Below, piece by piece: positions 1-64,000 of a DNA stretch of 64,000 nucleotides (position 1 is its first letter; every line of letters begins with the position of its first letter). Position numbers and translations under genes: made by a program. Origin of the DNA: Eggerthellaceae bacterium. Lineage in GTDB: Bacteria > Actinomycetota > Coriobacteriia > Coriobacteriales > Eggerthellaceae. The stretch lies in assembly GCA_009782605.1 (NCBI GenBank), contig WRIR01000001.1:1-64000 (forward strand). The letters run 5' to 3'. Below the pieces are notes generated by a model. That model made no database searches. It was not told where the DNA came from and saw only the letters and a program-made list of their open reading frames with translations.

Positions 1-178
1 GGGTGCCGAGTTCTGCCAGCCCATCAAAGACAGGGTTGCCGCGCTCGAACTCGATTATCGTCGAGGATTCGTCGGCGTGGGCGCCGACGAGGTCGCCCGG
101 CAGGAGCCCCGGCCAGGTGAAGACGAGCACTGCGGCGAGCACCAGGCGCACGAGAGCATAGGGCGCCTGCCCCTTCAC
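1..178 (-). CDS. Secreted or membrane protein, N-terminal part only
   Basis: This minus-strand reading frame stays open to the window edge, so only about 59 N-terminal residues are visible. From a GTG at 178 it reads VKGQAPYALVRLVLAAVLVF, a basic start followed by a hydrophobic stretch and then GAHADES, which resembles a signal peptide with an AxA-type cleavage site. The ORF track omits it because it runs off the edge. No clear ribosome binding site supports this GTG, and another in-frame GTG lies at 223. The function cannot be named from this fragment. Confidence 0.45.
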   Translation of the reverse strand, partial: MKGQAPYALVRLVLAAVLVFTWPGLLPGDLVGAHADESSTIIEFERGNPVFDGLAELGT

Positions 179-441
179 CGTGTGGGATTTGCTTGCGTGT
201 GCCTTGCCCTCACAACAACGCACTCTACGACGTACGGGCACGATTCCGCCCCCCTGCCTCTAGTCCAACCTCTAGCGTCCAACCACGAACCACCTCGCGA
301 GCGCTTTATGCGGTCGCCCATGTTATATCCCGCATTCTGTATGAATCTTCCCGGTTATTCAATATTCGCCCCCCCCCCCCAAAGTAAAAACACACTTTTT
401 TCACAATTATGCAGGGAGGGCAAGACGAACCGGCAAGGGAA

Positions 442-534
442 GGATTGCGGGTCAAGCCCGCAATGATGCGCACGGGGGGGTTATGCAGGGATGCGGCTGC
501 AAGGGAGGGATGTGCGGGTCAAGCCCGCAATGAC
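442..534. repeat. Two copies of an interspersed GCGGGTCAAGCCCGCAATGA palindrome
   Basis: The core GCGGGTCAAGCCCGCAATGA occurs at about 447-466 and again at 514-533. A third near-copy (GCGGGGCAAGCCCGCAATGA) lies at 54515-54534, more than 50 kb away. GCGGG pairs with CCCGC around a short loop, so each copy can form a small hairpin. Copies in unrelated intergenic regions suggest a dispersed REP-like repeat. Confidence 0.6.
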
Positions 535-548
535 GGACAACTCACAAC

Positions 549-600
549 GTGTCAGAAGATATGACCGATTCGACAACGAGTCGGTCATATCTTCTGACAC
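549..600. repeat. Perfect 20-bp inverted repeat with 12-nt loop
   Basis: GTGTCAGAAGATATGACCGA at 549-568 is matched exactly by its reverse complement at 581-600. It begins with GTGTCA, as the other palindromes in this window do, and sits directly upstream of the DUF3990 promoter. It could be a REP-type element, a terminator or an operator. Neighbouring ORFs that start inside it are probably artefacts. Confidence 0.8.
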
Positions 601-611
601 AAATGGCGGAC

Positions 612-640
612 TTCGCTTTCCGGGTTATGTGTATTATAAT
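612..640 (+). promoter_or_regulatory. Likely sigma-70-type promoter of the DUF3990 cassette
   Basis: A consensus -10 TATAAT at 635-640 lies 17 bp after a weak -35 TTCGCT at 612-617. It is 35 bp upstream of the chosen DUF3990 GTG start. It is the only AT-rich promoter-like stretch in front of the cassette. Confidence 0.55.
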
Positions 641-674
641 TGCCTCAAGCAGACAAACGACGAGGGGACAATGC

Positions 675-1151
675 GTGTACCTGTTTCACGGAAGTTACCT
701 GGAGGTAGCCCGGCCGAGGGTCGATGTCTCTGCCCGGCTGCTTGACTTTGGGTCGGGTTTCTACACTACCACCGATTATGAGCAGGCAAGACGTTTCACC
801 GAACGCTTCCCTCGGAGGAGCAAAGACCGAATCATAAATACCTATGACTTCCATGAGGAACCGGCCAAGGAAGCCCTTTCGATCAAAACTTTCACCAGTG
901 CAGATATAAGATGGCTTGAGTATGTCGTGGCCAACCGGCTCGGTACTGCCCAAAAAAACGACTTCGACCTCGTTGTCGGACCGGTTGCGAATGATCGTGT
1001 CTATGACGTAGTCGAAGCATTCGAGCTTGGCGACTACACCCAAGATGAAGCAATCCGGAGGCTGCTCGCCTTTAAGCTTACCGACCAGGTTGTGTTCAAG
1101 ACCGACAAGTCCCTGGATTACCTTGCGTTCTTGTCGTCTGAGAGTGTTTAG
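675..1151 (+). CDS. DUF3990 domain protein (ADP-ribosyltransferase-fold family)
   Basis: The 158-residue protein matches the DUF3990 pattern. It has YLFHGSY at the start, DFGSGFYTTTDYEQARRF soon after, and LTDQVVFKT near the C-terminus. From memory, DUF3990 belongs to the ADP-ribosyl superfamily; the His of FHGS and the GFYTT segment would be the NAD-pocket motifs. The ORF track starts at 549, but that adds 42 residues encoded by the upstream hairpin and promoter. GTG at 675 is preceded by GAGGGGACAATGC and begins right at the domain. It is followed nine bases later by a small ORF and then a DUF3791 gene, probably one operon. A toxin or modifying-enzyme role is inferred only. Confidence 0.75.
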   Translation: MYLFHGSYLEVARPRVDVSARLLDFGSGFYTTTDYEQARRFTERFPRRSKDRIINTYDFHEEPAKEALSIKTFTSADIRWLEYVVANRLGTAQKNDFDLVVGPVANDRVYDVVEAFELGDYTQDEAIRRLLAFKLTDQVVFKTDKSLDYLAFLSSESV

Positions 1152-1160
1152 GCGGAGATC

Positions 1161-1430
1161 ATGAATACGGTGACACGGGAGCAACGAAGGCACACCCGCA
1201 GGGTCTACAAAAAGGTAAGCGACATCGTCGGCCATATCGTCAGGACGGACGACAGGGATGAAATGGTCATTGTCGGCGAGGTCTACCGCTCCGACCTGTA
1301 CAGGCTGTTGGCAGACGAAAGCACGAAGCTCTGGTGGCTTTCGACTCCCGCCTTGCTGGAAGCCTACAGAACCGAGCGAGAGACGGGAGACATCGGCAAC
1401 TCGCCCTACGTTGACGGGTTGGCGGAGTAA
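1161..1430 (+). CDS. Small hypothetical protein in the DUF3990/DUF3791 cassette
   Basis: This 89-residue basic-N-terminal protein is not recognised. ATG at 1161 follows a GGAG ribosome binding site nine bases after the DUF3990 stop, and its own stop is three bases before the DUF3791 start. It has no membrane segment or signal. The tight spacing says it is co-expressed with both neighbours. It may be an adaptor or part of a split antitoxin, but nothing in the sequence proves that. Confidence 0.6.
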   Translation: MNTVTREQRRHTRRVYKKVSDIVGHIVRTDDRDEMVIVGEVYRSDLYRLLADESTKLWWLSTPALLEAYRTERETGDIGNSPYVDGLAE

Positions 1431-1433
1431 GAG

Positions 1434-1625
1434 ATGTCTGACCAAACACGTTACTTGATCTACCTGATAGAGCACTACGCGCTTCGCGAGGGCATTACCG
1501 GGACAGAGGCCTTCACGCTGCTTGAAGACCACGGGCTGCTGCCCTACGTCCATAACATGTATTACACCTACCATACGGAACGGGTCGAAAATGCCATCGC
1601 CGACATTAAAGGCCGCCTTGTTTGA
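1434..1625 (+). CDS. DUF3791 domain protein
   Basis: The 63-residue protein has the layout I recall for DUF3791: an N-terminal YLIYLIEHYALREGITG helix, a central LLEDHGLLPYV, a MYYTYHTE segment and a final DI..RLV. ATG at 1434 follows a GGAG-type site. It is the third gene of the plus-strand cassette. I recall DUF3791 and DUF3990 genes as frequent neighbours, which points to a functional pair, possibly toxin-antitoxin. Activity is unknown. Confidence 0.7.
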   Translation: MSDQTRYLIYLIEHYALREGITGTEAFTLLEDHGLLPYVHNMYYTYHTERVENAIADIKGRLV

Positions 1626-1646
1626 TGGCTCCGTGGACAGGGCCGT

Positions 1647-1781
1647 GTGACAGGGGACGCGTGTCAATGGGGACGTATAACTTTGACACCTTTTGCCGTA
1701 TGCCATGTGTGACAGGGGGCCGCGCTGTCACACAAAAGGTGTCAAAGTTATACGTCCCCATTGACACGTCCCCATTGACAC
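1647..1781. repeat. Long palindromic element, class A (TGTCAATGGGGACGTATAA)
   Basis: A perfect 35-bp inverted repeat has arms at 1661-1695 and 1733-1767. The left arm begins GTGTCAATGGGGACGTATAA. Between the arms lies a second hairpin made of TGTGTGACAG and CTGTCACACA. Partial copies of the terminal motif flank both sides. The same terminal motif recurs near 17.2, 17.6, 21.0 and 22.8 kb and is related to the one at 24.1 kb. The layout is that of REP/BIME or MITE-like repeats mobilised in trans, although no transposase gene is present here. Confidence 0.85.
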
Positions 1782-1783
1782 GA

Positions 1784-1806
1784 AAGGCCCCCTTTGCGGG
1801 GGCCTT
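1784..1806 (-). terminator. Hairpin terminator after rplW
   Basis: AAGGCCCCC and GGGGGCCTT form a strong stem around a four-base loop, 11 bases beyond the rplW stop. On the minus strand it is followed only by a short T run (TTTCG), so it may act in either direction. It marks the end of the ribosomal operon. Confidence 0.65.
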
Positions 1807-1817
1807 GGCTCGGGCTT

Positions 1818-2105
1818 TTAGTTGTTGGCGAAGAGTTCGATGGTGTCGCCTTCTTTGAGGGTTACCATCGCTTTTTTCCAGGTGCGGGTCTTGCCTATCT
1901 TGTAGCGGACGCGCTTGGGCTTCGCCTTGACGTTGAGCGTGTTGACCTTCACGACCTTCACGTTGAAGATGGCCTCGACAGCCTGGGCTATCTCGACCTT
2001 GTTGGAGGTCTTCGCCACCTCGAAGGTGTAGCAGTTCTCGCTCATCATGTCGTAGCTGTGCTCCGATATGATGGGGCGGATGATGACTTCGCGGGGGTCT
2101 TTCAT
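1818..2105 (-). CDS. rplW: 50S ribosomal protein L23
   Basis: This 95-residue protein binds 23S rRNA near the peptide exit tunnel, where L23 docks trigger factor and SRP. It shows the L23 pattern IIRPIISEHSYDMM, then VEAIFNVKVVKVNTLNVK and KPKRVRYKIGKTRTWKKA. ATG at 2105 overlaps the rplD stop by one base. The ORF track extends it to 2288 through rplD, which is wrong. It is the last gene of the operon. In most bacteria rplB follows directly, but here a terminator and a repeat follow instead. Confidence 0.95.
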   Translation of the reverse strand: MKDPREVIIRPIISEHSYDMMSENCYTFEVAKTSNKVEIAQAVEAIFNVKVVKVNTLNVKAKPKRVRYKIGKTRTWKKAMVTLKEGDTIELFANN

Positions 2106-2728
2106 TATGCAAGCACCTCCTCGATGCGCTTCAGGGCGGCAAGCGTGAGCACCAGGGCCTTGTTGTCGATGAGCTCGTAGGTGTTCGCCTCGGCGACGGG
2201 GATGACGTTGACCCGCGGTAAGTTGCGCAGGGAAAGGTAGGCGTTTACATCGTCGTCGGCAACGACCACCGTGGTGCGGCGGTCGCACCCGAGCGCCTTG
2301 AGCATGGCTGCGGCCTGCTTCGTGGAGGGCTTCTCGAAGCCGAAGGACTCGACGACAATCAGTTCCTTGTCGGCCAGCTTCGCCGAGAGCGCCGAGCGCA
2401 TTGCCAGCTTCACAACCTTGTTGGGGACCTTGAGTGCGTAGGACCGGGGATGCGGGCCGAAGACCACGCCGCCGCCGGTGTAGTGGGGTGCACGGATGGT
2501 GCCCTGGCGCGCACGGCCGGTGCCCTTCTGGCGGAAGGGCTTCTTGCCGCCGCCCCGGACCTGGCCGCGGGTGAGCGTGTTGCTGTTGCCGCCACGCCAG
2601 GCGGCACGCTGTGCGCGCACCACTTCGTGCATGGCGTGCATGTTCGGCGTGATGCCGAACACGTCAGCGGAAAGCGTGGCGCTCTTGACCTTCTTGCCGC
2701 TGGTGTCTTTTACTTCAATACTTGCCAT
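2105..2728 (-). CDS. rplD: 50S ribosomal protein L4
   Basis: The 207-residue L4 binds 23S rRNA and lines the exit tunnel. It has the typical loop WRGGNSNTLTRGQVRGGGKKP, the KGTGRARQGT stretch and the C-terminal globular part ending in LKRIEEVLA. Start ATG at 2728 has AGGAG seven bases upstream. It lies 21 bases after rplC and overlaps rplW by one base, consistent with an S10-type operon. L4 autoregulation of this operon is known in enterobacteria but cannot be seen here. Confidence 0.95.
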   Translation of the reverse strand: MASIEVKDTSGKKVKSATLSADVFGITPNMHAMHEVVRAQRAAWRGGNSNTLTRGQVRGGGKKPFRQKGTGRARQGTIRAPHYTGGGVVFGPHPRSYALKVPNKVVKLAMRSALSAKLADKELIVVESFGFEKPSTKQAAAMLKALGCDRRTTVVVADDDVNAYLSLRNLPRVNVIPVAEANTYELIDNKALVLTLAALKRIEEVLA

Positions 2729-2749
2729 CGGGGGTTCTCCTTAGACCTA

Positions 2750-3373
2750 CTAGCGTGCCAAGCGGATACGCACTACGGCATTCTTGCCGCCCGGCACCGC
2801 GCCTTTGATCAAGATAAGGTTCTGTTCTTCGTCGATTTTCACGACTTCGAGGTTCTTCGTGGTGACGGTGTCGCAGCCCATATGCCCGGGAAGCGCCAGC
2901 CCCTTGAAGATGCGCGAGGGGGTCGCGCACTGGCCGACCGCGCCGGGAGCGCGGTGGAAGTGCGACCCGTGCCCGCCGGGGCCGCCGCCGAAGTTGTGGC
3001 GCTTCATGACGCCGGCGAAACCCTTGCCCTTCGAGATGCCGGTCACATCGACCTTCTTCGCCTCGGCCAGGTTCGCAACAGTCACCTTGTCGCCCACGGC
3101 ATACTCAGAGGCCGTATCGACGCGGACCTCGCGCAGGTAGCGCGTCGGTTCTGTGCCCTGCTTTTTGAAATGCCCGGCCATCGGCTTGTTGACCTTCTTT
3201 TCCTTGATGGTGCCGAAGCCGAGCTGGACCGCGTTGTAGCCGTCGGTCTCCTTCGTCTTGACCTGGCATATCTTGTTGGGCTCCGCCAGGATGACGGTTA
3301 TCGGCAGGACGCGGTCGTCTTCGTTGAAGACCTGCGTCATGCCGAGCTTCTTGCCATAGATGGTGTTTATCAT
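2750..3373 (-). CDS. rplC: 50S ribosomal protein L3
   Basis: This 207-residue protein starts [20 protein letters not shown], a hallmark of L3, and contains [26 protein letters not shown], the conserved loop that reaches toward the peptidyl transferase centre. The length is normal. It sits 13 bases after rpsJ and 21 bases before rplD on the same strand. Confidence 0.96.
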
Positions 3374-3386
3374 GGTTCTCAGCCCC

Positions 3387-3695
3387 TTACAGCTTGATCT
3401 CGATGTCGACGCCAGCCGGAAGGTCCAGGCGCATGAGGGAGTCGACCGTGTTCGGGGTCGGCTCCAGGATGTCGATCAGGCGCTTGTGGGTGCGCATCTC
3501 GAACTGCTCGCGCGAGTCCTTGTCCACGTGCGGCGAACGCACGACGCAGTAGAGGTTGCGCTCCGTCGGCAGCGGGATAGGTCCGGAAACTCGGGCACCC
3601 GTCTTCTGAGCGGTGTCGACGATAAGCTTTGTGGACTGGTCCACTATCTCGTGGTCGTAGCCCTTGAGACGAATACGTATTTTTTGATTTGCCAC
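3387..3695 (-). CDS. rpsJ: 30S ribosomal protein S10
   Basis: The 102-residue S10 shows [19 protein letters not shown] at the N-terminus and the [12 protein letters not shown] motif, and ends with VDIEIKL. S10 forms part of the 30S head and, with NusB, an antitermination partner in other bacteria. ATG at 3695 has AGGAGGT-like sequence upstream. It follows fusA by 47 bases; a tuf gene often found at this point is absent. Confidence 0.96.
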
Positions 3696-3742
3696 TTGTC
3701 ATACCTCCGTTGTGGGTAAGCGCATCGGTAAAGCCGGAGGGC

Positions 3743-5842
3743 TTACACGCTGCCGCCGGCCTTACTGATAATCTCTTCTGCAACACTTTTCGGAACAGGC
3801 TCGTAGGAGTCGAACTGCATCGTATAGACGGCACGACCCTGCGTAGCGCTGCGCAGGTCGGTTGCATATCCAAACATCTCGCTCAAGGGCACCTTCGCGT
3901 TGATGGTCTTGGCATTGGCGCGGTCGCCCATGCCCTGAATCTGCCCGCGGCGGCTTGAGAGGTTGCCCATGACGTCGCCCATGTAGTTCTCGGGCGTCTC
4001 GACCTCGACGGCCATGACCGGCTCAAGGATGACCGAGCCGGCCTTCTTGAGCGCGTCCTTGACCGCCATGGAGCCGGCTATCTTGAAGGCCGCCTCCGAC
4101 GAGTCGACCTCGTGGAAGGAGCCATCGACGAGGTGCACCTTGATGTCCACCACCGGGTATCCCGCCATGATGCCCGAGTTGAGGGCTTCCTGGATGCCGC
4201 GGTCGATGGGCGTGATGTATTCCTTCGGGATGACGCCGCCGACGATGCCGTTGACGAACTCGTAGCCCGTGCCCGGCTCCTGCGGCTCAAGGTTGATGAC
4301 CGCGTGGCCGTACTGGCCGCGCCCGCCGGACTGGCGGACGAATCTGCCCTCGGCGCCCTGCACCGCCTTGGTGGCCGTCTCGCGGTAGGCGACCTGCGGC
4401 TTGCCGACGTTCGCCTCGACCTTGAACTCGCGCAGCAGGCGGTCGACGATGATCTCTAAGTGGAGCTCGCCCATGCCGGCGATGATGGTCTGGCCGGTCT
4501 CCTGGTTCGTGGACACCTTGAAGGTCGGGTCTTCCTCGGCGAGCTTCTGCAGCGCGACGGCGAGCTTGTCCTGCTCGGCCTTCGTCTTCGGCTCGATGGC
4601 GATGTCGATGACCGGGTCGGGGAAGGTCATGGCCTCAAGGATGATCGGCGCTTTTTCGTTGCACAGCGTGTCGCCGGTCGTGGTGTCTTTCAAGCCGACG
4701 GCGGCGCAGATGTCGCCCGCCGAGCAGTTCTCGATGTCCACGCGGTTGTTCGAGTGCATCTCAAGCAGGCGCCCGATGCGTTCCTTCTTGTCCTTCGTGG
4801 CGTTGACCACGTAAGAACCGGCATCGAGCTTGCCCGAGTACACGCGGAAGTAGGTGAGCTTGCCGACGAAGGGGTCGGTCATTATCTTGAAGGCGAGCGC
4901 CGCGAAGGGGGCCTTCGTGTCGGAGGGGCGTTCCTCTTCCTTGTCGGTGTAGGGGTTGATGCCGCTGATGGCGGGGACGTCGATGGGGCTCGGCATGAAG
5001 TCGACCACCGCGTCGAGCAGTTCCTGGATGCCCTTGTTCTTGTAGGACGAGCCGCAGAACACGGGATGCATCTGACAGGCGAGGGTGCCTTTGCGGATGG
5101 CCTCGCGCAGGTCTTCGGTGGTGACTTCCTCTTCCATGAGGACCTTTTCCATGAGGGCGTCGTCGAAGTCTGCCGCGGCCTCGATGAGCGCCTGGCGGTG
5201 GAGTGCCGCCTCGTCGGCCAGGTCGGCGGGGATCGGCTCTTCGGCGGGGTAGATCATGCCCTTGTCGTCCTCGTTGAACTTCCAGGCGGTGTTGGTGACC
5301 AGGTCGATGAGCCCGTCGAAGTGGTTCTCGGCGCCGATGGGTATCTGGGCGGCGATGGCCGGGGCGTCGAGGCGGTCCTTCATCGTCTCTATGGCGTTGA
5401 AGAAGTCGGCGCCGATGCGGTCCATCTTGTTGATGTAGGCGATGCGGGGCACGTTGTAGCGGTGGGCCTGGCGCCAGACGGTCTCGGACTGGGGCTGCAC
5501 GCCGGACACGGCATCGAAGACCGCGACGGCGCCGTCGAGCACGCGCAGGGAGCGCTCGACCTCGACGGTGAAGTCGACATGCCCGGGGGTGTCGATTATC
5601 TGGATGCGGTAGTTCGTGGCGTCCTTGTCCCAGAAGCACGTGGTGGCGGCCGACGTGATGGTCACGCCGCGCTCCTGCTCCTGCACCATCCAGTCCATCG
5701 TGGCAGCGCCGTCGTGGACCTCGCCGATCTTGTGGGTCTTGCCGGTGTAGAACAGGATGCGCTCGGTCGTCGTCGTCTTGCCGGCGTCGATGTGCGCCAT
5801 GATGCCGATGTTGCGGGTGTCTTTCAGTGGTGTGCTTGACAT
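3743..5842 (-). CDS. fusA: Translation elongation factor G
   Basis: EF-G drives ribosomal translocation with GTP. The G domain shows [19 protein letters not shown] (P-loop), DTPGHVDF (G3) and NKMD (G4), followed by domains II to V including a [14 protein letters not shown] segment typical of domain V. With ATG at 5842 it is 699 residues. The track's upstream TTG at 5851 is only two bases from the GGAG, while the ATG has workable spacing. It lies between rpsG and rpsJ in the str/S10 gene run. Confidence 0.97.
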
Positions 5843-5857
5843 ACCGGGCAACGCTCC

Positions 5858-6328
5858 TTACCAGCGATAGTGCGAGAACGCACGGTTCGACTCGGCCATT
5901 TTGTAGAGGTCTTCGCGCTTCTTCACGGAGGTGCCGGTGTTCTCGGCGGCGTCCATTATCTCGGCGGCGAGGCGCTGCTGCATGGTCTTTTCCTTGCGCT
6001 TGCGGGAGAAGTCGACTATCCAGCGGATGGCAAGCGTCGTCGAGCGGCGGGAGTTGACCTCCATGGGCACCTGGTAGGTGGCACCGCCGACGCGCTTGGG
6101 CTTCACCTCAAGCGTGGGGCGGACGTTGTCCATGGCCTTCTTGAAGACGCCGAGCGGGTCGGTGCCCTGCTTCTGCTCGATGATGTCGAAGGCCCCGTAG
6201 ACGATGGCTTCGGCGACGGACTTCTTGCCGTCGAGGAGTATCTTGTTGATCAGCTGGGTGACCAAGCGGTTGTTGTAGGTTGCATCCGGCTGCACTTCGC
6301 GGCGGATTGCTGCTGCACGACGCGGCAT
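5858..6328 (-). CDS. rpsG: 30S ribosomal protein S7
   Basis: The 156-residue S7 nucleates assembly of the 30S head. It begins [20 protein letters not shown] and contains [10 protein letters not shown]-like sequence ([13 protein letters not shown]), the family signature. GGAGAAGATAT precedes ATG 6328. It is 15 bases from fusA. The spacer upstream to rpsL is unusually long and repetitive. Confidence 0.96.
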
Positions 6329-6374
6329 ATATCTTCTCCTTAACTCCTTGAGTTGCTCGATTTCTCGGTGAAAT

Positions 6375-6460
6375 CATTCGCTTGCTTGCTCTTCGGGTGC
6401 TTGCTCTTGGGGGCTCTTGGGGTGCTTGCTTGCTCTTGGGGGCCGGGGCGGTTCCGGGTT
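6375..6460. repeat. Degenerate GCTTGCTCTTGGGG tandem repeats between rpsL and rpsG
   Basis: Within the 170-base spacer between rpsL and rpsG, blocks resembling GCTTGCTCTTGGGG repeat several times with small changes. No gene is apparent. Ribosomal operon spacers are usually short, so this looks like slippage-driven expansion that the operon tolerates. Confidence 0.55.
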
Positions 6461-6498
6461 GCGTTCCGGGGGCCGAGGCCGGGGGGCGGTTCCGCGTG

Positions 6499-6873
<375 letters not shown>

Positions 6874-7239
6874 ATCTCGCTCCTTTACGTGAAAACAAGC
6901 GCCCCTTCTCAAGGCGCGACGGAAAACTCTACCACCCATGAACAGGCTTGTCAAACGCCACGCATCCGGGAGTGTCTATTCGCTGTTTCCCGGAAAACCG
7001 CAGGTGGGCAGAGGGGTCAGGCAGGCAGCAGAGAGGTTGCCGAAAAAGATATTCTTTTTTAGAGGCCGCTGCCGGCGGCATGGAGGCCGCCGGGAAGAAG
7101 TATCCGCAGGGCGCCGCCCCACGCCCCGCGTCCCCTGCGTTCTGCGGCCTGCGTTTCCTGCGTGGCGCTGCGGCCCTGTGCTCCCTGCGTCGCGCTGCGG
7201 CCCTGTGCTTCCTGCGTGGCGCTGCGGCCCTGTGCTCCC
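6874..7239. other. Non-coding stretch upstream of rpsL with 27-bp tandem repeats
   Basis: The part next to rpsL should hold the promoter for the ribosomal operon, but I cannot point to clear hexamers. From about 7158 to 7238 a 27-base unit built around CGCTGCGGCCCTGTGC repeats three times. The ORFs reported through it are arginine/alanine-rich translations of the repeat, not genes. Confidence 0.6.
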
Positions 7240-7743
7240 CTAGGCGAAAAGCTCGCCTATCGGGGCGAAGTGCGTGCCCACCTTGGCGATCAGGTCGTTG
7301 AAGTCCGCCTTGTTGAGCGTGATGGCCGGCGAGAAGGTCGCAAGGAGACCGAGGACCGCGACGGTCTGGCCTTTGAGGCTCTTGAGCGCTGCGGTGATGT
7401 CGCCGGACTCGTTGTTCAGCAGCATCTTGAGGTCGTCGGCACCCAGCTTGATGCCCGTGGCGCCCGCCTTGGGAAGCTCGGCTTCCGGCACCACCTCGAA
7501 GGAGACCGGCTGGGCAAGCGTCGCCACGACGGGGGGCGTCGGCATATCGACGAGCTGGGCATACACCTTCTTTTTCCCACCTTGCGGAAAGATCCTGTCG
7601 ACCGCTCTGCGCTGGTTGTCGTTGAGGCTCTTCAAGAAGCCGTCGAACAGCTGCGGCATCTTGGCGTTTGCCTCGCGGACCTTGTCGCTGTAGTCGTGGG
7701 TCTTGAGGTTGTTGATGACGGTGTCTACGATGGGGTTTGCCAT
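7240..7743 (-). CDS. Hypothetical protein, 167 residues
   Basis: I do not recognise this protein. It starts MANPIVDTVINNLKTHDYSDKV after a good GGAGCCCCT site, has no signal peptide or membrane helix, and carries several hydrophobic stretches (VVATLAQPVSFEVVPEAEL and AVLGLLATFSPAITL) in an otherwise soluble-looking chain. Codon use is like its neighbours, so it is probably a real gene. Its 3' end abuts the 27-bp tandem repeats. It is transcribed toward the ribosomal operon. Confidence 0.7.
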   Translation of the reverse strand: MANPIVDTVINNLKTHDYSDKVREANAKMPQLFDGFLKSLNDNQRRAVDRIFPQGGKKKVYAQLVDMPTPPVVATLAQPVSFEVVPEAELPKAGATGIKLGADDLKMLLNNESGDITAALKSLKGQTVAVLGLLATFSPAITLNKADFNDLIAKVGTHFAPIGELFA

Positions 7744-7939
7744 AGGGGCTCCTTTCCTCTGGGCATGTCCGGTAAGTATACCCGAGCGGGCAGGCCGGTG
7801 GCGAGCCGAGGCCCCTATCTGTCAAAATCCCCATTCTCAGGCCAGCAAGGCGAACTCATGGGGACAGGTACCGTGAGCTCGCACCCGCCCCGGAACAAAC
7901 GACAGGCCAGAGTCGAATTGGCTCTGACCTGGGGGTATC

Positions 7940-8015
7940 TGGTAGCTCCGACCGGATTCGAACCGGCGACCTCCGCCTTGAGAGGGCGGCATCCTAACCG
8001 CTAGACGACGGAGCC
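7940..8015 (-). tRNA. tRNA-Glu (anticodon CTC)
   Basis: On the minus strand the sequence begins GGCTCCGTCGTCTAGC, has a seven-base anticodon loop CTCTCAA (anticodon CTC), a GGTTCGAATCC T-arm, and an encoded CCA end. The acceptor stem pairs along seven positions with one G-U pair at the tip. It lies 74 bases from tRNA-Gln. Confidence 0.93.
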
Positions 8016-8089
8016 ACGTGTATGGTGTGCCAAAGCAGTATACCCTAAGTGCGCGGCTGCGGGGGGAAAAGTTCCGCGACCTGCGCTTT

Positions 8090-8163
8090 TGGCTGGGGTG
8101 GAAGGAGTCGAACCCTCACATACGGCACCAGAAACCGCTGTCCTGCCATTAGACGACACCCCA
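8090..8163 (-). tRNA. tRNA-Gln (anticodon CTG)
   Basis: On the minus strand it begins TGGGGTGTCGTCTAATGGC and has the loop TTCTGGT (anticodon CTG), a GGTTCGACTCC T-arm and an encoded CCA. The start TGGGG pairing with CCCCA is typical of tRNA-Gln. It is upstream of tRNA-Glu in the same orientation and the two may be co-transcribed. Confidence 0.92.
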
Positions 8164-8256
8164 ATGCTCGGCACGCGCCCTCGCCCCCGTCCGGAGGCGA
8201 ACGCAAGTGAACATTCTACTTTTCAAGCAATCCAGTGTCAACCTCCCTTGTCGCGG

Positions 8257-9045
8257 CTAGTCGCGGTATTCCCACATGTGGTTTATGGGGCCGCTGCCTT
8301 GCCCGAGGTTGATGCCGTTTTCGAGGGCGCCGGTGACGTAGTCCTTCGCCTTGCGCACGGCTGCCGCCATGTCGAGCCCGAGCGCCAGGTTGCAGGCGAT
8401 TGCCGACGAGAGCGTGCAGCCGGTACCGTGGGTGTTCCCGGTCTCGATACGTGCGCCGCGAGCCCACACGACCTCGCCCTCTTTGGTCGCGAGCACGTCG
8501 TCGGCCCTTTCCGTGTTGTGGCCGCCTTTCACGAGCACGGCGCACCGGGTAGACTGCGCCAGAAGCACGGCGGCACGGGCCTGCTCTTCGTCGGTCGTCA
8601 GGGAAAGCCCGCTCAGCACCTCTGCCTCGAACAGGTTTGGCGTGATGAGGTTTGCCAAGGGGATGAGCCTTTCCCTCAGGGCCCCGACGGCGTCGTCGTT
8701 GATGAGCTTCGCCTGCGAGGTCGCTATCATGACGGGGTCGAGCACGATGTTTTCCGCCTTCCAATGGGCCAGGCGCTCGGCTATCGCCTCGACGATGGCG
8801 GCCGACGAGACCACGCCGATCTTCACGGCAGCGGGGCGGATGTCCTCGAAGACCGCGTCTATCTGCTGTGCCACGAACCGGGGGCTGAGCTCTTCGAGGG
8901 CGAAGACCCCTGTCGTGTTCTGCGCCGTCAGCGCGGTAAGCGCCGTTTCCGCGAACAGGCGGTGCGCCGCTATCGTCTTGATGTCGGCCTGGATGCCGGC
9001 ACCGCCGCTCGAATCCGACCCCGCTATACTCAATACTGCCAGCAT
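8257..9045 (-). CDS. thiD: Hydroxymethylpyrimidine (phosphate) kinase
   Basis: ThiD phosphorylates HMP and HMP-phosphate to HMP-PP for thiamine synthesis. The 262-residue ribokinase-fold protein has LSIAGSDSSGGAGIQADIKT near the start, LDPVMIATS, TPNLFEAEVLSG, LVKGGH and the anion-hole motif NTHGTGCTLSSAIA. It is the last of thiM-thiE-thiD, 32 bases after thiE, under the upstream TPP riboswitch. No thiC is present, so HMP is probably salvaged. Confidence 0.95.
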   Translation of the reverse strand: MLAVLSIAGSDSSGGAGIQADIKTIAAHRLFAETALTALTAQNTTGVFALEELSPRFVAQQIDAVFEDIRPAAVKIGVVSSAAIVEAIAERLAHWKAENIVLDPVMIATSQAKLINDDAVGALRERLIPLANLITPNLFEAEVLSGLSLTTDEEQARAAVLLAQSTRCAVLVKGGHNTERADDVLATKEGEVVWARGARIETGNTHGTGCTLSSAIACNLALGLDMAAAVRKAKDYVTGALENGINLGQGSGPINHMWEYRD

Positions 9046-9077
9046 CTCTATCCCCCGTAATCTTTGTCGTCTTGCAT

Positions 9078-9734
9078 CTACCCCGCCCGTCCCTCAAGCT
9101 GCCTGACGCAGCGGGCAAGGTTTCTTGCTGCTTCCACTATATCATCTTGGGCGAATACTGCCGAGACCACCGCGACGCCGTCGAGACCACACCCCGCGAG
9201 TTGGGGGATGGTCGCCTCGTTGAGGCCGCCGATTGCGACCACCGGAACGGACGCGGCGGCGCAGACGGCGCGCAGGCCGTCGACCCCCATGTCGGGGGAC
9301 TCCGGCTTCGTCGCCGTCGAGAAGACCGCTCCCGCACCGAGGTAGTCGGCGCCGGCAAGCTCGGCGGCGGCTGCCTCTTCGCAGGTCTGCACCGACACCC
9401 CGACTATCTTGCCGGGCCCCAGGAGTGCCCGCGCCCGGGCACAGGCCGTGTCGTCCTGCCCGACGTGCACGCCGTCGGCATCGACCTCGCGCGCCAGATC
9501 GACGTAGTCGTTCACGATAAAGGGGACGCGGGCCTGTGCGCACAGGGCGCGCAGCTCGGTTGCGAGGGTCTTCAACCCTGCCGGGGGGATATCTTTTTCC
9601 CGCAGCTGGACGCAGGTGACGCCGCCTCGTATGGCATCGGCGACGCAGTCGGCGAGGCTGCGGCCGCGCAGCCAGGCGCTGTCGGTCACCGCGTAGAGCC
9701 GCAGGCTCTCGCGGACCTCCCCCGGCGTGAACAC
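9078..9734 (-). CDS. thiE: Thiamine-phosphate synthase
   Basis: ThiE joins HMP-PP and thiazole phosphate to give thiamine phosphate. The TIM-barrel features are LRLYAVTDS, GGVTCVQLREKD, PFIVNDYVDLA, GVHVGQDD, GVSVQTCEEA, YLGAGAVFSTATKP and VVAIGGLNE. I start it at GTG 9734, two bases after the thiM stop, with GCAGGGG upstream; this gives 218 residues. The longer ORF in the track runs through the thiM low-complexity tail. Confidence 0.93.
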   Translation of the reverse strand: MFTPGEVRESLRLYAVTDSAWLRGRSLADCVADAIRGGVTCVQLREKDIPPAGLKTLATELRALCAQARVPFIVNDYVDLAREVDADGVHVGQDDTACARARALLGPGKIVGVSVQTCEEAAAAELAGADYLGAGAVFSTATKPESPDMGVDGLRAVCAAASVPVVAIGGLNEATIPQLAGCGLDGVAVVSAVFAQDDIVEAARNLARCVRQLEGRAG

Positions 9735-9736
9735 GG

Positions 9737-10768
9737 CTATGCCCCTGCGGCGGGGGCGGCGGGGGCTCCCGCGGCGGGAGGGGCGGTTGCCGCGGCGGCT
9801 CCCGCGGCGGGGGCTCCGGCGGCGTCGGAGGCGGTTGCCGCCCCTTCTGCCTCCCCTTCCGCAGCGCTTTCTGCCGCCCCTTCGGCATCCCCGGCATCGC
9901 TGGCGTCCCCGGCATCCCCGGCATCTCCGGCATCCGGAAGCTGCTCGACCCGGGCGCCCGCGCACAGCGCGTCTTTGTCCATGGTGAACAGGGCGTCGAG
10001 CAGGTAGCCGCGGAAGGCCCCGTTGCCGTCCTGGCCACCCATGCGCGCCGCAGCCTGCTCGCCCGCGAGCCCCATGTGGACGACGGCGGCGAGCACCCCT
10101 TCGAGCAGGTCATCCCCGTTGGCCGCGGCATAGGCGGCACAGATGCACGACAACATGCAGCCGGCGCCGGTGATCCTGCCCTGCAGGGGGCTGCCGTTCG
10201 AGACCGCGAAGGCCCGGCGGGCGTCGGCGACGAGGTCGATCGGCCCGGTGACCGCGACCACGGTGCCGGTCCGGGCGGCAAGGTCGCGCGCAAAGCGGGC
10301 GCTCTCGGTTAGGTTTTTGCGGGTCACCACGTCGTCGGGGCACACATCGACCCCGCGCGTCGTGGCAGCGGCTCCGGCCACCGCCCGCGCTTCGGACATG
10401 TTGGCGCGGATAACCGTGACCGGCAGCCGGTCGAGCAGGCCGGAGGCCGTGTCGGTGCGCAGCTTCGAGGCACCCGCGCCCACCGGGTCGAGCACTATCG
10501 GGTGGCCGAGCTCCCCCGCGCGGCCGCCCGCCAGGAACATCCCTTTGATGCTCTGCTCGTTCAGGGTGCCGATATTGATGGTGAGCGCGTCGCAGATGCC
10601 CGCGATGTCTGCCACATCGGCAGGCTCGTCGCTCATGATGGGGCTTGCGCCGATGGCAAGGAGCGCGTTCGCGCAGTCGTTGACGGTCACGTAGTTCGTG
10701 ATGCTGTGGACAAGCGGCGGCTTCATGGACAGGGCCTCGAATGCCCTGCCTATCAGGGGTTTCTCCAT
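9737..10768 (-). CDS. thiM: Hydroxyethylthiazole kinase with Ala/Asp/Gly tail
   Basis: ThiM phosphorylates the thiazole alcohol for salvage. It has PLVHSITNYVTVNDCANALLA, ASPIMSDEP, PIVLDPVGAGAS, the ATP site VAVTGPIDL and GAGCMLSC. ATG at 10768 follows GGAAGGGAATAGT. The 343 residues exceed the usual length of about 265 because a repetitive tail (DAGDAGDAGDASDAGDAEG, then Ala/Pro-rich) follows the kinase domain. The tail is in good frame up to the thiE start. It is first in the operon and preceded by a TPP riboswitch. Confidence 0.94.
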   Translation of the reverse strand: MEKPLIGRAFEALSMKPPLVHSITNYVTVNDCANALLAIGASPIMSDEPADVADIAGICDALTINIGTLNEQSIKGMFLAGGRAGELGHPIVLDPVGAGASKLRTDTASGLLDRLPVTVIRANMSEARAVAGAAATTRGVDVCPDDVVTRKNLTESARFARDLAARTGTVVAVTGPIDLVADARRAFAVSNGSPLQGRITGAGCMLSCICAAYAAANGDDLLEGVLAAVVHMGLAGEQAAARMGGQDGNGAFRGYLLDALFTMDKDALCAGARVEQLPDAGDAGDAGDASDAGDAEGAAESAAEGEAEGAATASDAAGAPAAGAAAATAPPAAGAPAAPAAGA

Positions 10769-10835
10769 ACTATTCCCTTCCTTCTTGCTTTTCTTCCGGG
10801 CTTCGGCGAATCCTTTTGGGCGTTCTTGCACGGGG

Positions 10836-10925
10836 ACTCCCTTCGTTGGCATTACCCATGTCAGGTTCGAGGGTCGAAGCGTGACGCGCTTCCTCTCAGC
10901 CTGCCACCAGCAAGCTCCCCTGTGT
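10836..10925 (-). ncRNA. TPP riboswitch (THI element)
   Basis: Read on the minus strand, the leader contains GGGGAGC, then GGCTGAGAGGAAG, ACCCTCGAACCTGACATGG and GTAATGCCAACGAAGGGAG. These are the conserved pyrimidine and pyrophosphate sensor helices of the TPP aptamer. It ends about 67 bases before the thiM start. I see no clear intrinsic terminator between them, so control may act on translation. Ligand and family are well established; the expression effect is inferred. Confidence 0.93.
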
Positions 10926-11150
10926 CTGTCGCTTTCCCGCGGCACCCGGGCTGTCCTGGGGCTGCTGTTCGGAAAGACCGCTCGATTATAGCCCCTCGCC
11001 GGGCGAAAAGACTCGAAACAGGGACATGCGGCAGGAATTTTGCCGATATTTGCCCGAAGTGGCCCGAGGGGGCTGCCGTATCCGAGGGGGCTGCCGTATA
11101 ATGGCACCACGCATACCACACGCACGCCGCAGCTATCCTAGGCCGCGGGC

Positions 11151-11966
11151 ATGCCGCACGAAGACGGACGGGGGACGCCGGTGGAGGGAAGCAGGGTCGA
11201 GGCTATCGAGTTCGACAACATGAAGGTCGCCATCAGGCGGCAGGCGACGCATGAAACCTATATCGCCTTACAACCCCCCGATGCCGCGGCCTATATCGTG
11301 GCGCCCCTCGACAAGAAGCCCGAGGAGATAGTCGCCTTTGTCAAGGAATGGATAGGGGTCATCAGGGAGGTCCGTGCCGACATGCTCAAGCGCTTCGAGA
11401 AGTCGAAGTCCCCGAAGTGCCACTACCAGACGGGCGACGTGGCCTTCCTGTTCGGGCGCCCCTTTATGCTGCGCGTCTTCCCGATAAGCTCGACGGGCGG
11501 CAAGAAGAAGGCCTCGCGCGTGCGTGCCAACGTGAACGCCGCCATCCGCTCCGAGGTCAGCGTCATCGACCTCTTCCTTTTCAAGACCGGCGACTACGAC
11601 CAGGCGCGCCTTGCCTTCCTGGCCATGGCAAAGCCCATTTTCGCGCGGAACGCGGAGGGCCTCGTGCGCCAGTGCATGGGGCGTGCCTTCCCCGAGGCGC
11701 CCGTCCCCGCGCATGTCAAGGTCCGCCCGCTGCGGGGCGACTGGGTGCAGATCGACCGGGCCCGCGACACGGTCTGGGTGTCGGAGGGCCTTATCCCCTA
11801 CCCGCCGGAGTGCATGGTCTATGCCTACCTCCACGAGATGGCCAAGATCCTTGCCCCGGAGGCAGGGGAAGAGGAACGCCATGCCCTGCTGGACCGGGGG
11901 CTCCCCGGCTGGCCAAAGCTCAAGGCCATCCTCGCCGACGCCGACTCCCCTTACGCGCACCAGTAG
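11151..11966 (+). CDS. YgjP-like metallopeptidase-domain protein, degenerate metal site
   Basis: The C-terminal half follows the YgjP/DUF45 pattern: FARNAEGLVRQCMGRAF, VKVRPLRGDWVQID, then the region where the family has HExxH. Here it reads YLHEMAKIL, so the second histidine is a lysine and normal zinc binding is doubtful. The N-terminal half, about 120 residues, resembles the usual beta-rich YgjP lead-in. 271 residues with ATG 11151; no strong ribosome binding site, and GTG 11181 is possible. Stands alone between thiM and ppaC. Confidence 0.65.
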   Translation: MPHEDGRGTPVEGSRVEAIEFDNMKVAIRRQATHETYIALQPPDAAAYIVAPLDKKPEEIVAFVKEWIGVIREVRADMLKRFEKSKSPKCHYQTGDVAFLFGRPFMLRVFPISSTGGKKKASRVRANVNAAIRSEVSVIDLFLFKTGDYDQARLAFLAMAKPIFARNAEGLVRQCMGRAFPEAPVPAHVKVRPLRGDWVQIDRARDTVWVSEGLIPYPPECMVYAYLHEMAKILAPEAGEEERHALLDRGLPGWPKLKAILADADSPYAHQ

Positions 11967-12020
11967 GGCGTCCGGCCCGGCGAGGGCCGATTGCCTTCGG
12001 CGGCCCCTCGGCGGCCCGCA

Positions 12021-12110
12021 GGTCAGCTGCCGAGGATGCGGGGGGCTACCTGAACAGGCACGATGCGCGGGGTTGTGCGGTCAGCTGCCGAGGATGCGGG
12101 GGGCGACCTG
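12021..12110. repeat. 32-bp direct repeat covering the end of ppaC
   Basis: GGTCAGCTGCCGAGGATGCG plus 12 more bases occurs at 12021-12052 and again at 12079-12110 with one mismatch. The second copy encodes the last codons and stop of the pyrophosphatase; the first lies just beyond it. A short local duplication is the simplest explanation. Confidence 0.75.
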
Positions 12111-13454
12111 CTTCTTGCGGCTGAGTATGCCGGGCATCCAGGTGCCGCCGACGCCGGTGCAGTTGATGTTGAAGACGCGGTTGACGATGCGCCGGTTGCC
12201 CTCGCAGATGAACTGGGAGCCCTCGGCCATGATGTCCGTCACCATGAACAGCACGAACTCGTAGCCGTGCTCGTCAAGGACCGTGCGCATGTAGGCGCGG
12301 ATTTCCCCCTCGCGCGCCATAACCGCCGCCAGGTCGACCGTCTCGTGCTGTGCTATCAGCACCGTCGCGTCCCCTATCTGGAACTCCTTCGCGTCCATGC
12401 CGACCAGCTTGTCGACGGGGTCGTCCCCGCCGCCGCTGCGGCAAGCGAAGACCTCAAGGGCGAACTCGTCCGGGTCGACCTGCGCGATGGCGGCAAGGCG
12501 GGCGACCTGGTCCTTGTCTGTCTGCGTCGTCGTCGGGGACTTGCAGATGACCGTGTCGGTCAAAACCGCCGAGAGCAGCACCTTCGCGATGCGTGCGGGC
12601 ATGTCGACGCCGTTGCGCTCGAACTCCATCGACACGATGGTCGCAGTCGAGCCGACCGGCAGGTTCACGAAGTGGATGGGGTTGGCCGTGGACACGTCCC
12701 CGATGCGGTGGTGGTCGATGACAGCCATGACCTCGGCGTCCTCGATGCCGCGCACCGCCTGGCTCGTCTCGTTGTGGTCGACGAGCGCCACCTTGCGCCT
12801 GGGGCGCGTCGTGATGTCCGACCTGGTCACAATGCCGATGCAGCGCTGGTCGTCGTCGAGCACGACGGCCTCGCGCAGGGAGCTTGCCATGAGGTCTTCG
12901 ACGGCCTCCTTCAACAGCCCCTCCTTGTCGAGGACAAGCACGTCGGTCTCGGTGATGTCGCACACCTTCTGCGCCAGCGAGGCGACGAGGTCCGCGGCCA
13001 CCGCCATGGAGTTCGAGCCGTCCTCGGCAAGCACGTCGGTCGCGGCGATGTAGCGCTCGGCTATCATGCGGGTCGTGATGAGGCCGTAATAGCGCCCCTC
13101 CGAGTCGGTCACGACGAGCGAGCGCAGGTTGTTGCGCCGAAGGGTCTGGCCCGCGTCGATCAGCGCGGCGTCCTTCATGATGGAGATCGGGTCAGGGGTC
13201 ATGACGTCCAAGACGCGCGCGTAGACGTGGCTGATGGTCTTTGGCGGAGGGAAGCCGTTCGACTCAAGCACCCAGGCGCTCTCGGGCGGCAGCTGCCCCA
13301 AGCGCGCGGGCTCAAAGGCAAAGGGCCGGTAGGCGGGGTCGGCCACCTGCCTGCGCCCCTCGACCTCGTTTCTCAGGTAGGCGTAGGCGACGGCCGAGCA
13401 TATCGAGTCGTTGTCCGGGTTCTGGTGGCCCACTACGACGACGGAACGTGTCAC
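12081..13454 (-). CDS. ppaC: CBS-domain manganese-dependent inorganic pyrophosphatase (family II)
   Basis: The enzyme hydrolyses pyrophosphate. The DHH phosphoesterase core is visible as VVVGHQNPDNDSICSAVAYAY, VALVDHNE and VIDHHRIGD, with the DHHA2 C-terminal part from about residue 300 (CRSGGGDDPVDKL, then VDLAAVMA). Between them sit two CBS domains (VMTPDPISIMKDAALIDAG and MASSLREAVVLDDDQRCIG) that would sense adenine nucleotides. At 457 residues it lacks space for a DRTGG domain. ATG at 13454 is in a clear minus-strand frame; the plus-strand ORF over it is a shadow. Confidence 0.93.
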   Translation of the reverse strand: MTRSVVVVGHQNPDNDSICSAVAYAYLRNEVEGRRQVADPAYRPFAFEPARLGQLPPESAWVLESNGFPPPKTISHVYARVLDVMTPDPISIMKDAALIDAGQTLRRNNLRSLVVTDSEGRYYGLITTRMIAERYIAATDVLAEDGSNSMAVAADLVASLAQKVCDITETDVLVLDKEGLLKEAVEDLMASSLREAVVLDDDQRCIGIVTRSDITTRPRRKVALVDHNETSQAVRGIEDAEVMAVIDHHRIGDVSTANPIHFVNLPVGSTATIVSMEFERNGVDMPARIAKVLLSAVLTDTVICKSPTTTQTDKDQVARLAAIAQVDPDEFALEVFACRSGGGDDPVDKLVGMDAKEFQIGDATVLIAQHETVDLAAVMAREGEIRAYMRTVLDEHGYEFVLFMVTDIMAEGSQFICEGNRRIVNRVFNINCTGVGGTWMPGILSRKKQVAPRILGS

Positions 13455-13524
13455 ATCTGGCTCCTTTCTTGGAGGCGCGGGTCGCGCCTTGGCGGCGGGG
13501 GCGGCCTTGGGTCACGGCGGCCCT

Positions 13525-16026
13525 CTAGCGGTTGACCTTCACGATGGGGGCGAACTCCTGCATGAGCTGCTTGGTGGCCCCCGTCTGCGCGAACCTGACG
13601 TGGATCGCGCCGCCGCCGACCGCGGTCACCTCGCCGCGGCCGAAGACCTTGTGCTCGACGGTGTCCCCCGGCGCAAACACCATGTCCGCGGCGGGCTTGC
13701 GGTGGATGCCGGCGTCGACGCCCGCGCCGAAGCTCGCGCCTGTGTCCTGCGCGTGCGCGTGTGCGGCGTGCGCGGCGGCGGGGCTCCCGGGCATCCAGCC
13801 TCCCGGGGCCTGCCTGGAGCGGGCCTCGGTGCCATAGGCCTCGGTGCCGGAGCCGGAAATGCCCCTGCGGCTCCCCCGCTTCTCCCAGCCGGTCCCCGCA
13901 AAGCCCGCCGAGCCGAGCCCCGTTGTCGAACGGAGCTCCGAGGGGATCTCGCCGACGAAGCGCGACACCGGGTTCGCCGAGGTGGTGCCGAATATCTTGC
14001 GTGTGGAGGCGCAGGTGAAATGCAGGTTCTTCCGCGCGCGGGTTATCGCCACGTAGGCCAGCCGCCTCTCTTCCTCAAGCCCGGTGGGGTCGGAGGCGGA
14101 GCTCATGTGGGGGAAGAGGGTCTCTTCCATGCCGGCGACGAAGACGGTGTCGAACTCAAGGCCCTTTGACGAGTGGACGGTCATGAGGGTGGCCGCCTGC
14201 CCCCCCTCGTCCATGGTGTCCAGGTCGGTGCGCAGGCGTATCCACTCGATGAAGTCGGCGAGCGAGCTGCCGGAAAGCGTGCTGCTGGCGAGGGCGGCGG
14301 GCGCGGCGGCGCTGCCTGCGCTGGCGGGCGCGGCGGCGCTGGCGGGGGCGCTACCGGGGGCTGTGGCGCTGCCGGGGGCGCTGTTGGCGTAGCCGCCAAC
14401 GCTGTCGGCGCTGCCGAGGACTCCCCCGCCGTCCCCTGCGTAGGCCTCGGCGAACTCCTCGACGACCCCGAAGAACTCCTGGATGTTCTCGATCCGGCCA
14501 CGGGCCTCGTCGCTGTCCTCAAGCCCGAGGGCGGCGATGAGCCCGCTCTTGTCGACTATCGCCTCGACGAGCTTGCGCAAAGGGCCGCTGTAGCTTTCCG
14601 CATCCTTGATTATCTGCACGAACTCGCCCAGGGAGCGGCGGGCGGCCGGGCGGATGTCCTCGTCGGCCAGGGCGAGCTCGGCCGCTTGGAGGAAGGGGAT
14701 GCCCTGCGTCCAGGCCAGGCGCTCGACCTTCTCGACCGTACCCTTCCCTATCCCCCGCCGGGGCAGGTTGACGACGCGCTTGGCCGCGATGTCGTCCGCG
14801 GGGTTCACCGTCAGCGTGAGGTAGGCCATGACGTCCCGTATCTCGGCGCGGTCGAAGAAGCGCGTGCCGCCGACGATGCGGTAGGGCACGCCGGCGCGCA
14901 GGAACATGTCCTCGATGACGCGGCTCTGCGCGTTCGTCCGGTAGAAGACGGCGGCCTGGCTGTAGGAGGCCCCCTGCCGGTGCGCGCGCTCGATCTCGCC
15001 CGCGATCCAGCGCCCCTCGTCGCGCTCGTCGCTTGCCATGTAGACAGCAAGCTCGGCACCCGGGCCATCCTTCGTGAAGAGCTCCTTGTGCTTGCGGTGC
15101 TGGTTGTGGGCGATAAGCGCGTTGGCGGCCGCGAGGATGTTGCCCGCGGACCGGTAGTTCTGCTCAAGTTTGACGACGTGGGCCTCGGGGTAGTCGGTCT
15201 CGAACTCAAGGATGTTGCGGATGTCGGCGCCGCGCCAGGAATAGATGCTCTGGTCGTCGTCGCCCACAACCATGATGTTGCGATGCGCCGCCGCGAGCAG
15301 GGTCGTGATGGCGTACTGCGCGTGGTTCGTGTCCTGGTACTCGTCGACGTGCAGGTAGCGGAAGCGCTGCTGGTAGGCCTCAAGCACGTCGGGGTGGTGC
15401 TTGAGCAGCAGGTAGGCGAAGAGCAGAAGGTCGTCGAAGTCGAAGGCGTTGGCCAGTTTCAGCCGCTCCTGGTAGCGCGTGTAGACCCGGGCCGTCAGCC
15501 TGCTGGGGGCGTCGAGCGCCTGCGCCTCGAAATCCCCGGGCACGACAAGCTCGTTCTTCGCCGCCGATATGCGGCTGCGCACCAGGGCAAGCGGAAAGCG
15601 CTTCGGGTCGATGTCGAGCTCCGCCATGACCTCCTTTGCCAGCCGCTTCGCGTCGGTGTCGTCATAGATGGTGAAGCCCGGGTGGAAGCCGAGGCGTTCG
15701 CAGTCCGCCCGCAGCATCCGCACGCACATGCTGTGGAAGGTGGACACCCACATGCCCCGGGTAGCGACCACAAGCGAGCCCAGGCGCTCGCGCATCTCGG
15801 CCGCAGCCTTGTTGGTGAAGGTGATGGCAAGTATTTCCCAGGGGGCGACGCCCTTGTCCTGAATCAGGTGGGCGATGCGGTAGGTCAAAACGCGGGTCTT
15901 GCCGCTTCCCGCGCCCGCCAAGACCAGCAGCGGCCCTTCGGTGCAGTGCACCGCCTCTGCCTGCGCCTCGTTGAGCACGCCGTAGTCCAGGGACAGGGGG
16001 GCCTTGTCCTTTAGCCCTTCGTCCAC
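13525..16026 (-). CDS. pcrA: ATP-dependent DNA helicase PcrA/UvrD
   Basis: A superfamily 1 3'-5' helicase for repair and clearing of recombination and replication blocks. Motifs in order: LVLAGAGSGKTRVLTYR (Walker A), ITFTNKAAAEMRERL (Ia), VDEYQDTNHAQY (Walker B), VGDDDQSIYSWRGADI, LEQNYRS, TLMTVHSSKGLEFDTVF and YVAITRARKNL. At 833 residues the length is usual. Around residues 540-600 an Ala/Ser/Pro/Gly-rich linker interrupts the 2B region, and another variable stretch lies before the C-terminal Tudor-like part (GRGEVTAVGGGAIHVRF). Confidence 0.95.
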   Translation of the reverse strand: MDEGLKDKAPLSLDYGVLNEAQAEAVHCTEGPLLVLAGAGSGKTRVLTYRIAHLIQDKGVAPWEILAITFTNKAAAEMRERLGSLVVATRGMWVSTFHSMCVRMLRADCERLGFHPGFTIYDDTDAKRLAKEVMAELDIDPKRFPLALVRSRISAAKNELVVPGDFEAQALDAPSRLTARVYTRYQERLKLANAFDFDDLLLFAYLLLKHHPDVLEAYQQRFRYLHVDEYQDTNHAQYAITTLLAAAHRNIMVVGDDDQSIYSWRGADIRNILEFETDYPEAHVVKLEQNYRSAGNILAAANALIAHNQHRKHKELFTKDGPGAELAVYMASDERDEGRWIAGEIERAHRQGASYSQAAVFYRTNAQSRVIEDMFLRAGVPYRIVGGTRFFDRAEIRDVMAYLTLTVNPADDIAAKRVVNLPRRGIGKGTVEKVERLAWTQGIPFLQAAELALADEDIRPAARRSLGEFVQIIKDAESYSGPLRKLVEAIVDKSGLIAALGLEDSDEARGRIENIQEFFGVVEEFAEAYAGDGGGVLGSADSVGGYANSAPGSATAPGSAPASAAAPASAGSAAAPAALASSTLSGSSLADFIEWIRLRTDLDTMDEGGQAATLMTVHSSKGLEFDTVFVAGMEETLFPHMSSASDPTGLEEERRLAYVAITRARKNLHFTCASTRKIFGTTSANPVSRFVGEIPSELRSTTGLGSAGFAGTGWEKRGSRRGISGSGTEAYGTEARSRQAPGGWMPGSPAAAHAAHAHAQDTGASFGAGVDAGIHRKPAADMVFAPGDTVEHKVFGRGEVTAVGGGAIHVRFAQTGATKQLMQEFAPIVKVNR

Positions 16027-16027
16027 C

Positions 16028-16831
16028 TTATACGATATCCTTCCCGAATACCGCGGCGACCTTGCGCAGCTCTTCGACCAGCTCCGCGAACTGGGAGAGC
16101 GTCAGCTGCTGCGGGCCGTCGCTCAGGGCCGCCTGCGGGTTGGGGTGCACCTCTATCATGAGCGCGTCGCAGCCGGCGGCGATGGAGGCCTTCGCAAGCG
16201 AGGGCACCAGGTCGCGCGTGCCGGCGGGGTGCGACACGTCGACGCATACCGGGAAGAGGCTCTGCTTGTGGATCACCGGCACCGCCGAGATGTCGAGCGT
16301 GAAGCGGGTCGCCGTCTCGAAGGTGCGCAGGCCCCGCTCGCACATCATCACCTGCTCGTTGCCGCTCATCGTGATGTACTCGGCGGCGGCAAGCCACTCG
16401 GAGATGGTCGCCGCCATGCCGCGCTTGAAGAGCACCATCTTGTGCGACTCGGCGGTGACCAGGCCGATATTCTTCAACAGCGAGAAGTTCGCCATATTCC
16501 GGGTGCCTATCTGCAGGCCGTCCACGTAGGAGTGCACCAGCGAGCAGTGGGCCGAGTCGATGACCTCGGTCAGGGTCTTCAGGCCGTAGGCCTTCCCCGT
16601 CGCCCGCATTATCTTCAGGCCCTCTTCGCCCAGGCCCTGGAAGGAGTGGGGGTTGGTGCGCGGCTTGAAGGCGCCGCCGCGTATCCAGGTGAGGCCGAGG
16701 CCGGCGACGCAGGATGCGACCGCGTCGAACTGCTCGGCGCTCTCGATGGAGCAGGGGCCCGCGAAAATCCGTATCTCGTCGCCGCGTGTGCCCAGGTCGG
16801 GCAGGGAGGCGTTCATATTCTCGTTGCTCAT
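16028..16831 (-). CDS. aroF: 3-deoxy-7-phosphoheptulonate (DAHP) synthase, type I beta
   Basis: Catalyses the first step of aromatic amino acid synthesis from PEP and erythrose 4-phosphate. The barrel shows IFAGPCSIESAEQFD, IRGGAFKPRTNPHSFQGLGEEGLK, GTRNMANFSLLK, VLFKRGMAATISEWLAAAEYI and DVSHPAGTRDLVP. With ATG 16831 it is 267 residues, the short form without a fused regulatory domain. Its ATG overlaps the chorismate mutase TGA (ATGA), so the two are translationally coupled. Confidence 0.93.
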   Translation of the reverse strand: MSNENMNASLPDLGTRGDEIRIFAGPCSIESAEQFDAVASCVAGLGLTWIRGGAFKPRTNPHSFQGLGEEGLKIMRATGKAYGLKTLTEVIDSAHCSLVHSYVDGLQIGTRNMANFSLLKNIGLVTAESHKMVLFKRGMAATISEWLAAAEYITMSGNEQVMMCERGLRTFETATRFTLDISAVPVIHKQSLFPVCVDVSHPAGTRDLVPSLAKASIAAGCDALMIEVHPNPQAALSDGPQQLTLSQFAELVEELRKVAAVFGKDIV

Positions 16832-17109
16832 AGGGACGGCATCTCCTTCATGACTTTCAGGATGCCCTTGTATATCTCGCGGAGGTTGTCGTTGTAGAGC
16901 GGTCCCTCGTTGAAGCGGTACACGCGCTCGAATATCTCTTCCTCGCGCCGCGGGTCGTACAGGCCCATGCGTGCGTCCGGCTTCAATGCGCGGATCGCAA
17001 GCGAGTGCTCGGTGCGGGCGTTCAGCAGCCCGACTATCTCCTTGTCGATTGCGTCGATCTGGGCGCGGTATTCCTGAATCCGCGAAAGCGCGTCGTTCGC
17101 CTGTGCCAT
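16828..17109 (-). CDS. Chorismate mutase (AroQ type)
   Basis: A 93-residue all-helical AroQ domain: LSRIQEYRAQIDAIDKEIVGLLNART, SLAIRALKP, then YDPRREEEIFERVYRFNEGPL and LREIYKGILKVMKEM. The conserved Arg, Lys and Glu-type positions of AroQ are present. ATG at 17109 has AAAGGA seven bases upstream, better than the longer start in the track. Pairing a separate mutase with DAHP synthase allows feedback control of the complex in other Gram-positives; that is inferred here. Confidence 0.9.
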   Translation of the reverse strand: MAQANDALSRIQEYRAQIDAIDKEIVGLLNARTEHSLAIRALKPDARMGLYDPRREEEIFERVYRFNEGPLYNDNLREIYKGILKVMKEMPSL

Positions 17110-17204
17110 CGGTGTTCCTTTCATGGATGCTGTTCCCCTCCATGATAGCAAATGAATCCCCCGCGACGGCCCGAAGCCCGCAATCAACCAAATCTCTAGG
17201 ACGG

Positions 17205-17331
17205 GGTGTCAATGGGGACGGGTGTCAATGGGGACGGGTGTCAATGGGGACGGGTGTCAATGGGGACGGGTGTCAATGGGGACGGGTGTCAATGGGGACG
17301 GGTGTCAATGGGGACGTATAACTTTGACACC
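17205..17331. repeat. Seven exact 16-bp tandem repeats of the class A palindrome end
   Basis: The unit GGTGTCAATGGGGACG is repeated seven times without change (17205-17316), and the last unit runs into TATAACTTTGACACC, completing one full class A arm. A matching opposite arm lies at 17608-17638. There are no spacers, so this is not a CRISPR array. It looks like tandem amplification of the outer part of one palindrome arm. Confidence 0.9.
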
Positions 17332-17400
17332 TTTTCATCCAGGTTGCCCTGCCGCTGGGTGTCAGGGGGTGTCAGGGGGCAGGGTTTCGCACGATTTGGG

Positions 17401-17553
17401 GAGTTATCGCATCAAAAATGAAGTTGTGTATGGATTTTACGCCTTTTTTCACGGGAGGTAGCGAAAATTCACGCCAAAATGGCATTTTGCCGTGAATTTT
17501 TTCCGGCTCATGCCGAGAATTCATACACAAGTTCGTTTTTGATGCGATAACTC
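17401..17553. repeat. 153-bp nested palindromic element (MITE-like)
   Basis: Terminal arms GAGTTATCGCATCAAAAA... at 17401-17432 and 17522-17553 match at 30 of 32 positions as inverted repeats. Inside is a second AT-rich hairpin made from AAAATTCACGCCAAAAT and ATTTTGCCGTGAATTTT. It lies between the tandem array and a class A right arm and is less GC-rich than its surroundings. No ORF fits it. It may be a non-autonomous mobile element; flanking target duplications are not obvious. Confidence 0.75.
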
Positions 17554-17607
17554 GGTAAAAATCTTCAGCGGGGTGCCAGGTGTCAGGGGGACGTGTCAGG
17601 GGGACGA

Positions 17608-17638
17608 GGTGTCAAAATCATACGTCCCCATTGACACC
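17608..17638. repeat. Class A palindrome arm near the cytochrome gene
   Basis: GGTGTCAAAATCATACGTCCCC and the following TTGACACC form the right arm of a class A element, complementary to the arm ending the tandem array 270 bases away. It stands 11 bases beyond the cytochrome stop codon. Short GTGTCAGGGGGAC pieces precede it. Confidence 0.75.
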
Positions 17639-17649
17639 CTGGCAGCTGC

Positions 17650-18297
17650 TCAGTTGCGCAGCTCGTGGCAGGTTCCGCATTGGAAGGTGCCGCGGTGGTG
17701 GCATTGTGCGCAGTACCTCACCGCATCCCTGCCCAGGTTCTCCGAATGGTTGTTGTGGCAGTCGGTGCAGGTCGCCGGGCTCTCGTCGTGGGTGGCGCCG
17801 GGCGGCCGGGAGTGGGGGTTCACCACAAGCCCGTTGCTGTCGGCAAGCGCCGTGCTCCCCCCGGTCTTTTGGGCCATCTCCCCCAAGCTGCCGTGGCAGG
17901 CAATGCAGGCCTGCGAATCGACGCTGCCGCCCTTGGCCTGCGCGGAGGGCCGGTCGGCGAAGGTGACGCCCTCATGCGCCTCGGCCAGGAAGGCCTCGTG
18001 GGAATGGCAGCTGCCGCAGTCCTCGTCGCGGTGCGCTGCCGCCTGGGCCTGGCCGGGGCCGGCTCCCAGGCCGGCCTCGCCTTCATGGCAGATGGCGCAG
18101 TCGCTGTCCGGCGTCCAGCCTATCTGCTCGCTGCCCCAGGCCGCGCCCCCTTCGCCTGCAGGGCTGCCGGCCGGGGAGGCATCGGCAGATGCCTCCCCTC
18201 GGCCTTGGTTCGGCGCACAGGAGGCCAGCGGGAACAGGCCGGCTCCCAGCGCAAGGGAAAGCACACACGCAATCAGCGCGAGCTTCGGCTTGCTCAT
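17650..18297 (-). CDS. Lipoprotein six-heme cytochrome c
   Basis: The 215-residue precursor has an N-terminal MSKPKLALIACVLSLALG signal and a lipobox-like PLASC, so it is probably anchored outside the membrane. Six CxxCH heme sites follow: CAICH, CGSCH, CIACH, CTDCH, CAQCH and CGTCH. An Ala/Ser/Gly linker separates the lipid anchor from the heme part. Its ATG overlaps the stop of the flavoprotein gene (ATGA). It most likely passes electrons to that secreted flavoprotein, as in flavocytochrome-like fumarate and related reductases. Confidence 0.88.
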   Translation of the reverse strand: MSKPKLALIACVLSLALGAGLFPLASCAPNQGRGEASADASPAGSPAGEGGAAWGSEQIGWTPDSDCAICHEGEAGLGAGPGQAQAAAHRDEDCGSCHSHEAFLAEAHEGVTFADRPSAQAKGGSVDSQACIACHGSLGEMAQKTGGSTALADSNGLVVNPHSRPPGATHDESPATCTDCHNNHSENLGRDAVRYCAQCHHRGTFQCGTCHELRN

Positions 18298-19976
18298 GCC
18301 TCGTCCCAGTTCCCGAGCCCCGCGCAATGGCGGCCGGAGATGCGCCCCCAGACCATGTTCTCGGCGTTGTTGCCGCCGGTGATGCCATAGGTGTGGCTTT
18401 GGAAGTTGCCGAAGCTGCCCGCTGCGTACAGGCGCGGGATAACCTCGCGGGCGGGGTCGAGCACCTGGCCGTTCGCGTTCTTCATCGGCCCTCCGAGCGT
18501 CGAGCACGAACCCGGGTACAGCGATATGGCGTAGTAGGGGCCCTCGTCGAGCTTCACAAGCCGCTCGGGGTTGCGGTCGAAGCGGGCGTCCTTCTTGCTC
18601 TCGCAGAAGCCCTGGTACTCGTCGAAGGTCTCCCGCAGCGTGTCGATGTCCATCCAGTGGTCGAAGTCCTTGATCTTCTGCCCCAGTTCCTCAAGGGTGT
18701 CCCCCTTCAGTATCCAGCCGCGGTCGAGCTCCGCCTTGTTGTCCGTGCTCCAGCCGTCCCAGGCCCGCAGCGAGTCCGGGAGGTCGGAGGCGAAGTTCCC
18801 GCATTCGAAGAAGTCGCCCTGGCTCGTGCTCAGCTTGCCCGCGTCGAAACAGCTCTGGTCGAAGATGCTCCAGCTGGGGATGCGGTCGAAGTCGGCTATC
18901 TTGTCGTCGAAGTGCAGCAGGGTGTGCCACCCGTTGTGCGGCGTGCCCATGCTGCCCTCGTTGACGTAGCGCCGCCCCAGGCGGTTCACGGTGAAGTAGG
19001 AGAAGGCCGGCATGAAGGCCAGGATGGAGAAGTCGTACTCGGGGTCGCGCGTCCACATGGAGTACATCGAGATGGCCATGTCCATGTGCCACAGCTTCGC
19101 GCCCACGTCCTCGACCATCTTGATGCCGTCGCCCGTGTTCCATTCCCAGCCCTCGAACTTGAAGGGGTAGCATTTCAGGTACTCGTTCTTCAGTTCCTCG
19201 TTGAACTCGAAGCCGCCGGTGCACATAACGACGCCTTTGCGGGCCTTGATGGCCTTCTGCGTGCCGTCCGCGCCGACAAGCGTGTATGCGCCAAGGATCT
19301 CCTTGGTTGCGGGGTTTTGGATCAGGCGCTGGTCGTGGCAGTCGAACAGGACCTCGATGCCGAGCTCTTCCCGCTTCGCGTCGAGCTCTTTGAAGGTCAC
19401 CATGCCGAAGCCGTCTATGGAGGCCAGCTTCTGGGCGCCCTCGAAGGCGCCGCCCTCAAGGAAGGCGTATTCGGGGATGGAGCCGGCGAGCGCCTTCTCG
19501 ACGACCTCGTAGGTCATGTTGTACTTGTCGGCGTACTCGACGTTGCGGACGCACTCTGCCACCCAGGCGTCTATCATGTCGTCGGGCGTCTTGCCGTGCG
19601 TGAAGGTCTTGATGTAGCGCTTGAAGAGGTCGGCCTTGTCCGGCTCGATGATAGTCCATTCGCCGTTGTTGATCGAGCTGTTGCCGCCGCCGCGCAGGGG
19701 GACCTTCTCAAGCACGATAACCTCCTGGCCGCCCTCGTCGGCGGCGATGAGCGAAGCCCACATGCCCGCGCCGCCGTACCCGATGACCAGCACGTCGCAC
19801 TCGTGGTCCCAGGCCTTCGGCAGCCAGTCGCCGCCTGTGCCTGCCGCGTCGGCCGTGCCTGCCGCGTCGGCCAGGCCGCAGCCCGCAAGCGTTGCCGAGC
19901 CTGCTGCGGCGGCGCCGGCGAGGGCAGCGCCTTTCAGGAACGAGCGGCGCGACAGGCCTTTGTTGCTTTGATCCAT
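18294..19976 (-). CDS. Tat-exported FAD-dependent reductase (fumarate reductase flavoprotein family)
   Basis: The 560-residue protein starts with a Tat motif SRRSFLKGAALAG and a LAGC lipobox. A GTADAAGTADAAG linker follows, then the FAD-binding DVLVIGYGGAGMWASLIAADEGG. The C-terminus has YAAGSFGNFQSHTYGITGGNNAENM, which completes the FAD site. GAAGGAGGAGAAC precedes ATG 19976. It is coupled to the six-heme cytochrome and divergent from a membrane LuxR regulator. Substrate is unknown; the layout resembles the Eggerthella cgr1/cgr2 pair and other flavoprotein reductases. Confidence 0.88.
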   Translation of the reverse strand: MDQSNKGLSRRSFLKGAALAGAAAAGSATLAGCGLADAAGTADAAGTGGDWLPKAWDHECDVLVIGYGGAGMWASLIAADEGGQEVIVLEKVPLRGGGNSSINNGEWTIIEPDKADLFKRYIKTFTHGKTPDDMIDAWVAECVRNVEYADKYNMTYEVVEKALAGSIPEYAFLEGGAFEGAQKLASIDGFGMVTFKELDAKREELGIEVLFDCHDQRLIQNPATKEILGAYTLVGADGTQKAIKARKGVVMCTGGFEFNEELKNEYLKCYPFKFEGWEWNTGDGIKMVEDVGAKLWHMDMAISMYSMWTRDPEYDFSILAFMPAFSYFTVNRLGRRYVNEGSMGTPHNGWHTLLHFDDKIADFDRIPSWSIFDQSCFDAGKLSTSQGDFFECGNFASDLPDSLRAWDGWSTDNKAELDRGWILKGDTLEELGQKIKDFDHWMDIDTLRETFDEYQGFCESKKDARFDRNPERLVKLDEGPYYAISLYPGSCSTLGGPMKNANGQVLDPAREVIPRLYAAGSFGNFQSHTYGITGGNNAENMVWGRISGRHCAGLGNWDEA

Positions 19977-20297
19977 GTTCTCCTCCTTCGTGATGTGGTA
20001 AAAGCCCCTCTCGGACCTCCTTGTGGAGCGTCCTTGTGGTCGGACCACCTTAATGCCGCCCGCCCCTTTGCGCATCAGACGCTCGATAGGATTTCCCATT
20101 TCCCGCCCCCACCCCTGCGAATTGCCTTAAAATAACGAGGGATAGGATGCTCAATCCGATATGGACGGAGGGAAGAAGCCCTATACTCGGAATCCGACTC
20201 GATGGCGGGGCTTTGCCCGGGTAGGGCCATCGCCTCGCATTGTTGCCTTGTATTGCCGCCTCGTATTGCCATTGCACGTTGGAAGGAAGATTGCGCA
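19977..20297. other. Divergent intergenic region between flavoprotein and LuxR genes
   Basis: Both genes read outward from these 321 bases, so their promoters must lie here. I see AT-rich TTAAAATAACGAGGGAT near 20126 but no confident hexamer pair. A GCATCAGACGCTC...GATTT block at about 20070 resembles one at about 22650, suggesting another minor dispersed repeat. No gene is seen. Confidence 0.5.
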
Positions 20298-21995
20298 GTG
20301 TCCAAGAAGCTCGACGAACCTGATTTCGGCCGCGCTGGGAGCGCGGGTGCCCGCGACGGCGCCGGGGGCGCGGGGGCTCGCGACGGCGCGAGGGGCGCGG
20401 GGGGGCGCGACGGCGCGGGGGGGCGCGACGGCGACGCGCTCAACTACCTCACGGTGGTGCTCGGCTTCGGCCTGTGCCGCGCCTGGATCGTGTTCTGCCT
20501 CTCCGCCTCCTTCCTCCACAGCCCCTGGATGCAGTCCCTGCCGCTGGCGGACACCGTGCTGGCGGACACCCTCGGGCTCGGCCATGCCCCCTATTGGCTC
20601 TACCTCGTCGCCGGGGCGCTCGCCGCGCTCTTCGCCGCCTTCGTCGCAGGGAACTTCCGCGAGGACGAGCAGGGCGTCCGCGTGTCGATGTACCGGGCCT
20701 GCGGCGCCCTGCTCGCCCTGTCTGCGGTCATCATCCCCTTTGCGCTTGCCCAGCACATCGAGCTGCTTATACTGAGCGGCTTTGTCATCGGCGGCGCCGG
20801 CGCCGGGGTGCTGCAGGTCTTGTGGGGCGAGCAGTTCGCGAAGCACGAGATACGCTTCGCGACCATCGCCTCCCCAGCGGCCGCCATCGTGACGGCGGTG
20901 CTCGTCGCCCTCACGTCGGCCGGGATAAGCCTGGTCGGCTATATCGTGTTCCCCCTGCTCTCCTTCGGCCTGCTGGTGTCCGGGTGGACAGGGGACGAGG
21001 TGTCAATGGGGACGTATAATTTTGACACCTTCGTTCGACTTCGTGACAGAAGAGAGCGTAAAAAGGTGTCAAAATTATACGTCCCCATTGACACCTCCAT
21101 TGACACCTGTCCGCAGGAGCTCGACGACAGGGTCAAGAGGTCCTTTGCCATCAAGGTCGGGAAGCTCATGTTCTCCATCATGGTCTTCTCCTTCCTCTGC
21201 CGCATCTTCGACACCCTCCCGCAGAACGGGCCCGACCCCTTTGCGCTCTTCGGCGGCAGCGTCCTGTTCTCCCTCATCATCGTCGGGGGAAGCTTCCTGG
21301 CCCTCAGTGCGGTGCTGGGGCAGCGCTTCAACCCGACCTTCACCTACCGCCTGTCCCTGCCCATCATGGTGGCGGGCTTCGTGGCCATCGTCCTGTTCTT
21401 CGACACCCATGCGGCGGTGTGCATCCTGCTTATCAACATCGGCTATGAGTTCTTCGACATACTGGTCTGGATACTTTTCACCGAGACGGCGCGGCGTGCG
21501 GGAGAGAGCCCCCTGCGTATATTCGGCCTCGGCGTGGCCTTCATGTTCACCGGCATGGCGCTCGGGTACCTCGTGGGCGACGTCCTCAACTCGCATATCG
21601 CGGGCGGGGGCGTCCAGGTGACCGCCGTCGCCGTGCTTTCCATCCTCAGCCTCGTCGTCGTCGCCTTCCTCGTCATCCCCGAGCAGACGGTCGAACAGCT
21701 CCTGCACGCCGTTCGGCCCGACAGGAGAAGCGAGCCCGACAGGCCCGCGGAGGCAGGCGCGCCCAACAACAAACTTGAGGTGAACTGCGGACGCGTTGCC
21801 AAGGCCTTCCGCCTCACGCCGCGCGAGGGCGAGGTCTTGGTGCTGCTTGCCCACGGGCGCACGCTTTCCATCATCGCGCGCGACCTCTTCGTGGCGAAGG
21901 GCACCGCACGCACGCACATGGAGAACATCTACCGCAAGCTCGACGTCCACAAGCAGCAAGAGCTCATCGACCTCGTGGAGCAGTTCGGGCCGTGA
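20298..21995 (+). CDS. LuxR-family regulator with MFS-like membrane domain, carrying an in-frame palindrome
   Basis: About ten to twelve hydrophobic helices are followed by a LuxR helix-turn-helix at the C-terminus (FRLTPREGEVLVLLAHG, then KGTARTHMENIYRKLDVHKQQELI). I start at GTG 20298 after GGAAGGAAGA, giving 565 residues; the track's start at 20202 adds unrelated sequence. A Gly/Ala/Arg/Asp repeat follows the start. In the central loop, SMGTYNFDTF...KLYVPIDTSIDT is encoded by a class A palindrome, and the frame stays open. It is divergent from the flavoprotein-cytochrome pair, which it probably controls. Confidence 0.85.
   Translation: MSKKLDEPDFGRAGSAGARDGAGGAGARDGARGAGGRDGAGGRDGDALNYLTVVLGFGLCRAWIVFCLSASFLHSPWMQSLPLADTVLADTLGLGHAPYWLYLVAGALAALFAAFVAGNFREDEQGVRVSMYRACGALLALSAVIIPFALAQHIELLILSGFVIGGAGAGVLQVLWGEQFAKHEIRFATIASPAAAIVTAVLVALTSAGISLVGYIVFPLLSFGLLVSGWTGDEVSMGTYNFDTFVRLRDRRERKKVSKLYVPIDTSIDTCPQELDDRVKRSFAIKVGKLMFSIMVFSFLCRIFDTLPQNGPDPFALFGGSVLFSLIIVGGSFLALSAVLGQRFNPTFTYRLSLPIMVAGFVAIVLFFDTHAAVCILLINIGYEFFDILVWILFTETARRAGESPLRIFGLGVAFMFTGMALGYLVGDVLNSHIAGGGVQVTAVAVLSILSLVVVAFLVIPEQTVEQLLHAVRPDRRSEPDRPAEAGAPNNKLEVNCGRVAKAFRLTPREGEVLVLLAHGRTLSIIARDLFVAKGTARTHMENIYRKLDVHKQQELIDLVEQFGP
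20986..21112. repeat. Class A palindrome inserted in frame inside the LuxR gene
   Basis: Perfect 33-bp arms at 20999-21031 and 21063-21095 flank a 31-base centre. Short outer GGACAGG and CCTGTCC repeats give a 127-base element. The reading frame crosses it without a stop and gains about 40 residues in the loop between the two membrane halves. Confidence 0.9.
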
Positions 21996-22045
21996 GGGGC
22001 AGCGGGGCGGACAGCGTGGCGGGCGGCGTGACGGGCGACAGGCCC

Positions 22046-22588
22046 CTACACTATCTCGATGGAGCGGATGGCGTCGCCGACGCGGAGCGCCAGCACGACG
22101 TCGATGCCTTCGGCCGTCGTGCCGAACGCGGTGAAGGCGTCGTCGAGCTCGGGCTGCCGTGCCAGGGAGAAGTAGAACTGGCAGCTGCCCGAATCGGGCT
22201 GCGACTTGTGGGCGAGGCACAGGCTGCCCAGCTCGTGGCGGTTGTTCGGCTTGCCTGCGTACTCGTCCTTGATGGTATAGCGGGCGTCCCCCGTGCCGGG
22301 GTGGATGCCCCGCAGGACGCCGCGCATCGCGGCATCGACCTGCGCCGGGCCGAGCCCCCGCGTCGTCGGGCAGCCGCCCAGCACCACCGAGCCCTGCTTG
22401 TAGGCGTGGAACTTGGTCTTCTCATAGAAGCCCTTCCGGGCAAGCTCGATGAAGTTCCCCACCGCAATCGGGGCGTCGTGTCCGGCAAGTCTTACCGTGA
22501 CCACCCCCTTGTCGGTCGTGATGATCGCGACCTCTCCCCCCTCGGGCACATACTGCGGGGTGTACAGCGGCAATACGACGCGTCCCAT
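22046..22588 (-). CDS. Cyclophilin-type peptidyl-prolyl isomerase
   Basis: The 180-residue cytoplasmic protein has the cyclophilin core: VTVRLAGHDAPIAVGNFIELARKGFY, VVLGGCPTTRGLG, GSLCLAHKSQPDSGSCQFYFSLA and DDAFTAFGTTAEGIDVV. In canonical enzymes the first loop reads FHRV; here it is FHAYK, so the catalytic arginine seems missing and activity may be low. GGAAAGGATGTCCG precedes ATG 22588. It stands alone, 50 bases from the convergent LuxR gene. Confidence 0.88.
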   Translation of the reverse strand: MGRVVLPLYTPQYVPEGGEVAIITTDKGVVTVRLAGHDAPIAVGNFIELARKGFYEKTKFHAYKQGSVVLGGCPTTRGLGPAQVDAAMRGVLRGIHPGTGDARYTIKDEYAGKPNNRHELGSLCLAHKSQPDSGSCQFYFSLARQPELDDAFTAFGTTAEGIDVVLALRVGDAIRSIEIV

Positions 22589-22740
22589 CGGACATCCTTT
22601 CCCTCGCGTTCCAAGTCCCCCCAGACACTAGCCCCAAAGCGCCCGCCCCGCATCAGACGCTCCGTCCGATTTTCTGCCAATTTGCCCTGTTGGGCCTCTC
22701 AGCTCTAGACCAGCCAGGCGGGGACGCGCCAGTTGCCTTT

Positions 22741-22860
22741 GTCGATGGGGACGACGTCGGGCGACACGTGTGACAAGGGGGTGGACAGGGGACGGGGCGT
22801 TTGTCACCTTTGGATACGTTCGGGGACGAGCGTCAATGGGGACGAGTGTCAATGGAAAAA
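22741..22860. repeat. Degenerate class A palindrome pieces
   Basis: Several scattered copies of TCAATGGGGACG and GTGTGACAAGGGGGTGGACAGGGGACG sit between the cyclophilin and uppP genes, without an intact pair of arms. They look like a decayed or rearranged class A element. The 325-base gap has no gene. Confidence 0.6.
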
Positions 22861-22913
22861 GAGCACCCCGACCAGTAAGAGGCCCCCTGTCACACTCACC
22901 ACTCGTCCACCGG

Positions 22914-23849
22914 CTATGTGAGGGCGAAGTAGGCGAGGACGACTATGCCTACGGCGATGCGGTAGATGCCGAAGGGGATGAAGCTGTGCTTTTGCACGAA
23001 GCCGATGAGGAACTTGATGGACGCGACCGACAAAAGGAAGGCTGTCACGACGCCCACGGCGAGCACGGCCACTTCGGTGGAGCTTATCGAGAGCCCTGTG
23101 GAAATGAGGTATTTGACGGTCTTGAGCAGGCCCCATCCGAACATGACGGGGACCGCGAGGAAGAAGCTGAACTCCGCGGCGGCGACGCGGGAGCACCCGG
23201 CCAGCAGGCCGCCGATGATGGTCGAGCCCGAACGGGAGGTGCCCGGGATGATCGCAAGCGTTTGGAAGGCGCCGATGACGAGCGCCGTCTTCATGTCTAT
23301 CTCGTCCACCGTCTCGACCCGGTAGCCCGGCAGGGCACGGGGCTTGCCCGCCATGGTCCCGGCCGTGATGCTGCTGTCCAGGCGGGCATGCCTTCCCCGC
23401 GACGGCGCTTCCTCGACGGTCGCCGTCCCGTGCTTTTCCTTGTGACGGAGCTCGATGACGATGAACGCGATCCCGTAGACGATGAGCGCTATCGAGACCG
23501 TGACCGCGCCGTAGAAGTTGTCGTGGGCCCAGTCGTCCAGCGCGAGGCCGACGATGGCGGCGGGGATGCACCCGACGACCACCATGCCCCACAGCTTCCA
23601 CGTGCGCTTCTTCGAGGCTGCGGCCTTCTGCGGAGAGAAGGGGTTGAGCTTGTGGAAGTACAGGATGATGACCGCCAAAATGGAGCCCAGCTGGATGATC
23701 ACGAGGAAGAGTTCGAGAAATTCGGTGCTTACCTGGAGTTTCACGAATTCGTCGACGAGTATCATGTGTCCCGTCGACGAGACGGGCAGCCATTCGGTGA
23801 TGCCTTGCACCACGCCGACAACGAAGGCCTTCAATGCTTCAAGAATCAT
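22914..23849 (-). CDS. uppP: Undecaprenyl-diphosphatase
   Basis: A membrane phosphatase that recycles the lipid carrier for cell-wall synthesis and gives bacitracin tolerance. The 311-residue protein shows VVGVVQGITEWLPVSSTGHMI near the N-terminus and PGTSRSGSTIIGGLLAGCSR in the middle, the two active-site motifs, along with about eight hydrophobic helices. A hydrophilic stretch around residues 135-175 (RGRHARLDSS) is longer than usual. Degenerate palindromes lie beyond its 3' end. Confidence 0.94.
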   Translation of the reverse strand: MILEALKAFVVGVVQGITEWLPVSSTGHMILVDEFVKLQVSTEFLELFLVIIQLGSILAVIILYFHKLNPFSPQKAAASKKRTWKLWGMVVVGCIPAAIVGLALDDWAHDNFYGAVTVSIALIVYGIAFIVIELRHKEKHGTATVEEAPSRGRHARLDSSITAGTMAGKPRALPGYRVETVDEIDMKTALVIGAFQTLAIIPGTSRSGSTIIGGLLAGCSRVAAAEFSFFLAVPVMFGWGLLKTVKYLISTGLSISSTEVAVLAVGVVTAFLLSVASIKFLIGFVQKHSFIPFGIYRIAVGIVVLAYFALT

Positions 23850-24043
23850 AGCTGCGCTTCCTTATCGCCCGCTTGCGCGGGCCTGTTCTCGCGGGCCCGA
23901 CGAACGGCGAGGGCCCGGGGGTTCCTGTATTCTGCCTTTGATTGTACACGAGCGCGGGCGGGAGTACGCTGGCACGCACCATAATACCTCAAGAATCCCC
24001 TCCCCTGTGGGGGGTGCGTGCCAATGGGGACGGATGGACAAGG

Positions 24044-24140
24044 GGATGGACAAGGGTACGTATAATTCGTCCATCGGTGGACAGGGGACGGTACTGAGTG
24101 TGGCAATAGATGGACGAATTATACGTACCCTTGTCCATCC
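24044..24140. repeat. Palindrome overlapping the 3' end of rpoN
   Basis: Perfect 32-bp arms, beginning GGATGGACAAGGGTACGTATAA, lie at 24044-24075 and 24109-24140. They share GTACGTATAA-type sequence with class A but have different ends. The right arm encodes the last residues and the TAA stop of rpoN. Confidence 0.88.
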
Positions 24141-25549
24141 CGCTGGCGGGAGGCGCTTCCCGGGATGCCCAGCACGTTGCGGTACTTGTTCACCGTCCGG
24201 CGGGACACCTCGACCCCCTGGCCTGCAAGGAGCTCCACTATCTGGGAGTCGCTGAAGGGGCGGCTCTTGTCCTCCGAGTCGACGAGGGCCTTGATGGCCT
24301 GCTTCGCGCCCAACGACGAAGGGCCGCCTGGCGCGCCTCTCAGCGCCGGGCTCGGGAAGAAGGAGCGGAGCTCGAATACCCCGTGGGGGGTTTGGATGTA
24401 GTTCCCGTTGACAATGCGGCTCACCGTCGACTCGCTCACCCCTGCCTGGCCGGCAATCTCGGACATGGTGAGGGGCCGCATCCCCCGCAGGCCCTCGGCG
24501 AGGAAGCCGGCCTGGGAGCGCATGATGCAGCACGCAATGCTGTGCAGGGTCGCCTGGCGGCGCTCCACGCCGGTCATGAGCGCTTTTGCGGCCTTGAGAT
24601 TTTCCCTCAGATAGGCCTGCGTCTCCTTGTTGGTGTTGCTGTCCCCCATGAGGTCGAGATAGCTTTGCTCCAAGGCGAGCTGGGGGATGCCGAGGTCGAA
24701 GAGCTCGACGAGGATTTCCTTGCCTCGGAGCCTGACCGAGACCTCGGGGATGACCGACCCGTCGGCCTCGTGGCAAAAGGAAAGGCCGGGGCGCGGGTTC
24801 AAGGCCCTTATCTGACCGACTATCCTCTGGATTTCGCCTATCGGCGCCCCGAGGCGGTCAGCGACCTTGCAAAGGCTCCCCGACGCGATGTCGCCGAGGT
24901 GGTCTTCCACCACCTTTTGGGCCAGGGCGCTGTCCTCGCCCCGCGCCTGCAGCTGTAGCCAGAGGCATTCCCCCAAATCGCGTGCGGCCACGCCGGTCGG
25001 CTGGCACAGCTGCAGCAGGCCGACCATCCGCTCCACCTCTTCGGGCGCCTGGTTCAGGCAGCGTGCCGCCTCCCCCACCGTGATGCGCAGGTAGCCGTTG
25101 CTGTCGATGTTGCCTATCAGGTATGACGCCGCCAGGCGCTCGCCGGGCGTTCGCACGTCGAAGCGGACCTGGTCTTCCAGGTGGCTTTTCAGGGAGGGCC
25201 GTTCGGTGAAGAACTGCTCGAAGGAATAGTCCTGCCGCTGCTTGTGTTCGCTGTGCGAGCCGACCGGCCGCCTGCGCTCAAGGCGGTCGGCCAGTGCGGT
25301 GACGCTCGTGTAGTCAAGGGCCTCGGGCGGGCCGCTGTCTTCGCTGGCGGGCAGTGCTTCTTCGCCGAAGGGGTCGGCCTCGTGCTCATCGAGACACAGA
25401 AGCGGGTTCTCGCGCAGGGCGTTTTGGACGAACTGCGACAGCTCGACGGCAGACATCCCGAATATCTGGATGCCGAGCTTCATTTCCGCAGATAGCCTTA
25501 ACCCGTTTTTTTGCTCAAGCGAAATGCTGTGGTACATGCCTTCGTTCAT
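24119..25549 (-). CDS. rpoN: RNA polymerase sigma-54 factor
   Basis: Sigma-54 directs polymerase to -24/-12 promoters that need an ATPase activator. Region I reads SLEQKNGLRLSAEMKLGIQIFGMSAVELSQFVQNALRENPLL; the core-binding and HTH regions follow; the RpoN box appears as SRRTVNKYRNVLGIPGS. From ATG 25549 it has 476 residues; an ATG at 25537 is also possible. The C-terminal DGQGYV tail and stop come from a palindrome. It is divergent from a sigma-54 activator gene. Sigma-54 is uncommon in Actinobacteria. Confidence 0.93.
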   Translation of the reverse strand: MNEGMYHSISLEQKNGLRLSAEMKLGIQIFGMSAVELSQFVQNALRENPLLCLDEHEADPFGEEALPASEDSGPPEALDYTSVTALADRLERRRPVGSHSEHKQRQDYSFEQFFTERPSLKSHLEDQVRFDVRTPGERLAASYLIGNIDSNGYLRITVGEAARCLNQAPEEVERMVGLLQLCQPTGVAARDLGECLWLQLQARGEDSALAQKVVEDHLGDIASGSLCKVADRLGAPIGEIQRIVGQIRALNPRPGLSFCHEADGSVIPEVSVRLRGKEILVELFDLGIPQLALEQSYLDLMGDSNTNKETQAYLRENLKAAKALMTGVERRQATLHSIACCIMRSQAGFLAEGLRGMRPLTMSEIAGQAGVSESTVSRIVNGNYIQTPHGVFELRSFFPSPALRGAPGGPSSLGAKQAIKALVDSEDKSRPFSDSQIVELLAGQGVEVSRRTVNKYRNVLGIPGSASRQRDGQGYV

Positions 25550-25731
25550 TCCTGCCTGAGGGGGGCGTGCCCCGTGCCTCTGTGTTCCATAGGAAGGAGT
25601 ATAGGGCATGTGCCGGCAAAGGCCCGCCCACACGGCGGCGCAGCGTAAAAATTTCAAAGATTTCATGCAGTATCGGAGCGCGGCGGCGGCCAGGGATCCG
25701 ATATGGTACAGTTCTCCTTCCTAGGAGGATT

Positions 25732-27546
25732 ATGATTGGTAGTATTGCCCCCGGGTTTGCCGAACTTGAGCAGACCCTTCTCAAGAACCAGCCGCCGGCG
25801 GCCAGGAAGGCCTGGGATGCGCTCGCCGAGGCGAAGCGCGGCTTCCTCGAAAGCGCGGCCGACCCCCGGCTCTCCGGGGCGGTGCGCACCGAGATCGCCG
25901 AGTCGTGGCTGCGCAGCCGCGAGGCGGGCCTCGACCCCCATGCCGCCCGGGTCTGCGCCCCCCTTGACGAGCAGGCCTTCGAGGGCCTTTGTGCCCGCCA
26001 CCGACAGCTTATCGAGGCCGCCGAGCCCGTGCTGAACGCGATCAACGGGCTTGACCTGGCAAACGACTACGTCTTTGAGATAACAGACCCTTCCGGGGTC
26101 TCGCTCCTGCAGACCGGCAACTTCGGCCTCCATGAGTTCACGGGGCCCCGGTCGGTCTTCAACGAGGCCACCATGGGGACCTGCGCCCACTCGCTGTGCG
26201 TGCGCTACAAGACCTCGTTCCAGGTGGTGGGCCCCGAGCACTACAGCACGGTGCTGCAGAACCTCAACGCGATCGCCGCGCCCATATTCGACGAGCGTGA
26301 CGAGGTGGCAGCGACGCTCCTGCTTACCCAGCCGCTTGTCGGGGACCCCTGGCTCCCCGAGTCCCTGCGCCTCCAATCGCACACCCTGGGCCTTGTCTTG
26401 AGCCTCACTTCCGCGATCGGCTACAAGCTACAGCTGCGCAGGTCGCAGGCACAGCTCCGCAGGATGCAGAGGGGCGGGGCGGGGACGGCGGGGGCGGCGG
26501 ACGCAGGGCGGGGGCGCGGCTCCCTGGGCCCGGTCGGGGACGATGCCGCCACCGGCTTCGACGACATCTTGGGGAACTCGAAAGGCTTCCGAGACACCGT
26601 CGCGCTGGCAAAGCGCTTCGCCCTGACCGGCGAGCATATCATCCTCAGCGGGGAAAGCGGCACCGGGAAGGAGCTCTTCGCCCAGGCCATCCACAACTAC
26701 TCGAAGGCGGGCGGGGCCTTCATGTCGATCAACTGCGCCGCCATACCTCCCCGGCTTATCGAAAGCGAGCTGTTCGGCTACGAGTCCGGCAGCTTCACGG
26801 GCGCCGAGAAGGGCGGGCGCCCCGGAAAGGTGGAGCTCGCCGACGGCGGCACCCTCTTCCTCGACGAGATCGGCGACATGGCGCTCGACCTGCAGGCGAC
26901 CCTGCTGCGCGTCTTAGAGAACAAGAGGGTCATGAGGGTCGGCGGCAGGAGCTACCGGCAGATAGACTTCCGGGTGATTGCCGCAACCAACAGCGACCTG
27001 GGCGCGATGGTCGAGTCGGGCAGGTTCCGCGCAGACCTGCTCTTCCGGCTCTCCGTCCTGGCCGTCGCCCTGCCCCCCCTGCGGGAGCGCCCCGAAGACA
27101 AGCGGCTGTTCGCCCACTTCTTCTTGGACGAGTGCAGGCAGAAGGGCATTCCGGGCCCGGGCGGGTTCGCCCCGGAGACGCTTGAGGCCATCGAGGGCTA
27201 CGACTGGCCGGGCAACGTGCGGCAGCTCAAGAACGCGGTCACGGCAGCCTTCTATTCCGCGGCCGGGCCGACCATCGCGGTCGGCGACCTTCCCGCCTCT
27301 GTGGCGGCGGGCCACTGTGCCGGGGCTGGCGGAGACGCGGACGGGGACGGGGGCGAAGCCGGAAACGGGAACGGAGATGTGGCCGGAGACGGGGGCCTCT
27401 CGCTCGGCCTCCAGGAAGAACGGCTCATACGGGCCGCCCTCGCCAGGACGCAGGGCAACATCGCCCAGGCCGCCGCCCTGCTCGGCATCAGCAAGGCGAC
27501 CCTCTACCGCAAGCTCGACAGGTACCGCATCCGCCCCGAGTTTTGA
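25732..27546 (+). CDS. Sigma-54-dependent transcriptional activator (AcoR-like)
   Basis: The 604-residue protein has an N-terminal sensor of GAF type (residues about 60-230), an AAA+ domain and a Fis-type HTH. ATPase motifs: LSGESGTGKELFAQAIHNYS (Walker A), SFTGAEKGG for the GAFTGA loop, GGTLFLDEIGDM (Walker B) and LFRLSVLAVALPPLRERPED. The HTH is GNIAQAAALLGISKATLYRKL. Low-complexity linkers separate the domains. ATG 25732 follows AGGAGGATT. The sequence contains a consensus sigma-54 promoter only at 40.5 kb, a candidate target. Confidence 0.93.
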   Translation: MIGSIAPGFAELEQTLLKNQPPAARKAWDALAEAKRGFLESAADPRLSGAVRTEIAESWLRSREAGLDPHAARVCAPLDEQAFEGLCARHRQLIEAAEPVLNAINGLDLANDYVFEITDPSGVSLLQTGNFGLHEFTGPRSVFNEATMGTCAHSLCVRYKTSFQVVGPEHYSTVLQNLNAIAAPIFDERDEVAATLLLTQPLVGDPWLPESLRLQSHTLGLVLSLTSAIGYKLQLRRSQAQLRRMQRGGAGTAGAADAGRGRGSLGPVGDDAATGFDDILGNSKGFRDTVALAKRFALTGEHIILSGESGTGKELFAQAIHNYSKAGGAFMSINCAAIPPRLIESELFGYESGSFTGAEKGGRPGKVELADGGTLFLDEIGDMALDLQATLLRVLENKRVMRVGGRSYRQIDFRVIAATNSDLGAMVESGRFRADLLFRLSVLAVALPPLRERPEDKRLFAHFFLDECRQKGIPGPGGFAPETLEAIEGYDWPGNVRQLKNAVTAAFYSAAGPTIAVGDLPASVAAGHCAGAGGDADGDGGEAGNGNGDVAGDGGLSLGLQEERLIRAALARTQGNIAQAAALLGISKATLYRKLDRYRIRPEF

Positions 27547-27577
27547 GGGCGCAAAGGGGCGCTCCCCCTTGTGTCCC

Positions 27578-28537
27578 TTACTCCCAGAACCCCTTGACTG
27601 GAACGTCGATCTGGTCGGCGATGTCGTCGAGCCGCTGCATCTCGCCGGCACCCAGTTCAAGACCCAAAGCCATAAGGGGGCTCTCAAGGTGGTGTTGCTT
27701 GGTGACGCCGATTATCGGCAGCGTCCCTTTCGCGATAGCCCAGGCTATCGCGACCGCCGGAATGTCGGCGCCATGGGCCTGGGCAAGGCGGGAGAGCTCG
27801 GCCATAAGGGGCTCTATGCTGGCAAGGAGCCCCGGCGTGTACCTCTTGCCGCGCACGCCTCCCGGCAAGGGCTTGTCTTTGGAGTAGCGCCCGGTCAGTG
27901 CGCCCTGCTCAAGCACCATGTACGAGAAGAACACAAGGCCGTTCTCCCTGCAGTACGCTACGACCCCGTCCTTCTCATGGTGGCGGTACAGGAGGCTGAA
28001 ATGGCTCTGGACGGCGCCGAGCCTCAGGCCCTCGCTTTCCAGGATGGCACGGGCCTCGGCAATCTGCTCCAGGCTGTGGTTCGACACACCGGCAACCCGT
28101 ATCTTGCCGGACTTCATCAGGGGGACAAGCTCCTTCGTCCATTTCTCGACGTTTTGCGGCACATGGATCCAGTAGACGTCGATCCCGTCCACGCCCAAGT
28201 TCTTGCAGCTCTTCTTCAAGGTTGCCGCAAGGGAGCCTTTTCGGCTCGTCGCCATCGGGAAGAACTTTGTGGAGAAGACGGCCTCGCCATGCTTCCGGCT
28301 GAAACCGCCGAGCAGCTTCTCCGCGCTGCCTTTTCCGTAAATCTCGGCGGTGTCCCAAAAGGTCAGCCCCGCCTCAGCAGCGCGTGCATAGACCCGCTCC
28401 AGCTCCTGCGGGTCTACGGGGCTCCCGAAAATCATCTTGGAGCCGTTGAACCCCGTTCCCCAGGCCCATGTCCCCAGCGCGATCGGGGGAACGCTCAGCC
28501 CTTGCAGGGAAACGCCCTTGATTCCTGTGGCCATCAT
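27578..28537 (-). CDS. Aldo/keto reductase
   Basis: A 319-residue NADPH-dependent TIM-barrel oxidoreductase. Catalytic tetrad positions are visible: DTAEIYGKG (Asp and Tyr), STKFFPM (Lys) and YWIHVPQ (His); the cofactor region is IPAVAIAWAIAKGTLPIIGV. It starts 53 bases after the molybdoenzyme gene on the same strand, probably the same operon under the divergent TetR gene. Its substrate is not evident. It converges on the sigma-54 activator gene. Confidence 0.9.
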   Translation of the reverse strand: MMATGIKGVSLQGLSVPPIALGTWAWGTGFNGSKMIFGSPVDPQELERVYARAAEAGLTFWDTAEIYGKGSAEKLLGGFSRKHGEAVFSTKFFPMATSRKGSLAATLKKSCKNLGVDGIDVYWIHVPQNVEKWTKELVPLMKSGKIRVAGVSNHSLEQIAEARAILESEGLRLGAVQSHFSLLYRHHEKDGVVAYCRENGLVFFSYMVLEQGALTGRYSKDKPLPGGVRGKRYTPGLLASIEPLMAELSRLAQAHGADIPAVAIAWAIAKGTLPIIGVTKQHHLESPLMALGLELGAGEMQRLDDIADQIDVPVKGFWE

Positions 28538-28590
28538 GTGATACCTCTCGATTCTCTCTCGGTCTTATATGTGCACTCCGGCACGGGGGC

Positions 28591-30729
28591 TCAAGGGCCC
28601 ACCTTGACACGGATGCCGCCACGCAGGTTGGCAAGGCCCTGTTCCGGGTCAAGATTCCACCCTGCGTCGGTAAAGACCATCCCGTCGTTGTGGAGCATTG
28701 CCGCAGAAAGGCTCCCGGAAAGGCCGGGCGATGCCTCGGGCTTCCACCACCCGTGGGGGATGCGGACGGTGCCTGCCGGCTGGCGCTCGTCGGGCCTGGC
28801 TACAAGCTCGACGGTGCCGTGCGTTGAGGACACCTTGGCCCACTGGCCGTTCCCAAGCCCCAGCGCCGCGAGGTCGAGGGGGTTGATATACAGCTCCGGC
28901 TCAGGCTCGCGGGCACGGAGCTTCGGCATCTGGTGCAGCGCGGTGTTATAGGAGCACTTGTCGCGTGCGCCCGCAAATGCGACATAGGGGAACTCGGCCT
29001 CGTCGATGCCCGGCTCGGCGTGCTCGCAGTAATAGGGCAGCGGATCGTGGCCCAAGGACTCAAGCACCGAGCTTTTCAGCTCGATCTTACCCGACGGCGT
29101 AAGGAAGGTGCCCATCGCGGCAGGCTTGAGGGGGATCGTCGGGCTTCCCTGCGCCGCGCTGTAGTCCAAGCCCAAAGGCTTGAGCAGCCAGTCGAAATAC
29201 TCCAGGCTGTCTTTCCAGGGGAACAGCTCTGTGAACCCCAGCCTGTCGGCCAGCCCCTTCATCACAAAGTAGTGGTCTTTGCACTGGCCCGCCGGCTCGG
29301 CAAGCTTCTGCGAGACCGTATAGAGGGGGGCCACGTCGAAGGGCGGCCCGACCACGTCGCGTTCAGCCCACATGTCCCCGGGCAGCACGTAGTCTGCCAG
29401 CTGGGCTGTAGGGGTCATGAAGGTCTCGAAGACGACGACCAGCTCCTGATTCATGAACGCGTCGACGATGCCCTGCATCCCGGCGTAGCTCATAGCGGTG
29501 TTGTTGGCGAGCGAGAGGAAGGCCTTGACCGGGTAGGGATTGCCGCTGCGCATGGCCTCGAAGAGCGTCGTGGGATGCGCGGAGCAGGAAAGCCCCATGA
29601 CGTCCATGGTATAGTCGATGCCCGCCTTGGCCAGGGCTCCGCGGTACAGGGGCTCGGTCGCAAACGACAGCAGGGGGTAGGTGTCGTGCCCCAGCTGAAG
29701 GCTGCGCTGCCCGGGGGAGATGAGGTCGAAGCGGCTGACCTCGGAGTTGGTGATCCCCCCGGAAGCGGGGTTGAAGACCAGCTCGGACTTGTTGACTGCG
29801 CCCACCAGCGCCCGCAGGATGCACTGGCAGCGTATGGCAGACGTCGAGTTGCGCTGCATGTCGCACGTGGCGCCCCAGGGGATGATGGGCATTGCCGCCG
29901 CAGCATACATCCGGGCGGTCTCCCGCACAAGCCCTTCGTCGATGCCGCAGATGGCGGCCACCTTGTCGGGCGGGTAGTCCTCGGCACGGGCGGCCAGCTC
30001 GTCGAAGCCGACCGTCATCGCCTTGACGAAGCCCGCGTCATAGAGCCTCTCGTTGATGATGACGTTGATCCAGCCGAGCATCAGCGCGGCGTCGGTGCCG
30101 TAGCGTACCGGCAGGTGGACGTCGGCCTGCTCGGCAGTCTCGCTCCTGCGCGGGTCGACGACAATGAGCTTCGCCCCGCGCTTCTGCGCAGCCTTGAGTT
30201 TCAGGTATTCCGCAGGCCAAAGCTCCGGCCCGCGGTTCTGGCCGAAATAGACGACCAGGTCGGCCATGTCCCACATGGGCGTGACGTAGTACCCGAGGGT
30301 GGTGCGGCAGACCTGCGCCGTGTTCCCCATGCAAAGCTCGATGGGGGCGATGTAGTTGGGAGCGCCCAGGGCGTTCATGAGGCGGCGCGTCAGGCCGCCG
30401 AAACCGTGGTTCAAGGGCATCTCGGAGACGCCGATGGCCTCGGGGCCGTACTGCTCGATCACGGCTTTCAGCCGCTCGGCGATCTCGTCCAGGGCCTGAT
30501 CCCAGCTTATTTCCTCCCACACCGGCTCGCCGCGCCTGCCGGTGTTCTTGAGGGGCGCGGTCAGGCGGCCGGGGTGGTTGCGGTACTCGTCGAACATAGT
30601 CGCCTTCGAACAGATGGCCGGGGCCTTGGGGTCGAGCGGGAAGAGCTTGATTTCCCCGCCTTCTGTCTCGGCCGCAAGCACGCAGCCACCGTCGCAGAAC
30701 ACACAGCCGACATGCTTGGTTTCGCCCAT
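28591..30729 (-). CDS. Molybdopterin oxidoreductase, DMSO-reductase family (cytoplasmic, no Tat signal)
   Basis: This 712-residue enzyme has the N-terminal [4Fe-4S] motif CVFCDGGCVLAAETEGG...ICSKA, then PVWEEISWDQALDEIAERL, TTLGYYVTPMWDMADLV, KLIVVDPRRSETAEQADVHLPVRYGTDAAL and the C-terminal dinucleotide-binding domain (TVRIPHGWW). I start at ATG 30729, which follows GAAGGAGGCAGGGGCA; the track's longer start adds a basic extension without a twin-arginine motif. No Fe-S or membrane subunit lies nearby, so it is probably cytoplasmic. The substrate is unknown. Confidence 0.88.
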   Translation of the reverse strand: MGETKHVGCVFCDGGCVLAAETEGGEIKLFPLDPKAPAICSKATMFDEYRNHPGRLTAPLKNTGRRGEPVWEEISWDQALDEIAERLKAVIEQYGPEAIGVSEMPLNHGFGGLTRRLMNALGAPNYIAPIELCMGNTAQVCRTTLGYYVTPMWDMADLVVYFGQNRGPELWPAEYLKLKAAQKRGAKLIVVDPRRSETAEQADVHLPVRYGTDAALMLGWINVIINERLYDAGFVKAMTVGFDELAARAEDYPPDKVAAICGIDEGLVRETARMYAAAAMPIIPWGATCDMQRNSTSAIRCQCILRALVGAVNKSELVFNPASGGITNSEVSRFDLISPGQRSLQLGHDTYPLLSFATEPLYRGALAKAGIDYTMDVMGLSCSAHPTTLFEAMRSGNPYPVKAFLSLANNTAMSYAGMQGIVDAFMNQELVVVFETFMTPTAQLADYVLPGDMWAERDVVGPPFDVAPLYTVSQKLAEPAGQCKDHYFVMKGLADRLGFTELFPWKDSLEYFDWLLKPLGLDYSAAQGSPTIPLKPAAMGTFLTPSGKIELKSSVLESLGHDPLPYYCEHAEPGIDEAEFPYVAFAGARDKCSYNTALHQMPKLRAREPEPELYINPLDLAALGLGNGQWAKVSSTHGTVELVARPDERQPAGTVRIPHGWWKPEASPGLSGSLSAAMLHNDGMVFTDAGWNLDPEQGLANLRGGIRVKVGP

Positions 30730-30938
30730 TGCCCCTGCCTCCTTCGAGGTCGCGCGCCGTGGATGCTTGGGTTTCTTCGCCCGGGAGCTCATCACGCCGA
30801 AGAGCAGCCTGTACCCCCAGGGGAACACGCGTGACAGCGGGTATTTCAACCTTATAGCCATAGGGGCATCATACAGGTGTATGAAATACTGTACAATAGA
30901 CACAAACGCAGAAGTGTTTGGAACTTGGAGGCGAAGCA
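30730..30938. promoter_or_regulatory. Divergent control region with TACAG...CTGTA palindrome
   Basis: The molybdoenzyme and TetR genes diverge from this 209-base gap. At 30872-30893 TACAG and CTGTA form an inverted repeat with a 12-base spacer in an AT-rich stretch, a plausible TetR operator. Promoter hexamers are not certain. Confidence 0.45.
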
Positions 30939-31529
30939 ATGGTCGAGACGGGCACAACCAAGGACAGGCTGGCAGACGCCTTCCGCACCTGCCTGGAAGA
31001 GGCGGGCTATTCAAAGACGAAGGTCAGCACGGTTGCGCGGATGTGCAACGTGGACCGCCAGACCTTCTACTATTGGTTCAAAGACATCGAGGACGTGCTG
31101 CGCTTCCTCTACCGCCGCGAGTTCCACCCTGACCGCGAGGAAGGGTTTTGGCCGGACGACCTGGCTCAAGGCAGGATGCTGTTCCTTGACCTGGCTGAAA
31201 GAAACCGCAGCCTCGTCAATACCGTTTTGGCAAGTCCCGTCAGGGACGAGGCGATCATGGCATGGTTCGAGCTCATGGTATGGGGCTATGGCCGGCGCTT
31301 CGACGCCATGACCGGGCAGATCGCCGACAAGAGGCTACAAAGGAACCTTGAGCCTGAGAAGGGGTATTTCACGACAACGATGTCTGTCTCCACCATCGCA
31401 TTGGACGAGTGCTGGATACGCGGCGGCATGTTCGACGTCTCAAAGGAAAACCTCGTCGAGATGGAGCTCAGGGTCGCCGACGACTGCCTACAGGGCATCC
31501 TGGCCCGCCACACGCAAGCAGCCCTATGA
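30939..31529 (+). CDS. TetR-family transcriptional regulator
   Basis: The N-terminal HTH is clear: TKDRLADAFRTCLEEAGYSKTKVSTVARMCNVDRQTFYYWFKDIEDVLRFLYRREF. The remaining 130 residues form a helical ligand domain of the DhaS/TetR-C type. ATG 30939 follows GGAGGCGAAGCA; 196 residues. It is divergent from the molybdoenzyme-AKR operon and probably controls it through the palindrome between them. Confidence 0.88.
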   Translation: MVETGTTKDRLADAFRTCLEEAGYSKTKVSTVARMCNVDRQTFYYWFKDIEDVLRFLYRREFHPDREEGFWPDDLAQGRMLFLDLAERNRSLVNTVLASPVRDEAIMAWFELMVWGYGRRFDAMTGQIADKRLQRNLEPEKGYFTTTMSVSTIALDECWIRGGMFDVSKENLVEMELRVADDCLQGILARHTQAAL

Positions 31530-31677
31530 CGAAAGGCCGCAACAACGAAGGCAAACAGGCTGGCGTCTTTTTGTCCTTCCTGCCCCGCGCGGCTGGCGGC
31601 TCGTCCGATGCTTTATACTGATGCGGGGATGCCTTGACGCGGCGTCTCGTTTTCTGTTCCTTGGAAGGGAGGGGCTT

Positions 31678-32361
31678 ATGTACGCCCTCGTTTATCTTGC
31701 TTGTGCGCTCGCGCAGGCGGTCCTCGCGGTTCTTGCAGTCAGGCTTTTCGTGCGCCGGCCTTCGGTTTCCGCGTTCATGCTTATCCTGCCCATCGCGGCA
31801 GTGGTGTGGGACAACACGGTCATCGCGCTCGGGGCGGGCATCGGGGACGGGCCCTTGCTCCAGGCGCTTTCCTGGCCGCGCTTCATCGGGCATGCGCTGT
31901 TCACCCCTGCCTGGATCGTGGCGGCAGTCGGCTTTGCCCAAAGGGCCGGGCGGGGGCAGCCGGGGGTGCAAGGCCTCGACACGAAGGTTCTCAACGCAGG
32001 GCAGTGGGTGGTGTACGCTGCCTGCGTGGTGCTGGGCCTCCTGCGCTCGGTGGTGTTCCTGGTAATGAAGCCGGTAGAAGAGGCGGGGCTTTTCTACTAC
32101 GGCAATGCCGGGTCGTTCCCCGGCCCTCCCTTCGGGTCTATCACCATGCTTTTCGTGGTGCTGGTCTTTGCGGTGCTTGTATGGCGGCGCATCAAGTCGC
32201 CCTGGATGTTTGTGGGCGCGCTGGTGATGCTGTTCGCGTTTGCCGTCCCGCAGGCTGTCCCCCTGGAGGGCATGGGGCATGTGCTTGAGAACGCCGGGGA
32301 GGTTGCCATGGCGGCATCCTTGGTGTACACCGAACGCCTCTTGCAAAAACGCGGTGCTTAG
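31678..32361 (+). CDS. Membrane protein of unknown function, seven predicted helices
   Basis: I do not recognise this 227-residue protein. It starts at ATG 31678 after GGAAGGGAGGGGCTT and has about seven hydrophobic segments, including LVYLACALAQAVLAVLAVRLFV, MLILPIAAVVWDNTVIAL, LFVVLVFAVLVW and FVGALVMLFAFAVPQAV. It follows tetR by 148 bases and overlaps the convergent MNT gene stop by four bases. No enzyme motif is seen. It may belong to the TetR locus. Confidence 0.75.
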   Translation: MYALVYLACALAQAVLAVLAVRLFVRRPSVSAFMLILPIAAVVWDNTVIALGAGIGDGPLLQALSWPRFIGHALFTPAWIVAAVGFAQRAGRGQPGVQGLDTKVLNAGQWVVYAACVVLGLLRSVVFLVMKPVEEAGLFYYGNAGSFPGPPFGSITMLFVVLVFAVLVWRRIKSPWMFVGALVMLFAFAVPQAVPLEGMGHVLENAGEVAMAASLVYTERLLQKRGA

Positions 32362-32792
32362 GGGTAGCGGGACGGGGACATGGAGGGGGCGTTGTCCCCT
32401 TCTCCCGTCGTCAGACGCCGGTCATCAATGATAGAAGCATGGCCCGAAGCTTTGCTTGGTCCCTGTCGTTCATATACCTGCTTCCTTTCGCGCAAGACAT
32501 TTTCCCTGAAAGCACGCCTCGATTGCGCTAGGTGGCGGGGTTGGGCAACTAGGCTTCCAGTGGTTATCATATCGACGTTCCCCGCACCGAACTGGTTTTC
32601 AAAAGCTGCAAAGATACCACTGCACATCCACTCGGTACCGATTGCACCTTCAATATCAATAAGTAGGTCTACGTCGCTGCCGGCACCTGCCTCATCCCTT
32701 GCATACGACCCAAAAACCCATACTGCCTTGAGGTTGTGCTCTTCTGCAACCGGGGCAACTCTGTCTGCAATCTGTTCTAACGACAAGTGCAC
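32358..32792 (-). CDS. MNT-type nucleotidyltransferase (antitoxin-like)
   Basis: The 144-residue protein has the minimal nucleotidyltransferase signature WVFGSYARDEAGAGSDVDLLIDIEG, where GSxxRxE and SDxDL bind nucleotide and metal. MNT proteins typically neutralise HEPN toxins by adding AMP. Here it reads past the point where a HEPN gene starts inside it, and only a 20-codon HEPN start remains, so the partner toxin seems lost. The C-terminal 40 residues would then be read-through of remnant sequence. Confidence 0.8.
   Translation of the reverse strand: MHLSLEQIADRVAPVAEEHNLKAVWVFGSYARDEAGAGSDVDLLIDIEGAIGTEWMCSGIFAAFENQFGAGNVDMITTGSLVAQPRHLAQSRRAFRENVLRERKQVYERQGPSKASGHASIIDDRRLTTGEGDNAPSMSPSRYP
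32411..32473 (-). pseudogene. Possible HEPN toxin gene remnant (start only)
   Basis: In the frame offset from the MNT gene, ATG at 32473 opens MNDRDQAKLRAMLLSLMTGV and then a stop. The MNDRD start, its overlap with the MNT gene end and the AGGAAG upstream are what one expects of a hepT start. Nothing HEPN-like follows. The identification is tentative because it is only 20 residues. Confidence 0.35.
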
Positions 32793-33157
32793 AAAGCCAT
32801 CCTTCTGTCTTTCCTTCGGCAGCTATTATATCGCCTGCCCGCTATGATATCATCAAAAACCGTTCAACTAGGGGGCAGTATGCCAATCAGTAGGTGAGGG
32901 CGAACCAGCACAGCAAGAGTTTGAGCGTCTGCCGCTCAACCTGCCGACTACCTTCGGTTTGGAAAGGCGACACGATAGGGACGTTCCTTTTTGTGTCGCA
33001 CAAAAAGGAACGTCCCTATCGTGCTCTCTATTTTGTTCCCCGTGGTATGATGGCCGTCTTAGGGCAGGCCTCCCGGAGAATGCGGGCAGCCGTGCCGTAT
33101 GTGACCGGGAGCAGGGCGCGGGGAGCATCCCTTTTGCCTCTGAAAGGAGTGGCTACT
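32793..33157. other. Intergenic region upstream of the TipAS gene
   Basis: Apart from the class B palindrome at 32971-33023, I find no gene here. ORFs over it on both strands are translations of the palindrome. An AT-rich stretch near 32845 (TATGATATCATCAAAAA) may hold the MNT promoter. TTTTGTTCCCCGTGGTATGAT near 33030 could serve the TipAS gene. Confidence 0.5.
32971..33023. repeat. Class B palindrome (GGGACGTTCCTTTTTGTG)
   Basis: Perfect 25-bp arms, left CACGATAGGGACGTTCCTTT, meet around a 3-base TCG loop. Related copies are at 33593-33649 and a half copy at 35261-35291. In total it is a compact hairpin capable of transcription termination in either direction. Confidence 0.9.
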
Positions 33158-33577
33158 ATGACAGGCCAAGAGGGTTTCGAGGACTTCAAGCAAAAGCTCG
33201 TTGACGAGAACGAGCAAAAGTACGGCAAGGAAGCCCGGGCAAAGTACGGCGACGCGGCCGTCGACGAGTCCAACGCAAGGGTCAGGGGCTTGACCAAGGA
33301 GCAGTACGACAAAGGCGAGCAGCTGCGCATCGGGGTCGAGGAAGCCTTGCAAGCCGCATTCGAGGCCGGCGACCCTGCGGGAGAGCTGGCTCAAAGAGCC
33401 TGTGACCTGCACAGACAGTGGCTTTGCGTGTACAATCCCGAATACAGCAAAGAATACCACCGGGGATTGGGCGAGATGTACGTTGCCGACGAGCGCTTCC
33501 GGGCGAACTACGACAAGCTCGCCCCCGGCTGTACCGAGTTCTTCCGCGACGCAATCAACATTTTTTGCAGAGAATGA
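33158..33577 (+). CDS. Stand-alone TipAS antibiotic-recognition domain protein
   Basis: The 139-residue protein resembles the TipAS domain that binds thiopeptides and other drugs: FEDFKQKLVDENEQKYG, LTKEQYDKGEQLRIGVEEALQAAFEAGDPAGELAQRACDLHRQWL and FRANYDKLAPGCTEFFRDAI. In TipA and relatives it is fused to a MerR HTH, which is absent here; upstream sequence shows no remnant of one. ATG 33158 follows GAAAGGAGTGGCTACT. It lies beside toxin-antitoxin genes. Confidence 0.78.
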   Translation: MTGQEGFEDFKQKLVDENEQKYGKEARAKYGDAAVDESNARVRGLTKEQYDKGEQLRIGVEEALQAAFEAGDPAGELAQRACDLHRQWLCVYNPEYSKEYHRGLGEMYVADERFRANYDKLAPGCTEFFRDAINIFCRE

Positions 33578-33592
33578 GAGAGTATTGCAGAA

Positions 33593-33649
33593 AGCACAAT
33601 AGGGACGTTCCTTTTTGTGCGACACAAAAAGGAACGTCCCTATTGTGCT
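33593..33649. repeat. Class B palindrome giving hipA its stop codon
   Basis: Perfect 27-bp arms (AGCACAATAGGGACGTTCCT in the left arm) surround a 3-base loop. It sits between the convergent TipAS and hipA genes. The right arm encodes the final RAQ and TAG of hipA. It can also act as a two-way terminator. Confidence 0.92.
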
Positions 33650-34776
33650 CTAAAATACTGCTTAAGTTCGCGCGTCTGTTCTGCAATCTCTTTTGCTGTT
33701 GTTTGTGCCCAGCGAAGCGAAAGCCCCGCATAATCGGCAACTTCTTTTATCTCGGCAAAACCGGGGGTTTTCCCATTGCCGGCGACTGTCGTTGCATGTT
33801 CGCCATTTAACGAAGAACTGTATGTCAGGTCATAAGCAGGAGCAAGATACCAACTTGCCTGCTCTTCATCAAAGAGGAATGAAAAGTTTTTTGAGTGGTC
33901 GTCTCGGTTATGCGCAAAGACGTTAAAACACATGCGCCGAAAAAGCTGCTTGACGTCCCTTGTGCCGTCTGTCAATTTCAAGGTAAGTTTCATCAAGATT
34001 TTGTAATCAAGGTTTGGTAAGCGATGGCTCGTTTCCAAAAGCCCCGCAACAGAAGCCATGTGGATTCTTTCTCCTTGAATACCTCGGTCAAACCGCCTGA
34101 CTCCAAAATACCCGGAAGTGCGCCTTGAAGGGAAGAGGCGCACTTCCGGCATCGTGATGCCACATTTTTGCGCGCAGCAGGCATAATGGTATTCCTGGGC
34201 ACCGATGTCTTTCGGATCATAGGAAGAGGGGAATTTCACCATCCAGTCTTGCCCCTCGATTTCGGTAAGGATTTTCGGTCGTGCACCGCCCGATGAACCG
34301 CCCAAAGCGAACAAAGTATCTAGGTCGTTAGATGGCTTGTGGGCAAGAATCGCTGTACACTCTTTTGCGAGGTGGTCAAAATCAGTGTTGGGCGAAGCAG
34401 CACCTTCCGTTTCCCAGGCAGGCTCATAGCACAGTGCCCCCATACCAGAGTGCCCTACCAGCGCAAGACGAGCAAGCCCATCAACAGACGCAGGGTCTTT
34501 GCCATGGGCTTGAAGTGTCCTGTCCACCAAAAGACGTCCCCACCCATCAGGCAAGCTGTCGTCAAAAACCCCAAACATACCGTGTAGGGGGTCAAGTTTT
34601 GGCATGAACACGCCCCTTTTCAAAGGAAGGATAAGGGGGTTGAGAGAAAAGCCATCGGCAAGCCAACGTGTGCAATACTCAAAAGGGGAAAGCCCCTCGG
34701 CAGTTCTTGCGATACTGCCTACTTCCCTTCCGTGATAGAAAACCGTAATTCTCTTGAGGTCATCAATGGGCTGCAT
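33640..34776 (-). CDS. hipA: HipA-family serine/threonine kinase toxin
   Basis: The 378-residue kinase-fold protein shows FGVFDDSLPDGWGRLLVDR (HipA N-lobe), LGGSSGGARPK (the phosphate loop), WMVKFPSSYDP (ATP lysine), CFNVFAHNRDDHSKNFSFLF (catalytic Asp region) and YLAPAYDLTYS (metal-binding Asp). HipA kinases phosphorylate targets such as glutamyl-tRNA synthetase and cause dormancy in other bacteria. It overlaps hipB by 14 bases. Codon use is lower in GC than the neighbours, suggesting transfer. Its stop lies in a palindrome. Confidence 0.92.
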   Translation of the reverse strand: MQPIDDLKRITVFYHGREVGSIARTAEGLSPFEYCTRWLADGFSLNPLILPLKRGVFMPKLDPLHGMFGVFDDSLPDGWGRLLVDRTLQAHGKDPASVDGLARLALVGHSGMGALCYEPAWETEGAASPNTDFDHLAKECTAILAHKPSNDLDTLFALGGSSGGARPKILTEIEGQDWMVKFPSSYDPKDIGAQEYHYACCAQKCGITMPEVRLFPSRRTSGYFGVRRFDRGIQGERIHMASVAGLLETSHRLPNLDYKILMKLTLKLTDGTRDVKQLFRRMCFNVFAHNRDDHSKNFSFLFDEEQASWYLAPAYDLTYSSSLNGEHATTVAGNGKTPGFAEIKEVADYAGLSLRWAQTTAKEIAEQTRELKQYFRAQ

Positions 34777-35053
34777 CGCTGATTACATCCTGAATGGATT
34801 GATAGTGTTTTTGGGAGAAGAGCCTATCGAAATCGTCCTCGTACCCAAGCGCGAAGGACAGCTTAATGAGCGAATTGAGGGAAATGTTGCCGCTTGCTTC
34901 AAATCGTTTCAGGGAAGCAAGGCTTACATCTGCTTTGTTTGCAAGTTCTTGTTGGGATAGTTTTTTTTCCTTGCGCCGCAAACGGAAACGCTCACGCAAG
35001 GCGTTGCGTGTTTCAAAAGGTGTTTGCTGCTGTAAAAGAGAGTCAAAATTCAT
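34763..35053 (-). CDS. hipB: HipB-like antitoxin (XRE HTH)
   Basis: The 96-residue protein has an XRE-type HTH: RNALRERFRLRRKEKKLSQQELANKADVSLASLKRFEASGNISLNSLIKL. It precedes and overlaps hipA, as antitoxins of this class do, and would bind both HipA and its own operator. The AT-rich region upstream contains a promoter and inverted repeats. The last residues (SIQDVISDAAH) may insert in HipA. Confidence 0.9.
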   Translation of the reverse strand: MNFDSLLQQQTPFETRNALRERFRLRRKEKKLSQQELANKADVSLASLKRFEASGNISLNSLIKLSFALGYEDDFDRLFSQKHYQSIQDVISDAAH

Positions 35054-35060
35054 AGCTTAT

Positions 35061-35093
35061 ATAATAGCTAAAACAGTATTATTTTGCAATACT
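35061..35093 (-). promoter_or_regulatory. hipBA promoter with AGTATT/AATACT operator
   Basis: On the minus strand TTGCAA and TATTAT are spaced by 17 bases just upstream of the hipB start. The inverted repeat AGTATT...AATACT (35075-35093) overlaps the -35 box, and TAGC/GCTA repeats flank it. This arrangement fits autorepression by HipB. Confidence 0.65.
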
Positions 35094-35260
35094 AGCCTAT
35101 ATATGAGCTATAGAAGGAGGCGTTCCCCTGCGGCCTGTGGGCGGCCTGTGGGGGCCGCCCGTGTTGTTTTGCGTTTGTCCTGCGGCTGTCCCTTGGGGCC
35201 GCCCGTGTTGTCTTGCGTTTTCCCTCGCATCCATCGCGGGAATCCCCTCCCCTTTCCTGT

Positions 35261-35291
35261 GCGACACAAAAAGGAACGTCCCTATTGTGCT
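35261..35291. repeat. Half class B palindrome giving the MFS gene its stop codon
   Basis: Loop plus right arm (CACAAAAAGGAACGTCCCTA then TTGTGCT) are present; the left arm is missing. As at hipA, the arm encodes RAQ followed by TAG, here ending the MFS gene. This is a partial insertion or the leftover of a deletion. Confidence 0.82.
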
Positions 35292-36526
35292 CTCTTGTCA
35301 TAGGTCTTGACGAGGCACATGAGGATGCCGCCGAGGACTGCGGCGGCGGCCAGGGGGATGGTGGCCTCCTGCCAGCCGTAGTTCTCTATCATCCAGCCGG
35401 TGAGCGGGGGGCCGAGCAGGGTGCCGATGTTGAGCCCGACGTTCAGCACGCCCAGCGCCGTCCCTGCGTGCTCGGGGCTCTTCGCCGTCGACGGGCAGAC
35501 CGTCCAGTACACCGTCGGGATGGAGCCTTCCAAGAAGGGGTACACGATGATGAAGGGGATCAGCAGGCCGATGGCGTCCATGCGGAAGCAGAAGAACAGG
35601 ATGACCGCATACAGGAAGAAGCCGACCGCCCCCACGTACTTCCGCTTGTGGAGCTTCGTGCGGTTGAGCACCCAGCCAATGAGGATGACTATCGGTATCT
35701 CAATCGCATACATCAGGCTGACCCACAGGTTGCCCTCGTACTGGGCAAGCTCGATGTCGCCTGTCGTGGCGAGGAAGAAGGTCTCACCCCAGTAGACCGC
35801 GATATAGGTCGCGAAGCCGAAGCAGCAGAAGGTGAAGATGACCCCCACCGCCGACAGCAGCCACGACGAGGGCGACTTGAAGCCCTCCGCAAACGAGTAT
35901 TTCTCCTTGTCTTCGGCCTCGGCGAAGTTCGCAAGGCCGACGCCCGGGGCATCGACCTTCCACATGTAGAGGATGAGGACGAGCACGCTGAATCCGAGGG
36001 TGAACCACCACACGCCCTGCCACCCGAAGGCCGTGGTGATGCCTCCCGCGATGAGGAAGAGGATCGTCTGGGAGGCCATCATCCACGAGCCCCACAGCCC
36101 CATGGGAAGCCCGCGCTTCTCGGGCGGGAACCACATCGCGATGACCGCCGGGCCCACGACGGCGATGATGCCGACACCGATGCCCTCGATGACGCGGCTG
36201 GCCATCAGCAGCGCAAGGTTGTCCGAGAACACCCCGATCAAAGAGCCGACCGCGGCGCAGGCCAGCGATATGACGCCGATGTTCTTCGGCCCCAGCTTGT
36301 GCAGGAGCCACGATGCCGGAATGGCCGTGACCATGCCCATGATGGTGAAGATCGACGTCAGCCAGCCGGCCTCGGTATAGCCGATGTCGAAGTAGGCCAT
36401 GATGGCCTGCATGACCGGCGGCACCTTGTTCTGCACGTTGGCCAAGGCAAGGCCGCCCAGGAAGGCGATTATCACAACGATCCAAGCAGCGAGCACGTTT
36501 TTTTGCTTCTTTGTCAATTCAAACAC
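35282..36526 (-). CDS. MFS transporter
   Basis: The 414-residue protein has twelve likely membrane helices. It shows the MFS loop-2 type motif (HKLGPKNIG) and the R in ASRVIEGIGVGII. It begins at GTG 36526 after AGAGTAGGT. It is the distal gene of the minus-strand molybdoenzyme operon, about 200 GC-rich bases after the second zinc-ribbon gene, and may import the enzyme's substrate. Its last three residues and stop come from a palindrome. Confidence 0.88.
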   Translation of the reverse strand: MFELTKKQKNVLAAWIVVIIAFLGGLALANVQNKVPPVMQAIMAYFDIGYTEAGWLTSIFTIMGMVTAIPASWLLHKLGPKNIGVISLACAAVGSLIGVFSDNLALLMASRVIEGIGVGIIAVVGPAVIAMWFPPEKRGLPMGLWGSWMMASQTILFLIAGGITTAFGWQGVWWFTLGFSVLVLILYMWKVDAPGVGLANFAEAEDKEKYSFAEGFKSPSSWLLSAVGVIFTFCCFGFATYIAVYWGETFFLATTGDIELAQYEGNLWVSLMYAIEIPIVILIGWVLNRTKLHKRKYVGAVGFFLYAVILFFCFRMDAIGLLIPFIIVYPFLEGSIPTVYWTVCPSTAKSPEHAGTALGVLNVGLNIGTLLGPPLTGWMIENYGWQEATIPLAAAAVLGGILMCLVKTYDKRAQ

Positions 36527-36726
36527 CTACTCTCATTTTATCTCAGGATACGAAACGAACACGGATGCGGCGCGGCCGGTCGGCGGCGCGGCCGGTTGCG
36601 GACGGCGCCAATCGCGGTTGCAGCTGCGGGCGCGCCGGATCCCGGCTGCGCTGGCTGGGCCCCGGTCACGATCAGCGCCGGTTGCGCTCGGCTGCGGCTG
36701 CGGCTGCGGGCACGGGCGCAGTTGCG

Positions 36727-37080
36727 CTAGTCTCCGGGCGCAGTTGCCGGCGCGGGCGCAGACCCACATGCCTTGCACTCCTTGCGCGTCTTCAACACGT
36801 AGGCGCCGCACCGGGGGCATACCCAGGTCCTCCCCGCCTCCACACAGCCTGTGCAGAGCGGCTTTGCCAGGGGGTCGCACTGGAAGCACGGCCTGCGCGT
36901 TGCCGCAAAGCCCTGCCTCTGCGCGGCGGGAGCCTGAGGTACGGGGGTGTTGCACCTCAGACAAACCGCGCGGTCGGCAGGGTTGAAGCGGCCGCAGGAA
37001 GGGCATTCGACCGGCAGGAGGAAGCCTGGCTTGCGATGGCACCGCTGACAGGTCGGGTTACAGGTGCGGCAGCTCGGCAT
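36727..37080 (-). CDS. Zinc-ribbon protein, eight CxxC pairs
   Basis: In 117 residues there are repeated CxxC pairs: CRTC, CQRC, CPSC, CLRC, CFQC, CTGC, CPRC and CKAC, as in double zinc-ribbon or rubredoxin-like proteins. It has no catalytic domain. It lies 78 bases after another zinc-ribbon gene and the molybdoenzyme subunits, so it may help assemble or deliver metal or electrons, but that is a guess. Upstream and downstream spacers are low-complexity GCGGCTGCG runs. Confidence 0.7.
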   Translation of the reverse strand: MPSCRTCNPTCQRCHRKPGFLLPVECPSCGRFNPADRAVCLRCNTPVPQAPAAQRQGFAATRRPCFQCDPLAKPLCTGCVEAGRTWVCPRCGAYVLKTRKECKACGSAPAPATAPGD

Positions 37081-37158
37081 GACGGGCTTCCCTCGGCCTT
37101 TCTCCGAGGGCCTTCCCGGTGGCCGGGGCGGCGCGCGGCGTCAGCGGTGTCGTGGAGC

Positions 37159-37476
37159 TCATGGCGCGGCAGGCGTGCCGGGGGCCTTCGGGGCAGCCGG
37201 CGCGGCGGGCGATGCACCCGCAGCAGCCGGCGCTGTACCCGGGGCCTTCGGGGCTGCGGGCGGCGCAACCGGCGGGGCAACCGCCCCGCCTGCGGCACCC
37301 GGGGCCTTCGGCGCGCCGACTGCCGGGGCGCCGCCGGCAGCCTGCGCGTTGGCCGCCTCTATCGAGGCCGCCATGTCGGCGCCACACTTCTGGCAGACGT
37401 CGTTGTCGGGCTTGTTGAAGGCGCCGCAGTCGAGGCATTTCACCACCATCGCGGTTCCTGCTGGTCTAAAACACAT
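37159..37476 (-). CDS. Zinc-ribbon protein with Ala/Pro-rich tail
   Basis: A 105-residue protein that begins MCFRPAGTAMVVKCLDCGAF and has one zinc ribbon (CLDC...CQKC). The rest is an AAGGAPAVGAPKAPGAAGG-type Ala/Pro/Gly repeat. AAGGAGAATCCCC precedes ATG 37476. It follows the Fe-S subunit gene by 52 bases on the same strand. The role is unknown. The tail is another example of the window's in-gene repeat expansions. Confidence 0.65.
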   Translation of the reverse strand: MCFRPAGTAMVVKCLDCGAFNKPDNDVCQKCGADMAASIEAANAQAAGGAPAVGAPKAPGAAGGAVAPPVAPPAAPKAPGTAPAAAGASPAAPAAPKAPGTPAAP

Positions 37477-37528
37477 GGGGATTCTCCTTACTGTCTGTCC
37501 TTGCTTTCTTCCTGGCACGACACGGCGC

Positions 37529-37867
37529 CTAGCACGGCACGAACAACGAGCTCTTCGGCTTGCCCGCTGCCACTTTCGCAAGCTCCTCGACCGTTCCGAA
37601 GGACATGCATGCCGCCTGGCAGTGATGGACGCAGGTCGGGAGCTTCCCCATGGCGACACGGTCCTCGCACAGGTTGCACAGCGAGGTGGGCACGGGCAGG
37701 TAGGTGTACTCCCACCTGCCGCTGGGGAGCTGGCGCGGGCCGTCGGCGAAGAGCTTGATGCCGTATTGGCCTTCGGCCAGGCCGAGCTCGACCTTGCAGG
37801 CTATCTCGCAGGAATGGCACCCGGTGCACCAGTTGTAGTCGACAAGAAGTCCGTATTTACTTGACAT
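37529..37867 (-). CDS. Small Fe-S subunit of molybdoenzyme (DmsB/transhydroxylase-like)
   Basis: The 112-residue ferredoxin-like protein has CTGCHSCEIAC near the N-terminus and CNLCEDRVAMGKLPTCVHHC in the middle, enough cysteines for two [4Fe-4S] clusters. It is much shorter than DmsB-type subunits (about 200 residues). ATG 37867 lies inside the end of the catalytic gene (11-base overlap), with AAAGGAGG upstream. It should pass electrons to the catalytic subunit. Confidence 0.88.
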   Translation of the reverse strand: MSSKYGLLVDYNWCTGCHSCEIACKVELGLAEGQYGIKLFADGPRQLPSGRWEYTYLPVPTSLCNLCEDRVAMGKLPTCVHHCQAACMSFGTVEELAKVAAGKPKSSLFVPC

Positions 37868-40205
37868 TTTGGAAGCCTCCTTTGCGGGTGACGATCTCAG
37901 AAGGCGAGCAGTCGTTCTCCTTGGTCACCAGATAGACTTTGCAGATTTGGTTGGCGTAGGGAGCGCCGTAGAGCGTGGGGCCCGTGACGCCCTGGACGGT
38001 CAGGTTGTTGATGTTCGAGTCGAACACGCCGAAGATATCGGGCTCGGCGCCCTCGCGCTCGGGGAACCACCAGCCATGCTCGGACCTGACGACCTTCGGA
38101 TGGAGCGTCGGGTTGAAGCGGATGCGTTGCTTGCACTTGCCGCGCATGTTCTCGACCCAGGCCCAGTCGCCCTCGACGATGCCAAGGGCTGCCGCCGTGT
38201 CGGGATGCATGTCGGTCAGGGGGTCGGGGTGCGACTCGCGCAGGCGGGGGACCTGGCGTTCCTCGCTGTGGAAGTATTCCCACGTCCGGGCACCCGTCGT
38301 CAGGACCAAGGGGTATTCCTCGGACAGCTCCGGCGTGGAAACAGGGCTCTCTGGCGGCTCCTCGTAGTAGGGCAGCGGGTCGAAGCCCCATGCCTCGAAG
38401 AGCGTGAGATAGAGCTCGCACTTGCCGGAGTTCGTGTTGAAGCCGGGCTGCCCGTCGTCGCGCAGCAGGCCCTTCTCGTACTTGCGGTAGGCCCAGTCCT
38501 CCGGCCAGTCGATGACTTTCTCCACCAGTTCGGGGAAGGTCTGGTCGGTCTTTGCCGGCCAACCCGCATGGAAGCGGTTGCCGCTTTGGACCCACCAGGT
38601 CATCAGTTCGACGTCGTCTTTCCAGGGGAAGAGCCGCGGGTTCAGGCGCTTGCCGATGTCGAGGATTATCTGCTCGTCGGACTTCGCCTCGTGGTATTCA
38701 CTGACCTTGACGATGGAGCGCAGCGGCCACCACCACACGCGCCCGCTGTTGCGCTCGCAGCTCATGGCGCAGGGCAGCACGAGGTCGGCGCACGCGATTG
38801 CCGTGGGCGTCATGAAGGCGTCCACCACCACGTTGAAGGGCACGCTGCGCATGGCGTTGTAGACGCGCGGCGCGTCGGCGGCCATGTTCGCTATCGGGTT
38901 GGTCGACTGGATGAAGAGCATCTTGATCGGGTAGGGCTTGCCGGTCTCTATCGCCTGCAAGACGGTGTCGCCGTTGGCGGTCGGATCGAAGCCGAGCGCG
39001 TGCAAAGGCGAGGTCTCCACGCCCAGCATCTTCTGCAGCATCTCGTCGGGGACGTTCCACAGGCCGCAGCCGTAGGAGTCGGATATGTCGTAGGCGCAGC
39101 GCGGGATCATGCAGCCGCCGGGCACGTCGAGGTCGCCGCAGATGGCCCCCAAGGAGAGCAGCGCATGGGCCAACGGGATGCCGCAGACCGTCTGGTCGAC
39201 CTTGAGCCCCCACTGGATGGAGGCCGGCATGGCCTTGGCGAAGGCGCGGGCGGCGGCGCGGATGTCCTCTGCGTCTATCCAGGCTATCTCGGCGGCCCGT
39301 TCCGGCGTGTACTCCTGCACACGCTCCTTGAGCTCGTCGAAGCCGTAGCACCAGTTCTCAACGAAGTCATGGTCGTAGAGGTCCTCGTTGATGATGACGT
39401 TGAGCATCGCGATGATGACTGCGGCGTCGGTGCCGGGGCGCACGCGCAGCCAGTGGTCGGCCTTCGAGGCGAGCCAGGTGCAGGAGGGGTCGATGACTAT
39501 CAGCTTGGTGCCCTCCTTCATCAAATCGACGACCCAGTGGCCGAAGAATCCGTCGCCGTTGCTGATAAGCGGGTTGTTGCCGACTATCAGCATGTATTCG
39601 GGAAGCACGTACTCGGGGTCCTGGTAGCGGCGCTCAAGGTGCTGGGAACAGTCCGCCACCATGAAGTCGCCCATGAAGCAGTGGCCGATGGTGGTACGCG
39701 GCAGGTAGCAGGCGTCGCCCGACAGGAAGCCCAGCACGAAGTTCGGGCTGCCGAAGGCCGAGTAGCTGAGGTAGGGGGTCTGCCAGCAGATGTTGCGGCC
39801 GGTCCCCTGCATCGACACGATGCATTCCGGGCCGAACTCCTCCTGAATCTGGCGGACGTTCTTCTCGATCTCGTCGTAGGCCTCGTCCCACGTGATGCGC
39901 TCCCAGTCGTTACCGCCGCGCTCGCCGACGCGCCGCAGGGGGTACTTCAGGCGCTCGGGGTGGTTCACTATCTCGACCATGTCGATGCAGCGCATGCACA
40001 GGCGTCCCTGGTTGTAGGGACTTAAAGGGTCGCCCTCGATCTTCTCGACCTTGCCGTCCTTCGTGTAGTACAGCACCGAGCAGCCGTTGTGGCAACCGGG
40101 CGCCGTCCATTGGTTCGTGCGCGTTACGGTGTACTCGCCTTCCTGCCACTGCCAGTCCGTCTTGTACACACTTTTGTTCACGCCTTCTAGTTCGTCTCTC
40201 ATCAT
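37857..40205 (-). CDS. Molybdopterin oxidoreductase catalytic subunit (transhydroxylase/dehydroxylase-like)
   Basis: The 782-residue enzyme has APGCHNGCSVLYYTKDGKVEKIEGDP followed by NQGRLCMRCIDMVEIVNHPERL, which is the style of transhydroxylases, acetylene-hydratase relatives and gut catechol dehydroxylases. MopB domains follow: WERITWDEAYDEIEKNV, LIVIDPSCTWLASKADHWLRVRPGTDAAV and a C-terminal cap. No Tat signal, so probably cytoplasmic. I use ATG 40205; the track's TTG 40217 touches the AAGGAGG. It is in an operon with Fe-S, zinc-ribbon and MFS genes behind a sigma-54 promoter. The substrate is unproven. Confidence 0.88.
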   Translation of the reverse strand: MMRDELEGVNKSVYKTDWQWQEGEYTVTRTNQWTAPGCHNGCSVLYYTKDGKVEKIEGDPLSPYNQGRLCMRCIDMVEIVNHPERLKYPLRRVGERGGNDWERITWDEAYDEIEKNVRQIQEEFGPECIVSMQGTGRNICWQTPYLSYSAFGSPNFVLGFLSGDACYLPRTTIGHCFMGDFMVADCSQHLERRYQDPEYVLPEYMLIVGNNPLISNGDGFFGHWVVDLMKEGTKLIVIDPSCTWLASKADHWLRVRPGTDAAVIIAMLNVIINEDLYDHDFVENWCYGFDELKERVQEYTPERAAEIAWIDAEDIRAAARAFAKAMPASIQWGLKVDQTVCGIPLAHALLSLGAICGDLDVPGGCMIPRCAYDISDSYGCGLWNVPDEMLQKMLGVETSPLHALGFDPTANGDTVLQAIETGKPYPIKMLFIQSTNPIANMAADAPRVYNAMRSVPFNVVVDAFMTPTAIACADLVLPCAMSCERNSGRVWWWPLRSIVKVSEYHEAKSDEQIILDIGKRLNPRLFPWKDDVELMTWWVQSGNRFHAGWPAKTDQTFPELVEKVIDWPEDWAYRKYEKGLLRDDGQPGFNTNSGKCELYLTLFEAWGFDPLPYYEEPPESPVSTPELSEEYPLVLTTGARTWEYFHSEERQVPRLRESHPDPLTDMHPDTAAALGIVEGDWAWVENMRGKCKQRIRFNPTLHPKVVRSEHGWWFPEREGAEPDIFGVFDSNINNLTVQGVTGPTLYGAPYANQICKVYLVTKENDCSPSEIVTRKGGFQNVK

Positions 40206-40250
40206 AGCTAGGTTCAACCTCCTTATCAGGTTCTCACTCGCGAAACCGGC

Positions 40251-40427
40251 TCACACTTCCCCGTCTTTCAAGAAGGTTCTGGGTTTCGTCCAATCGCGGC
40301 CTTCGGTGTCGAGCACCTGCTCGCCGAACGCCTTCTCGTTCTTCTCCGGGTCGAGCATGTGCTCGGCCTTCCGCTTCTTCTGGGTCTCGGCATCCTTGCC
40401 GGGATTGACCTTCTTCTCGTCGCTCAT
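40251..40427 (-). CDS. Small charged protein preceding the molybdoenzyme
   Basis: A 58-residue polar protein, MSDEKKVNPGKDAETQKKRK..., that I do not recognise. GGAAGGAGGAAGCG gives a very strong ribosome binding site for ATG 40427, which the longer track start ignores. It is the first gene after the sigma-54 promoter and 45 bases before the catalytic gene. It has no cysteines or hydrophobic segment. It could be a small regulatory or assembly partner. Confidence 0.65.
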   Translation of the reverse strand: MSDEKKVNPGKDAETQKKRKAEHMLDPEKNEKAFGEQVLDTEGRDWTKPRTFLKDGEV

Positions 40428-40509
40428 CGCTTCCTCCTTCCTTTTATCGAGCTGCCAGCCACATGCGGCGCGGCCTCCTTGGGGCACATGCCGCCTCTAT
40501 TTATAGAGA

Positions 40510-40525
40510 TGCAAGAAGCGTGCCA
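40510..40525 (-). promoter_or_regulatory. Sigma-54 (-24/-12) promoter
   Basis: On the minus strand the sequence reads TTGGCACGCTTCTTGCATC, an exact match to TGGCAC-N5-TTGC with GG and GC in the right spacing. It lies about 85 bases upstream of the small ORF and 300 bases upstream of the molybdoenzyme ATG. rpoN and an activator gene are in the same window. I found no other match to this consensus in the window. Confidence 0.8.
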
Positions 40526-40630
40526 ACCACAGTTCCTCCACATACACGGGGGGAAGGGGTGGAAAGAGGGCTGTTGGGGGCAGTTCGGGGACGGTCGGGG
40601 GGATGGGGAGGGTCGTTTTGAGAGGGCGCT

Positions 40631-40645
40631 GTCTCAAAATGAGAC
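40631..40645 (-). promoter_or_regulatory. Candidate upstream activator site (GTCTCAAAATGAGAC)
   Basis: A perfect 6-bp inverted repeat with three-base spacer, with another TTTTGAGA half-site about 20 bases away, sits about 105-120 bases upstream of the sigma-54 promoter. That is the usual distance for enhancer-binding proteins. The cognate activator is inferred to be the 25.7-kb gene or a related one. Confidence 0.5.
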
Positions 40646-40811
40646 GGAGGCGTGCGGGAAGGCGCACGGGGCGAAGGCGGAAGGGGCCGCAGGGGGCGTC
40701 CCTTCCTGTCCTGCGGCTTCGGCGGGCGGGCGCGCCTAGGGGCGCGGGCGGCTCTCACGGGCTCAGCGTCCGGTGCCCTGGGCTCAGTGAGCCGGGGCTC
40801 GGGGCTCGGGC

Positions 40812-41354
40812 TCAGTGGGCCAGGGCCTTGCCTTTCGCGCATATCTCGTGTATCTCGTCGTACTTCGCCTCTATGAGCGGGGACACCTCTGCGGTGCGCT
40901 TCCCCACCAGGAGCTTGAAGAGGCTGTAGGGAACCGCCCAGCCGATGAGGCCGGGAATGCCAAGGAGGGCGCACAGGAGCACCAGCGGCGGCTCGTTCGT
41001 CACGGCGAAGACGGAGCCTGCCAAGAACGCGGTGCCGCCCAGGCCGATGGCGAGCGAGACGGCGGTCGCCCTCTGCGTCTTCGAGTGCTCAAGGGCTGCG
41101 ATCTCGTCCATGCAGGCCTCGAAGTGCTGCTGCAGCCGGGTCAGTTCCGCCTTGTTGAGGATCTTCCGGTCGCGTTTCAGCTTCAAGACAACTGTGCCGC
41201 CAAGCGGCCGTTCCTGCACCGCGCCGTCCGGCATCCAGCCGAAGTTCTCGTAGGCGTCCAGGTACAAGGACGCCTTGCCGCCCTCGACGGCCGCGGTCTT
41301 GTAGTCGTACCCGATATAGTCCTTGCCGCCTCGTGTTATCTCGTGTGGGCTCAT
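40812..41354 (-). CDS. Hypothetical membrane protein of the two-component operon
   Basis: Not recognised by family. The 180 residues comprise an N-terminal soluble part (ITRGGKDYIGYDYKTAAVEGG...), a helical LTRLQQHFEACMDEIAAL stretch and two hydrophobic helices (SLAIGLGGTAFLAGSVFAVT and LVLLCALLGIPGLIGWAVPYSLF). Its ATG overlaps the kinase stop (ATGA), so the three genes are translated together. It could sense or transmit a membrane signal. Confidence 0.75.
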   Translation of the reverse strand: MSPHEITRGGKDYIGYDYKTAAVEGGKASLYLDAYENFGWMPDGAVQERPLGGTVVLKLKRDRKILNKAELTRLQQHFEACMDEIAALEHSKTQRATAVSLAIGLGGTAFLAGSVFAVTNEPPLVLLCALLGIPGLIGWAVPYSLFKLLVGKRTAEVSPLIEAKYDEIHEICAKGKALAH

Positions 41355-42475
41355 GCCTTGCCGCTCCCCTCGGTATCGTCGGTCTCGTCGTATTCGATGG
41401 GCAGGCGGACGGTGAACTCGGAGCCCTGCCCGACGGTGCTTTTCGTGGTTATCGTGCCGCCGGACAGCTGGAGCACCCGCAGTACCAGCGCGAGGCCCAG
41501 CCCGTTGCCTTCGACGGCATGCGAGGTGTCGCCCTGGTAGAACTTGTCGAAGATGTGCTTGAGGGCCTGCTCGCCCATGCCGCAGCCGGTGTCTGTGACC
41601 GAGACGACGGCCTCGTTCCCGTCTGTCCGCTGCACGAGGCTCACGGTGCCGCCCCGGTCGGTGAACTTTATCGCGTTGGACAGCAGGTTGTTCCAGACGA
41701 GCTCCAGGAGGCTCTCGTCGGCCACAACCGTTGCGCAGTCCTCCAGGTCGGCCTCGAACCCTATCCCCTTTTCCTCCCACATGCCCTCGAACTGCAGGGC
41801 GCACCCGCTCAGCTGGGCGCAAAGGTCGTAGCGCTTCGGGGTCGGCTGTATCTTCTGCTGCTCAAGCCTGCCGAGCTTCAATATGTCCGTGACAAGCCCC
41901 GACAGCTTCTTGGCAGACTGGATGATGGCGGCGGCGTACTCCTTGCGCTGGGCGTCTGCGACCTTGTCCCTTTGCAGCAGCTCGGCATAGTTCTGGACGG
42001 CCGCGAGGGGGGTTTTCAGCTCGTGTGAGACGTTGGAGCAGAAGTCCGTCTTCAGCGTCTCGATGCTGCCGAGCTCCGCGACCATCGTGTTGAAGTCGCC
42101 GATCATCATGTCGAGGTAGTCCGCCTTGTCGGCGGTGTGCAGGGGCCTGACGTAGACGGAGAAGTCGCCGCCCGCGACATCCTTGGTCGCCTGCGCCAGC
42201 CGCTGCATGGGCTGGTCGTAGGTCTTCTTTATCTGCCAGCGGGTGAACAGGGTGAAGGCCGCCGAGACTAACACCCAATAGCCCACGATGACCGCCACGG
42301 AGCGCGCGGAGACGGCCGCGTAGTCGATGTGGGCGCCCAGGATGTAGTTCTGCATCGTTGTCAGGGCGGCCAGCGCGCAGAAGGACAGGACGAAGATGAG
42401 CACGGGGAAGTGCCGCGCCCGTCCCCGGACTTTGGCGGGCCGGCGCCTTGCCTGTTTCCTTGTGCGTTCCCTCAT
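41351..42475 (-). CDS. Sensor histidine kinase
   Basis: The 374-residue kinase has two membrane helices (VLIFVLSFCALAALTTM and SVAVIVGYWVLVSAAFTLF) with a short external loop, then a HAMP-like linker, the HisKA box FCSNVSHELKTPLAAVQNYAELL with the phosphorylated His, and the ATPase motifs NNLLSNAIKF, DTGCGMGEQ and GNGLGLALV. It overlaps the regulator and the membrane protein by ATGA. The signal is unknown. Confidence 0.93.
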   Translation of the reverse strand: MRERTRKQARRRPAKVRGRARHFPVLIFVLSFCALAALTTMQNYILGAHIDYAAVSARSVAVIVGYWVLVSAAFTLFTRWQIKKTYDQPMQRLAQATKDVAGGDFSVYVRPLHTADKADYLDMMIGDFNTMVAELGSIETLKTDFCSNVSHELKTPLAAVQNYAELLQRDKVADAQRKEYAAAIIQSAKKLSGLVTDILKLGRLEQQKIQPTPKRYDLCAQLSGCALQFEGMWEEKGIGFEADLEDCATVVADESLLELVWNNLLSNAIKFTDRGGTVSLVQRTDGNEAVVSVTDTGCGMGEQALKHIFDKFYQGDTSHAVEGNGLGLALVLRVLQLSGGTITTKSTVGQGSEFTVRLPIEYDETDDTEGSGKA

Positions 42476-43143
42476 CCGAGCACCGCCTTGTACCCGAGCC
42501 CGCGCACCGTGACTATCTTGAAGCCCGTGCAGGCCGAGAACTTGTCCCGTATCTTCGTCACATAGACATCGACCGCCCTCAGCGTCGTCTCGGAGTCGAT
42601 CCCCCAGAACTCGTCCATCAGCTGCGAGCGCGAGAAGGTCTTGTTGGGGTAGGACAGGAGCTTGTACATGATATTGAACTCGCGCGTGGTCACGGGGATT
42701 TCCTCGCCGCCCACCACCGCGGTCATGGCGTCGGCGTCCAGCTCAAGGTCGCCGGCCTTTATCTTCCGCTCCGTCTCGATGTTCGCGCGGCGCAGGAGCG
42801 CCCTGACCCGGAGAAGCAGCTCGTCGAGCTCAAGAGGCTTGACCATGTAGTCGTCGATGCCGAGGCGGAAGCCCCGCTGCTTGGAGGGCAGGTCGTCCTT
42901 CGCCGACATGAACAATATGGGGATGTATTTGTTCGTCTGACGCACGGTCTCGGCGAACTCGAAGCCGTCGATCTCCGGCATCATGATGTCCGAGACGATC
43001 AGGTCGTACATGTTGTTGTACATCAGGTCATAGGCGTCCGCTGCCCGCAGACACCCCTTCGCTGCAAAGCCGCTGTCGTTCAGGTAAGTACAGACAAGCT
43101 GGTTCAGCTTAGGGTCGTCCTCCACCACAAGTATGTTAATCAT
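42472..43143 (-). CDS. OmpR/PhoB-type response regulator
   Basis: The 223-residue regulator has an N-terminal receiver (NILVVEDDPKLNQLV, phosphorylated Asp in IVSDIMMPEIDGFEF, LFMSAKDD, KPLELDELLLRVRALLRR) and a C-terminal winged HTH (VTTREFNIMYKLLSYPNKTFSRSQLMDEFWG, then RAVDVYVTKIRDKF and VRGLGYKA). ATG 43143 follows GGAGGGAGCTGCGTTC. It starts the three-gene operon. Targets may include nearby transport or reductase genes. Confidence 0.94.
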   Translation of the reverse strand: MINILVVEDDPKLNQLVCTYLNDSGFAAKGCLRAADAYDLMYNNMYDLIVSDIMMPEIDGFEFAETVRQTNKYIPILFMSAKDDLPSKQRGFRLGIDDYMVKPLELDELLLRVRALLRRANIETERKIKAGDLELDADAMTAVVGGEEIPVTTREFNIMYKLLSYPNKTFSRSQLMDEFWGIDSETTLRAVDVYVTKIRDKFSACTGFKIVTVRGLGYKAVLG

Positions 43144-43415
43144 GAACGCAGCTCCCTCCGTCACTGTTACGCCATAAATATATCGCGTAATTGTTTGTGC
43201 TGTGTTTGGGAATTGTTTGAGGAATGTTAATGTGAAGGGCGCTCGGGGCTCGGGGCTTCGAATTGCTTAAAGCCGATGCGCCCCGAGCGTACATGGGAAG
43301 CAGGGGAAACGGCAAGCCTCCCCTACTCCCTTCACGTTGGACGCTTCGGCGATCGGCCTCGGCGGTCAAGGTCAGCAATCGATCTCGGCGATCGGCTTCG
43401 GCTATCGGCGGGCTC

Positions 43416-45092
43416 TTACTTTCCCAGGTATTCCGCAGCGCTCTTTGCAGCGATCCTGCCTGAGTTCAACGCCCAGGATGCCATCGAGCCAGTTGCGACG
43501 TTCACGTCATAGGTGTCGCCCATGAGGCCGCCCGCATCGTTCCCGCCAGCGTAGAGCCCTGGAATGGGCCTGCGGCCGACCGCCATGCATTCCATCTTGT
43601 CACTTATGTTCAACCCGCTGCAGGTGCCGAAAACACCGACCTGGCACTCAAGGGCATAGTAGGGCCCGGTGGCCATTGGCCGCAAATGCCTTGGATCCTT
43701 TCCGAAATCCTCATCCTTGCCCTTTCCGCATAGCTCGTTGTAGCGGTCAAGTGTCGCTTTCAACTTCACCGGGTCAAGGTCGGCTTGTGCTGCCAGGTCT
43801 TCGATGCTGTCGGCGATGTATACGGAATCGTAATCGTCCTTAATGTTCCCGAGGTCCGCTCGAATGGTGTCCATCGGGGTCTCTTCGGCAATAAAGGTGA
43901 ATACGGGGACATAGGGGCCCGTGCCCTCAAAATACTTGAGGTCGTCTTCGGTGAAGATATTCAAAAGCCTTTCTTGCGACCTCACTGCGTTGCCGGCATA
44001 TGCAAAGCTCTCAAGGAAGACATCCTCCCTTACTATGCGGTCGCAATCCTGGTTCAGCCATAAAGTAGGCTGGTTGGACAGGCAAAAGATGTAGGAACCC
44101 CACGATGTGCCCCGTACGACAGGGCCGCTGAAAAGCACTGTCCCTTGGTAGTCCCAGAGGGTGGCTCCTGCGTCGACCCCCATCTTGAGGCCGTCTCCCT
44201 CACGCCCCGGCACGCCGAGGTCATGCGGCTGCAAGACGCTCTTTGTAAGCTCTTTGAGCATTTCTTCGTTTTGCCCGTAACCGCCTGTTGCTATGATTGC
44301 AACCGGGGCCTCGATCTTGACAATAGTCCCATCTTTCTTCTCAATGATCACGCCGCTGACCTTGCCATTGTCGAGTACCAGCTTGCGGGCTGTGGTATCC
44401 AGCATGATTGTCGTGCCCAATTCCTCGGTCTTGGCGCCAAGCGTTTCTATGAAGAGCTTTCCGGGGGTTCCCTTCCATTCGTCGCCATGCTGATAGACGT
44501 GGAAGCAGGGGTAGCCGGTGCCTATCGTTGCAACAGTGGTGATTTTTGCGCCGAAGTCCTCGGCCCACTTTACCGTTTCGGCAGTCTGGCTGAAAAAAGC
44601 CTCGTACAAAGAATGGGCTGGCAAGAAGTGGTGGAACTGCATGCAGTCTTCGATCACCTCAGACATAGTGAAGTCTATCCCCATAGCCTGCTGAAGATGA
44701 GAGCCTACGGCAAACATCCCTTCCGTGCAAACCCAGGCTCCACCAAGGGTGCCCCCTCTTTCAACAAGGATCGTGTCCAACCCCAACTGGCTTGCTTGCA
44801 GGCTTGCGGCAATGCCCGTACCGCCTCCGCCGATAACAACCACCTCGGCAGTGATGGTTTCCGTTGGCTCCCCCACCGGCTCAAGCGCCCATATGCTGCT
44901 TGTTGGCGCCTCTTGCCCCGAAACCGCCCCCTTCGGCGCCTCCGGACCACTCGATGCACCTGAGCCGTCCGAACCCGGTGAGCAGGCGTTAAGCCCGAGC
45001 ACTCCGGCTGTCAGCGCGGCTGCGGTACCGCCTTTGACAAAGCTTCTTCTTGAGAGCACATGATTGTCCTGTGGTAGTTTTCTGTAAGTCAT
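43416..45092 (-). CDS. Tat-exported FAD-dependent reductase (fumarate reductase flavoprotein family)
   Basis: The 558-residue protein has a Tat motif SRRSFVKGGTAAALTAGVLG and lipobox-like LNAC, a Ser/Gly linker, FAD site EVVVIGGGGTGIAASLQASQLG and C-terminal GLYAGGNDAGGLMGDTYDVNVATGSMASWAL. GATAGGGAGG precedes ATG 45092. It is only distantly similar to the 18-kb flavoprotein and has no cytochrome gene beside it. A LysR gene is divergent from it. Substrate unknown; 2-enoate or urocanate-like acceptors are typical of the family. Confidence 0.88.
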   Translation of the reverse strand: MTYRKLPQDNHVLSRRSFVKGGTAAALTAGVLGLNACSPGSDGSGASSGPEAPKGAVSGQEAPTSSIWALEPVGEPTETITAEVVVIGGGGTGIAASLQASQLGLDTILVERGGTLGGAWVCTEGMFAVGSHLQQAMGIDFTMSEVIEDCMQFHHFLPAHSLYEAFFSQTAETVKWAEDFGAKITTVATIGTGYPCFHVYQHGDEWKGTPGKLFIETLGAKTEELGTTIMLDTTARKLVLDNGKVSGVIIEKKDGTIVKIEAPVAIIATGGYGQNEEMLKELTKSVLQPHDLGVPGREGDGLKMGVDAGATLWDYQGTVLFSGPVVRGTSWGSYIFCLSNQPTLWLNQDCDRIVREDVFLESFAYAGNAVRSQERLLNIFTEDDLKYFEGTGPYVPVFTFIAEETPMDTIRADLGNIKDDYDSVYIADSIEDLAAQADLDPVKLKATLDRYNELCGKGKDEDFGKDPRHLRPMATGPYYALECQVGVFGTCSGLNISDKMECMAVGRRPIPGLYAGGNDAGGLMGDTYDVNVATGSMASWALNSGRIAAKSAAEYLGK

Positions 45093-45408
45093 TTTCCGAC
45101 CCTCCCTATCCTTGGTTCCCTCCGTGTTTGCGATGTCCAAACAACACCGCATGCCCATGATTAACCGCGAGGACTCAAACATCAAGGGGCGGCGACTAAA
45201 CTAGTTGTATGTTTTGATGAACTGTTGGTTTACAGGTTCCCTTGCCCCCGTTGGCTTTGCGTCTGATATCATGGCAGGGTAAGGCTTTTGCTTTTCGTAA
45301 GAGGGATTTGTCGAAACAGAACCAAAGGCCGTTGCGCCGGTTGGCTGGCCTGCAAAGATTACTGGGCGGTTCGTGCCTCGTCTGCGCGTTCGAGCCTCAA
45401 GGACCTTG
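45093..45408. other. Divergent control region of flavoprotein and LysR genes
   Basis: Regulator and target read outward from these 316 bases, which are less GC-rich than the genes. AACTAGTT (45199-45206) is an 8-bp palindrome inside an AT-rich stretch, a possible LysR site. Promoter hexamers are not certain. No gene seen. Confidence 0.45.
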
Positions 45409-46338
45409 GTGATAGATATGCTCACTGAACACCTGCGGTACTTTTCCATAACCTATAAGACCAGAAGTTTTTCTCGGGCAGCAAAGTTGGTGCCCATGAC
45501 CCTCCAGGGTCTTATCAAGGCGATCAAGTCGCTCGAACAACAATATGACGTCCCCCTTTTTATTGCCGATGAAAACGGGGTCTTGGTGCCCACCAACTAT
45601 GCCGATGAACTCTATGGCTTTGCCGAAAAGTGGGATCAGAACAGCATTGCCCTCGAAGAGTCGTTCAACCGCATCCGTTCGCTCGAAAACCACATGATCC
45701 GCCTTGGCTCATGCTTGGGGATCATGGGAAACCTTGGGTCTCCTTTCCTTGAAGGCTTCAAGCGCCTCAACCCAGATATTGCCATCCAATATGGGGAGCA
45801 CAGTGATTTCAGCTGTGACAAGGGCCTGCTTTTAGGCTCATACGAACTGGCCCTTACCATGGCGCCTTTCGATCAGAGCTTTATCACCATGGAAATGTTC
45901 TCGGATAACTTCATCTTTTGGATCAACAAGAAAAACCCGTTGAGCATGAAGACGGAAGGGCTTCATCTTGAGGACCTTAGAAATCAGAACATAGCCATCC
46001 CCGGCGAGGGCTACAAATGCTACGACACCTTCATAATGAGGGGGAATTGCGAGGGGATTAATTTTGGGCGCATCTTTCAAACCGCCGAAATGTTTCAGAT
46101 TTTCGGATATGCCCTCTATGACCACGGCATCGGAATGGGTATCGAGTCCTTGACGGATCTCGAGGTCTTCCAAAAAGAGGAAGTGGTGGCCATTCCATAC
46201 CTTGATGCGAAATGGAGGTACGGCCTCTCGCATTTGTCAGCACACACCCTGACCAGCATCGAGCAGCGTTTCTGCGAATACTGCCTGGACTTCTCGAAAC
46301 GCTCACAAGGCAGCGGCATAAAACCCTGCCTTCCTTGA
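45409..46338 (+). CDS. LysR-family transcriptional regulator
   Basis: The N-terminal HTH is visible in LRYFSITYKTRSFSRAAKLVPMTLQGLIKAIKSLEQQYDVPLF, a slightly atypical LysR pattern. The effector domain follows with LENHMIRLGSCLGIMGNLGSP. I use GTG 45409, five bases after AAGGACCTTG; ATG 45418 is also possible. 309 residues. The divergent flavoprotein gene is the probable target. Codon use is less GC-rich than most of the window. Confidence 0.87.
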   Translation: MIDMLTEHLRYFSITYKTRSFSRAAKLVPMTLQGLIKAIKSLEQQYDVPLFIADENGVLVPTNYADELYGFAEKWDQNSIALEESFNRIRSLENHMIRLGSCLGIMGNLGSPFLEGFKRLNPDIAIQYGEHSDFSCDKGLLLGSYELALTMAPFDQSFITMEMFSDNFIFWINKKNPLSMKTEGLHLEDLRNQNIAIPGEGYKCYDTFIMRGNCEGINFGRIFQTAEMFQIFGYALYDHGIGMGIESLTDLEVFQKEEVVAIPYLDAKWRYGLSHLSAHTLTSIEQRFCEYCLDFSKRSQGSGIKPCLP

Positions 46339-46397
46339 TGTCGACCAGGCAATTGATGGCGTATTCCCGCCATAGCTGCGCCCTTGTCCAGCTACGC

Positions 46398-46455
46398 GGT
46401 TGATTGCCATTGGAACCCCCTCATCAGGGGGGTGCGGATGCCTTGGCAATCAACC
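46398..46455. terminator. Bidirectional hairpin between lysR and hicB
   Basis: GGTTGATTGCC (46398-46408) pairs exactly with GGCAATCAACC (46445-46455), and an inner CCCCC...GGGGG hairpin lies between. It separates convergent genes, so it is probably a two-way terminator, although no long T run is present. Confidence 0.6.
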
Positions 46456-46462
46456 TGTCAGT

Positions 46463-46921
46463 CTACGCCGTCGCAGGTTCTTTGCGGGGGCGTCCGGCTC
46501 TTTGTGTGGAGGCCATGCGAGGCTCTATGGATGCCCTGTCCACCCAGGTTTCCGTTGCTGACTTGTTGGCGGTCAACTGACCGCTCCGTATCATTTGCGA
46601 GACCCGCCCACGGCTCACTCCCAGCATCCTCGCGGCTTCTGAGGGGGACACCGCATCAATGATGTAGCTTGTGTCGGTTTCAAACGACACGGCTACCACC
46701 ATTCCGCCCTTGGGTGCCTCATGCCCGAATTTTGGCGTCGGGATAGCTTCGCCGTACTTCAGCAGCGAGGCAACGTAGGTTATAAGGGCGTCGGATGCCA
46801 TATTAAGAGCATCCTCTACCGTGTCGCCTTGTGAGAAGCATCCTTCCAAGTCGGGGACGCTCACGCAGTAGCCGCCTTCTTCATCGGGCGTTAATTCGAC
46901 TTCATACAGGTATCTTGCCAT
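46463..46921 (-). CDS. HicB-type antitoxin with HTH domain
   Basis: The 152-residue protein has the HicB fold RYLYEVELTPDEEGGYCVSVPDLEGCFSQGDTVEDALNMASDAL and a C-terminal HTH (SPSEAARMLGVSRGRVSQMIRSGQL). AAAGGAGGAACACCA precedes ATG 46921. HicA usually sits next to HicB, but none is found on either side. It may be a solitary regulator or the survivor of a lost pair. Confidence 0.82.
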   Translation of the reverse strand: MARYLYEVELTPDEEGGYCVSVPDLEGCFSQGDTVEDALNMASDALITYVASLLKYGEAIPTPKFGHEAPKGGMVVAVSFETDTSYIIDAVSPSEAARMLGVSRGRVSQMIRSGQLTANKSATETWVDRASIEPRMASTQRAGRPRKEPATA

Positions 46922-47243
46922 TGGTGTTCCTCCTTTATCGCCAAGCAAGCGCCGGGGGATTACCTCCACCCAGCCTTCCTTGCCAGGTCCTCATAAGTTC
47001 CTTTGAATCACCCGAGCAAGAAGAAATACTCAGACTTTAGAATACGCTGTCTAGGAATCAAAAACAAACTTTCTTGGAACTGCTTCGGACCCTGTAGCCT
47101 AGGAGGTTTCGAGGAAGGCCCCGAACCCTGGGAGGCTCTGAGAGTTCGCCAAGAAAGACAAGGCCCCGTGATTCATCGAACTATGCTAATATGTCATTAC
47201 TCAAATGTGGTAGCTGCCAACTTGGAGGAAGGGGGTAGCCGCA
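46922..47243. other. Intergenic region with candidate promoter and leader for torD operon
   Basis: Gene-free on inspection. On the plus strand, TTGAAT (47003) and AATACT (47025) are 16 bases apart and could drive a leader of about 200 bases that contains the stem structures listed next. A short remnant-like FKGTYEDLARKAGWR reading lies upstream of hicB on the minus strand without a start. Confidence 0.45.
47069..47157 (+). ncRNA. Possible structured leader upstream of torD operon
   Basis: CTTTCTTGG at 47069 pairs with CCAAGAAAG ending at 47157, and AACT/AGTT extends the stem. Inside are TTCGG/CCGAA and GCCT/AGGC helices, giving a branched structure. It fits no riboswitch consensus I could confirm (Moco, TPP and FMN were considered). 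It could be an attenuator or a new leader; a chance fold is possible. Confidence 0.35.
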
Positions 47244-47954
47244 ATGAGTAGAACGCGCATGCTTCATTGCTCGATATCCGATTATTGTCAAATCTACGCC
47301 TTGCTTTTGCAGGCTCCAACAAAACGCTTAATTGAAGCCATGGTCACGGGTGATTTCTTCGACGACTTTGAAAGCGTGCTCCATGAGCTTGGTGCTGATC
47401 TAGTCGTCAACGAGAATGACCTGGCATTTTTAAGATCTCACTGCTCGCAATGCAGTGTTGAAGACCTTTTACATGAGCTCCGAAGAGAGTATACACGCCT
47501 CTTTATTAAGACCTCGAAGGAACCTGTGGTGGGCATCTGGGAAGCATTGTTCAAATGGGATGCCGATCAAAGCGGGAACGCCGATCAAAACGCCCCGCAG
47601 CCTCTCTTGTTCATCAATGATGACGCGATGAAGCTCATGGATACCTACAAAATGATCGGGCTTGCACGCTCGTCAGACTTCAACAATTCTGAGGATCACT
47701 TTGCTTTCCAATTCATCTTCCTCTCGAAGATCCATCTCATATTGAGCTTGGCCGAGGATGAGTATTCCTCCATTGACGAACTGCTGCAGGATTATATGGA
47801 GACACGCTTCAAAGGATGGGGACCGGCGTTTTTTCTCCTGTGTGAGCAAAAGACAGAGGTAGAAGCCTATCGGGTCTTTTGGAGGATAGGACGAACCGTG
47901 TCAGAACTATTGTTGCGCTTGGCATTAGGAGACAAAGAAAGGAGCATGGAGTAA
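47244..47954 (+). CDS. TorD/DmsD-family molybdoenzyme chaperone
   Basis: The 236-residue all-helical protein follows the TorD pattern: CQIYALLLQAPTK, LLHELRREYTRLFI and FQFIFLSKIHLIL. Such chaperones hold the Tat substrate until the cofactor is inserted. GGAAGGGGGTAGCCGCA precedes ATG 47244. It is immediately upstream of a Tat-signal DmsA-like gene. Lower GC than the flanks suggests the whole operon was acquired. Confidence 0.88.
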   Translation: MSRTRMLHCSISDYCQIYALLLQAPTKRLIEAMVTGDFFDDFESVLHELGADLVVNENDLAFLRSHCSQCSVEDLLHELRREYTRLFIKTSKEPVVGIWEALFKWDADQSGNADQNAPQPLLFINDDAMKLMDTYKMIGLARSSDFNNSEDHFAFQFIFLSKIHLILSLAEDEYSSIDELLQDYMETRFKGWGPAFFLLCEQKTEVEAYRVFWRIGRTVSELLLRLALGDKERSME

Positions 47955-48028
47955 GCACGAGGACACAACAAGGGAAGGCAATGGCCTGCGATTGGCAATG
48001 CGCAGGCGGAAGGAGGAGAGGTTGGTCT

Positions 48029-50527
48029 ATGTTAGAACAAATTGACACAAAGAGGGACTACACACTTAGTAGGCGGAAGTTTATTCAGGGGGCTGCAGCG
48101 GCAACGGTAGCCGCAGGGTTGTCGTCTTCGGCGCTGCTTGCGGGCTGTACGCCGTCTGAGTCGGCTGACAAGGAAGGGGCAACTCCGTCGAACGGCAGCT
48201 CTGAAGAGCGTACCTTTGTAGTATGCCACACGAACTGCAAAGGCCAATGCCCCACCAATGCACTGGTCAGAGATGGCAAGATAATTCACCTGGAGGCGGC
48301 TGATGTACCCGAAGGATATGAGGACATCAAGCGTCTGTGCTCACGTGGGTTGAGCCATATCCAAACTCTGTACGGAACACAGCGCTTGCAGGCCCCGCTT
48401 CGAAGAGTCGGCGAGCGCGGTGCGGGCGAATGGGAGCAGATAACCTGGGATGAGGCTATTGACGAGATCGCCACAAAATGGAAGGGCTATATTGAGGAGT
48501 TTGGGCCTTATAGCATCACGCGAGGAACCTGCGGAGGCAATACCGGCATGGTCGGCAAGCAGACCTATTCGCGCCTTTGGAACACCTTCGGTGGTGCCGC
48601 TTTGGGTGCAAATACAGACAATAACAACTTCGTAGGCATGCGCAACGCCTTGGGTAGCGGGCTTTATTGGAACGGCAACGAATTCCGGGATGCCTATAAC
48701 GCAAAGACCATCATCATATGGGGCTATGCGGTTGAAAGCCAGCCAATGTATTGGAACCAGCTGATAAGCCAGAAGGAGTCGGGGGTCAAGGTTATCGCTA
48801 TTGAGCCTCATTTTTTCTTAGGGCCCAGTGCTGCTGATCAGTGGATCCCCATTCAGCCGGGTACCGACGGGGCACTCGCCATGGCTCTCATTAGCGTGGT
48901 CATCGAAGAGGATCTCATTGATGTGGAGTTCCTTCAGACAAAAAGCTGTGCGCCTTTCTTGGTAAAGCCCGATGGCAGCTATCTGCGAGAGAGCGACTTT
49001 GGCGCAGAGCTTGAAGAAGGCGACCCCGATCGCATCATGGTGTTCGACCCGGCCTCGCAAAACATTGTTGTCGCCGATGAATGCCCAGCCCCCGATTTGC
49101 GTGCACGCACAACAGCTTCGATCGATGGCACGAGCGTGGATGTAACGACAACCTTCAACCTGCTGCTCAAACGCCTTGACGAGGAAGGCATTACCCTTGC
49201 CAAGGCCTCGCAGATGTGCGACATCCCCGAAGATGTTATCCGCGATCTTGCGCACACCATTGCAGACTCGCCGGTTACTTTTAGGGTGGGGTACGGGTTG
49301 GATCACTACTATAACGGCTATTACACAGTGTTCTCGGTCATGTCGCTTGCGATTCTTACCGGCAATATCGGCAAGCCAGGAGCCTCTGTTGGCGACGGTC
49401 TCAACACCTATGGCAACTTTGTCAACTATGGCTATCAGTTCCCCTTGGGCTATGGGGCCGTGTCGGCAAGCGGCTTTGCCATGGGCTTCAGCTATCCTAC
49501 GGTCGAGATTGACAACGTTTTAGCCACCGGGCAGTTCAACGGCGTCGAGATTCCCTTTAAGTCTATCTATATCCATGACACAAACTACGTCACCTGCTAT
49601 TCGGAGGGCGATAAATGGATAGAGCGTCTTAACAACTTTGAGCTCATCGTCGTTGCCGACCAATGGATGACCTCGACTGCCGAGATTGCCGATATTGTCC
49701 TGCCCGTATGTCATTGGTACGAAATGAGCGACCTTGCCGGGTTCTTTAACGCATCGACCTTTGCGACACTGAGCGATAAGGCAGTTGAGCCCCTTTATGA
49801 GAGCAAGCCCGATTATGAAATCGCACAACTGCTTGGCCGTGCACTGGGTTATGAGGATCTTTTCCAGCATAGCAATGACGAGATTATCGAAGAGATAATC
49901 GACAGCGACGGCGCCAAAGAGCTTGGTGTGAGCCTCGCAGCCCTGCGTGAAAAGCACTATATTCGCCAGATTCCTGCAAATGCGGATGGTAATTATGTTT
50001 ACGGGGAAGATGGATATTTTGGGACACCGACGGGAAGGGTGCAGTTCTACCTGGAAGACCCCGCGCCGGAACAAGAGTACGGGCAAGACGAGGTGGATCG
50101 AGAACTGGCTCGCCTCCCGCACTGGATGGAGCCTAACGAGGTCGGCCTCGACAACCCGCTCCGGGAAAAATACCCTTTGCAGTACTTCACGGAGAATACC
50201 AAGTATCGTTTGCATAGCCAGTGGGATTCGGTTAGCTGGCTGCGCGAGCTGGATCCAGAGCCGCTCATCAAGTTAAACCCCATTGATGCCGACGCACGTG
50301 GCATCAAGAAAGGCGACGTTGTGCGTGTCCACAATGACCGAGGTTTTGCCGTGATGAAAGCCGACATTAACGCAGGGTTGCGACCGGGTGTTGTGAGTGC
50401 GACCAAAGGATGGCGTGCCGAGGCCTACATAGAAGGCAATTTCCAAAACTTGACGACCCTTGCATACGATCGTTTCAACCTTAATCAGAACTTCTATGAT
50501 GCGGTCTGTGAAGTTGAGAAGGTATAG
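48029..50527 (+). CDS. Tat-exported molybdopterin reductase catalytic subunit (DmsA-like)
   Basis: The 832-residue enzyme has a Tat motif SRRKFIQGAAAATVAAG and LLAGC, a [4Fe-4S] motif CHTNCKGQC...LCSRG, then APLRRVGERGAGEWEQITWDEAIDEIA and a MopB core ending in ATKGWRAEAYIEGNFQNL. AAGGAGGAGAGG precedes ATG 48029; the track's earlier start runs through torD. It is followed by Fe-S and membrane subunits, a full dimethyl-sulfoxide-reductase-type respiratory set. The substrate is not known. Confidence 0.92.
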   Translation: MLEQIDTKRDYTLSRRKFIQGAAAATVAAGLSSSALLAGCTPSESADKEGATPSNGSSEERTFVVCHTNCKGQCPTNALVRDGKIIHLEAADVPEGYEDIKRLCSRGLSHIQTLYGTQRLQAPLRRVGERGAGEWEQITWDEAIDEIATKWKGYIEEFGPYSITRGTCGGNTGMVGKQTYSRLWNTFGGAALGANTDNNNFVGMRNALGSGLYWNGNEFRDAYNAKTIIIWGYAVESQPMYWNQLISQKESGVKVIAIEPHFFLGPSAADQWIPIQPGTDGALAMALISVVIEEDLIDVEFLQTKSCAPFLVKPDGSYLRESDFGAELEEGDPDRIMVFDPASQNIVVADECPAPDLRARTTASIDGTSVDVTTTFNLLLKRLDEEGITLAKASQMCDIPEDVIRDLAHTIADSPVTFRVGYGLDHYYNGYYTVFSVMSLAILTGNIGKPGASVGDGLNTYGNFVNYGYQFPLGYGAVSASGFAMGFSYPTVEIDNVLATGQFNGVEIPFKSIYIHDTNYVTCYSEGDKWIERLNNFELIVVADQWMTSTAEIADIVLPVCHWYEMSDLAGFFNASTFATLSDKAVEPLYESKPDYEIAQLLGRALGYEDLFQHSNDEIIEEIIDSDGAKELGVSLAALREKHYIRQIPANADGNYVYGEDGYFGTPTGRVQFYLEDPAPEQEYGQDEVDRELARLPHWMEPNEVGLDNPLREKYPLQYFTENTKYRLHSQWDSVSWLRELDPEPLIKLNPIDADARGIKKGDVVRVHNDRGFAVMKADINAGLRPGVVSATKGWRAEAYIEGNFQNLTTLAYDRFNLNQNFYDAVCEVEKV

Positions 50528-50535
50528 GTGATAAC

Positions 50536-51153
50536 ATGCGATACGGAATGGTAATAGACACAAAACGCTGCTTTGGCTGCATGGCTTGTGCTGTAACGTG
50601 TAAGTCGGCAAATGGCTTACCTGACGACATCTGGTGGAACAAGATTTACACCGTTGGTGGAGAAAGCGACGATGCTGCTGGAGGGGTCTATCCCAACCTT
50701 GAGAGGCACTATACTCCGGTGTCGTGCCAGAACTGCGAGAGCCCTGCTTGTGTGGCAGTATGCCCTACGGGTGCAAGCTATGTTGACGAGACGACCGGCA
50801 TAGTCTCTATCGACATTGAGGTCTGCATCGGGTGTCAACTCTGTGACACGGCATGTCCCTACAAGGCAAGAATGTACAACTCCGAAGAGCCTACGTGGAA
50901 CCATGGTTTTAAGAGCGGTTATTCTGACGCGCCTGATCACCTACCGACCAAGGCATCGAAATGCACCTATTGTGCAAATAGACTGGCGCAGGGCGAAGCT
51001 CCTGCATGCATGCATCTTTGCCCCGGACGTGCACGTTTCTTTGGAGATTTCGATGACCCGACCAGTGAGGTTTCACAACTGATAGAGGCAAGGGAGAATT
51101 ATCGCTTGATGGAAGAGCAAGGAACAGATCCGTCGGTCTTTTATCTTAAGTAG
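50536..51153 (+). CDS. Four-cluster ferredoxin subunit (DmsB-like)
   Basis: The 205-residue electron-transfer subunit has four cysteine clusters: CFGCMACAVTCK, CQNCESPACVAVCPTG, CIGCQLCDTACPY and CTYCANRL...CMHLCPGRA. This is the DmsB arrangement of four [4Fe-4S] centres. It starts eight bases after dmsA. It links the catalytic subunit to the membrane anchor. Confidence 0.94.
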   Translation: MRYGMVIDTKRCFGCMACAVTCKSANGLPDDIWWNKIYTVGGESDDAAGGVYPNLERHYTPVSCQNCESPACVAVCPTGASYVDETTGIVSIDIEVCIGCQLCDTACPYKARMYNSEEPTWNHGFKSGYSDAPDHLPTKASKCTYCANRLAQGEAPACMHLCPGRARFFGDFDDPTSEVSQLIEARENYRLMEEQGTDPSVFYLK

Positions 51154-51340
51154 ATTGGTCATTAAGTAAATTGCTTCGGCATATTTGATGGCATAAGAAC
51201 AATGGAATGGGCGGGGATTTGGTCTGTTTTGACCTGATTCCCGTCCTGCTTCTTGCCGCGATATCAACAAGGGCAACAAGAGGGACACGGATATCGGATA
51301 GGCAATGAAAACACCGGGACGTGCAAGGAGGTAAGGTTCT

Positions 51341-52057
51341 ATGGCATTCGCTGGTTCATTGTTCGCTGCAATATTGTTCAGCCTTATCTTCAAGCCGCTT
51401 ATCAAGCGCTTTTCGATTTTCTTTTATGTCGCAGCGCTGCTTCTTGGGGTTTTTTACCTGGTTTCAATAAGCAGTGAGCTTCCCGGTTTCTTGACCCGGT
51501 TCTTGCCTTTGGTAATGCAGAAAGGCACTCTTGCGGTGTCCTTTTTCGTTATTGTTATGTTCATCGGTGTATTTGACGAGAGCTCTGAAGTCCGGAAGTA
51601 TCTAATGCCGATACGGGCTGAACTATCCATTATCGGTTCGCTTCTCATGCTCACCCATATTGTTCGCTATTTGATAACCTACGCCCCCCTTATCATCGGC
51701 GGTGCTCGCGTGGGCTTTAATATCTTCGCTGCATTCTTCTTGGCGCTTTTGTTGGTAGTCTTGCTTGCGATTTTAACAGGCACTTCCTTTAATGTGACAA
51801 AGAGGCGCATTCACCCTGATTCTTGGAAGCGCATCCAATGGCTAGCGTACCCCTTTTTCTTGCTTATCTATGTCCATCTACTATTATTCCTCTTGCCTTC
51901 TGCCTTGCTTGGTGGGACAACTGCGTGGATTTCAGTGGGTGTTTATACGGCAACGTTTATCGCCTACATTGTATTGCGGCTTCGACGTAGCAAATATGCT
52001 AATACTTCTTCCCCTGACATCCATGACACATCCAAGGACGCGTGGGTGGCGTTGTAA
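51341..52057 (+). CDS. Membrane anchor subunit, cytochrome-b/ferric-reductase-like
   Basis: The 238-residue protein has about six hydrophobic helices. Histidines in LMLTHIVRYLITYAP and LIYVHLLLFLLP are placed as heme ligands would be, unlike the heme-free DmsC anchor. GGAGGTAAGGTTCT precedes ATG 51341. It follows dmsB by 187 bases, a looser link than the other two but still the same strand. It should oxidise menaquinol and feed DmsB. Confidence 0.75.
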   Translation: MAFAGSLFAAILFSLIFKPLIKRFSIFFYVAALLLGVFYLVSISSELPGFLTRFLPLVMQKGTLAVSFFVIVMFIGVFDESSEVRKYLMPIRAELSIIGSLLMLTHIVRYLITYAPLIIGGARVGFNIFAAFFLALLLVVLLAILTGTSFNVTKRRIHPDSWKRIQWLAYPFFLLIYVHLLLFLLPSALLGGTTAWISVGVYTATFIAYIVLRLRRSKYANTSSPDIHDTSKDAWVAL

Positions 52058-52112
52058 GCGGTGAAGGGTATAATCATCCTGACACCGTGCAACGACACAG
52101 GAGGCTCTACTG

Positions 52113-53333
52113 GTGCAGAAAAGCGTGCGATACTTGGACTTGGATCCGCGGGTTGAACGGGCTATCCGGCAAGGCCTTGCGGGTGGGTGGGTCAATCCGC
52201 ACCGGGTGCCTGATGAGGCGGTGCTGCGGAGGGAGCGCAATGTGCATGACGAGGCGACGCTGACGCGGACGGCCTTCGGGCGCGACATCGAGAAGATTCT
52301 TAACCTGCCGGCCTACAGCCGCTATGCCGACAAGACCCAGGTGTTCTCCCTGATAAAGAACGACGACATATCCCGCAGGAGCCTCCATGTCCAGCTCGTG
52401 TCCCGCATCGCCCGCAACATCGGCAGGATACTCGGGCTGAACACCGACCTCATCGAGGCCATCGCACTCGGGCACGACGTCGGACACACCCCCTTCGGAC
52501 ATGCGGGCGAGCGCTTCTTGGGCAAGCTCTACCGTGAGAACACGGGGCGCTACTTCAGCCACAACGTCCACTCGGTCCGCGTGCTCGACAGGCTCTTCCG
52601 CCGCAACATCGGCCTCCAGACCCTGGACGGCATCCTGTGCCATAACGGGGAGTTCGCGCAACAGCAGCTCAAGGTCGGCCAGATGTCCGGCTTCGAGACC
52701 TTCGATGCCCTCGTCGAGAGCTGCTACGCCGACGAGTCGGTCATCGAGAGCCTGAGGCCTTCCTCGCTGGAGGGCTGCGTCGTGCGGGTGAGCGACATGG
52801 TCGCCTACCTCGGCAAGGACCGGCAAGACGCACTTGAGATGGGCGTGCTCTCGACGCTTGGGTGCTTCGACGCTGGCGTCATCGGGAACAGCAACGCGCA
52901 AATCATCAGCAACCTCACCGTCGACATCATCAACAGCAGCTACGGGAAGGACCACATCGGGATGAGCGGGGCGGTCTTCGAGGACCTGAAGCGCGCGAAG
53001 CAGCAGAACTACGACCTCATTTACCTCAACGAGGGCGTCATCAGCGGCGCCGGCAACATCGTCGAGGAGATGTTCTCGGACATGTACCGCGCGCTGCTGA
53101 AAGACTGCCGCAAGAAGAACGAGGGCTCGCCCCTCTTCAAGCACCACGTCAAGAACCTGGTTGCGCGGTCGAAGACCATCGCGGCGGCGGACTACCTGGA
53201 AGAAGAGCCGAACCAGATAGTCGTGGACTACATGGCGTCGATGACCGACAGCTACTTCATCGCCCTCTTCGAGCACCTTTTCCCACACAGCAAAAAGCGC
53301 ATCATCGCCAAAAGCTACAGCCACGACCTGTGA
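52113..53333 (+). CDS. dNTP triphosphohydrolase (dGTPase-like HD protein)
   Basis: The 406-residue HD-domain protein hydrolyses dNTPs to nucleosides and triphosphate. Motifs: RTAFGRDIEKI and SRYADKTQVF, HVQLVSRIARNIGRILGLN, ALGHDVGHTPFGHAGE with the metal-binding HD pair, and VVRVSDMVAYLGKD with a later Asp. It starts at GTG 52113 after GGAGGCTCTACTG. It stands alone after the dms operon and returns to high GC. Confidence 0.9.
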   Translation: MQKSVRYLDLDPRVERAIRQGLAGGWVNPHRVPDEAVLRRERNVHDEATLTRTAFGRDIEKILNLPAYSRYADKTQVFSLIKNDDISRRSLHVQLVSRIARNIGRILGLNTDLIEAIALGHDVGHTPFGHAGERFLGKLYRENTGRYFSHNVHSVRVLDRLFRRNIGLQTLDGILCHNGEFAQQQLKVGQMSGFETFDALVESCYADESVIESLRPSSLEGCVVRVSDMVAYLGKDRQDALEMGVLSTLGCFDAGVIGNSNAQIISNLTVDIINSSYGKDHIGMSGAVFEDLKRAKQQNYDLIYLNEGVISGAGNIVEEMFSDMYRALLKDCRKKNEGSPLFKHHVKNLVARSKTIAAADYLEEEPNQIVVDYMASMTDSYFIALFEHLFPHSKKRIIAKSYSHDL

Positions 53334-53502
53334 ACGACCTGTGAGCGGCCTGCGACCGCCACTCCGCAAGGACAGGCAGCAGGGAGCGGGGCTACCGTGC
53401 TAGAACCCGGAGGGGGGTGGAGCAGCATTCGCCCTCAGGGATCATGACTGTCATCTCCTTGTGGCGATCCGTTGCCTGCACTCCATTTACAAACAGGCGG
53501 GG

Positions 53503-54351
53503 TCACGGGGTTGGAATGGTTGCATATATCAAGACCTCGTGGATCACTAGGTAGGTTAGCGCGGCGACCCATGCGGTTGCTACGAGGATCCTCACCACGT
53601 TGGGCACCCTGAGGCTCTTGCTGGGGAGCATGAACATGGCGATGAGGCCGCCGAGCGCGCCGCCCAGGTGCCCGCTGACGGATATGTTGGGGATGAGGAA
53701 GGTGTAGACCACGTTGACGGCGATGATGCCGAGTATGCCTTTGCTGTACTGCATGAAACGGCTGCGGCCGCCCTTGTGGAGCACCCCCAACAGCGCGGCG
53801 GCGACGAAGAGCCCGAACACGCTCGTCGATGCCCCGGCAGAGACCACCGGCATGTTCGTGAAGTAGAGATCGGCGATATAGGACACGGCGTTGCCGGTGA
53901 TCCCCCCGACGAAGTAGAGCAGCAGGAAGTTCCGCTTCCCTAAGACCTCTTCGAGAAGCCCCCCGACGCTGAAAAGCGCCACCATGTTGAACGCGATGTG
54001 CATGGCGGTGACGTGCAGGAACATGGGGGTGACGAAGCGGTACAGGTCGCCTGCGGACTGTATGAAGGGGGCATACATCGCGCCCATGTCCACGAGCACG
54101 TTCGAGGGGATGGTGAAGCTGAACTCGGAGGCCACCACCTCGAAGCCGAACACGACGATGTTGATGACGATGAGGGCCAGGGTCACGATGCAATGCCTGT
54201 ATTCCTCGAACAGCGAGGGCCTGTCGGCGGCAAGCAGCTTCTTTAGCTGCGCGTCGTCGATGACTTCCCTGTTCTTCTTCCCTTCGGGTTGCTCCTGCGC
54301 AGGCTGTCCTTGCGCGGGTCGTTCTTGTACGGGTTGTCCTTGTCCTTGCAC
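53503..54351 (-). CDS. Rhomboid-family intramembrane serine protease
   Basis: The 282-residue protein has six or seven hydrophobic helices, MHIAFNMVALFSVGG, GASTSVFGL (catalytic serine region, usually GxSG) and SGHLGGALGGL (catalytic His). An N-terminal extension of Gln/Pro repeats (GQGQPVQERPAQGQPAQEQP) precedes the first helix. GTG 54351 with AGAGGGGCG upstream is preferred; the track's ATG 54531 adds intergenic sequence. Function: cleaves membrane proteins. Confidence 0.85.
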   Translation of the reverse strand: MQGQGQPVQERPAQGQPAQEQPEGKKNREVIDDAQLKKLLAADRPSLFEEYRHCIVTLALIVINIVVFGFEVVASEFSFTIPSNVLVDMGAMYAPFIQSAGDLYRFVTPMFLHVTAMHIAFNMVALFSVGGLLEEVLGKRNFLLLYFVGGITGNAVSYIADLYFTNMPVVSAGASTSVFGLFVAAALLGVLHKGGRSRFMQYSKGILGIIAVNVVYTFLIPNISVSGHLGGALGGLIAMFMLPSKSLRVPNVVRILVATAWVAALTYLVIHEVLIYATIPTP

Positions 54352-54453
54352 GGGCGCCCCTCTCGCGAAGCGGTGTTTCGGCCTATCCTGACATGCTACC
54401 ACGTATGGCAGGGGCGTGGGCGGCGGTTTTTTCCGGGATGGTTGACAGAATGG

Positions 54454-54487
54454 ACAGGGCAGAACGAATGCTCCCATTCTGCCCTGT
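54454..54487. terminator. Hairpin downstream of the methyltransferase gene
   Basis: ACAGGGCAGAA and TTCTGCCCTGT form an 11-bp stem around a 12-base loop, next to a copy of the GCGGG-caa palindrome at 54510-54535. It separates the rhomboid start from the convergent end of the methyltransferase gene. Confidence 0.5.
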
Positions 54488-54509
54488 GGCAGCCTGACCG
54501 AAACGGGCA

Positions 54510-54535
54510 GGATTGCGGGGCAAGCCCGCAATGAC
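54510..54535. repeat. Third copy of the GCGGG-caa-CCCGC palindrome
   Basis: GGATTGCGGGGCAAGCCCGCAATGAC repeats the 442-534 elements with one change (GGGG instead of GGGT), 54 kb away. It lies between the rhomboid and methyltransferase genes. Confidence 0.7.
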
Positions 54536-54571
54536 GCGGAGATGAGCGTGTCCCTGTCGCGCCCTTTACCG

Positions 54572-55552
54572 TCACAGCACCTTCAGCACGAGGTAGGTGT
54601 TGAGGTGCTTGGTCCGGCCGTCCGAGGTGAAGCGGGAGGCCAGGGAAGCCCTGCCCGCGACCGACTCGACGAGGCGGTCGATCTCAGGCTCGGAGAAGCT
54701 GTGGCAGTAGCGGTAGGTACCGGGGATGCCCTTCCAGCCGAGCAGGCGGTCGTTCCCGTCGAGCCTGCCATCCAGCTCCCGGAGGCCCCCTTCCGCAAGG
54801 GCGCGCTCGTGGGAGTGGCGGGCCTTCTCCCTCAGGGCGGCGTCGTTCAAGAACTGCCACAGCGAGACGGCGACGAAGCCGCCGGGGCGCGTCTGCGCCA
54901 CCAGGCTTGCCAGGACCTCTTCCCGCCATACCGGGAGCGGGACATGGTGCATGAAGCCGAACGAGACCGAGAGGTCGCATGCGGGCGCCTCCACCTTGTC
55001 GCCGATGCGCAGGCCCTGAAGCAGCGTGCCCAGGACATCGAGGCTCTGGTAGCTCACCGAGACCCCGGCCGGGGGGCTGCCGCCTGGGGGGCTGCCTGGG
55101 GGCGCCGACCCGCGGTCGGCCGGGGACGCCGGGGGACCGCCGATCGGCGCCGACTCGTCGGCTGCCGGAGCCGTCGGGAAAGCCGCCACCTCGCCGCCAG
55201 CCAGGACGCTGCCGCCTGGCGCACAGCCAGCCGCCGCCCCGAAACCGGCCAGGGAGTCGCAGTTGTCCACGGCGTAAAACGCGATATCCGCCCCGGGGAA
55301 GGCCGAGCCCAAGAAGGCCGCGAACCTGAGGTTTCCGCATGCGAGGTCGAAGGCCGAAAGCCCGCAGTCGGCAGCACGGCGGGAAAGGCTGCCCGGCCCT
55401 CCCCCTGTGCCATCCCCCGCATCCTCCATGGCCGCAAGGCACCTCTCCCACCCCGGCCAGGGGGCCCTGCGCGTCGCCGAGAAGGAGGCCCCGCAGTCCC
55501 GGTAGAAGCCATTGTTGAGTTTCCACAGTATTTCAGCAGTCCTGGTGTCCAT
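54572..55552 (-). CDS. Trm9-like class I SAM methyltransferase
   Basis: The 326-residue enzyme shows features of Trm9/ALKBH8 wobble-uridine methyltransferases: FSATRRAPWPGW near the start, DLACGNLRFAAFL (SAM motif I), FGFMHHVPLPVWREEVLASL and RPGGFVAVSLWQF, then YCHSFSEPEIDRL. A Gly/Pro/Ser insert (GGPPASPADRGSAPPG) interrupts the fold. It is divergent, 42 bases away, from an Elp3 gene. In eukaryotes Elp3 makes cm5U and Trm9 methylates it, so a shared tRNA pathway is inferred. Start ATG 55552. Confidence 0.75.
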   Translation of the reverse strand: MDTRTAEILWKLNNGFYRDCGASFSATRRAPWPGWERCLAAMEDAGDGTGGGPGSLSRRAADCGLSAFDLACGNLRFAAFLGSAFPGADIAFYAVDNCDSLAGFGAAAGCAPGGSVLAGGEVAAFPTAPAADESAPIGGPPASPADRGSAPPGSPPGGSPPAGVSVSYQSLDVLGTLLQGLRIGDKVEAPACDLSVSFGFMHHVPLPVWREEVLASLVAQTRPGGFVAVSLWQFLNDAALREKARHSHERALAEGGLRELDGRLDGNDRLLGWKGIPGTYRYCHSFSEPEIDRLVESVAGRASLASRFTSDGRTKHLNTYLVLKVL

Positions 55553-55594
55553 AGCCCGCCTATGCCGTCCTCTCTTGGTAGAATGCACTGTACC

Positions 55595-57400
55595 ATGGAA
55601 AGCGTTTTGTTGGAAATACTCGAAGGGCTGCGCACGGGGCGCTGCGTGGACGAAAGGCAGCTCGCAAAGCTGCTCCACCGGCACAACCGGGGCCTCGGCG
55701 ACGGGCAGCGCCACGCCGCGAAGAAGCGGCTGCTGCCCTATTACCTGAAGGTGAGGGAGGCCGACCCCGCACGCTGGGCCCGTTGGGACGTCCGCCCCGA
55801 CCTGGAACGGCAGCTCTTCGGGCTTTTGCGGGTGAAGCCCCGGCGGACCGCGTCGGGCGTGGCCACCATAAGCGTCATCACGAAGCCCTGGAAGTGCTCA
55901 AGCGCGTGTGCCTACTGCCCGAGCGATCTCAGGATGCCGAAGAGCTACCTTTGCAGCGAGCCCGCATGCCAGCGTGCCGAGCGCAACTACTTCGACCCCT
56001 ACCTGCAAGCGGCCTCGCGCCTGCGTGCCCTGACGCAGATGGGGCACCCCACCGACAAGGTCGAGCTCATCATCCTCGGGGGCACCTGGAGCGACTACCC
56101 GCCCGCATACCAGGCCTGGTTCGTCACGGAGCTGTTCCGGGCGCTCAACGACGGCGACGTCGAGCAGAAGGCCAAGGCGCGGCGCGCCTTCTACAAAGGC
56201 ACGGGGCTCAGCAGCTGCGCAGAAGAGCTGGCCGAGCGCGTCGCCGGGCTCCAGAAACGCGTGGATGCGGGCTCGTTGGGCTACAACCAGGCGGTGGAGC
56301 GCCTCTACGGGAAGGGCAGCGCCTGGGAAGAGGTCGCCGCAACACAGGAAGCAAGCCTCGGCGACCTGGCCGAGCAGCACCTCGCCAACGAGACCGCCCA
56401 GCACCGCGTGGTCGGCCTGGTCGTCGAGACGCGCCCAGACGCCGTCACCGGCGAAAGCCTGATGCTGCTCAGGCGCTTCGGCTGCACCAAGGTCCAGATG
56501 GGCATCCAGAGCATCGACCCCGGCGTCCTTGCGGCCAACGGCCGCGCCATCGGCGTCGAGAGGATCCGCGAGTCCTTCGAGCTGCTCAGGGTATTCGGCT
56601 TCAAGATACACGCGCACTTCATGGTGAACCTCCTGGGCTCGTCCCCCGAACAGGACAAGGAGGGCTACCGGCGCTTCGTCACCGAGGCGCCCTACCTGCC
56701 CGACGAGGTGAAGCTCTACCCCTGCGTCCTCGTCGAAGGAACGCCGCTCGGCACACATTTCGCCGACGGGTCCTGGCGGCCCTACGGCGAAGACGAGCTG
56801 GTGGACGTCCTCGTGGCAAACGCGCTTGCCACTCCCCCGTTCATCAGAATATCGCGCATGATCCGCGACATTTCCGCACAAGACATCGTCGCGGGGAACA
56901 GGAAGGCGAACCTGCGGCAGACGGTGGAGCGTCGCGTCGGCGAGACGGGCAAGGCCCTGCGCGAGATACGCTCCCGGGAGATAGGCACGGGCGAGGTCGA
57001 GGTCGAAGACCTCAGGCTTGAGACCCTTGACTACGAGACCGCCGTCAGCCGCGAATTCTTCCTCCAATGGGTCACCCCCGAAGACAGGATTGCCGGGTTC
57101 TTGCGCCTGTCCCTGCCAAGGCCCGCCTATGTGCAGGAGCATCAGGCAGACCTGCCCGTCAGCCCCTTCGAGGCCATGGTCCGCGAAGTCCACATCTATG
57201 GCGCCGTCGCCCAGCTGCACCGCACGGGCTCAGGCGCCCAGCACCTCGGGCTCGGCAGGCAGCTCGTCGAGGCCGCCTGTGCGCTTGCACGGTCACAGGG
57301 CTACCGAAAGCTCAACGTCATAAGCTCCGTCGGAACTCGCGAGTACTACCGCGCCCTCGGCTTCACCGACGTTGGCCTCTACCAGCAGATTCCCCTTTGA
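55595..57400 (+). CDS. elp3: Elp3-family tRNA uridine modification enzyme (radical SAM + GNAT)
   Basis: The 601-residue protein has the Elp3 radical SAM core, CSSACAYCPSDLRMPKSY and NYFDPYLQAASRL, ELIILGGTWSDYP, and QHRVVGLVVETRPD with GIQSIDPGVL, followed by a C-terminal GNAT acetyltransferase (REVHIYGAVAQLH, SGAQHLGLGRQLVEAA). Elp3 puts the carboxymethyl group on wobble U34 in tRNA. The start is uncertain: ATG 55595 or ATG 55583; no strong ribosome binding site. It is divergent from a Trm9-like gene. Confidence 0.93.
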   Translation: MESVLLEILEGLRTGRCVDERQLAKLLHRHNRGLGDGQRHAAKKRLLPYYLKVREADPARWARWDVRPDLERQLFGLLRVKPRRTASGVATISVITKPWKCSSACAYCPSDLRMPKSYLCSEPACQRAERNYFDPYLQAASRLRALTQMGHPTDKVELIILGGTWSDYPPAYQAWFVTELFRALNDGDVEQKAKARRAFYKGTGLSSCAEELAERVAGLQKRVDAGSLGYNQAVERLYGKGSAWEEVAATQEASLGDLAEQHLANETAQHRVVGLVVETRPDAVTGESLMLLRRFGCTKVQMGIQSIDPGVLAANGRAIGVERIRESFELLRVFGFKIHAHFMVNLLGSSPEQDKEGYRRFVTEAPYLPDEVKLYPCVLVEGTPLGTHFADGSWRPYGEDELVDVLVANALATPPFIRISRMIRDISAQDIVAGNRKANLRQTVERRVGETGKALREIRSREIGTGEVEVEDLRLETLDYETAVSREFFLQWVTPEDRIAGFLRLSLPRPAYVQEHQADLPVSPFEAMVREVHIYGAVAQLHRTGSGAQHLGLGRQLVEAACALARSQGYRKLNVISSVGTREYYRALGFTDVGLYQQIPL

Positions 57401-57665
57401 GCTTGGTGCCTGCATGGTATCGGAGCGCTGCCGCGGATAGTGCGGGGGCACCGCTGAGCCACGGGTAAGGTCAGGGGCACGGATAACCACAATGCGGTTG
57501 GCTCCAAGGGCACTGTAACACAGGGGGACGGAGGCAGTTGCGTTATCCTGCAACTGGAAATCGGGCAGGGGCTGTGCTACACTCGGGATGCGCATGCCGG
57601 TCTTTTCTGCTTTGGAAGTGGGAGCGGGTGCGGAGTGTGTTGTTCGCATTGTAAGGTGCTGGGGA

Positions 57666-58448
57666 ATGATTGAAAACACGTTGAAACGCCCCGATTGTGA
57701 TGTTAGGTACTGGTTCGCAAAAGGCGGCGAACATCCACTCGTCTTTCTTCATGGCGCAGGTTGCGACCATGCTCTGTTCGCGCCGCAGTTCCCGGCATTC
57801 GCCGAAGAGACTGTCATCGCTTGGGATGCTCGCGGCCACGGCGAGTCAAGGCTCGACAAGGAGTTCGTCTTCTCGGATATGCTCGACGATCTGTCGGCAT
57901 TGCTTGACGATTTGGGAATCTGCAAAGCCACGTTGATCGGACAGTCTATGGGGGGCAACCTGGCACAGGCTTTCTGCAAAAGACACCCTTCCCGTGTCGA
58001 AAAAATGGTTCTGATCGACTGCACGCGAAATACCCAGAGGCTGTCCCCGATTGAGAGTTTTACGCTCAAGCTTACAAAGCCCTTGCTGGCATTATATCCC
58101 TTCAAGACGCTCGTGGAGCAAAGCGCGAAACAGTGCGGGCTGAGGGAGCAAACGCGTGACTATGCTCGCGATGTCTTCTATAGATCCAGCAAGGACAAAA
58201 TGGTCGAAATAACGCTCGCAGTCCTGAAATGCCTCGAAGAAGACAAAGGGTACACCACACCTGTTCCGACGCTGTTGTTATGCGGACGGCAGGACGTGAG
58301 TGGAAATATCCGCAAGTCTATGCCAAAATGGGCTGAGTCCGACCCGAATTGCAGGCTCGTTTGGGTTGAGAATGCCGGACACTGTTCGAATCTAGACGCC
58401 CCTGAGTTTGTGAACGGGGAAATCGAGGGATTCTTGAGGGCAGTATAA
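57666..58448 (+). CDS. Alpha/beta hydrolase
   Basis: A 260-residue serine hydrolase: LVFLHGAGCDHALF (oxyanion), VIAWDARGHGES, LIGQSMGGNLAQAF (nucleophile elbow, Ser), LLLCGRQDVSG (Asp) and ENAGHCSNLDAPEFV (His). ATG 57666 follows AAGGTGCTGGGGA, more credible than the track's 57588. It has less GC-rich codons than elp3. Substrate unknown. It lies 125 bases before the P-type ATPase. Confidence 0.88.
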   Translation: MIENTLKRPDCDVRYWFAKGGEHPLVFLHGAGCDHALFAPQFPAFAEETVIAWDARGHGESRLDKEFVFSDMLDDLSALLDDLGICKATLIGQSMGGNLAQAFCKRHPSRVEKMVLIDCTRNTQRLSPIESFTLKLTKPLLALYPFKTLVEQSAKQCGLREQTRDYARDVFYRSSKDKMVEITLAVLKCLEEDKGYTTPVPTLLLCGRQDVSGNIRKSMPKWAESDPNCRLVWVENAGHCSNLDAPEFVNGEIEGFLRAV

Positions 58449-58573
58449 GGAATGAGACCTTGCTATTCCGTGCTATGAAGGCTCCGAAGAGTGCAAAAGG
58501 GGAGCTTGGATTCGATTACACAGGGGGCACAGCGGTGGTGGAAAAGGGCTTTACAGCAGAGGGCGAGGTCGAG

Positions 58574-61375
58574 ATGAGCGACGAGGCCTTGGAGGAACTG
58601 GCGAAGCCGTGGGAGCGCGGCGAGGTTCCCAAAAGCAGCGCCAGCGCCTGGTATGAGCATACTGTGCAAGGAACGCTCGACGGGTTTTCGGTCGACCCAA
58701 CGACCGGGCTTTCCGAGCAGGAGGCGGCATCGCGCCTTGGGCGGCAGGGGCGCAACGAGTACGCGCAGCAGCCCACGGACGGCATCCTCAAGCTCACCGT
58801 GCACCAGTTCAGGGACCTTGCCAACCTCATCCTCCTTTTTGCCGGCATCCTGTCGCTTGCCCTCGCCATCCGGGAGGGCCACGGCTACCTTGAGCCGGCC
58901 GTCATCTTCGCCATCATCATCATGAACATCGCCCTTGCCGTCTCCCAGGAGCGCAGCGCCGAAAAGGCCCTTGAGGCGCTTCAAAACCTGAACAGCCCCA
59001 CCTGCTTCGTGCTGCGCGGCGGCTCGCAGGTCGAGATCGAGACGGCGCTTGCCGTGGAGGGCGACATACTCCTGCTGAAGACCGGCGACCATGTTGCCGC
59101 GGATGCCCGCCTTATCGAGTCGGCCGACCTCTTTGCCGACGAGTCCTCGCTCACGGGCGAGAGCGAGCCTTCCGAGAAGGACGCGGCTATGCAGGCGGAG
59201 CCCGGCGCACCCCTCGGCGACCAGGCGAACATGGTGTTTGCGGGCTGCCTCATCACCGGCGGCAACGGGCGCGCCGTCATCGTCGGCACCGGCATGCGCA
59301 CCGAGATGGGCAAAATAGCCGGGTACCTCAACAACGCCCAGAAGATACAGACGCCGCTCCAGAAGCGCCTCAACCGTGTGAGCCGCACCATCACCGCAGT
59401 TGCGCTTGCCTCGGCAGTCGTACTGCTCGTTGCGGGGCTCCAACAGGGGGAGGACTTCTGGACGATGATGCTCGCCGCGGTCGCGCTCGCCGTTGCCGCC
59501 GTGCCCGAGACCCTCCAGCTGATAGTCACGCTCTCCCTCACCCACAGCGTCCGCAAGATGGTCGAGCAGAACGCGCTCGTGCGCAAGCTGCCCGCCGTTG
59601 AGACGCTCGGCAACACCTCGGTCATCTGCTCGGATAAGACCGGCACGCTCACCCAGAACCGGATGAGCGTCCAGCGCCTCTGGATGCCCGGCGCAGAGCC
59701 TGTCGACGCCGACGGCACGCTTGGCGAGGGCGACACAGGTAGCACGTCCGACGCCGACGGCACGCTTGGCGAGGGCCCCCTCGCCTTCCTTGCACACCTT
59801 GCCCTCGCGAGCAACGCGACCATCGAGCAGGAGGGCGGGGCGCAGCGCATCATCGGCGACGCCACCGAGAGCGCCATCATCCGCCTGCTGCAGCAAAACG
59901 GCGTCGATGTCGCGGCCCTGCGCGCACAGTGGCCGCGCGTCGCCGAGGTGCCCTTCTCCTCCGACCGCAAGATGATGTCGAGCATCCACCGCGCCCCGGA
60001 GGGCGGCTACCTCGTCTTGACGAAGGGGGCCTTCGACCGCATCCCCTTTGCCCCCGCCTCGGATGCGGCGCTCGCCGAGCGCGGCGCGGTCCACGACCAG
60101 TTCGCGCACGATGCCCTGCGCCTGCTCGCCTTGGGCAGCGCACACATCGACGAGCTGCCCGCGTCGAAGGACTACGCCTCGCTTGAGAAGGACCTCGCCT
60201 TCGAAGGGCTTATCGGGCTCATCGACCCGCCACGCGAAGAGGCGGCGCAGGCCATCACGGTTGCACGCCACGCCGGGATACGGACGGTCATGATCACCGG
60301 CGACCATGCGGCGACCGCCGGCGCCATCGCGCAAAGGCTCGGCCTGATAAGCGAGGGGGAGCGCGTGGTCACCGGGCGTGAGCTTTCCGCCATGGACGAT
60401 CGCGAGCTCATCGAGAACATCCGCGGGTTTTCCGTGTATGCCCGCGTCTCCCCGGAAGACAAGATACGCATCGTGGAGGCATGGCAGGAGCACAGCGAGG
60501 TCGTTGCCATGACCGGCGACGGCGTGAACGACGCGCCCGCCCTCAAGGCAGCCGATGTCGGCATAGCCATGGGGCAGACCGGCACCGAGGTGGCGAAGAG
60601 CGCCAGCGACATCGTGCTGACCGACGACAACTTCGCGACCATCGTCAATGCCGTCCGCGAGGGCAGGAACGTGTTCGGCAATATCCGCAAGACCCTGTAC
60701 TTCCTGCTGGTATGCAACCTCTCCGAGATCGTCGTCCTCCTTGTCGCACAGCTGGCCGGCTGGGGCATGGCGCTCACCCCTGTCATGCTCCTGCTCATCA
60801 ACGTGCTCGGCGACGGCATACCGGGACTGAGCCTTGCACGGGAGGCCGGCACCGACAACATCATGAGGCGCGACCCTATAGCGCGCAACGAGAGCTTCTT
60901 CGGCGGCGGCCTGCTCAAGGTGATAGTCCAGCAGGCTCTCGCCTTCGCGCTCGTCGGGCTCACCGCCTATTACATCGGCTGCTTCGTTGCGCTACCCGGC
61001 GGCGCGGCCCCGTCGCAGGAGCTCGGGCAGACCCTGGCCTTCCTCGTCATCGCCTTCACCAGCATCATCCACATCTTCACGGTGCGCACGCGCGGATCGG
61101 TCTTCCAACACCCCCTGCGCAACAACATGCCGCTCGTCTACAGCGCGGCCGGCATGATCGTCCTCTTCGCGCTTATGGCGCTTATCGGGCCCTTCGGGGC
61201 GGTCTTCGGCATCAGCACCCTCGGCCTGGCCGACTGGCCTGTCGTCATCGGGCTCAGCGTGGTGCCGCTCCTGGTTGCCGAGGCCTGCAAGCTCTGGGAC
61301 AACCGTCACGAGCAGGCCGCCTACAGAAACCGCATTGTGGAGCACCGGCTCGACGAGGACGGGTGGTGCCTGTAG
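58574..61375 (+). CDS. Cation-transporting P-type ATPase
   Basis: The pump has a typical N-terminal cation ATPase region (LSEQEAASRLGRQGRNEY), TGESEPS, membrane segment VAAVPETLQLIVTLSLTHS, phosphorylation motif ICSDKTGTLTQNRMS, KGAFDR nucleotide site, TGDHAATAGA and GDGVNDAPALKAADVGIAMG. The ion specificity is unclear because the usual PEGLP reads PETLQ; Ca2+ or Mn2+ are likely. I use ATG 58574 (GGCGAGGTCGAG upstream); codon use before it is unlike the gene, though ATG 58475 is open. A DADGTLGEG repeat sits in the cytoplasmic loop. Confidence 0.92.
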   Translation: MSDEALEELAKPWERGEVPKSSASAWYEHTVQGTLDGFSVDPTTGLSEQEAASRLGRQGRNEYAQQPTDGILKLTVHQFRDLANLILLFAGILSLALAIREGHGYLEPAVIFAIIIMNIALAVSQERSAEKALEALQNLNSPTCFVLRGGSQVEIETALAVEGDILLLKTGDHVAADARLIESADLFADESSLTGESEPSEKDAAMQAEPGAPLGDQANMVFAGCLITGGNGRAVIVGTGMRTEMGKIAGYLNNAQKIQTPLQKRLNRVSRTITAVALASAVVLLVAGLQQGEDFWTMMLAAVALAVAAVPETLQLIVTLSLTHSVRKMVEQNALVRKLPAVETLGNTSVICSDKTGTLTQNRMSVQRLWMPGAEPVDADGTLGEGDTGSTSDADGTLGEGPLAFLAHLALASNATIEQEGGAQRIIGDATESAIIRLLQQNGVDVAALRAQWPRVAEVPFSSDRKMMSSIHRAPEGGYLVLTKGAFDRIPFAPASDAALAERGAVHDQFAHDALRLLALGSAHIDELPASKDYASLEKDLAFEGLIGLIDPPREEAAQAITVARHAGIRTVMITGDHAATAGAIAQRLGLISEGERVVTGRELSAMDDRELIENIRGFSVYARVSPEDKIRIVEAWQEHSEVVAMTGDGVNDAPALKAADVGIAMGQTGTEVAKSASDIVLTDDNFATIVNAVREGRNVFGNIRKTLYFLLVCNLSEIVVLLVAQLAGWGMALTPVMLLLINVLGDGIPGLSLAREAGTDNIMRRDPIARNESFFGGGLLKVIVQQALAFALVGLTAYYIGCFVALPGGAAPSQELGQTLAFLVIAFTSIIHIFTVRTRGSVFQHPLRNNMPLVYSAAGMIVLFALMALIGPFGAVFGISTLGLADWPVVIGLSVVPLLVAEACKLWDNRHEQAAYRNRIVEHRLDEDGWCL

Positions 61376-61388
61376 ATTGGAGCAGAGA

Positions 61389-62414
61389 ATGGGACATAAA
61401 CTGGAATTGGGGCTCGAACTGGAGCAGGTCAACAAGAAGAAGTCGCGGGTAGCGCTACTGTCGGTTGCCTCGAACACCGTGCTGACCACGTCGAAGATAG
61501 CGGTCGGCCTCATCAGCGGCTCGGTCAGCATCCTGTCTGAGGGTATCCATTCCGGGCTCGACCTGCTGGCCGCCTGCATCGCGTTCTTCGCGGTCAGGCA
61601 GTCGGGGAAGCCTGCGGACTCGAAACACGCCTACGGCCACGGCAAGATAGAGAACGTGTCCGGAACCATAGAGGCAGGCCTGATCATCGTGGCGGTGGTG
61701 TTGATCGTCATGGAGGCGGTGCGCAAGCTCATCGACATCCTGAACGGCGGCAGCGGCGAGGTGGGGAGCATGGCCCTGACCCTCGGCCTTGTGGTCATGG
61801 GCGGCGCGGCCCTGGCAAACCTCTTTGTCTCAAGCCGCTTGATGAAGGTGGCGAAAGAGACCGACTCTGTGGCGCTTGAGGCAGACGCCCTGCATTTGCG
61901 GACCGACGTCTTCACCTCCGCCGGGGTCTTTCTCGGCCTTATCCTGATCCGGCTCACCGGCTGGCACATCCTCGACCCCATCGTCGCCCTCGTGGTCGCC
62001 GTGATAATATCGAAGGCCGCATACGACCTGCTCAAAGAGGCCTTCCTCCCCCTTATCGACGTCAGCCTGCCCGAAGATGAGAGGGAAACCATCACGCGCG
62101 TCCTTGCCGGGCATGAAGAGCAGTTCGTGGAGTTCCACGACCTGCGGACCCGCAAGGCCGGGGCCGAGCGCTATGTGGACCTTCACCTCGTGATGCCGCG
62201 GAACATATCGATCGGCGAGGTCCATGAGCTTTGCGATGTGATCGAGGACGAGGTCAACGCGCAGCTTCGGGGCGCCCAGGTGCTGATCCATGCCGAGCCC
62301 TGCACCGTCAGCAAGGAGGCGTGCCCCCTTGAGCAGGGGCTGGCCACAACCTGCCAGCGCTGCCAGTCCGTGCAGCGCAATCTGGGGAAGCTCTCTGCCG
62401 CGCGGGCAGGCTAG
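61389..62414 (+). CDS. Cation diffusion facilitator (CDF) efflux protein
   Basis: The 341-residue exporter has the CDF features: SVSILSEGIHSGLDLLAACIAFF, KHAYGHGKIENVSGTIEAG and ALEADALHLRTDVFTSAGVFLGL with the HxxxD metal site. The C-terminal cytoplasmic domain is followed by a cysteine-containing CPLEQGLATTCQRC tail that may bind metal. TTGGAGCAGAGA precedes ATG 61389, 13 bases after the P-type ATPase, so the two pumps form an operon. Confidence 0.93.
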   Translation: MGHKLELGLELEQVNKKKSRVALLSVASNTVLTTSKIAVGLISGSVSILSEGIHSGLDLLAACIAFFAVRQSGKPADSKHAYGHGKIENVSGTIEAGLIIVAVVLIVMEAVRKLIDILNGGSGEVGSMALTLGLVVMGGAALANLFVSSRLMKVAKETDSVALEADALHLRTDVFTSAGVFLGLILIRLTGWHILDPIVALVVAVIISKAAYDLLKEAFLPLIDVSLPEDERETITRVLAGHEEQFVEFHDLRTRKAGAERYVDLHLVMPRNISIGEVHELCDVIEDEVNAQLRGAQVLIHAEPCTVSKEACPLEQGLATTCQRCQSVQRNLGKLSAARAG

Positions 62415-62434
62415 GTCTCTGCTGCGGGGCGCAG

Positions 62435-63397
62435 TCACGACCCCATATCCACCCACAGGGCAGGACGGACGCCGAAGCGGACGGAGGCAAGGAAGCCGTT
62501 CGGGCTGATGTCGCCGCCAAAGACATGCGCGGCGTTGAAGTCGAACAGGCCCGGCGAACGCAGCCACCAGGGGAAGCCTCCCGCCTCGCGTATGATCGCC
62601 TCGATGTCGAGGTTGTACTTGTTCTTCAGGTTCTCGATGGTCTCGCTGTTGAGGTCGATGCTTATCCGGCGGTCCTTCTTCGACGCGAAGTACCGCTCCG
62701 CCTCGTCGACGGAGAGCAGGAAGACCCTGTCCTCCGTGTAGTTCCCGTCCGTGATATTGGACTGCGGGTTGGCGTCGTTGTTCACGCGCGTGGTCACAGT
62801 GCGCTCACGCAGGGTCTCCGGCAGCCCGGCGTAGAAGCCGTCGTTGAGCCATTCACGCAGGTCACAGCCTTCCCAGCTTATCCCCTCGAACTTCTCGTGA
62901 TAGGGGCGGAAGTCGACGACATCCTCGGCTATGACAAGGGCGCGGCCGTCCTCGACCGCGAGCACCCGCCATTTGAGGTCCTTTGAGAACTCCCCTCCCC
63001 CGTAGTCGGTAAAGGCGACCTCCCCGAAGGAGACGACGTCGCCGACCTCCACGCCTTTCAGCGGGTCTCTGGGGATGAGGGTGACGAGCAGCACGACCGC
63101 CGCCACGACGATCGCGGCTGCGGCCAGGACCCCTATGACAGAGTTGCGCCTCCGTGCCGTCGCTGCGTCTTCCGGCGAGGGCTGCTGCTGCTGCGGGGCG
63201 GCAACCGGATGCTGCTGGGGCTGGGCGACCGGCTGTCCGGCGACTAGCTGTCCGGCGGTCGGATGCGGCTGGGGCTGGGCGGCCGGAACGGGCACCATGG
63301 GCACCGCTGCAGGGGGCACCTGCTGGATAGGGGTTCCGCACCTTGAGCAAAACACGGCGTCGCCTTCGAGCTGCCAGCCGCATTTCCTGCAATACAT
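62435..63397 (-). CDS. Zinc-ribbon membrane protein with DUF6273 domain
   Basis: The 320-residue protein begins MYCRKCGWQLEGDAVFCSRCG (zinc ribbon), has a Pro/Gln-rich linker, one membrane helix (VIGVLAAAAIVVAAVVLLVTLI) and an external domain with WRVLAVEDGRALVIAEDVVDFRPYH, LREWLNDGFYAGL and PWWLRSPG, as in DUF6273. ATG 63397 has GGAGGTAGGA directly upstream. Function unknown. It converges on the CDF gene. Confidence 0.82.
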   Translation of the reverse strand: MYCRKCGWQLEGDAVFCSRCGTPIQQVPPAAVPMVPVPAAQPQPHPTAGQLVAGQPVAQPQQHPVAAPQQQQPSPEDAATARRRNSVIGVLAAAAIVVAAVVLLVTLIPRDPLKGVEVGDVVSFGEVAFTDYGGGEFSKDLKWRVLAVEDGRALVIAEDVVDFRPYHEKFEGISWEGCDLREWLNDGFYAGLPETLRERTVTTRVNNDANPQSNITDGNYTEDRVFLLSVDEAERYFASKKDRRISIDLNSETIENLKNKYNLDIEAIIREAGGFPWWLRSPGLFDFNAAHVFGGDISPNGFLASVRFGVRPALWVDMGS

Positions 63398-63537
63398 TCC
63401 TACCTCCATCGTCCGGTCTTCCTGATAAATCCATAGTATACCCTTGTTATGAGCCCTTTTTGTCGTATAAGTTTTGCTATCATGGGAACTGCGGTATTCG
63501 GACTATGCCGCAATCATTCGGATGAAAGGTGGGCCCC

Positions 63538-64000
63538 ATGGTGAAGTCATCAGTCGTACAAGAAATCCTCGATTACAATGAACGTTTTGTCGCAGAAGGG
63601 GGCTATGAGCCTTTTGAGACCGACAAGTTCCCTACTAAAAAGCTCGCGGTACTTGCCTGCATGGACGTCCGGCTCATTGAGCTTCTGCCCGCCGCGCTCG
63701 GGCTGAAGAACGGCGACGCACACTTCGTCAAGGTGGCGGGAGGCGGCGTTTCCGACCCCCATGACTCTGCCGTACGCTCCCTGCTGGTCTCGGTTTGCGA
63801 GCTCGGCACCGAGGACATCATGGTGATAGCCCACAGCGAGTGCGGGGCCCAGCACATGGACTCCGACGGCATGTTCGCCGGGCTGCAGCGGCTCGGCGTC
63901 GCCCAGGAGGTTATCGACGAGTGCATCAACGGCGACTTCGACTACGCTTCGTGGTTCGCCGGCTTTGGCGAGCTCGAAGGCTATGTCCAGAAGAGCGTGG
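63538..64000 (+). CDS. Beta-class carbonic anhydrase, N-terminal part
   Basis: The open frame runs off the window (about 154 residues visible). Zinc-ligand motifs of beta-carbonic anhydrase are present: VLACMDVRL (Cys plus the CxDxR pair) and IAHSECGAQ (His-x2-Cys). AAAGGTGGGCCCC precedes ATG 63538. It would interconvert CO2 and bicarbonate. It is divergent from the zinc-ribbon gene, 140 bases away. Confidence 0.88.
   Translation, partial: MVKSSVVQEILDYNERFVAEGGYEPFETDKFPTKKLAVLACMDVRLIELLPAALGLKNGDAHFVKVAGGGVSDPHDSAVRSLLVSVCELGTEDIMVIAHSECGAQHMDSDGMFAGLQRLGVAQEVIDECINGDFDYASWFAGFGELEGYVQKSV

Follow-up and report, generated by a model that had tools for sequence, protein, structure and literature searches.

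A Trm9-like methyltransferase gene paired with the Elp3 gene in Coriobacteriia: a candidate minimal version of the archaeal and eukaryotic wobble-uridine pathway in bacteria

What might a gene for Elp3 and a gene for a class I methyltransferase do together when they lie back to back in a bacterial genome? The two were noticed in a 64,000-nucleotide stretch of the genome of a gut-type bacterium of the Eggerthellaceae (contig WRIR01000001.1; this whole stretch is the window below), and a sequence-only reading had called the methyltransferase Trm9- or ALKBH8-like from its motifs and proposed a compact bacterial pathway without Elongator as new. The nucleosides cm5U and mcm5U have been assigned to archaea and eukaryotes only, with bacterial U34 modified by MnmEG-type chemistry (2020 review, PMC7694415), and a 2017 review stated that no bacterial relatives of the Trm112-dependent methyltransferases were detectable (PMC5372719).

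The Elp3 gene occupies positions 55595 to 57400 on the plus strand and encodes 601 amino acids; matches to TIGR01211 and to PDB entries identify the product as the radical SAM and GNAT enzyme that carboxymethylates tRNA U34. On the minus strand, positions 54572 to 55552 encode the Trm9-like SAM-dependent methyltransferase, as judged by its translation, profiles and an AF2 model. Its 326-amino-acid translation (54575-55552, minus strand) contains FSATRRAPWPGW, FMHHVP and PGGFVAVSLWQF, the three motifs from which the first assignment had been made. The conserved methyltransferase start is the ATG at 55552, and a GTG at 55714 only defines the mechanical open reading frame. The divergent intergenic region (55553-55594) is exactly 42 bp, so the spacing of 42 bases between the ATG codons of the divergent genes was correctly reported. 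Within this gap a -10-like element, TAGAAT (55579-55584, plus strand), ends 10 nt before the Elp3 ATG. TANNNT is found 4-14 nt before the Elp3 ATG in 52 of 55 divergent loci, compared with a mean of 9.4 and a maximum of 18 in shuffles, and the position of TAGAAT suggests a leaderless or near-leaderless Elp3 mRNA. The neighbours of the pair are unrelated: one flank encodes a rhomboid-family protein and the other an alpha/beta hydrolase, followed by an ORF judged by eye to be P-type-ATPase-like.

The assignment of Elp3 was examined by profile and by residue. It scores 409 bits against TIGR01211 (curated cut-off 350) over residues 71-596, carries the Pfam domains Radical_SAM, Radical_SAM_C and Acetyltransf, and finds its best PDB matches in the bacterial and archaeal Elp3 structures 5l7j and 6ia8 (E 1e-82 or lower). 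The closest of these is Dehalococcoides mccartyi Elp3 (5l7j, E 5e-84), also a bacterial Elp3 acting alone, from which the window protein differs by an insertion of ~70 amino acids around residues 187-255 and by an N terminus longer than that of the crystallised construct. Residue conservation was counted over 70 aligned actinobacterial Elp3 proteins. The [4Fe-4S] cysteines C101, C105 and C108, which lie in CSSACAYC (codons 101-108, 55895-55918, plus strand), are conserved in 70 of 70. Work from 2026 on the Elp3 of Methanocaldococcus infernus showed E207, K302 and Y304 to be essential, with partial activity with acetyl-CoA remaining in Y304F (PMC13315578). The corresponding Glu278 (codon 56426-56428, plus strand) and Lys373-Leu-Tyr375 (codons 56711-56719, plus strand; Lys302 and Tyr304 in M. 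infernus) are likewise kept in all 70, and the M. infernus tunnel residue M156 is replaced by Leu in 69. Archaeal and bacterial Elp3 ordinarily acts without the remaining Elongator subunits (PMC13315578); that part of the proposed novelty therefore fell away.

The methyltransferase was harder to place. The window sequence searched singly matched no Pfam or NCBIfam family and reached Trm9 among PDB entries at no better than E 0.03, so a family profile was needed to establish its identity. With a profile of 30 homologues (A1), the best PDB match was the Yarrowia Trm9 of the Trm9-Trm112 complex (5cm2_Z, E 1.7e-6); the next match was 200-fold weaker (3.4e-4). CmoA appeared only at E 1e-3, and CmoM is without the key residues and sits outside the group in the tree described below; neither was retained as the closest relative. 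By hhalign the family scored 97.1% against yeast Trm9 and 99.7% (E 1.3e-26, 215 columns, full length) against an independent Trm9 profile built from five sequences, none of them a coriobacterial family member. The yeast Trm9 sequence used for these comparisons was checked against PDB 5cm2 (E 1e-71), and that of Yarrowia was taken from PDB alignments. When the independent Trm9 profile was run on 150 Coriobacteriia genomes, the Elp3-linked methyltransferases gave the best full-length matches, and no protein of the source genome matched better than the one from the window; generic methyltransferases were matched as well, but for the most part only across the Rossmann core.

Folds were compared as well, and a tree was built. 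The AF2 model has a mean pLDDT of 85, with low confidence in a low-complexity insert at residues 106-157. In Foldseek, the Trm9-Trm112 complex ranked second of 643 PDB matches and had the highest target-normalised TM-score among the matches listed (0.70), but rank 1 went to 3sm3, an uncharacterised archaeal methyltransferase. In a tree of 260 columns, the coriobacterial family lies on the same side as Trm9 and distant actinobacterial relatives, opposite nine E. coli methyltransferases, so the early assignment survives a tree that could have placed the enzyme outside the Trm9 group. The support for this split is weak (71/28), and the tree alone therefore proves little; the node that unites the distant actinobacterial relatives with Trm9 has 92/80.

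Like yeast Trm9-Trm112 and the ALKBH8 domain, the methyltransferase has a class I fold, the N-terminal F(S)xTRxxPW motif, the HH and RY.H motifs and a C-terminal Asn. In yeast Trm9, the substitutions R29A, H115A, R241A, Y243A and N271A bring a loss of tRNA affinity and activity (PMC5372719). Four of these five mutation-tested residues, R29, H115, R241 and N271, correspond to R28, H202, R281 and N318, each invariant in 30 of 30 homologues. On the minus strand of the window they are encoded at 55469-55471 (Arg28), at 54944-54949 (His202-His203, aligned with His115-His116 of Trm9), at 54701-54712 (Arg281-Tyr282-Cys283-His284, or RYCH, aligned with Arg241-Tyr242-Tyr243-His244; R281, C283 and H284 are invariant) and at 54599-54601 (Asn318, aligned with Asn271). 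Nine E. coli class I methyltransferases, among them CmoM and CmoA, were compared, and this combination of residues occurs in none of them. The fifth residue, Y243, is replaced by the invariant C283 in the coriobacterial family, and this change is the chief reservation on the Trm9 reading of the alignment. At the same position the three distant actinobacterial proteins (L117-L119) carry one Tyr, one Cys and one Phe, so the position is variable among otherwise close candidates.

The Tyr-to-Cys change in every coriobacterial member, together with the low overall identity to Trm9 (about 22-27%) and the ease with which class I methyltransferases switch substrate, would fit an enzyme whose target is a different group of the tRNA that Elp3 modifies, such as a 2'-O or ring-nitrogen position close to the anticodon, with Elp3 making cm5U34 and the two genes adjacent by virtue of their common tRNAs. 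We regard this as unlikely. In Trm9 the residues that are conserved here (R29, H115, R241, N271) serve to orient cm5U34 (PMC5372719), and E. coli CmoM, CmoA, UbiG, BioC and others do not have the N-terminal TR..W motif as a set. A further argument against another target is the strict dependence of the methyltransferase on Elp3, which became apparent when genomes were compared.

The sequence-only reading had proposed asking whether the two genes co-occur, and they do. Counting strong matches, Elp3 is present in 63 of 150 Coriobacteriia genomes and the methyltransferase in 62, all of which also have Elp3; the methyltransferase occurs in none of the 87 genomes without Elp3, and a single genome (G097) has Elp3 without it (Fisher p 6e-42, a value that ignores shared ancestry). 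Absence of the methyltransferase wherever Elp3 is absent fits an enzyme requiring the product of Elp3. In a phylum-wide sample of 199 genomes, the same 14 carry both genes (14/14 versus 0/185). Both genes also come and go together inside genera: G113 has neither and G135 both in one case, and G057 has neither and G045, G069 and G083 both in another. On profile, fold, active-site residues and co-occurrence taken together, the assignment of the methyltransferase as Trm9-like, first made from motifs, is supported.

Linkage was equally consistent. The two genes share a contig, at most 5 kb apart, in 60 of the 62 genomes. One of the two exceptions (G019) fits a contig break, with the 5' sides of both genes at contig ends, and G137 is the only truly separated pair (about 240 kb apart). 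In an independent collection of 80 loci from GTDB genomes the genes are side by side in 73: 71 loci are divergent, two are co-directional with the methyltransferase before Elp3, and seven lack Elp3 in the stretch, although four of these seven genomes carry it elsewhere in the assembly. The order is other than divergent in L063 and L072, and G037 and G053 show a third order, Elp3 followed by the methyltransferase. Outside the class, G181, G205 and G217 (families f44 and f53) carry a shorter, strongly diverged methyltransferase divergent from Elp3; the one tested had Trm9 as its best PDB match (E 1e-17). The recurrence of the two genes side by side is far beyond chance.

Since Coriobacteriia share ancestry, the 60 linked genomes are not 60 independent events, and joint inheritance of two unrelated genes from the ancestor of the class, with no shared pathway, could in principle give such a pattern. 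This explanation appears very improbable. Adjacency is kept through three gene orders, which argues that selection holds the pair together and is hard to explain without shared function. Other points against it are the joint presence and absence within single genera, the fact that other actinobacterial families keep strongly diverged versions of the two genes linked, and the retention of Elp3 elsewhere in the genome in unlinked cases (G137, L078, L106).

The remaining U34 enzymes of the class bear on what the pair would do. MnmE was found in none of the 150 Coriobacteriia genomes, and MnmG exceeded the cut-off in one (G072), which has no Elp3. The pair is gained, lost and kept jointly across the class, which suggests that some bacteria use eukaryote- and archaea-type chemistry in place of the usual bacterial one. 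The MnmE-MnmG, MnmC and MnmL-MnmM systems act on the same tRNA position, U34, and presumably serve the same codons; their enzymes are unrelated to the pair, and MnmE is absent and MnmG virtually absent in Coriobacteriia. We rejected the idea that the pair is an obligatory replacement for MnmEG: the 87 of 150 genomes without the pair are without MnmE too and, in all but one, without MnmG. With neither route present in these 87 genomes, that lone MnmG aside, the pathway is dispensable and not simply a required substitute. Strict exclusion between Elp3 and MnmG was not retained either, since the absence of overlap in the phylum sample (0/14 versus 35/185) gives a Fisher p of only 0.14. MnmA is encoded in 145 of the 150 genomes, including the source genome, away from the pair, and 2-thiolation is therefore likely.

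Known Trm9 and ALKBH8 depend on Trm112. A search of the 150 genomes with PF03966, which could miss a diverged Trm112, found no stand-alone Trm112; the few matches were short stretches inside longer open frames. We therefore describe the methyltransferase as working like Trm9 and not as part of a Trm9-Trm112 complex. The enzyme differs from Trm9-Trm112 and ALKBH8 in being bacterial and only 22-27% identical, in its invariant Cys in place of Tyr243, and in the lack of a stand-alone Trm112 found in the class. It also lacks the long linker that precedes RYYH in yeast Trm9 and has a variable low-complexity insert of its own.

Homology, active-site conservation, co-occurrence, linkage, the absence of MnmE and the near-absence of MnmG all lend sequence-based support to one reading, to which we assign a probability of roughly 0.78: the pair would be a minimal bacterial version of the archaeal and eukaryotic U34 pathway. 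Elp3 would use SAM and acetyl-CoA to add a carboxymethyl group to C5 of U34, giving cm5U34, in tRNAs that read A- or G-ending codons. The Trm9-like enzyme would then methylate the carboxylate of cm5U34 from SAM, giving the methyl ester mcm5U34, the reaction also carried out by Trm9-Trm112 and ALKBH8, and would do so without a Trm112 partner. MnmA would add a 2-thio group on some tRNAs to give mcm5s2U34, and the pair would fill the place held by MnmE-MnmG in most bacteria. We infer the cm5U product, the ester product, the tRNA targets and the independence from Trm112. Methyl esterification of a wobble carboxylate is not unprecedented in bacteria, as E. coli CmoM converts cmo5U34 to mcmo5U34 by methyl-esterifying the wobble-uridine carboxylate. 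CmoM itself has no equivalents of R29, H115, R241 and N271 and groups with the other E. coli methyltransferases in the tree.

The ester need not be the end of the pathway. It could be an intermediate or a side branch, with the methyltransferase performing a feeding or protecting step towards ncm5U34 or another cm5U derivative: ncm5U34 is the form found in one archaeon, Thermoplasma (cited in PMC5372719), and yeast mutated in trm9 builds up ncm5U (PMC3110198). These observations indicate that cm5U derivatives are related in ways only partly understood. We nevertheless consider such an end product doubtful, as no third gene is consistently linked to the pair. In loci where the two genes are 2-4 kb apart, the intervening DNA held no third conserved partner, and the genes found there, an HTH regulator and a DUF4097 protein in a Collinsella-like genome and a rubrerythrin and a glyoxalase-family protein in G111, are not conserved and appear to be unrelated insertions. 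We also know of no amidating enzyme. It is similarly improbable that the enzyme, with its invariant Cys for Tyr243 and no Trm112, represents a separate bacterial branch of Trm9 making an uncatalogued wobble nucleoside, such as another ester or amide of cm5U, and not plain mcm5(s2)U.

The reading of the pair as a minimal U34 pathway has its nearest precedent in archaea, where Sulfolobus and Haloferax have Elp3 without Elongator subunits and Trm9 orthologues, and the genes are reported to be clustered in Sulfolobus (PMC5372719). An Elp3-Trm9 pairing is thus not new as such. The archaeal systems differ in having Trm112 and the thiolation enzyme Tuc1 (PMC5372719), where Coriobacteriia have MnmA. 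A literature search confined largely to openly accessible papers found no bacterial Trm9, and within the same limited scope no link between Elp3 and Coriobacteriia. The part of the original claim that stands, and that is new, is the predicted bacterial Trm9-type partner of Elp3, which seems to do without Trm112 and occurs in a class devoid of MnmE and almost devoid of MnmG.

If this reading is correct, many common gut actinobacteria, among them Slackia, Gordonibacter, Collinsella, Senegalimassilia and others, would use wobble chemistry of the eukaryotic and archaeal type, and bacterial Elp3 would have a physiological role. Trm9 chemistry would come as a two-gene system that needs neither Elongator subunits nor Trm112. 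The pair also offers a direct way to test which enzymes act on C5 of U34 in actinobacteria without MnmEG, a point raised for Mycobacterium tuberculosis (PMC10531406).

In the window, a -10-like hexamer (55579-55584, + strand) lies ahead of the ATG of Elp3. Across the intergenic regions of loci L031-L110, such a hexamer precedes the Elp3 ATG at a distance of 4-14 nt in 52/55 divergent loci, as against a mean of 9.4 and a maximum of 18 in shuffled controls. On the other side, a -10-like hexamer precedes the methyltransferase ATG over the same range of distances in 39 of 62 loci (shuffled mean 11.3, maximum 21). The placement of these putative elements just before both start codons suggests that the two divergent transcripts are leaderless.

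In several loci both -10-like elements are merged into a single palindrome. Loci L060, L073 and L100 carry AGTATACT within a 22-bp gap, while locus L039 carries ATTCTATACTATAGAAT. Bidirectional promoters have been reported in E. coli (PMC12825309), and these fused elements resemble them.

Genome G059 encodes two methyltransferase copies, L011 and a second on contig C6, just one of which adjoins Elp3. A coriobacterial-type pair (L075, JAISJO010000084.1) occurs in a record labeled as a Propionibacteriaceae MAG, which may reflect mislabeling, misbinning or transfer. The sole MnmG above cut-off among the 150 Coriobacteriia genomes (G072, contig C8, 4785-6713) comes from a genome in which MnmE was not found, and is probably contamination or a lone transfer.

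Both window proteins contain inserts. Residues 103-165 of the methyltransferase (coding part 54575-55552, - strand) form a low-complexity insert rich in Gly, Pro and Ala, modeled mostly at pLDDT <50, which is absent or short in most relatives. Elp3 (55595-57400) has a ~70-residue insertion in its radical SAM part (residues ~187-255) that Dehalococcoides Elp3 lacks. Elp3 is also shorter in this region in three distant loci, L117-L119, from actinobacteria with small genomes in two other families (G205, G217 and G181, respectively). There, an Elp3 of archaeal length neighbors a diverged Trm9-like gene, and these pairs could be a better model of the ancestral bacterial Elp3/Trm9-like pair.
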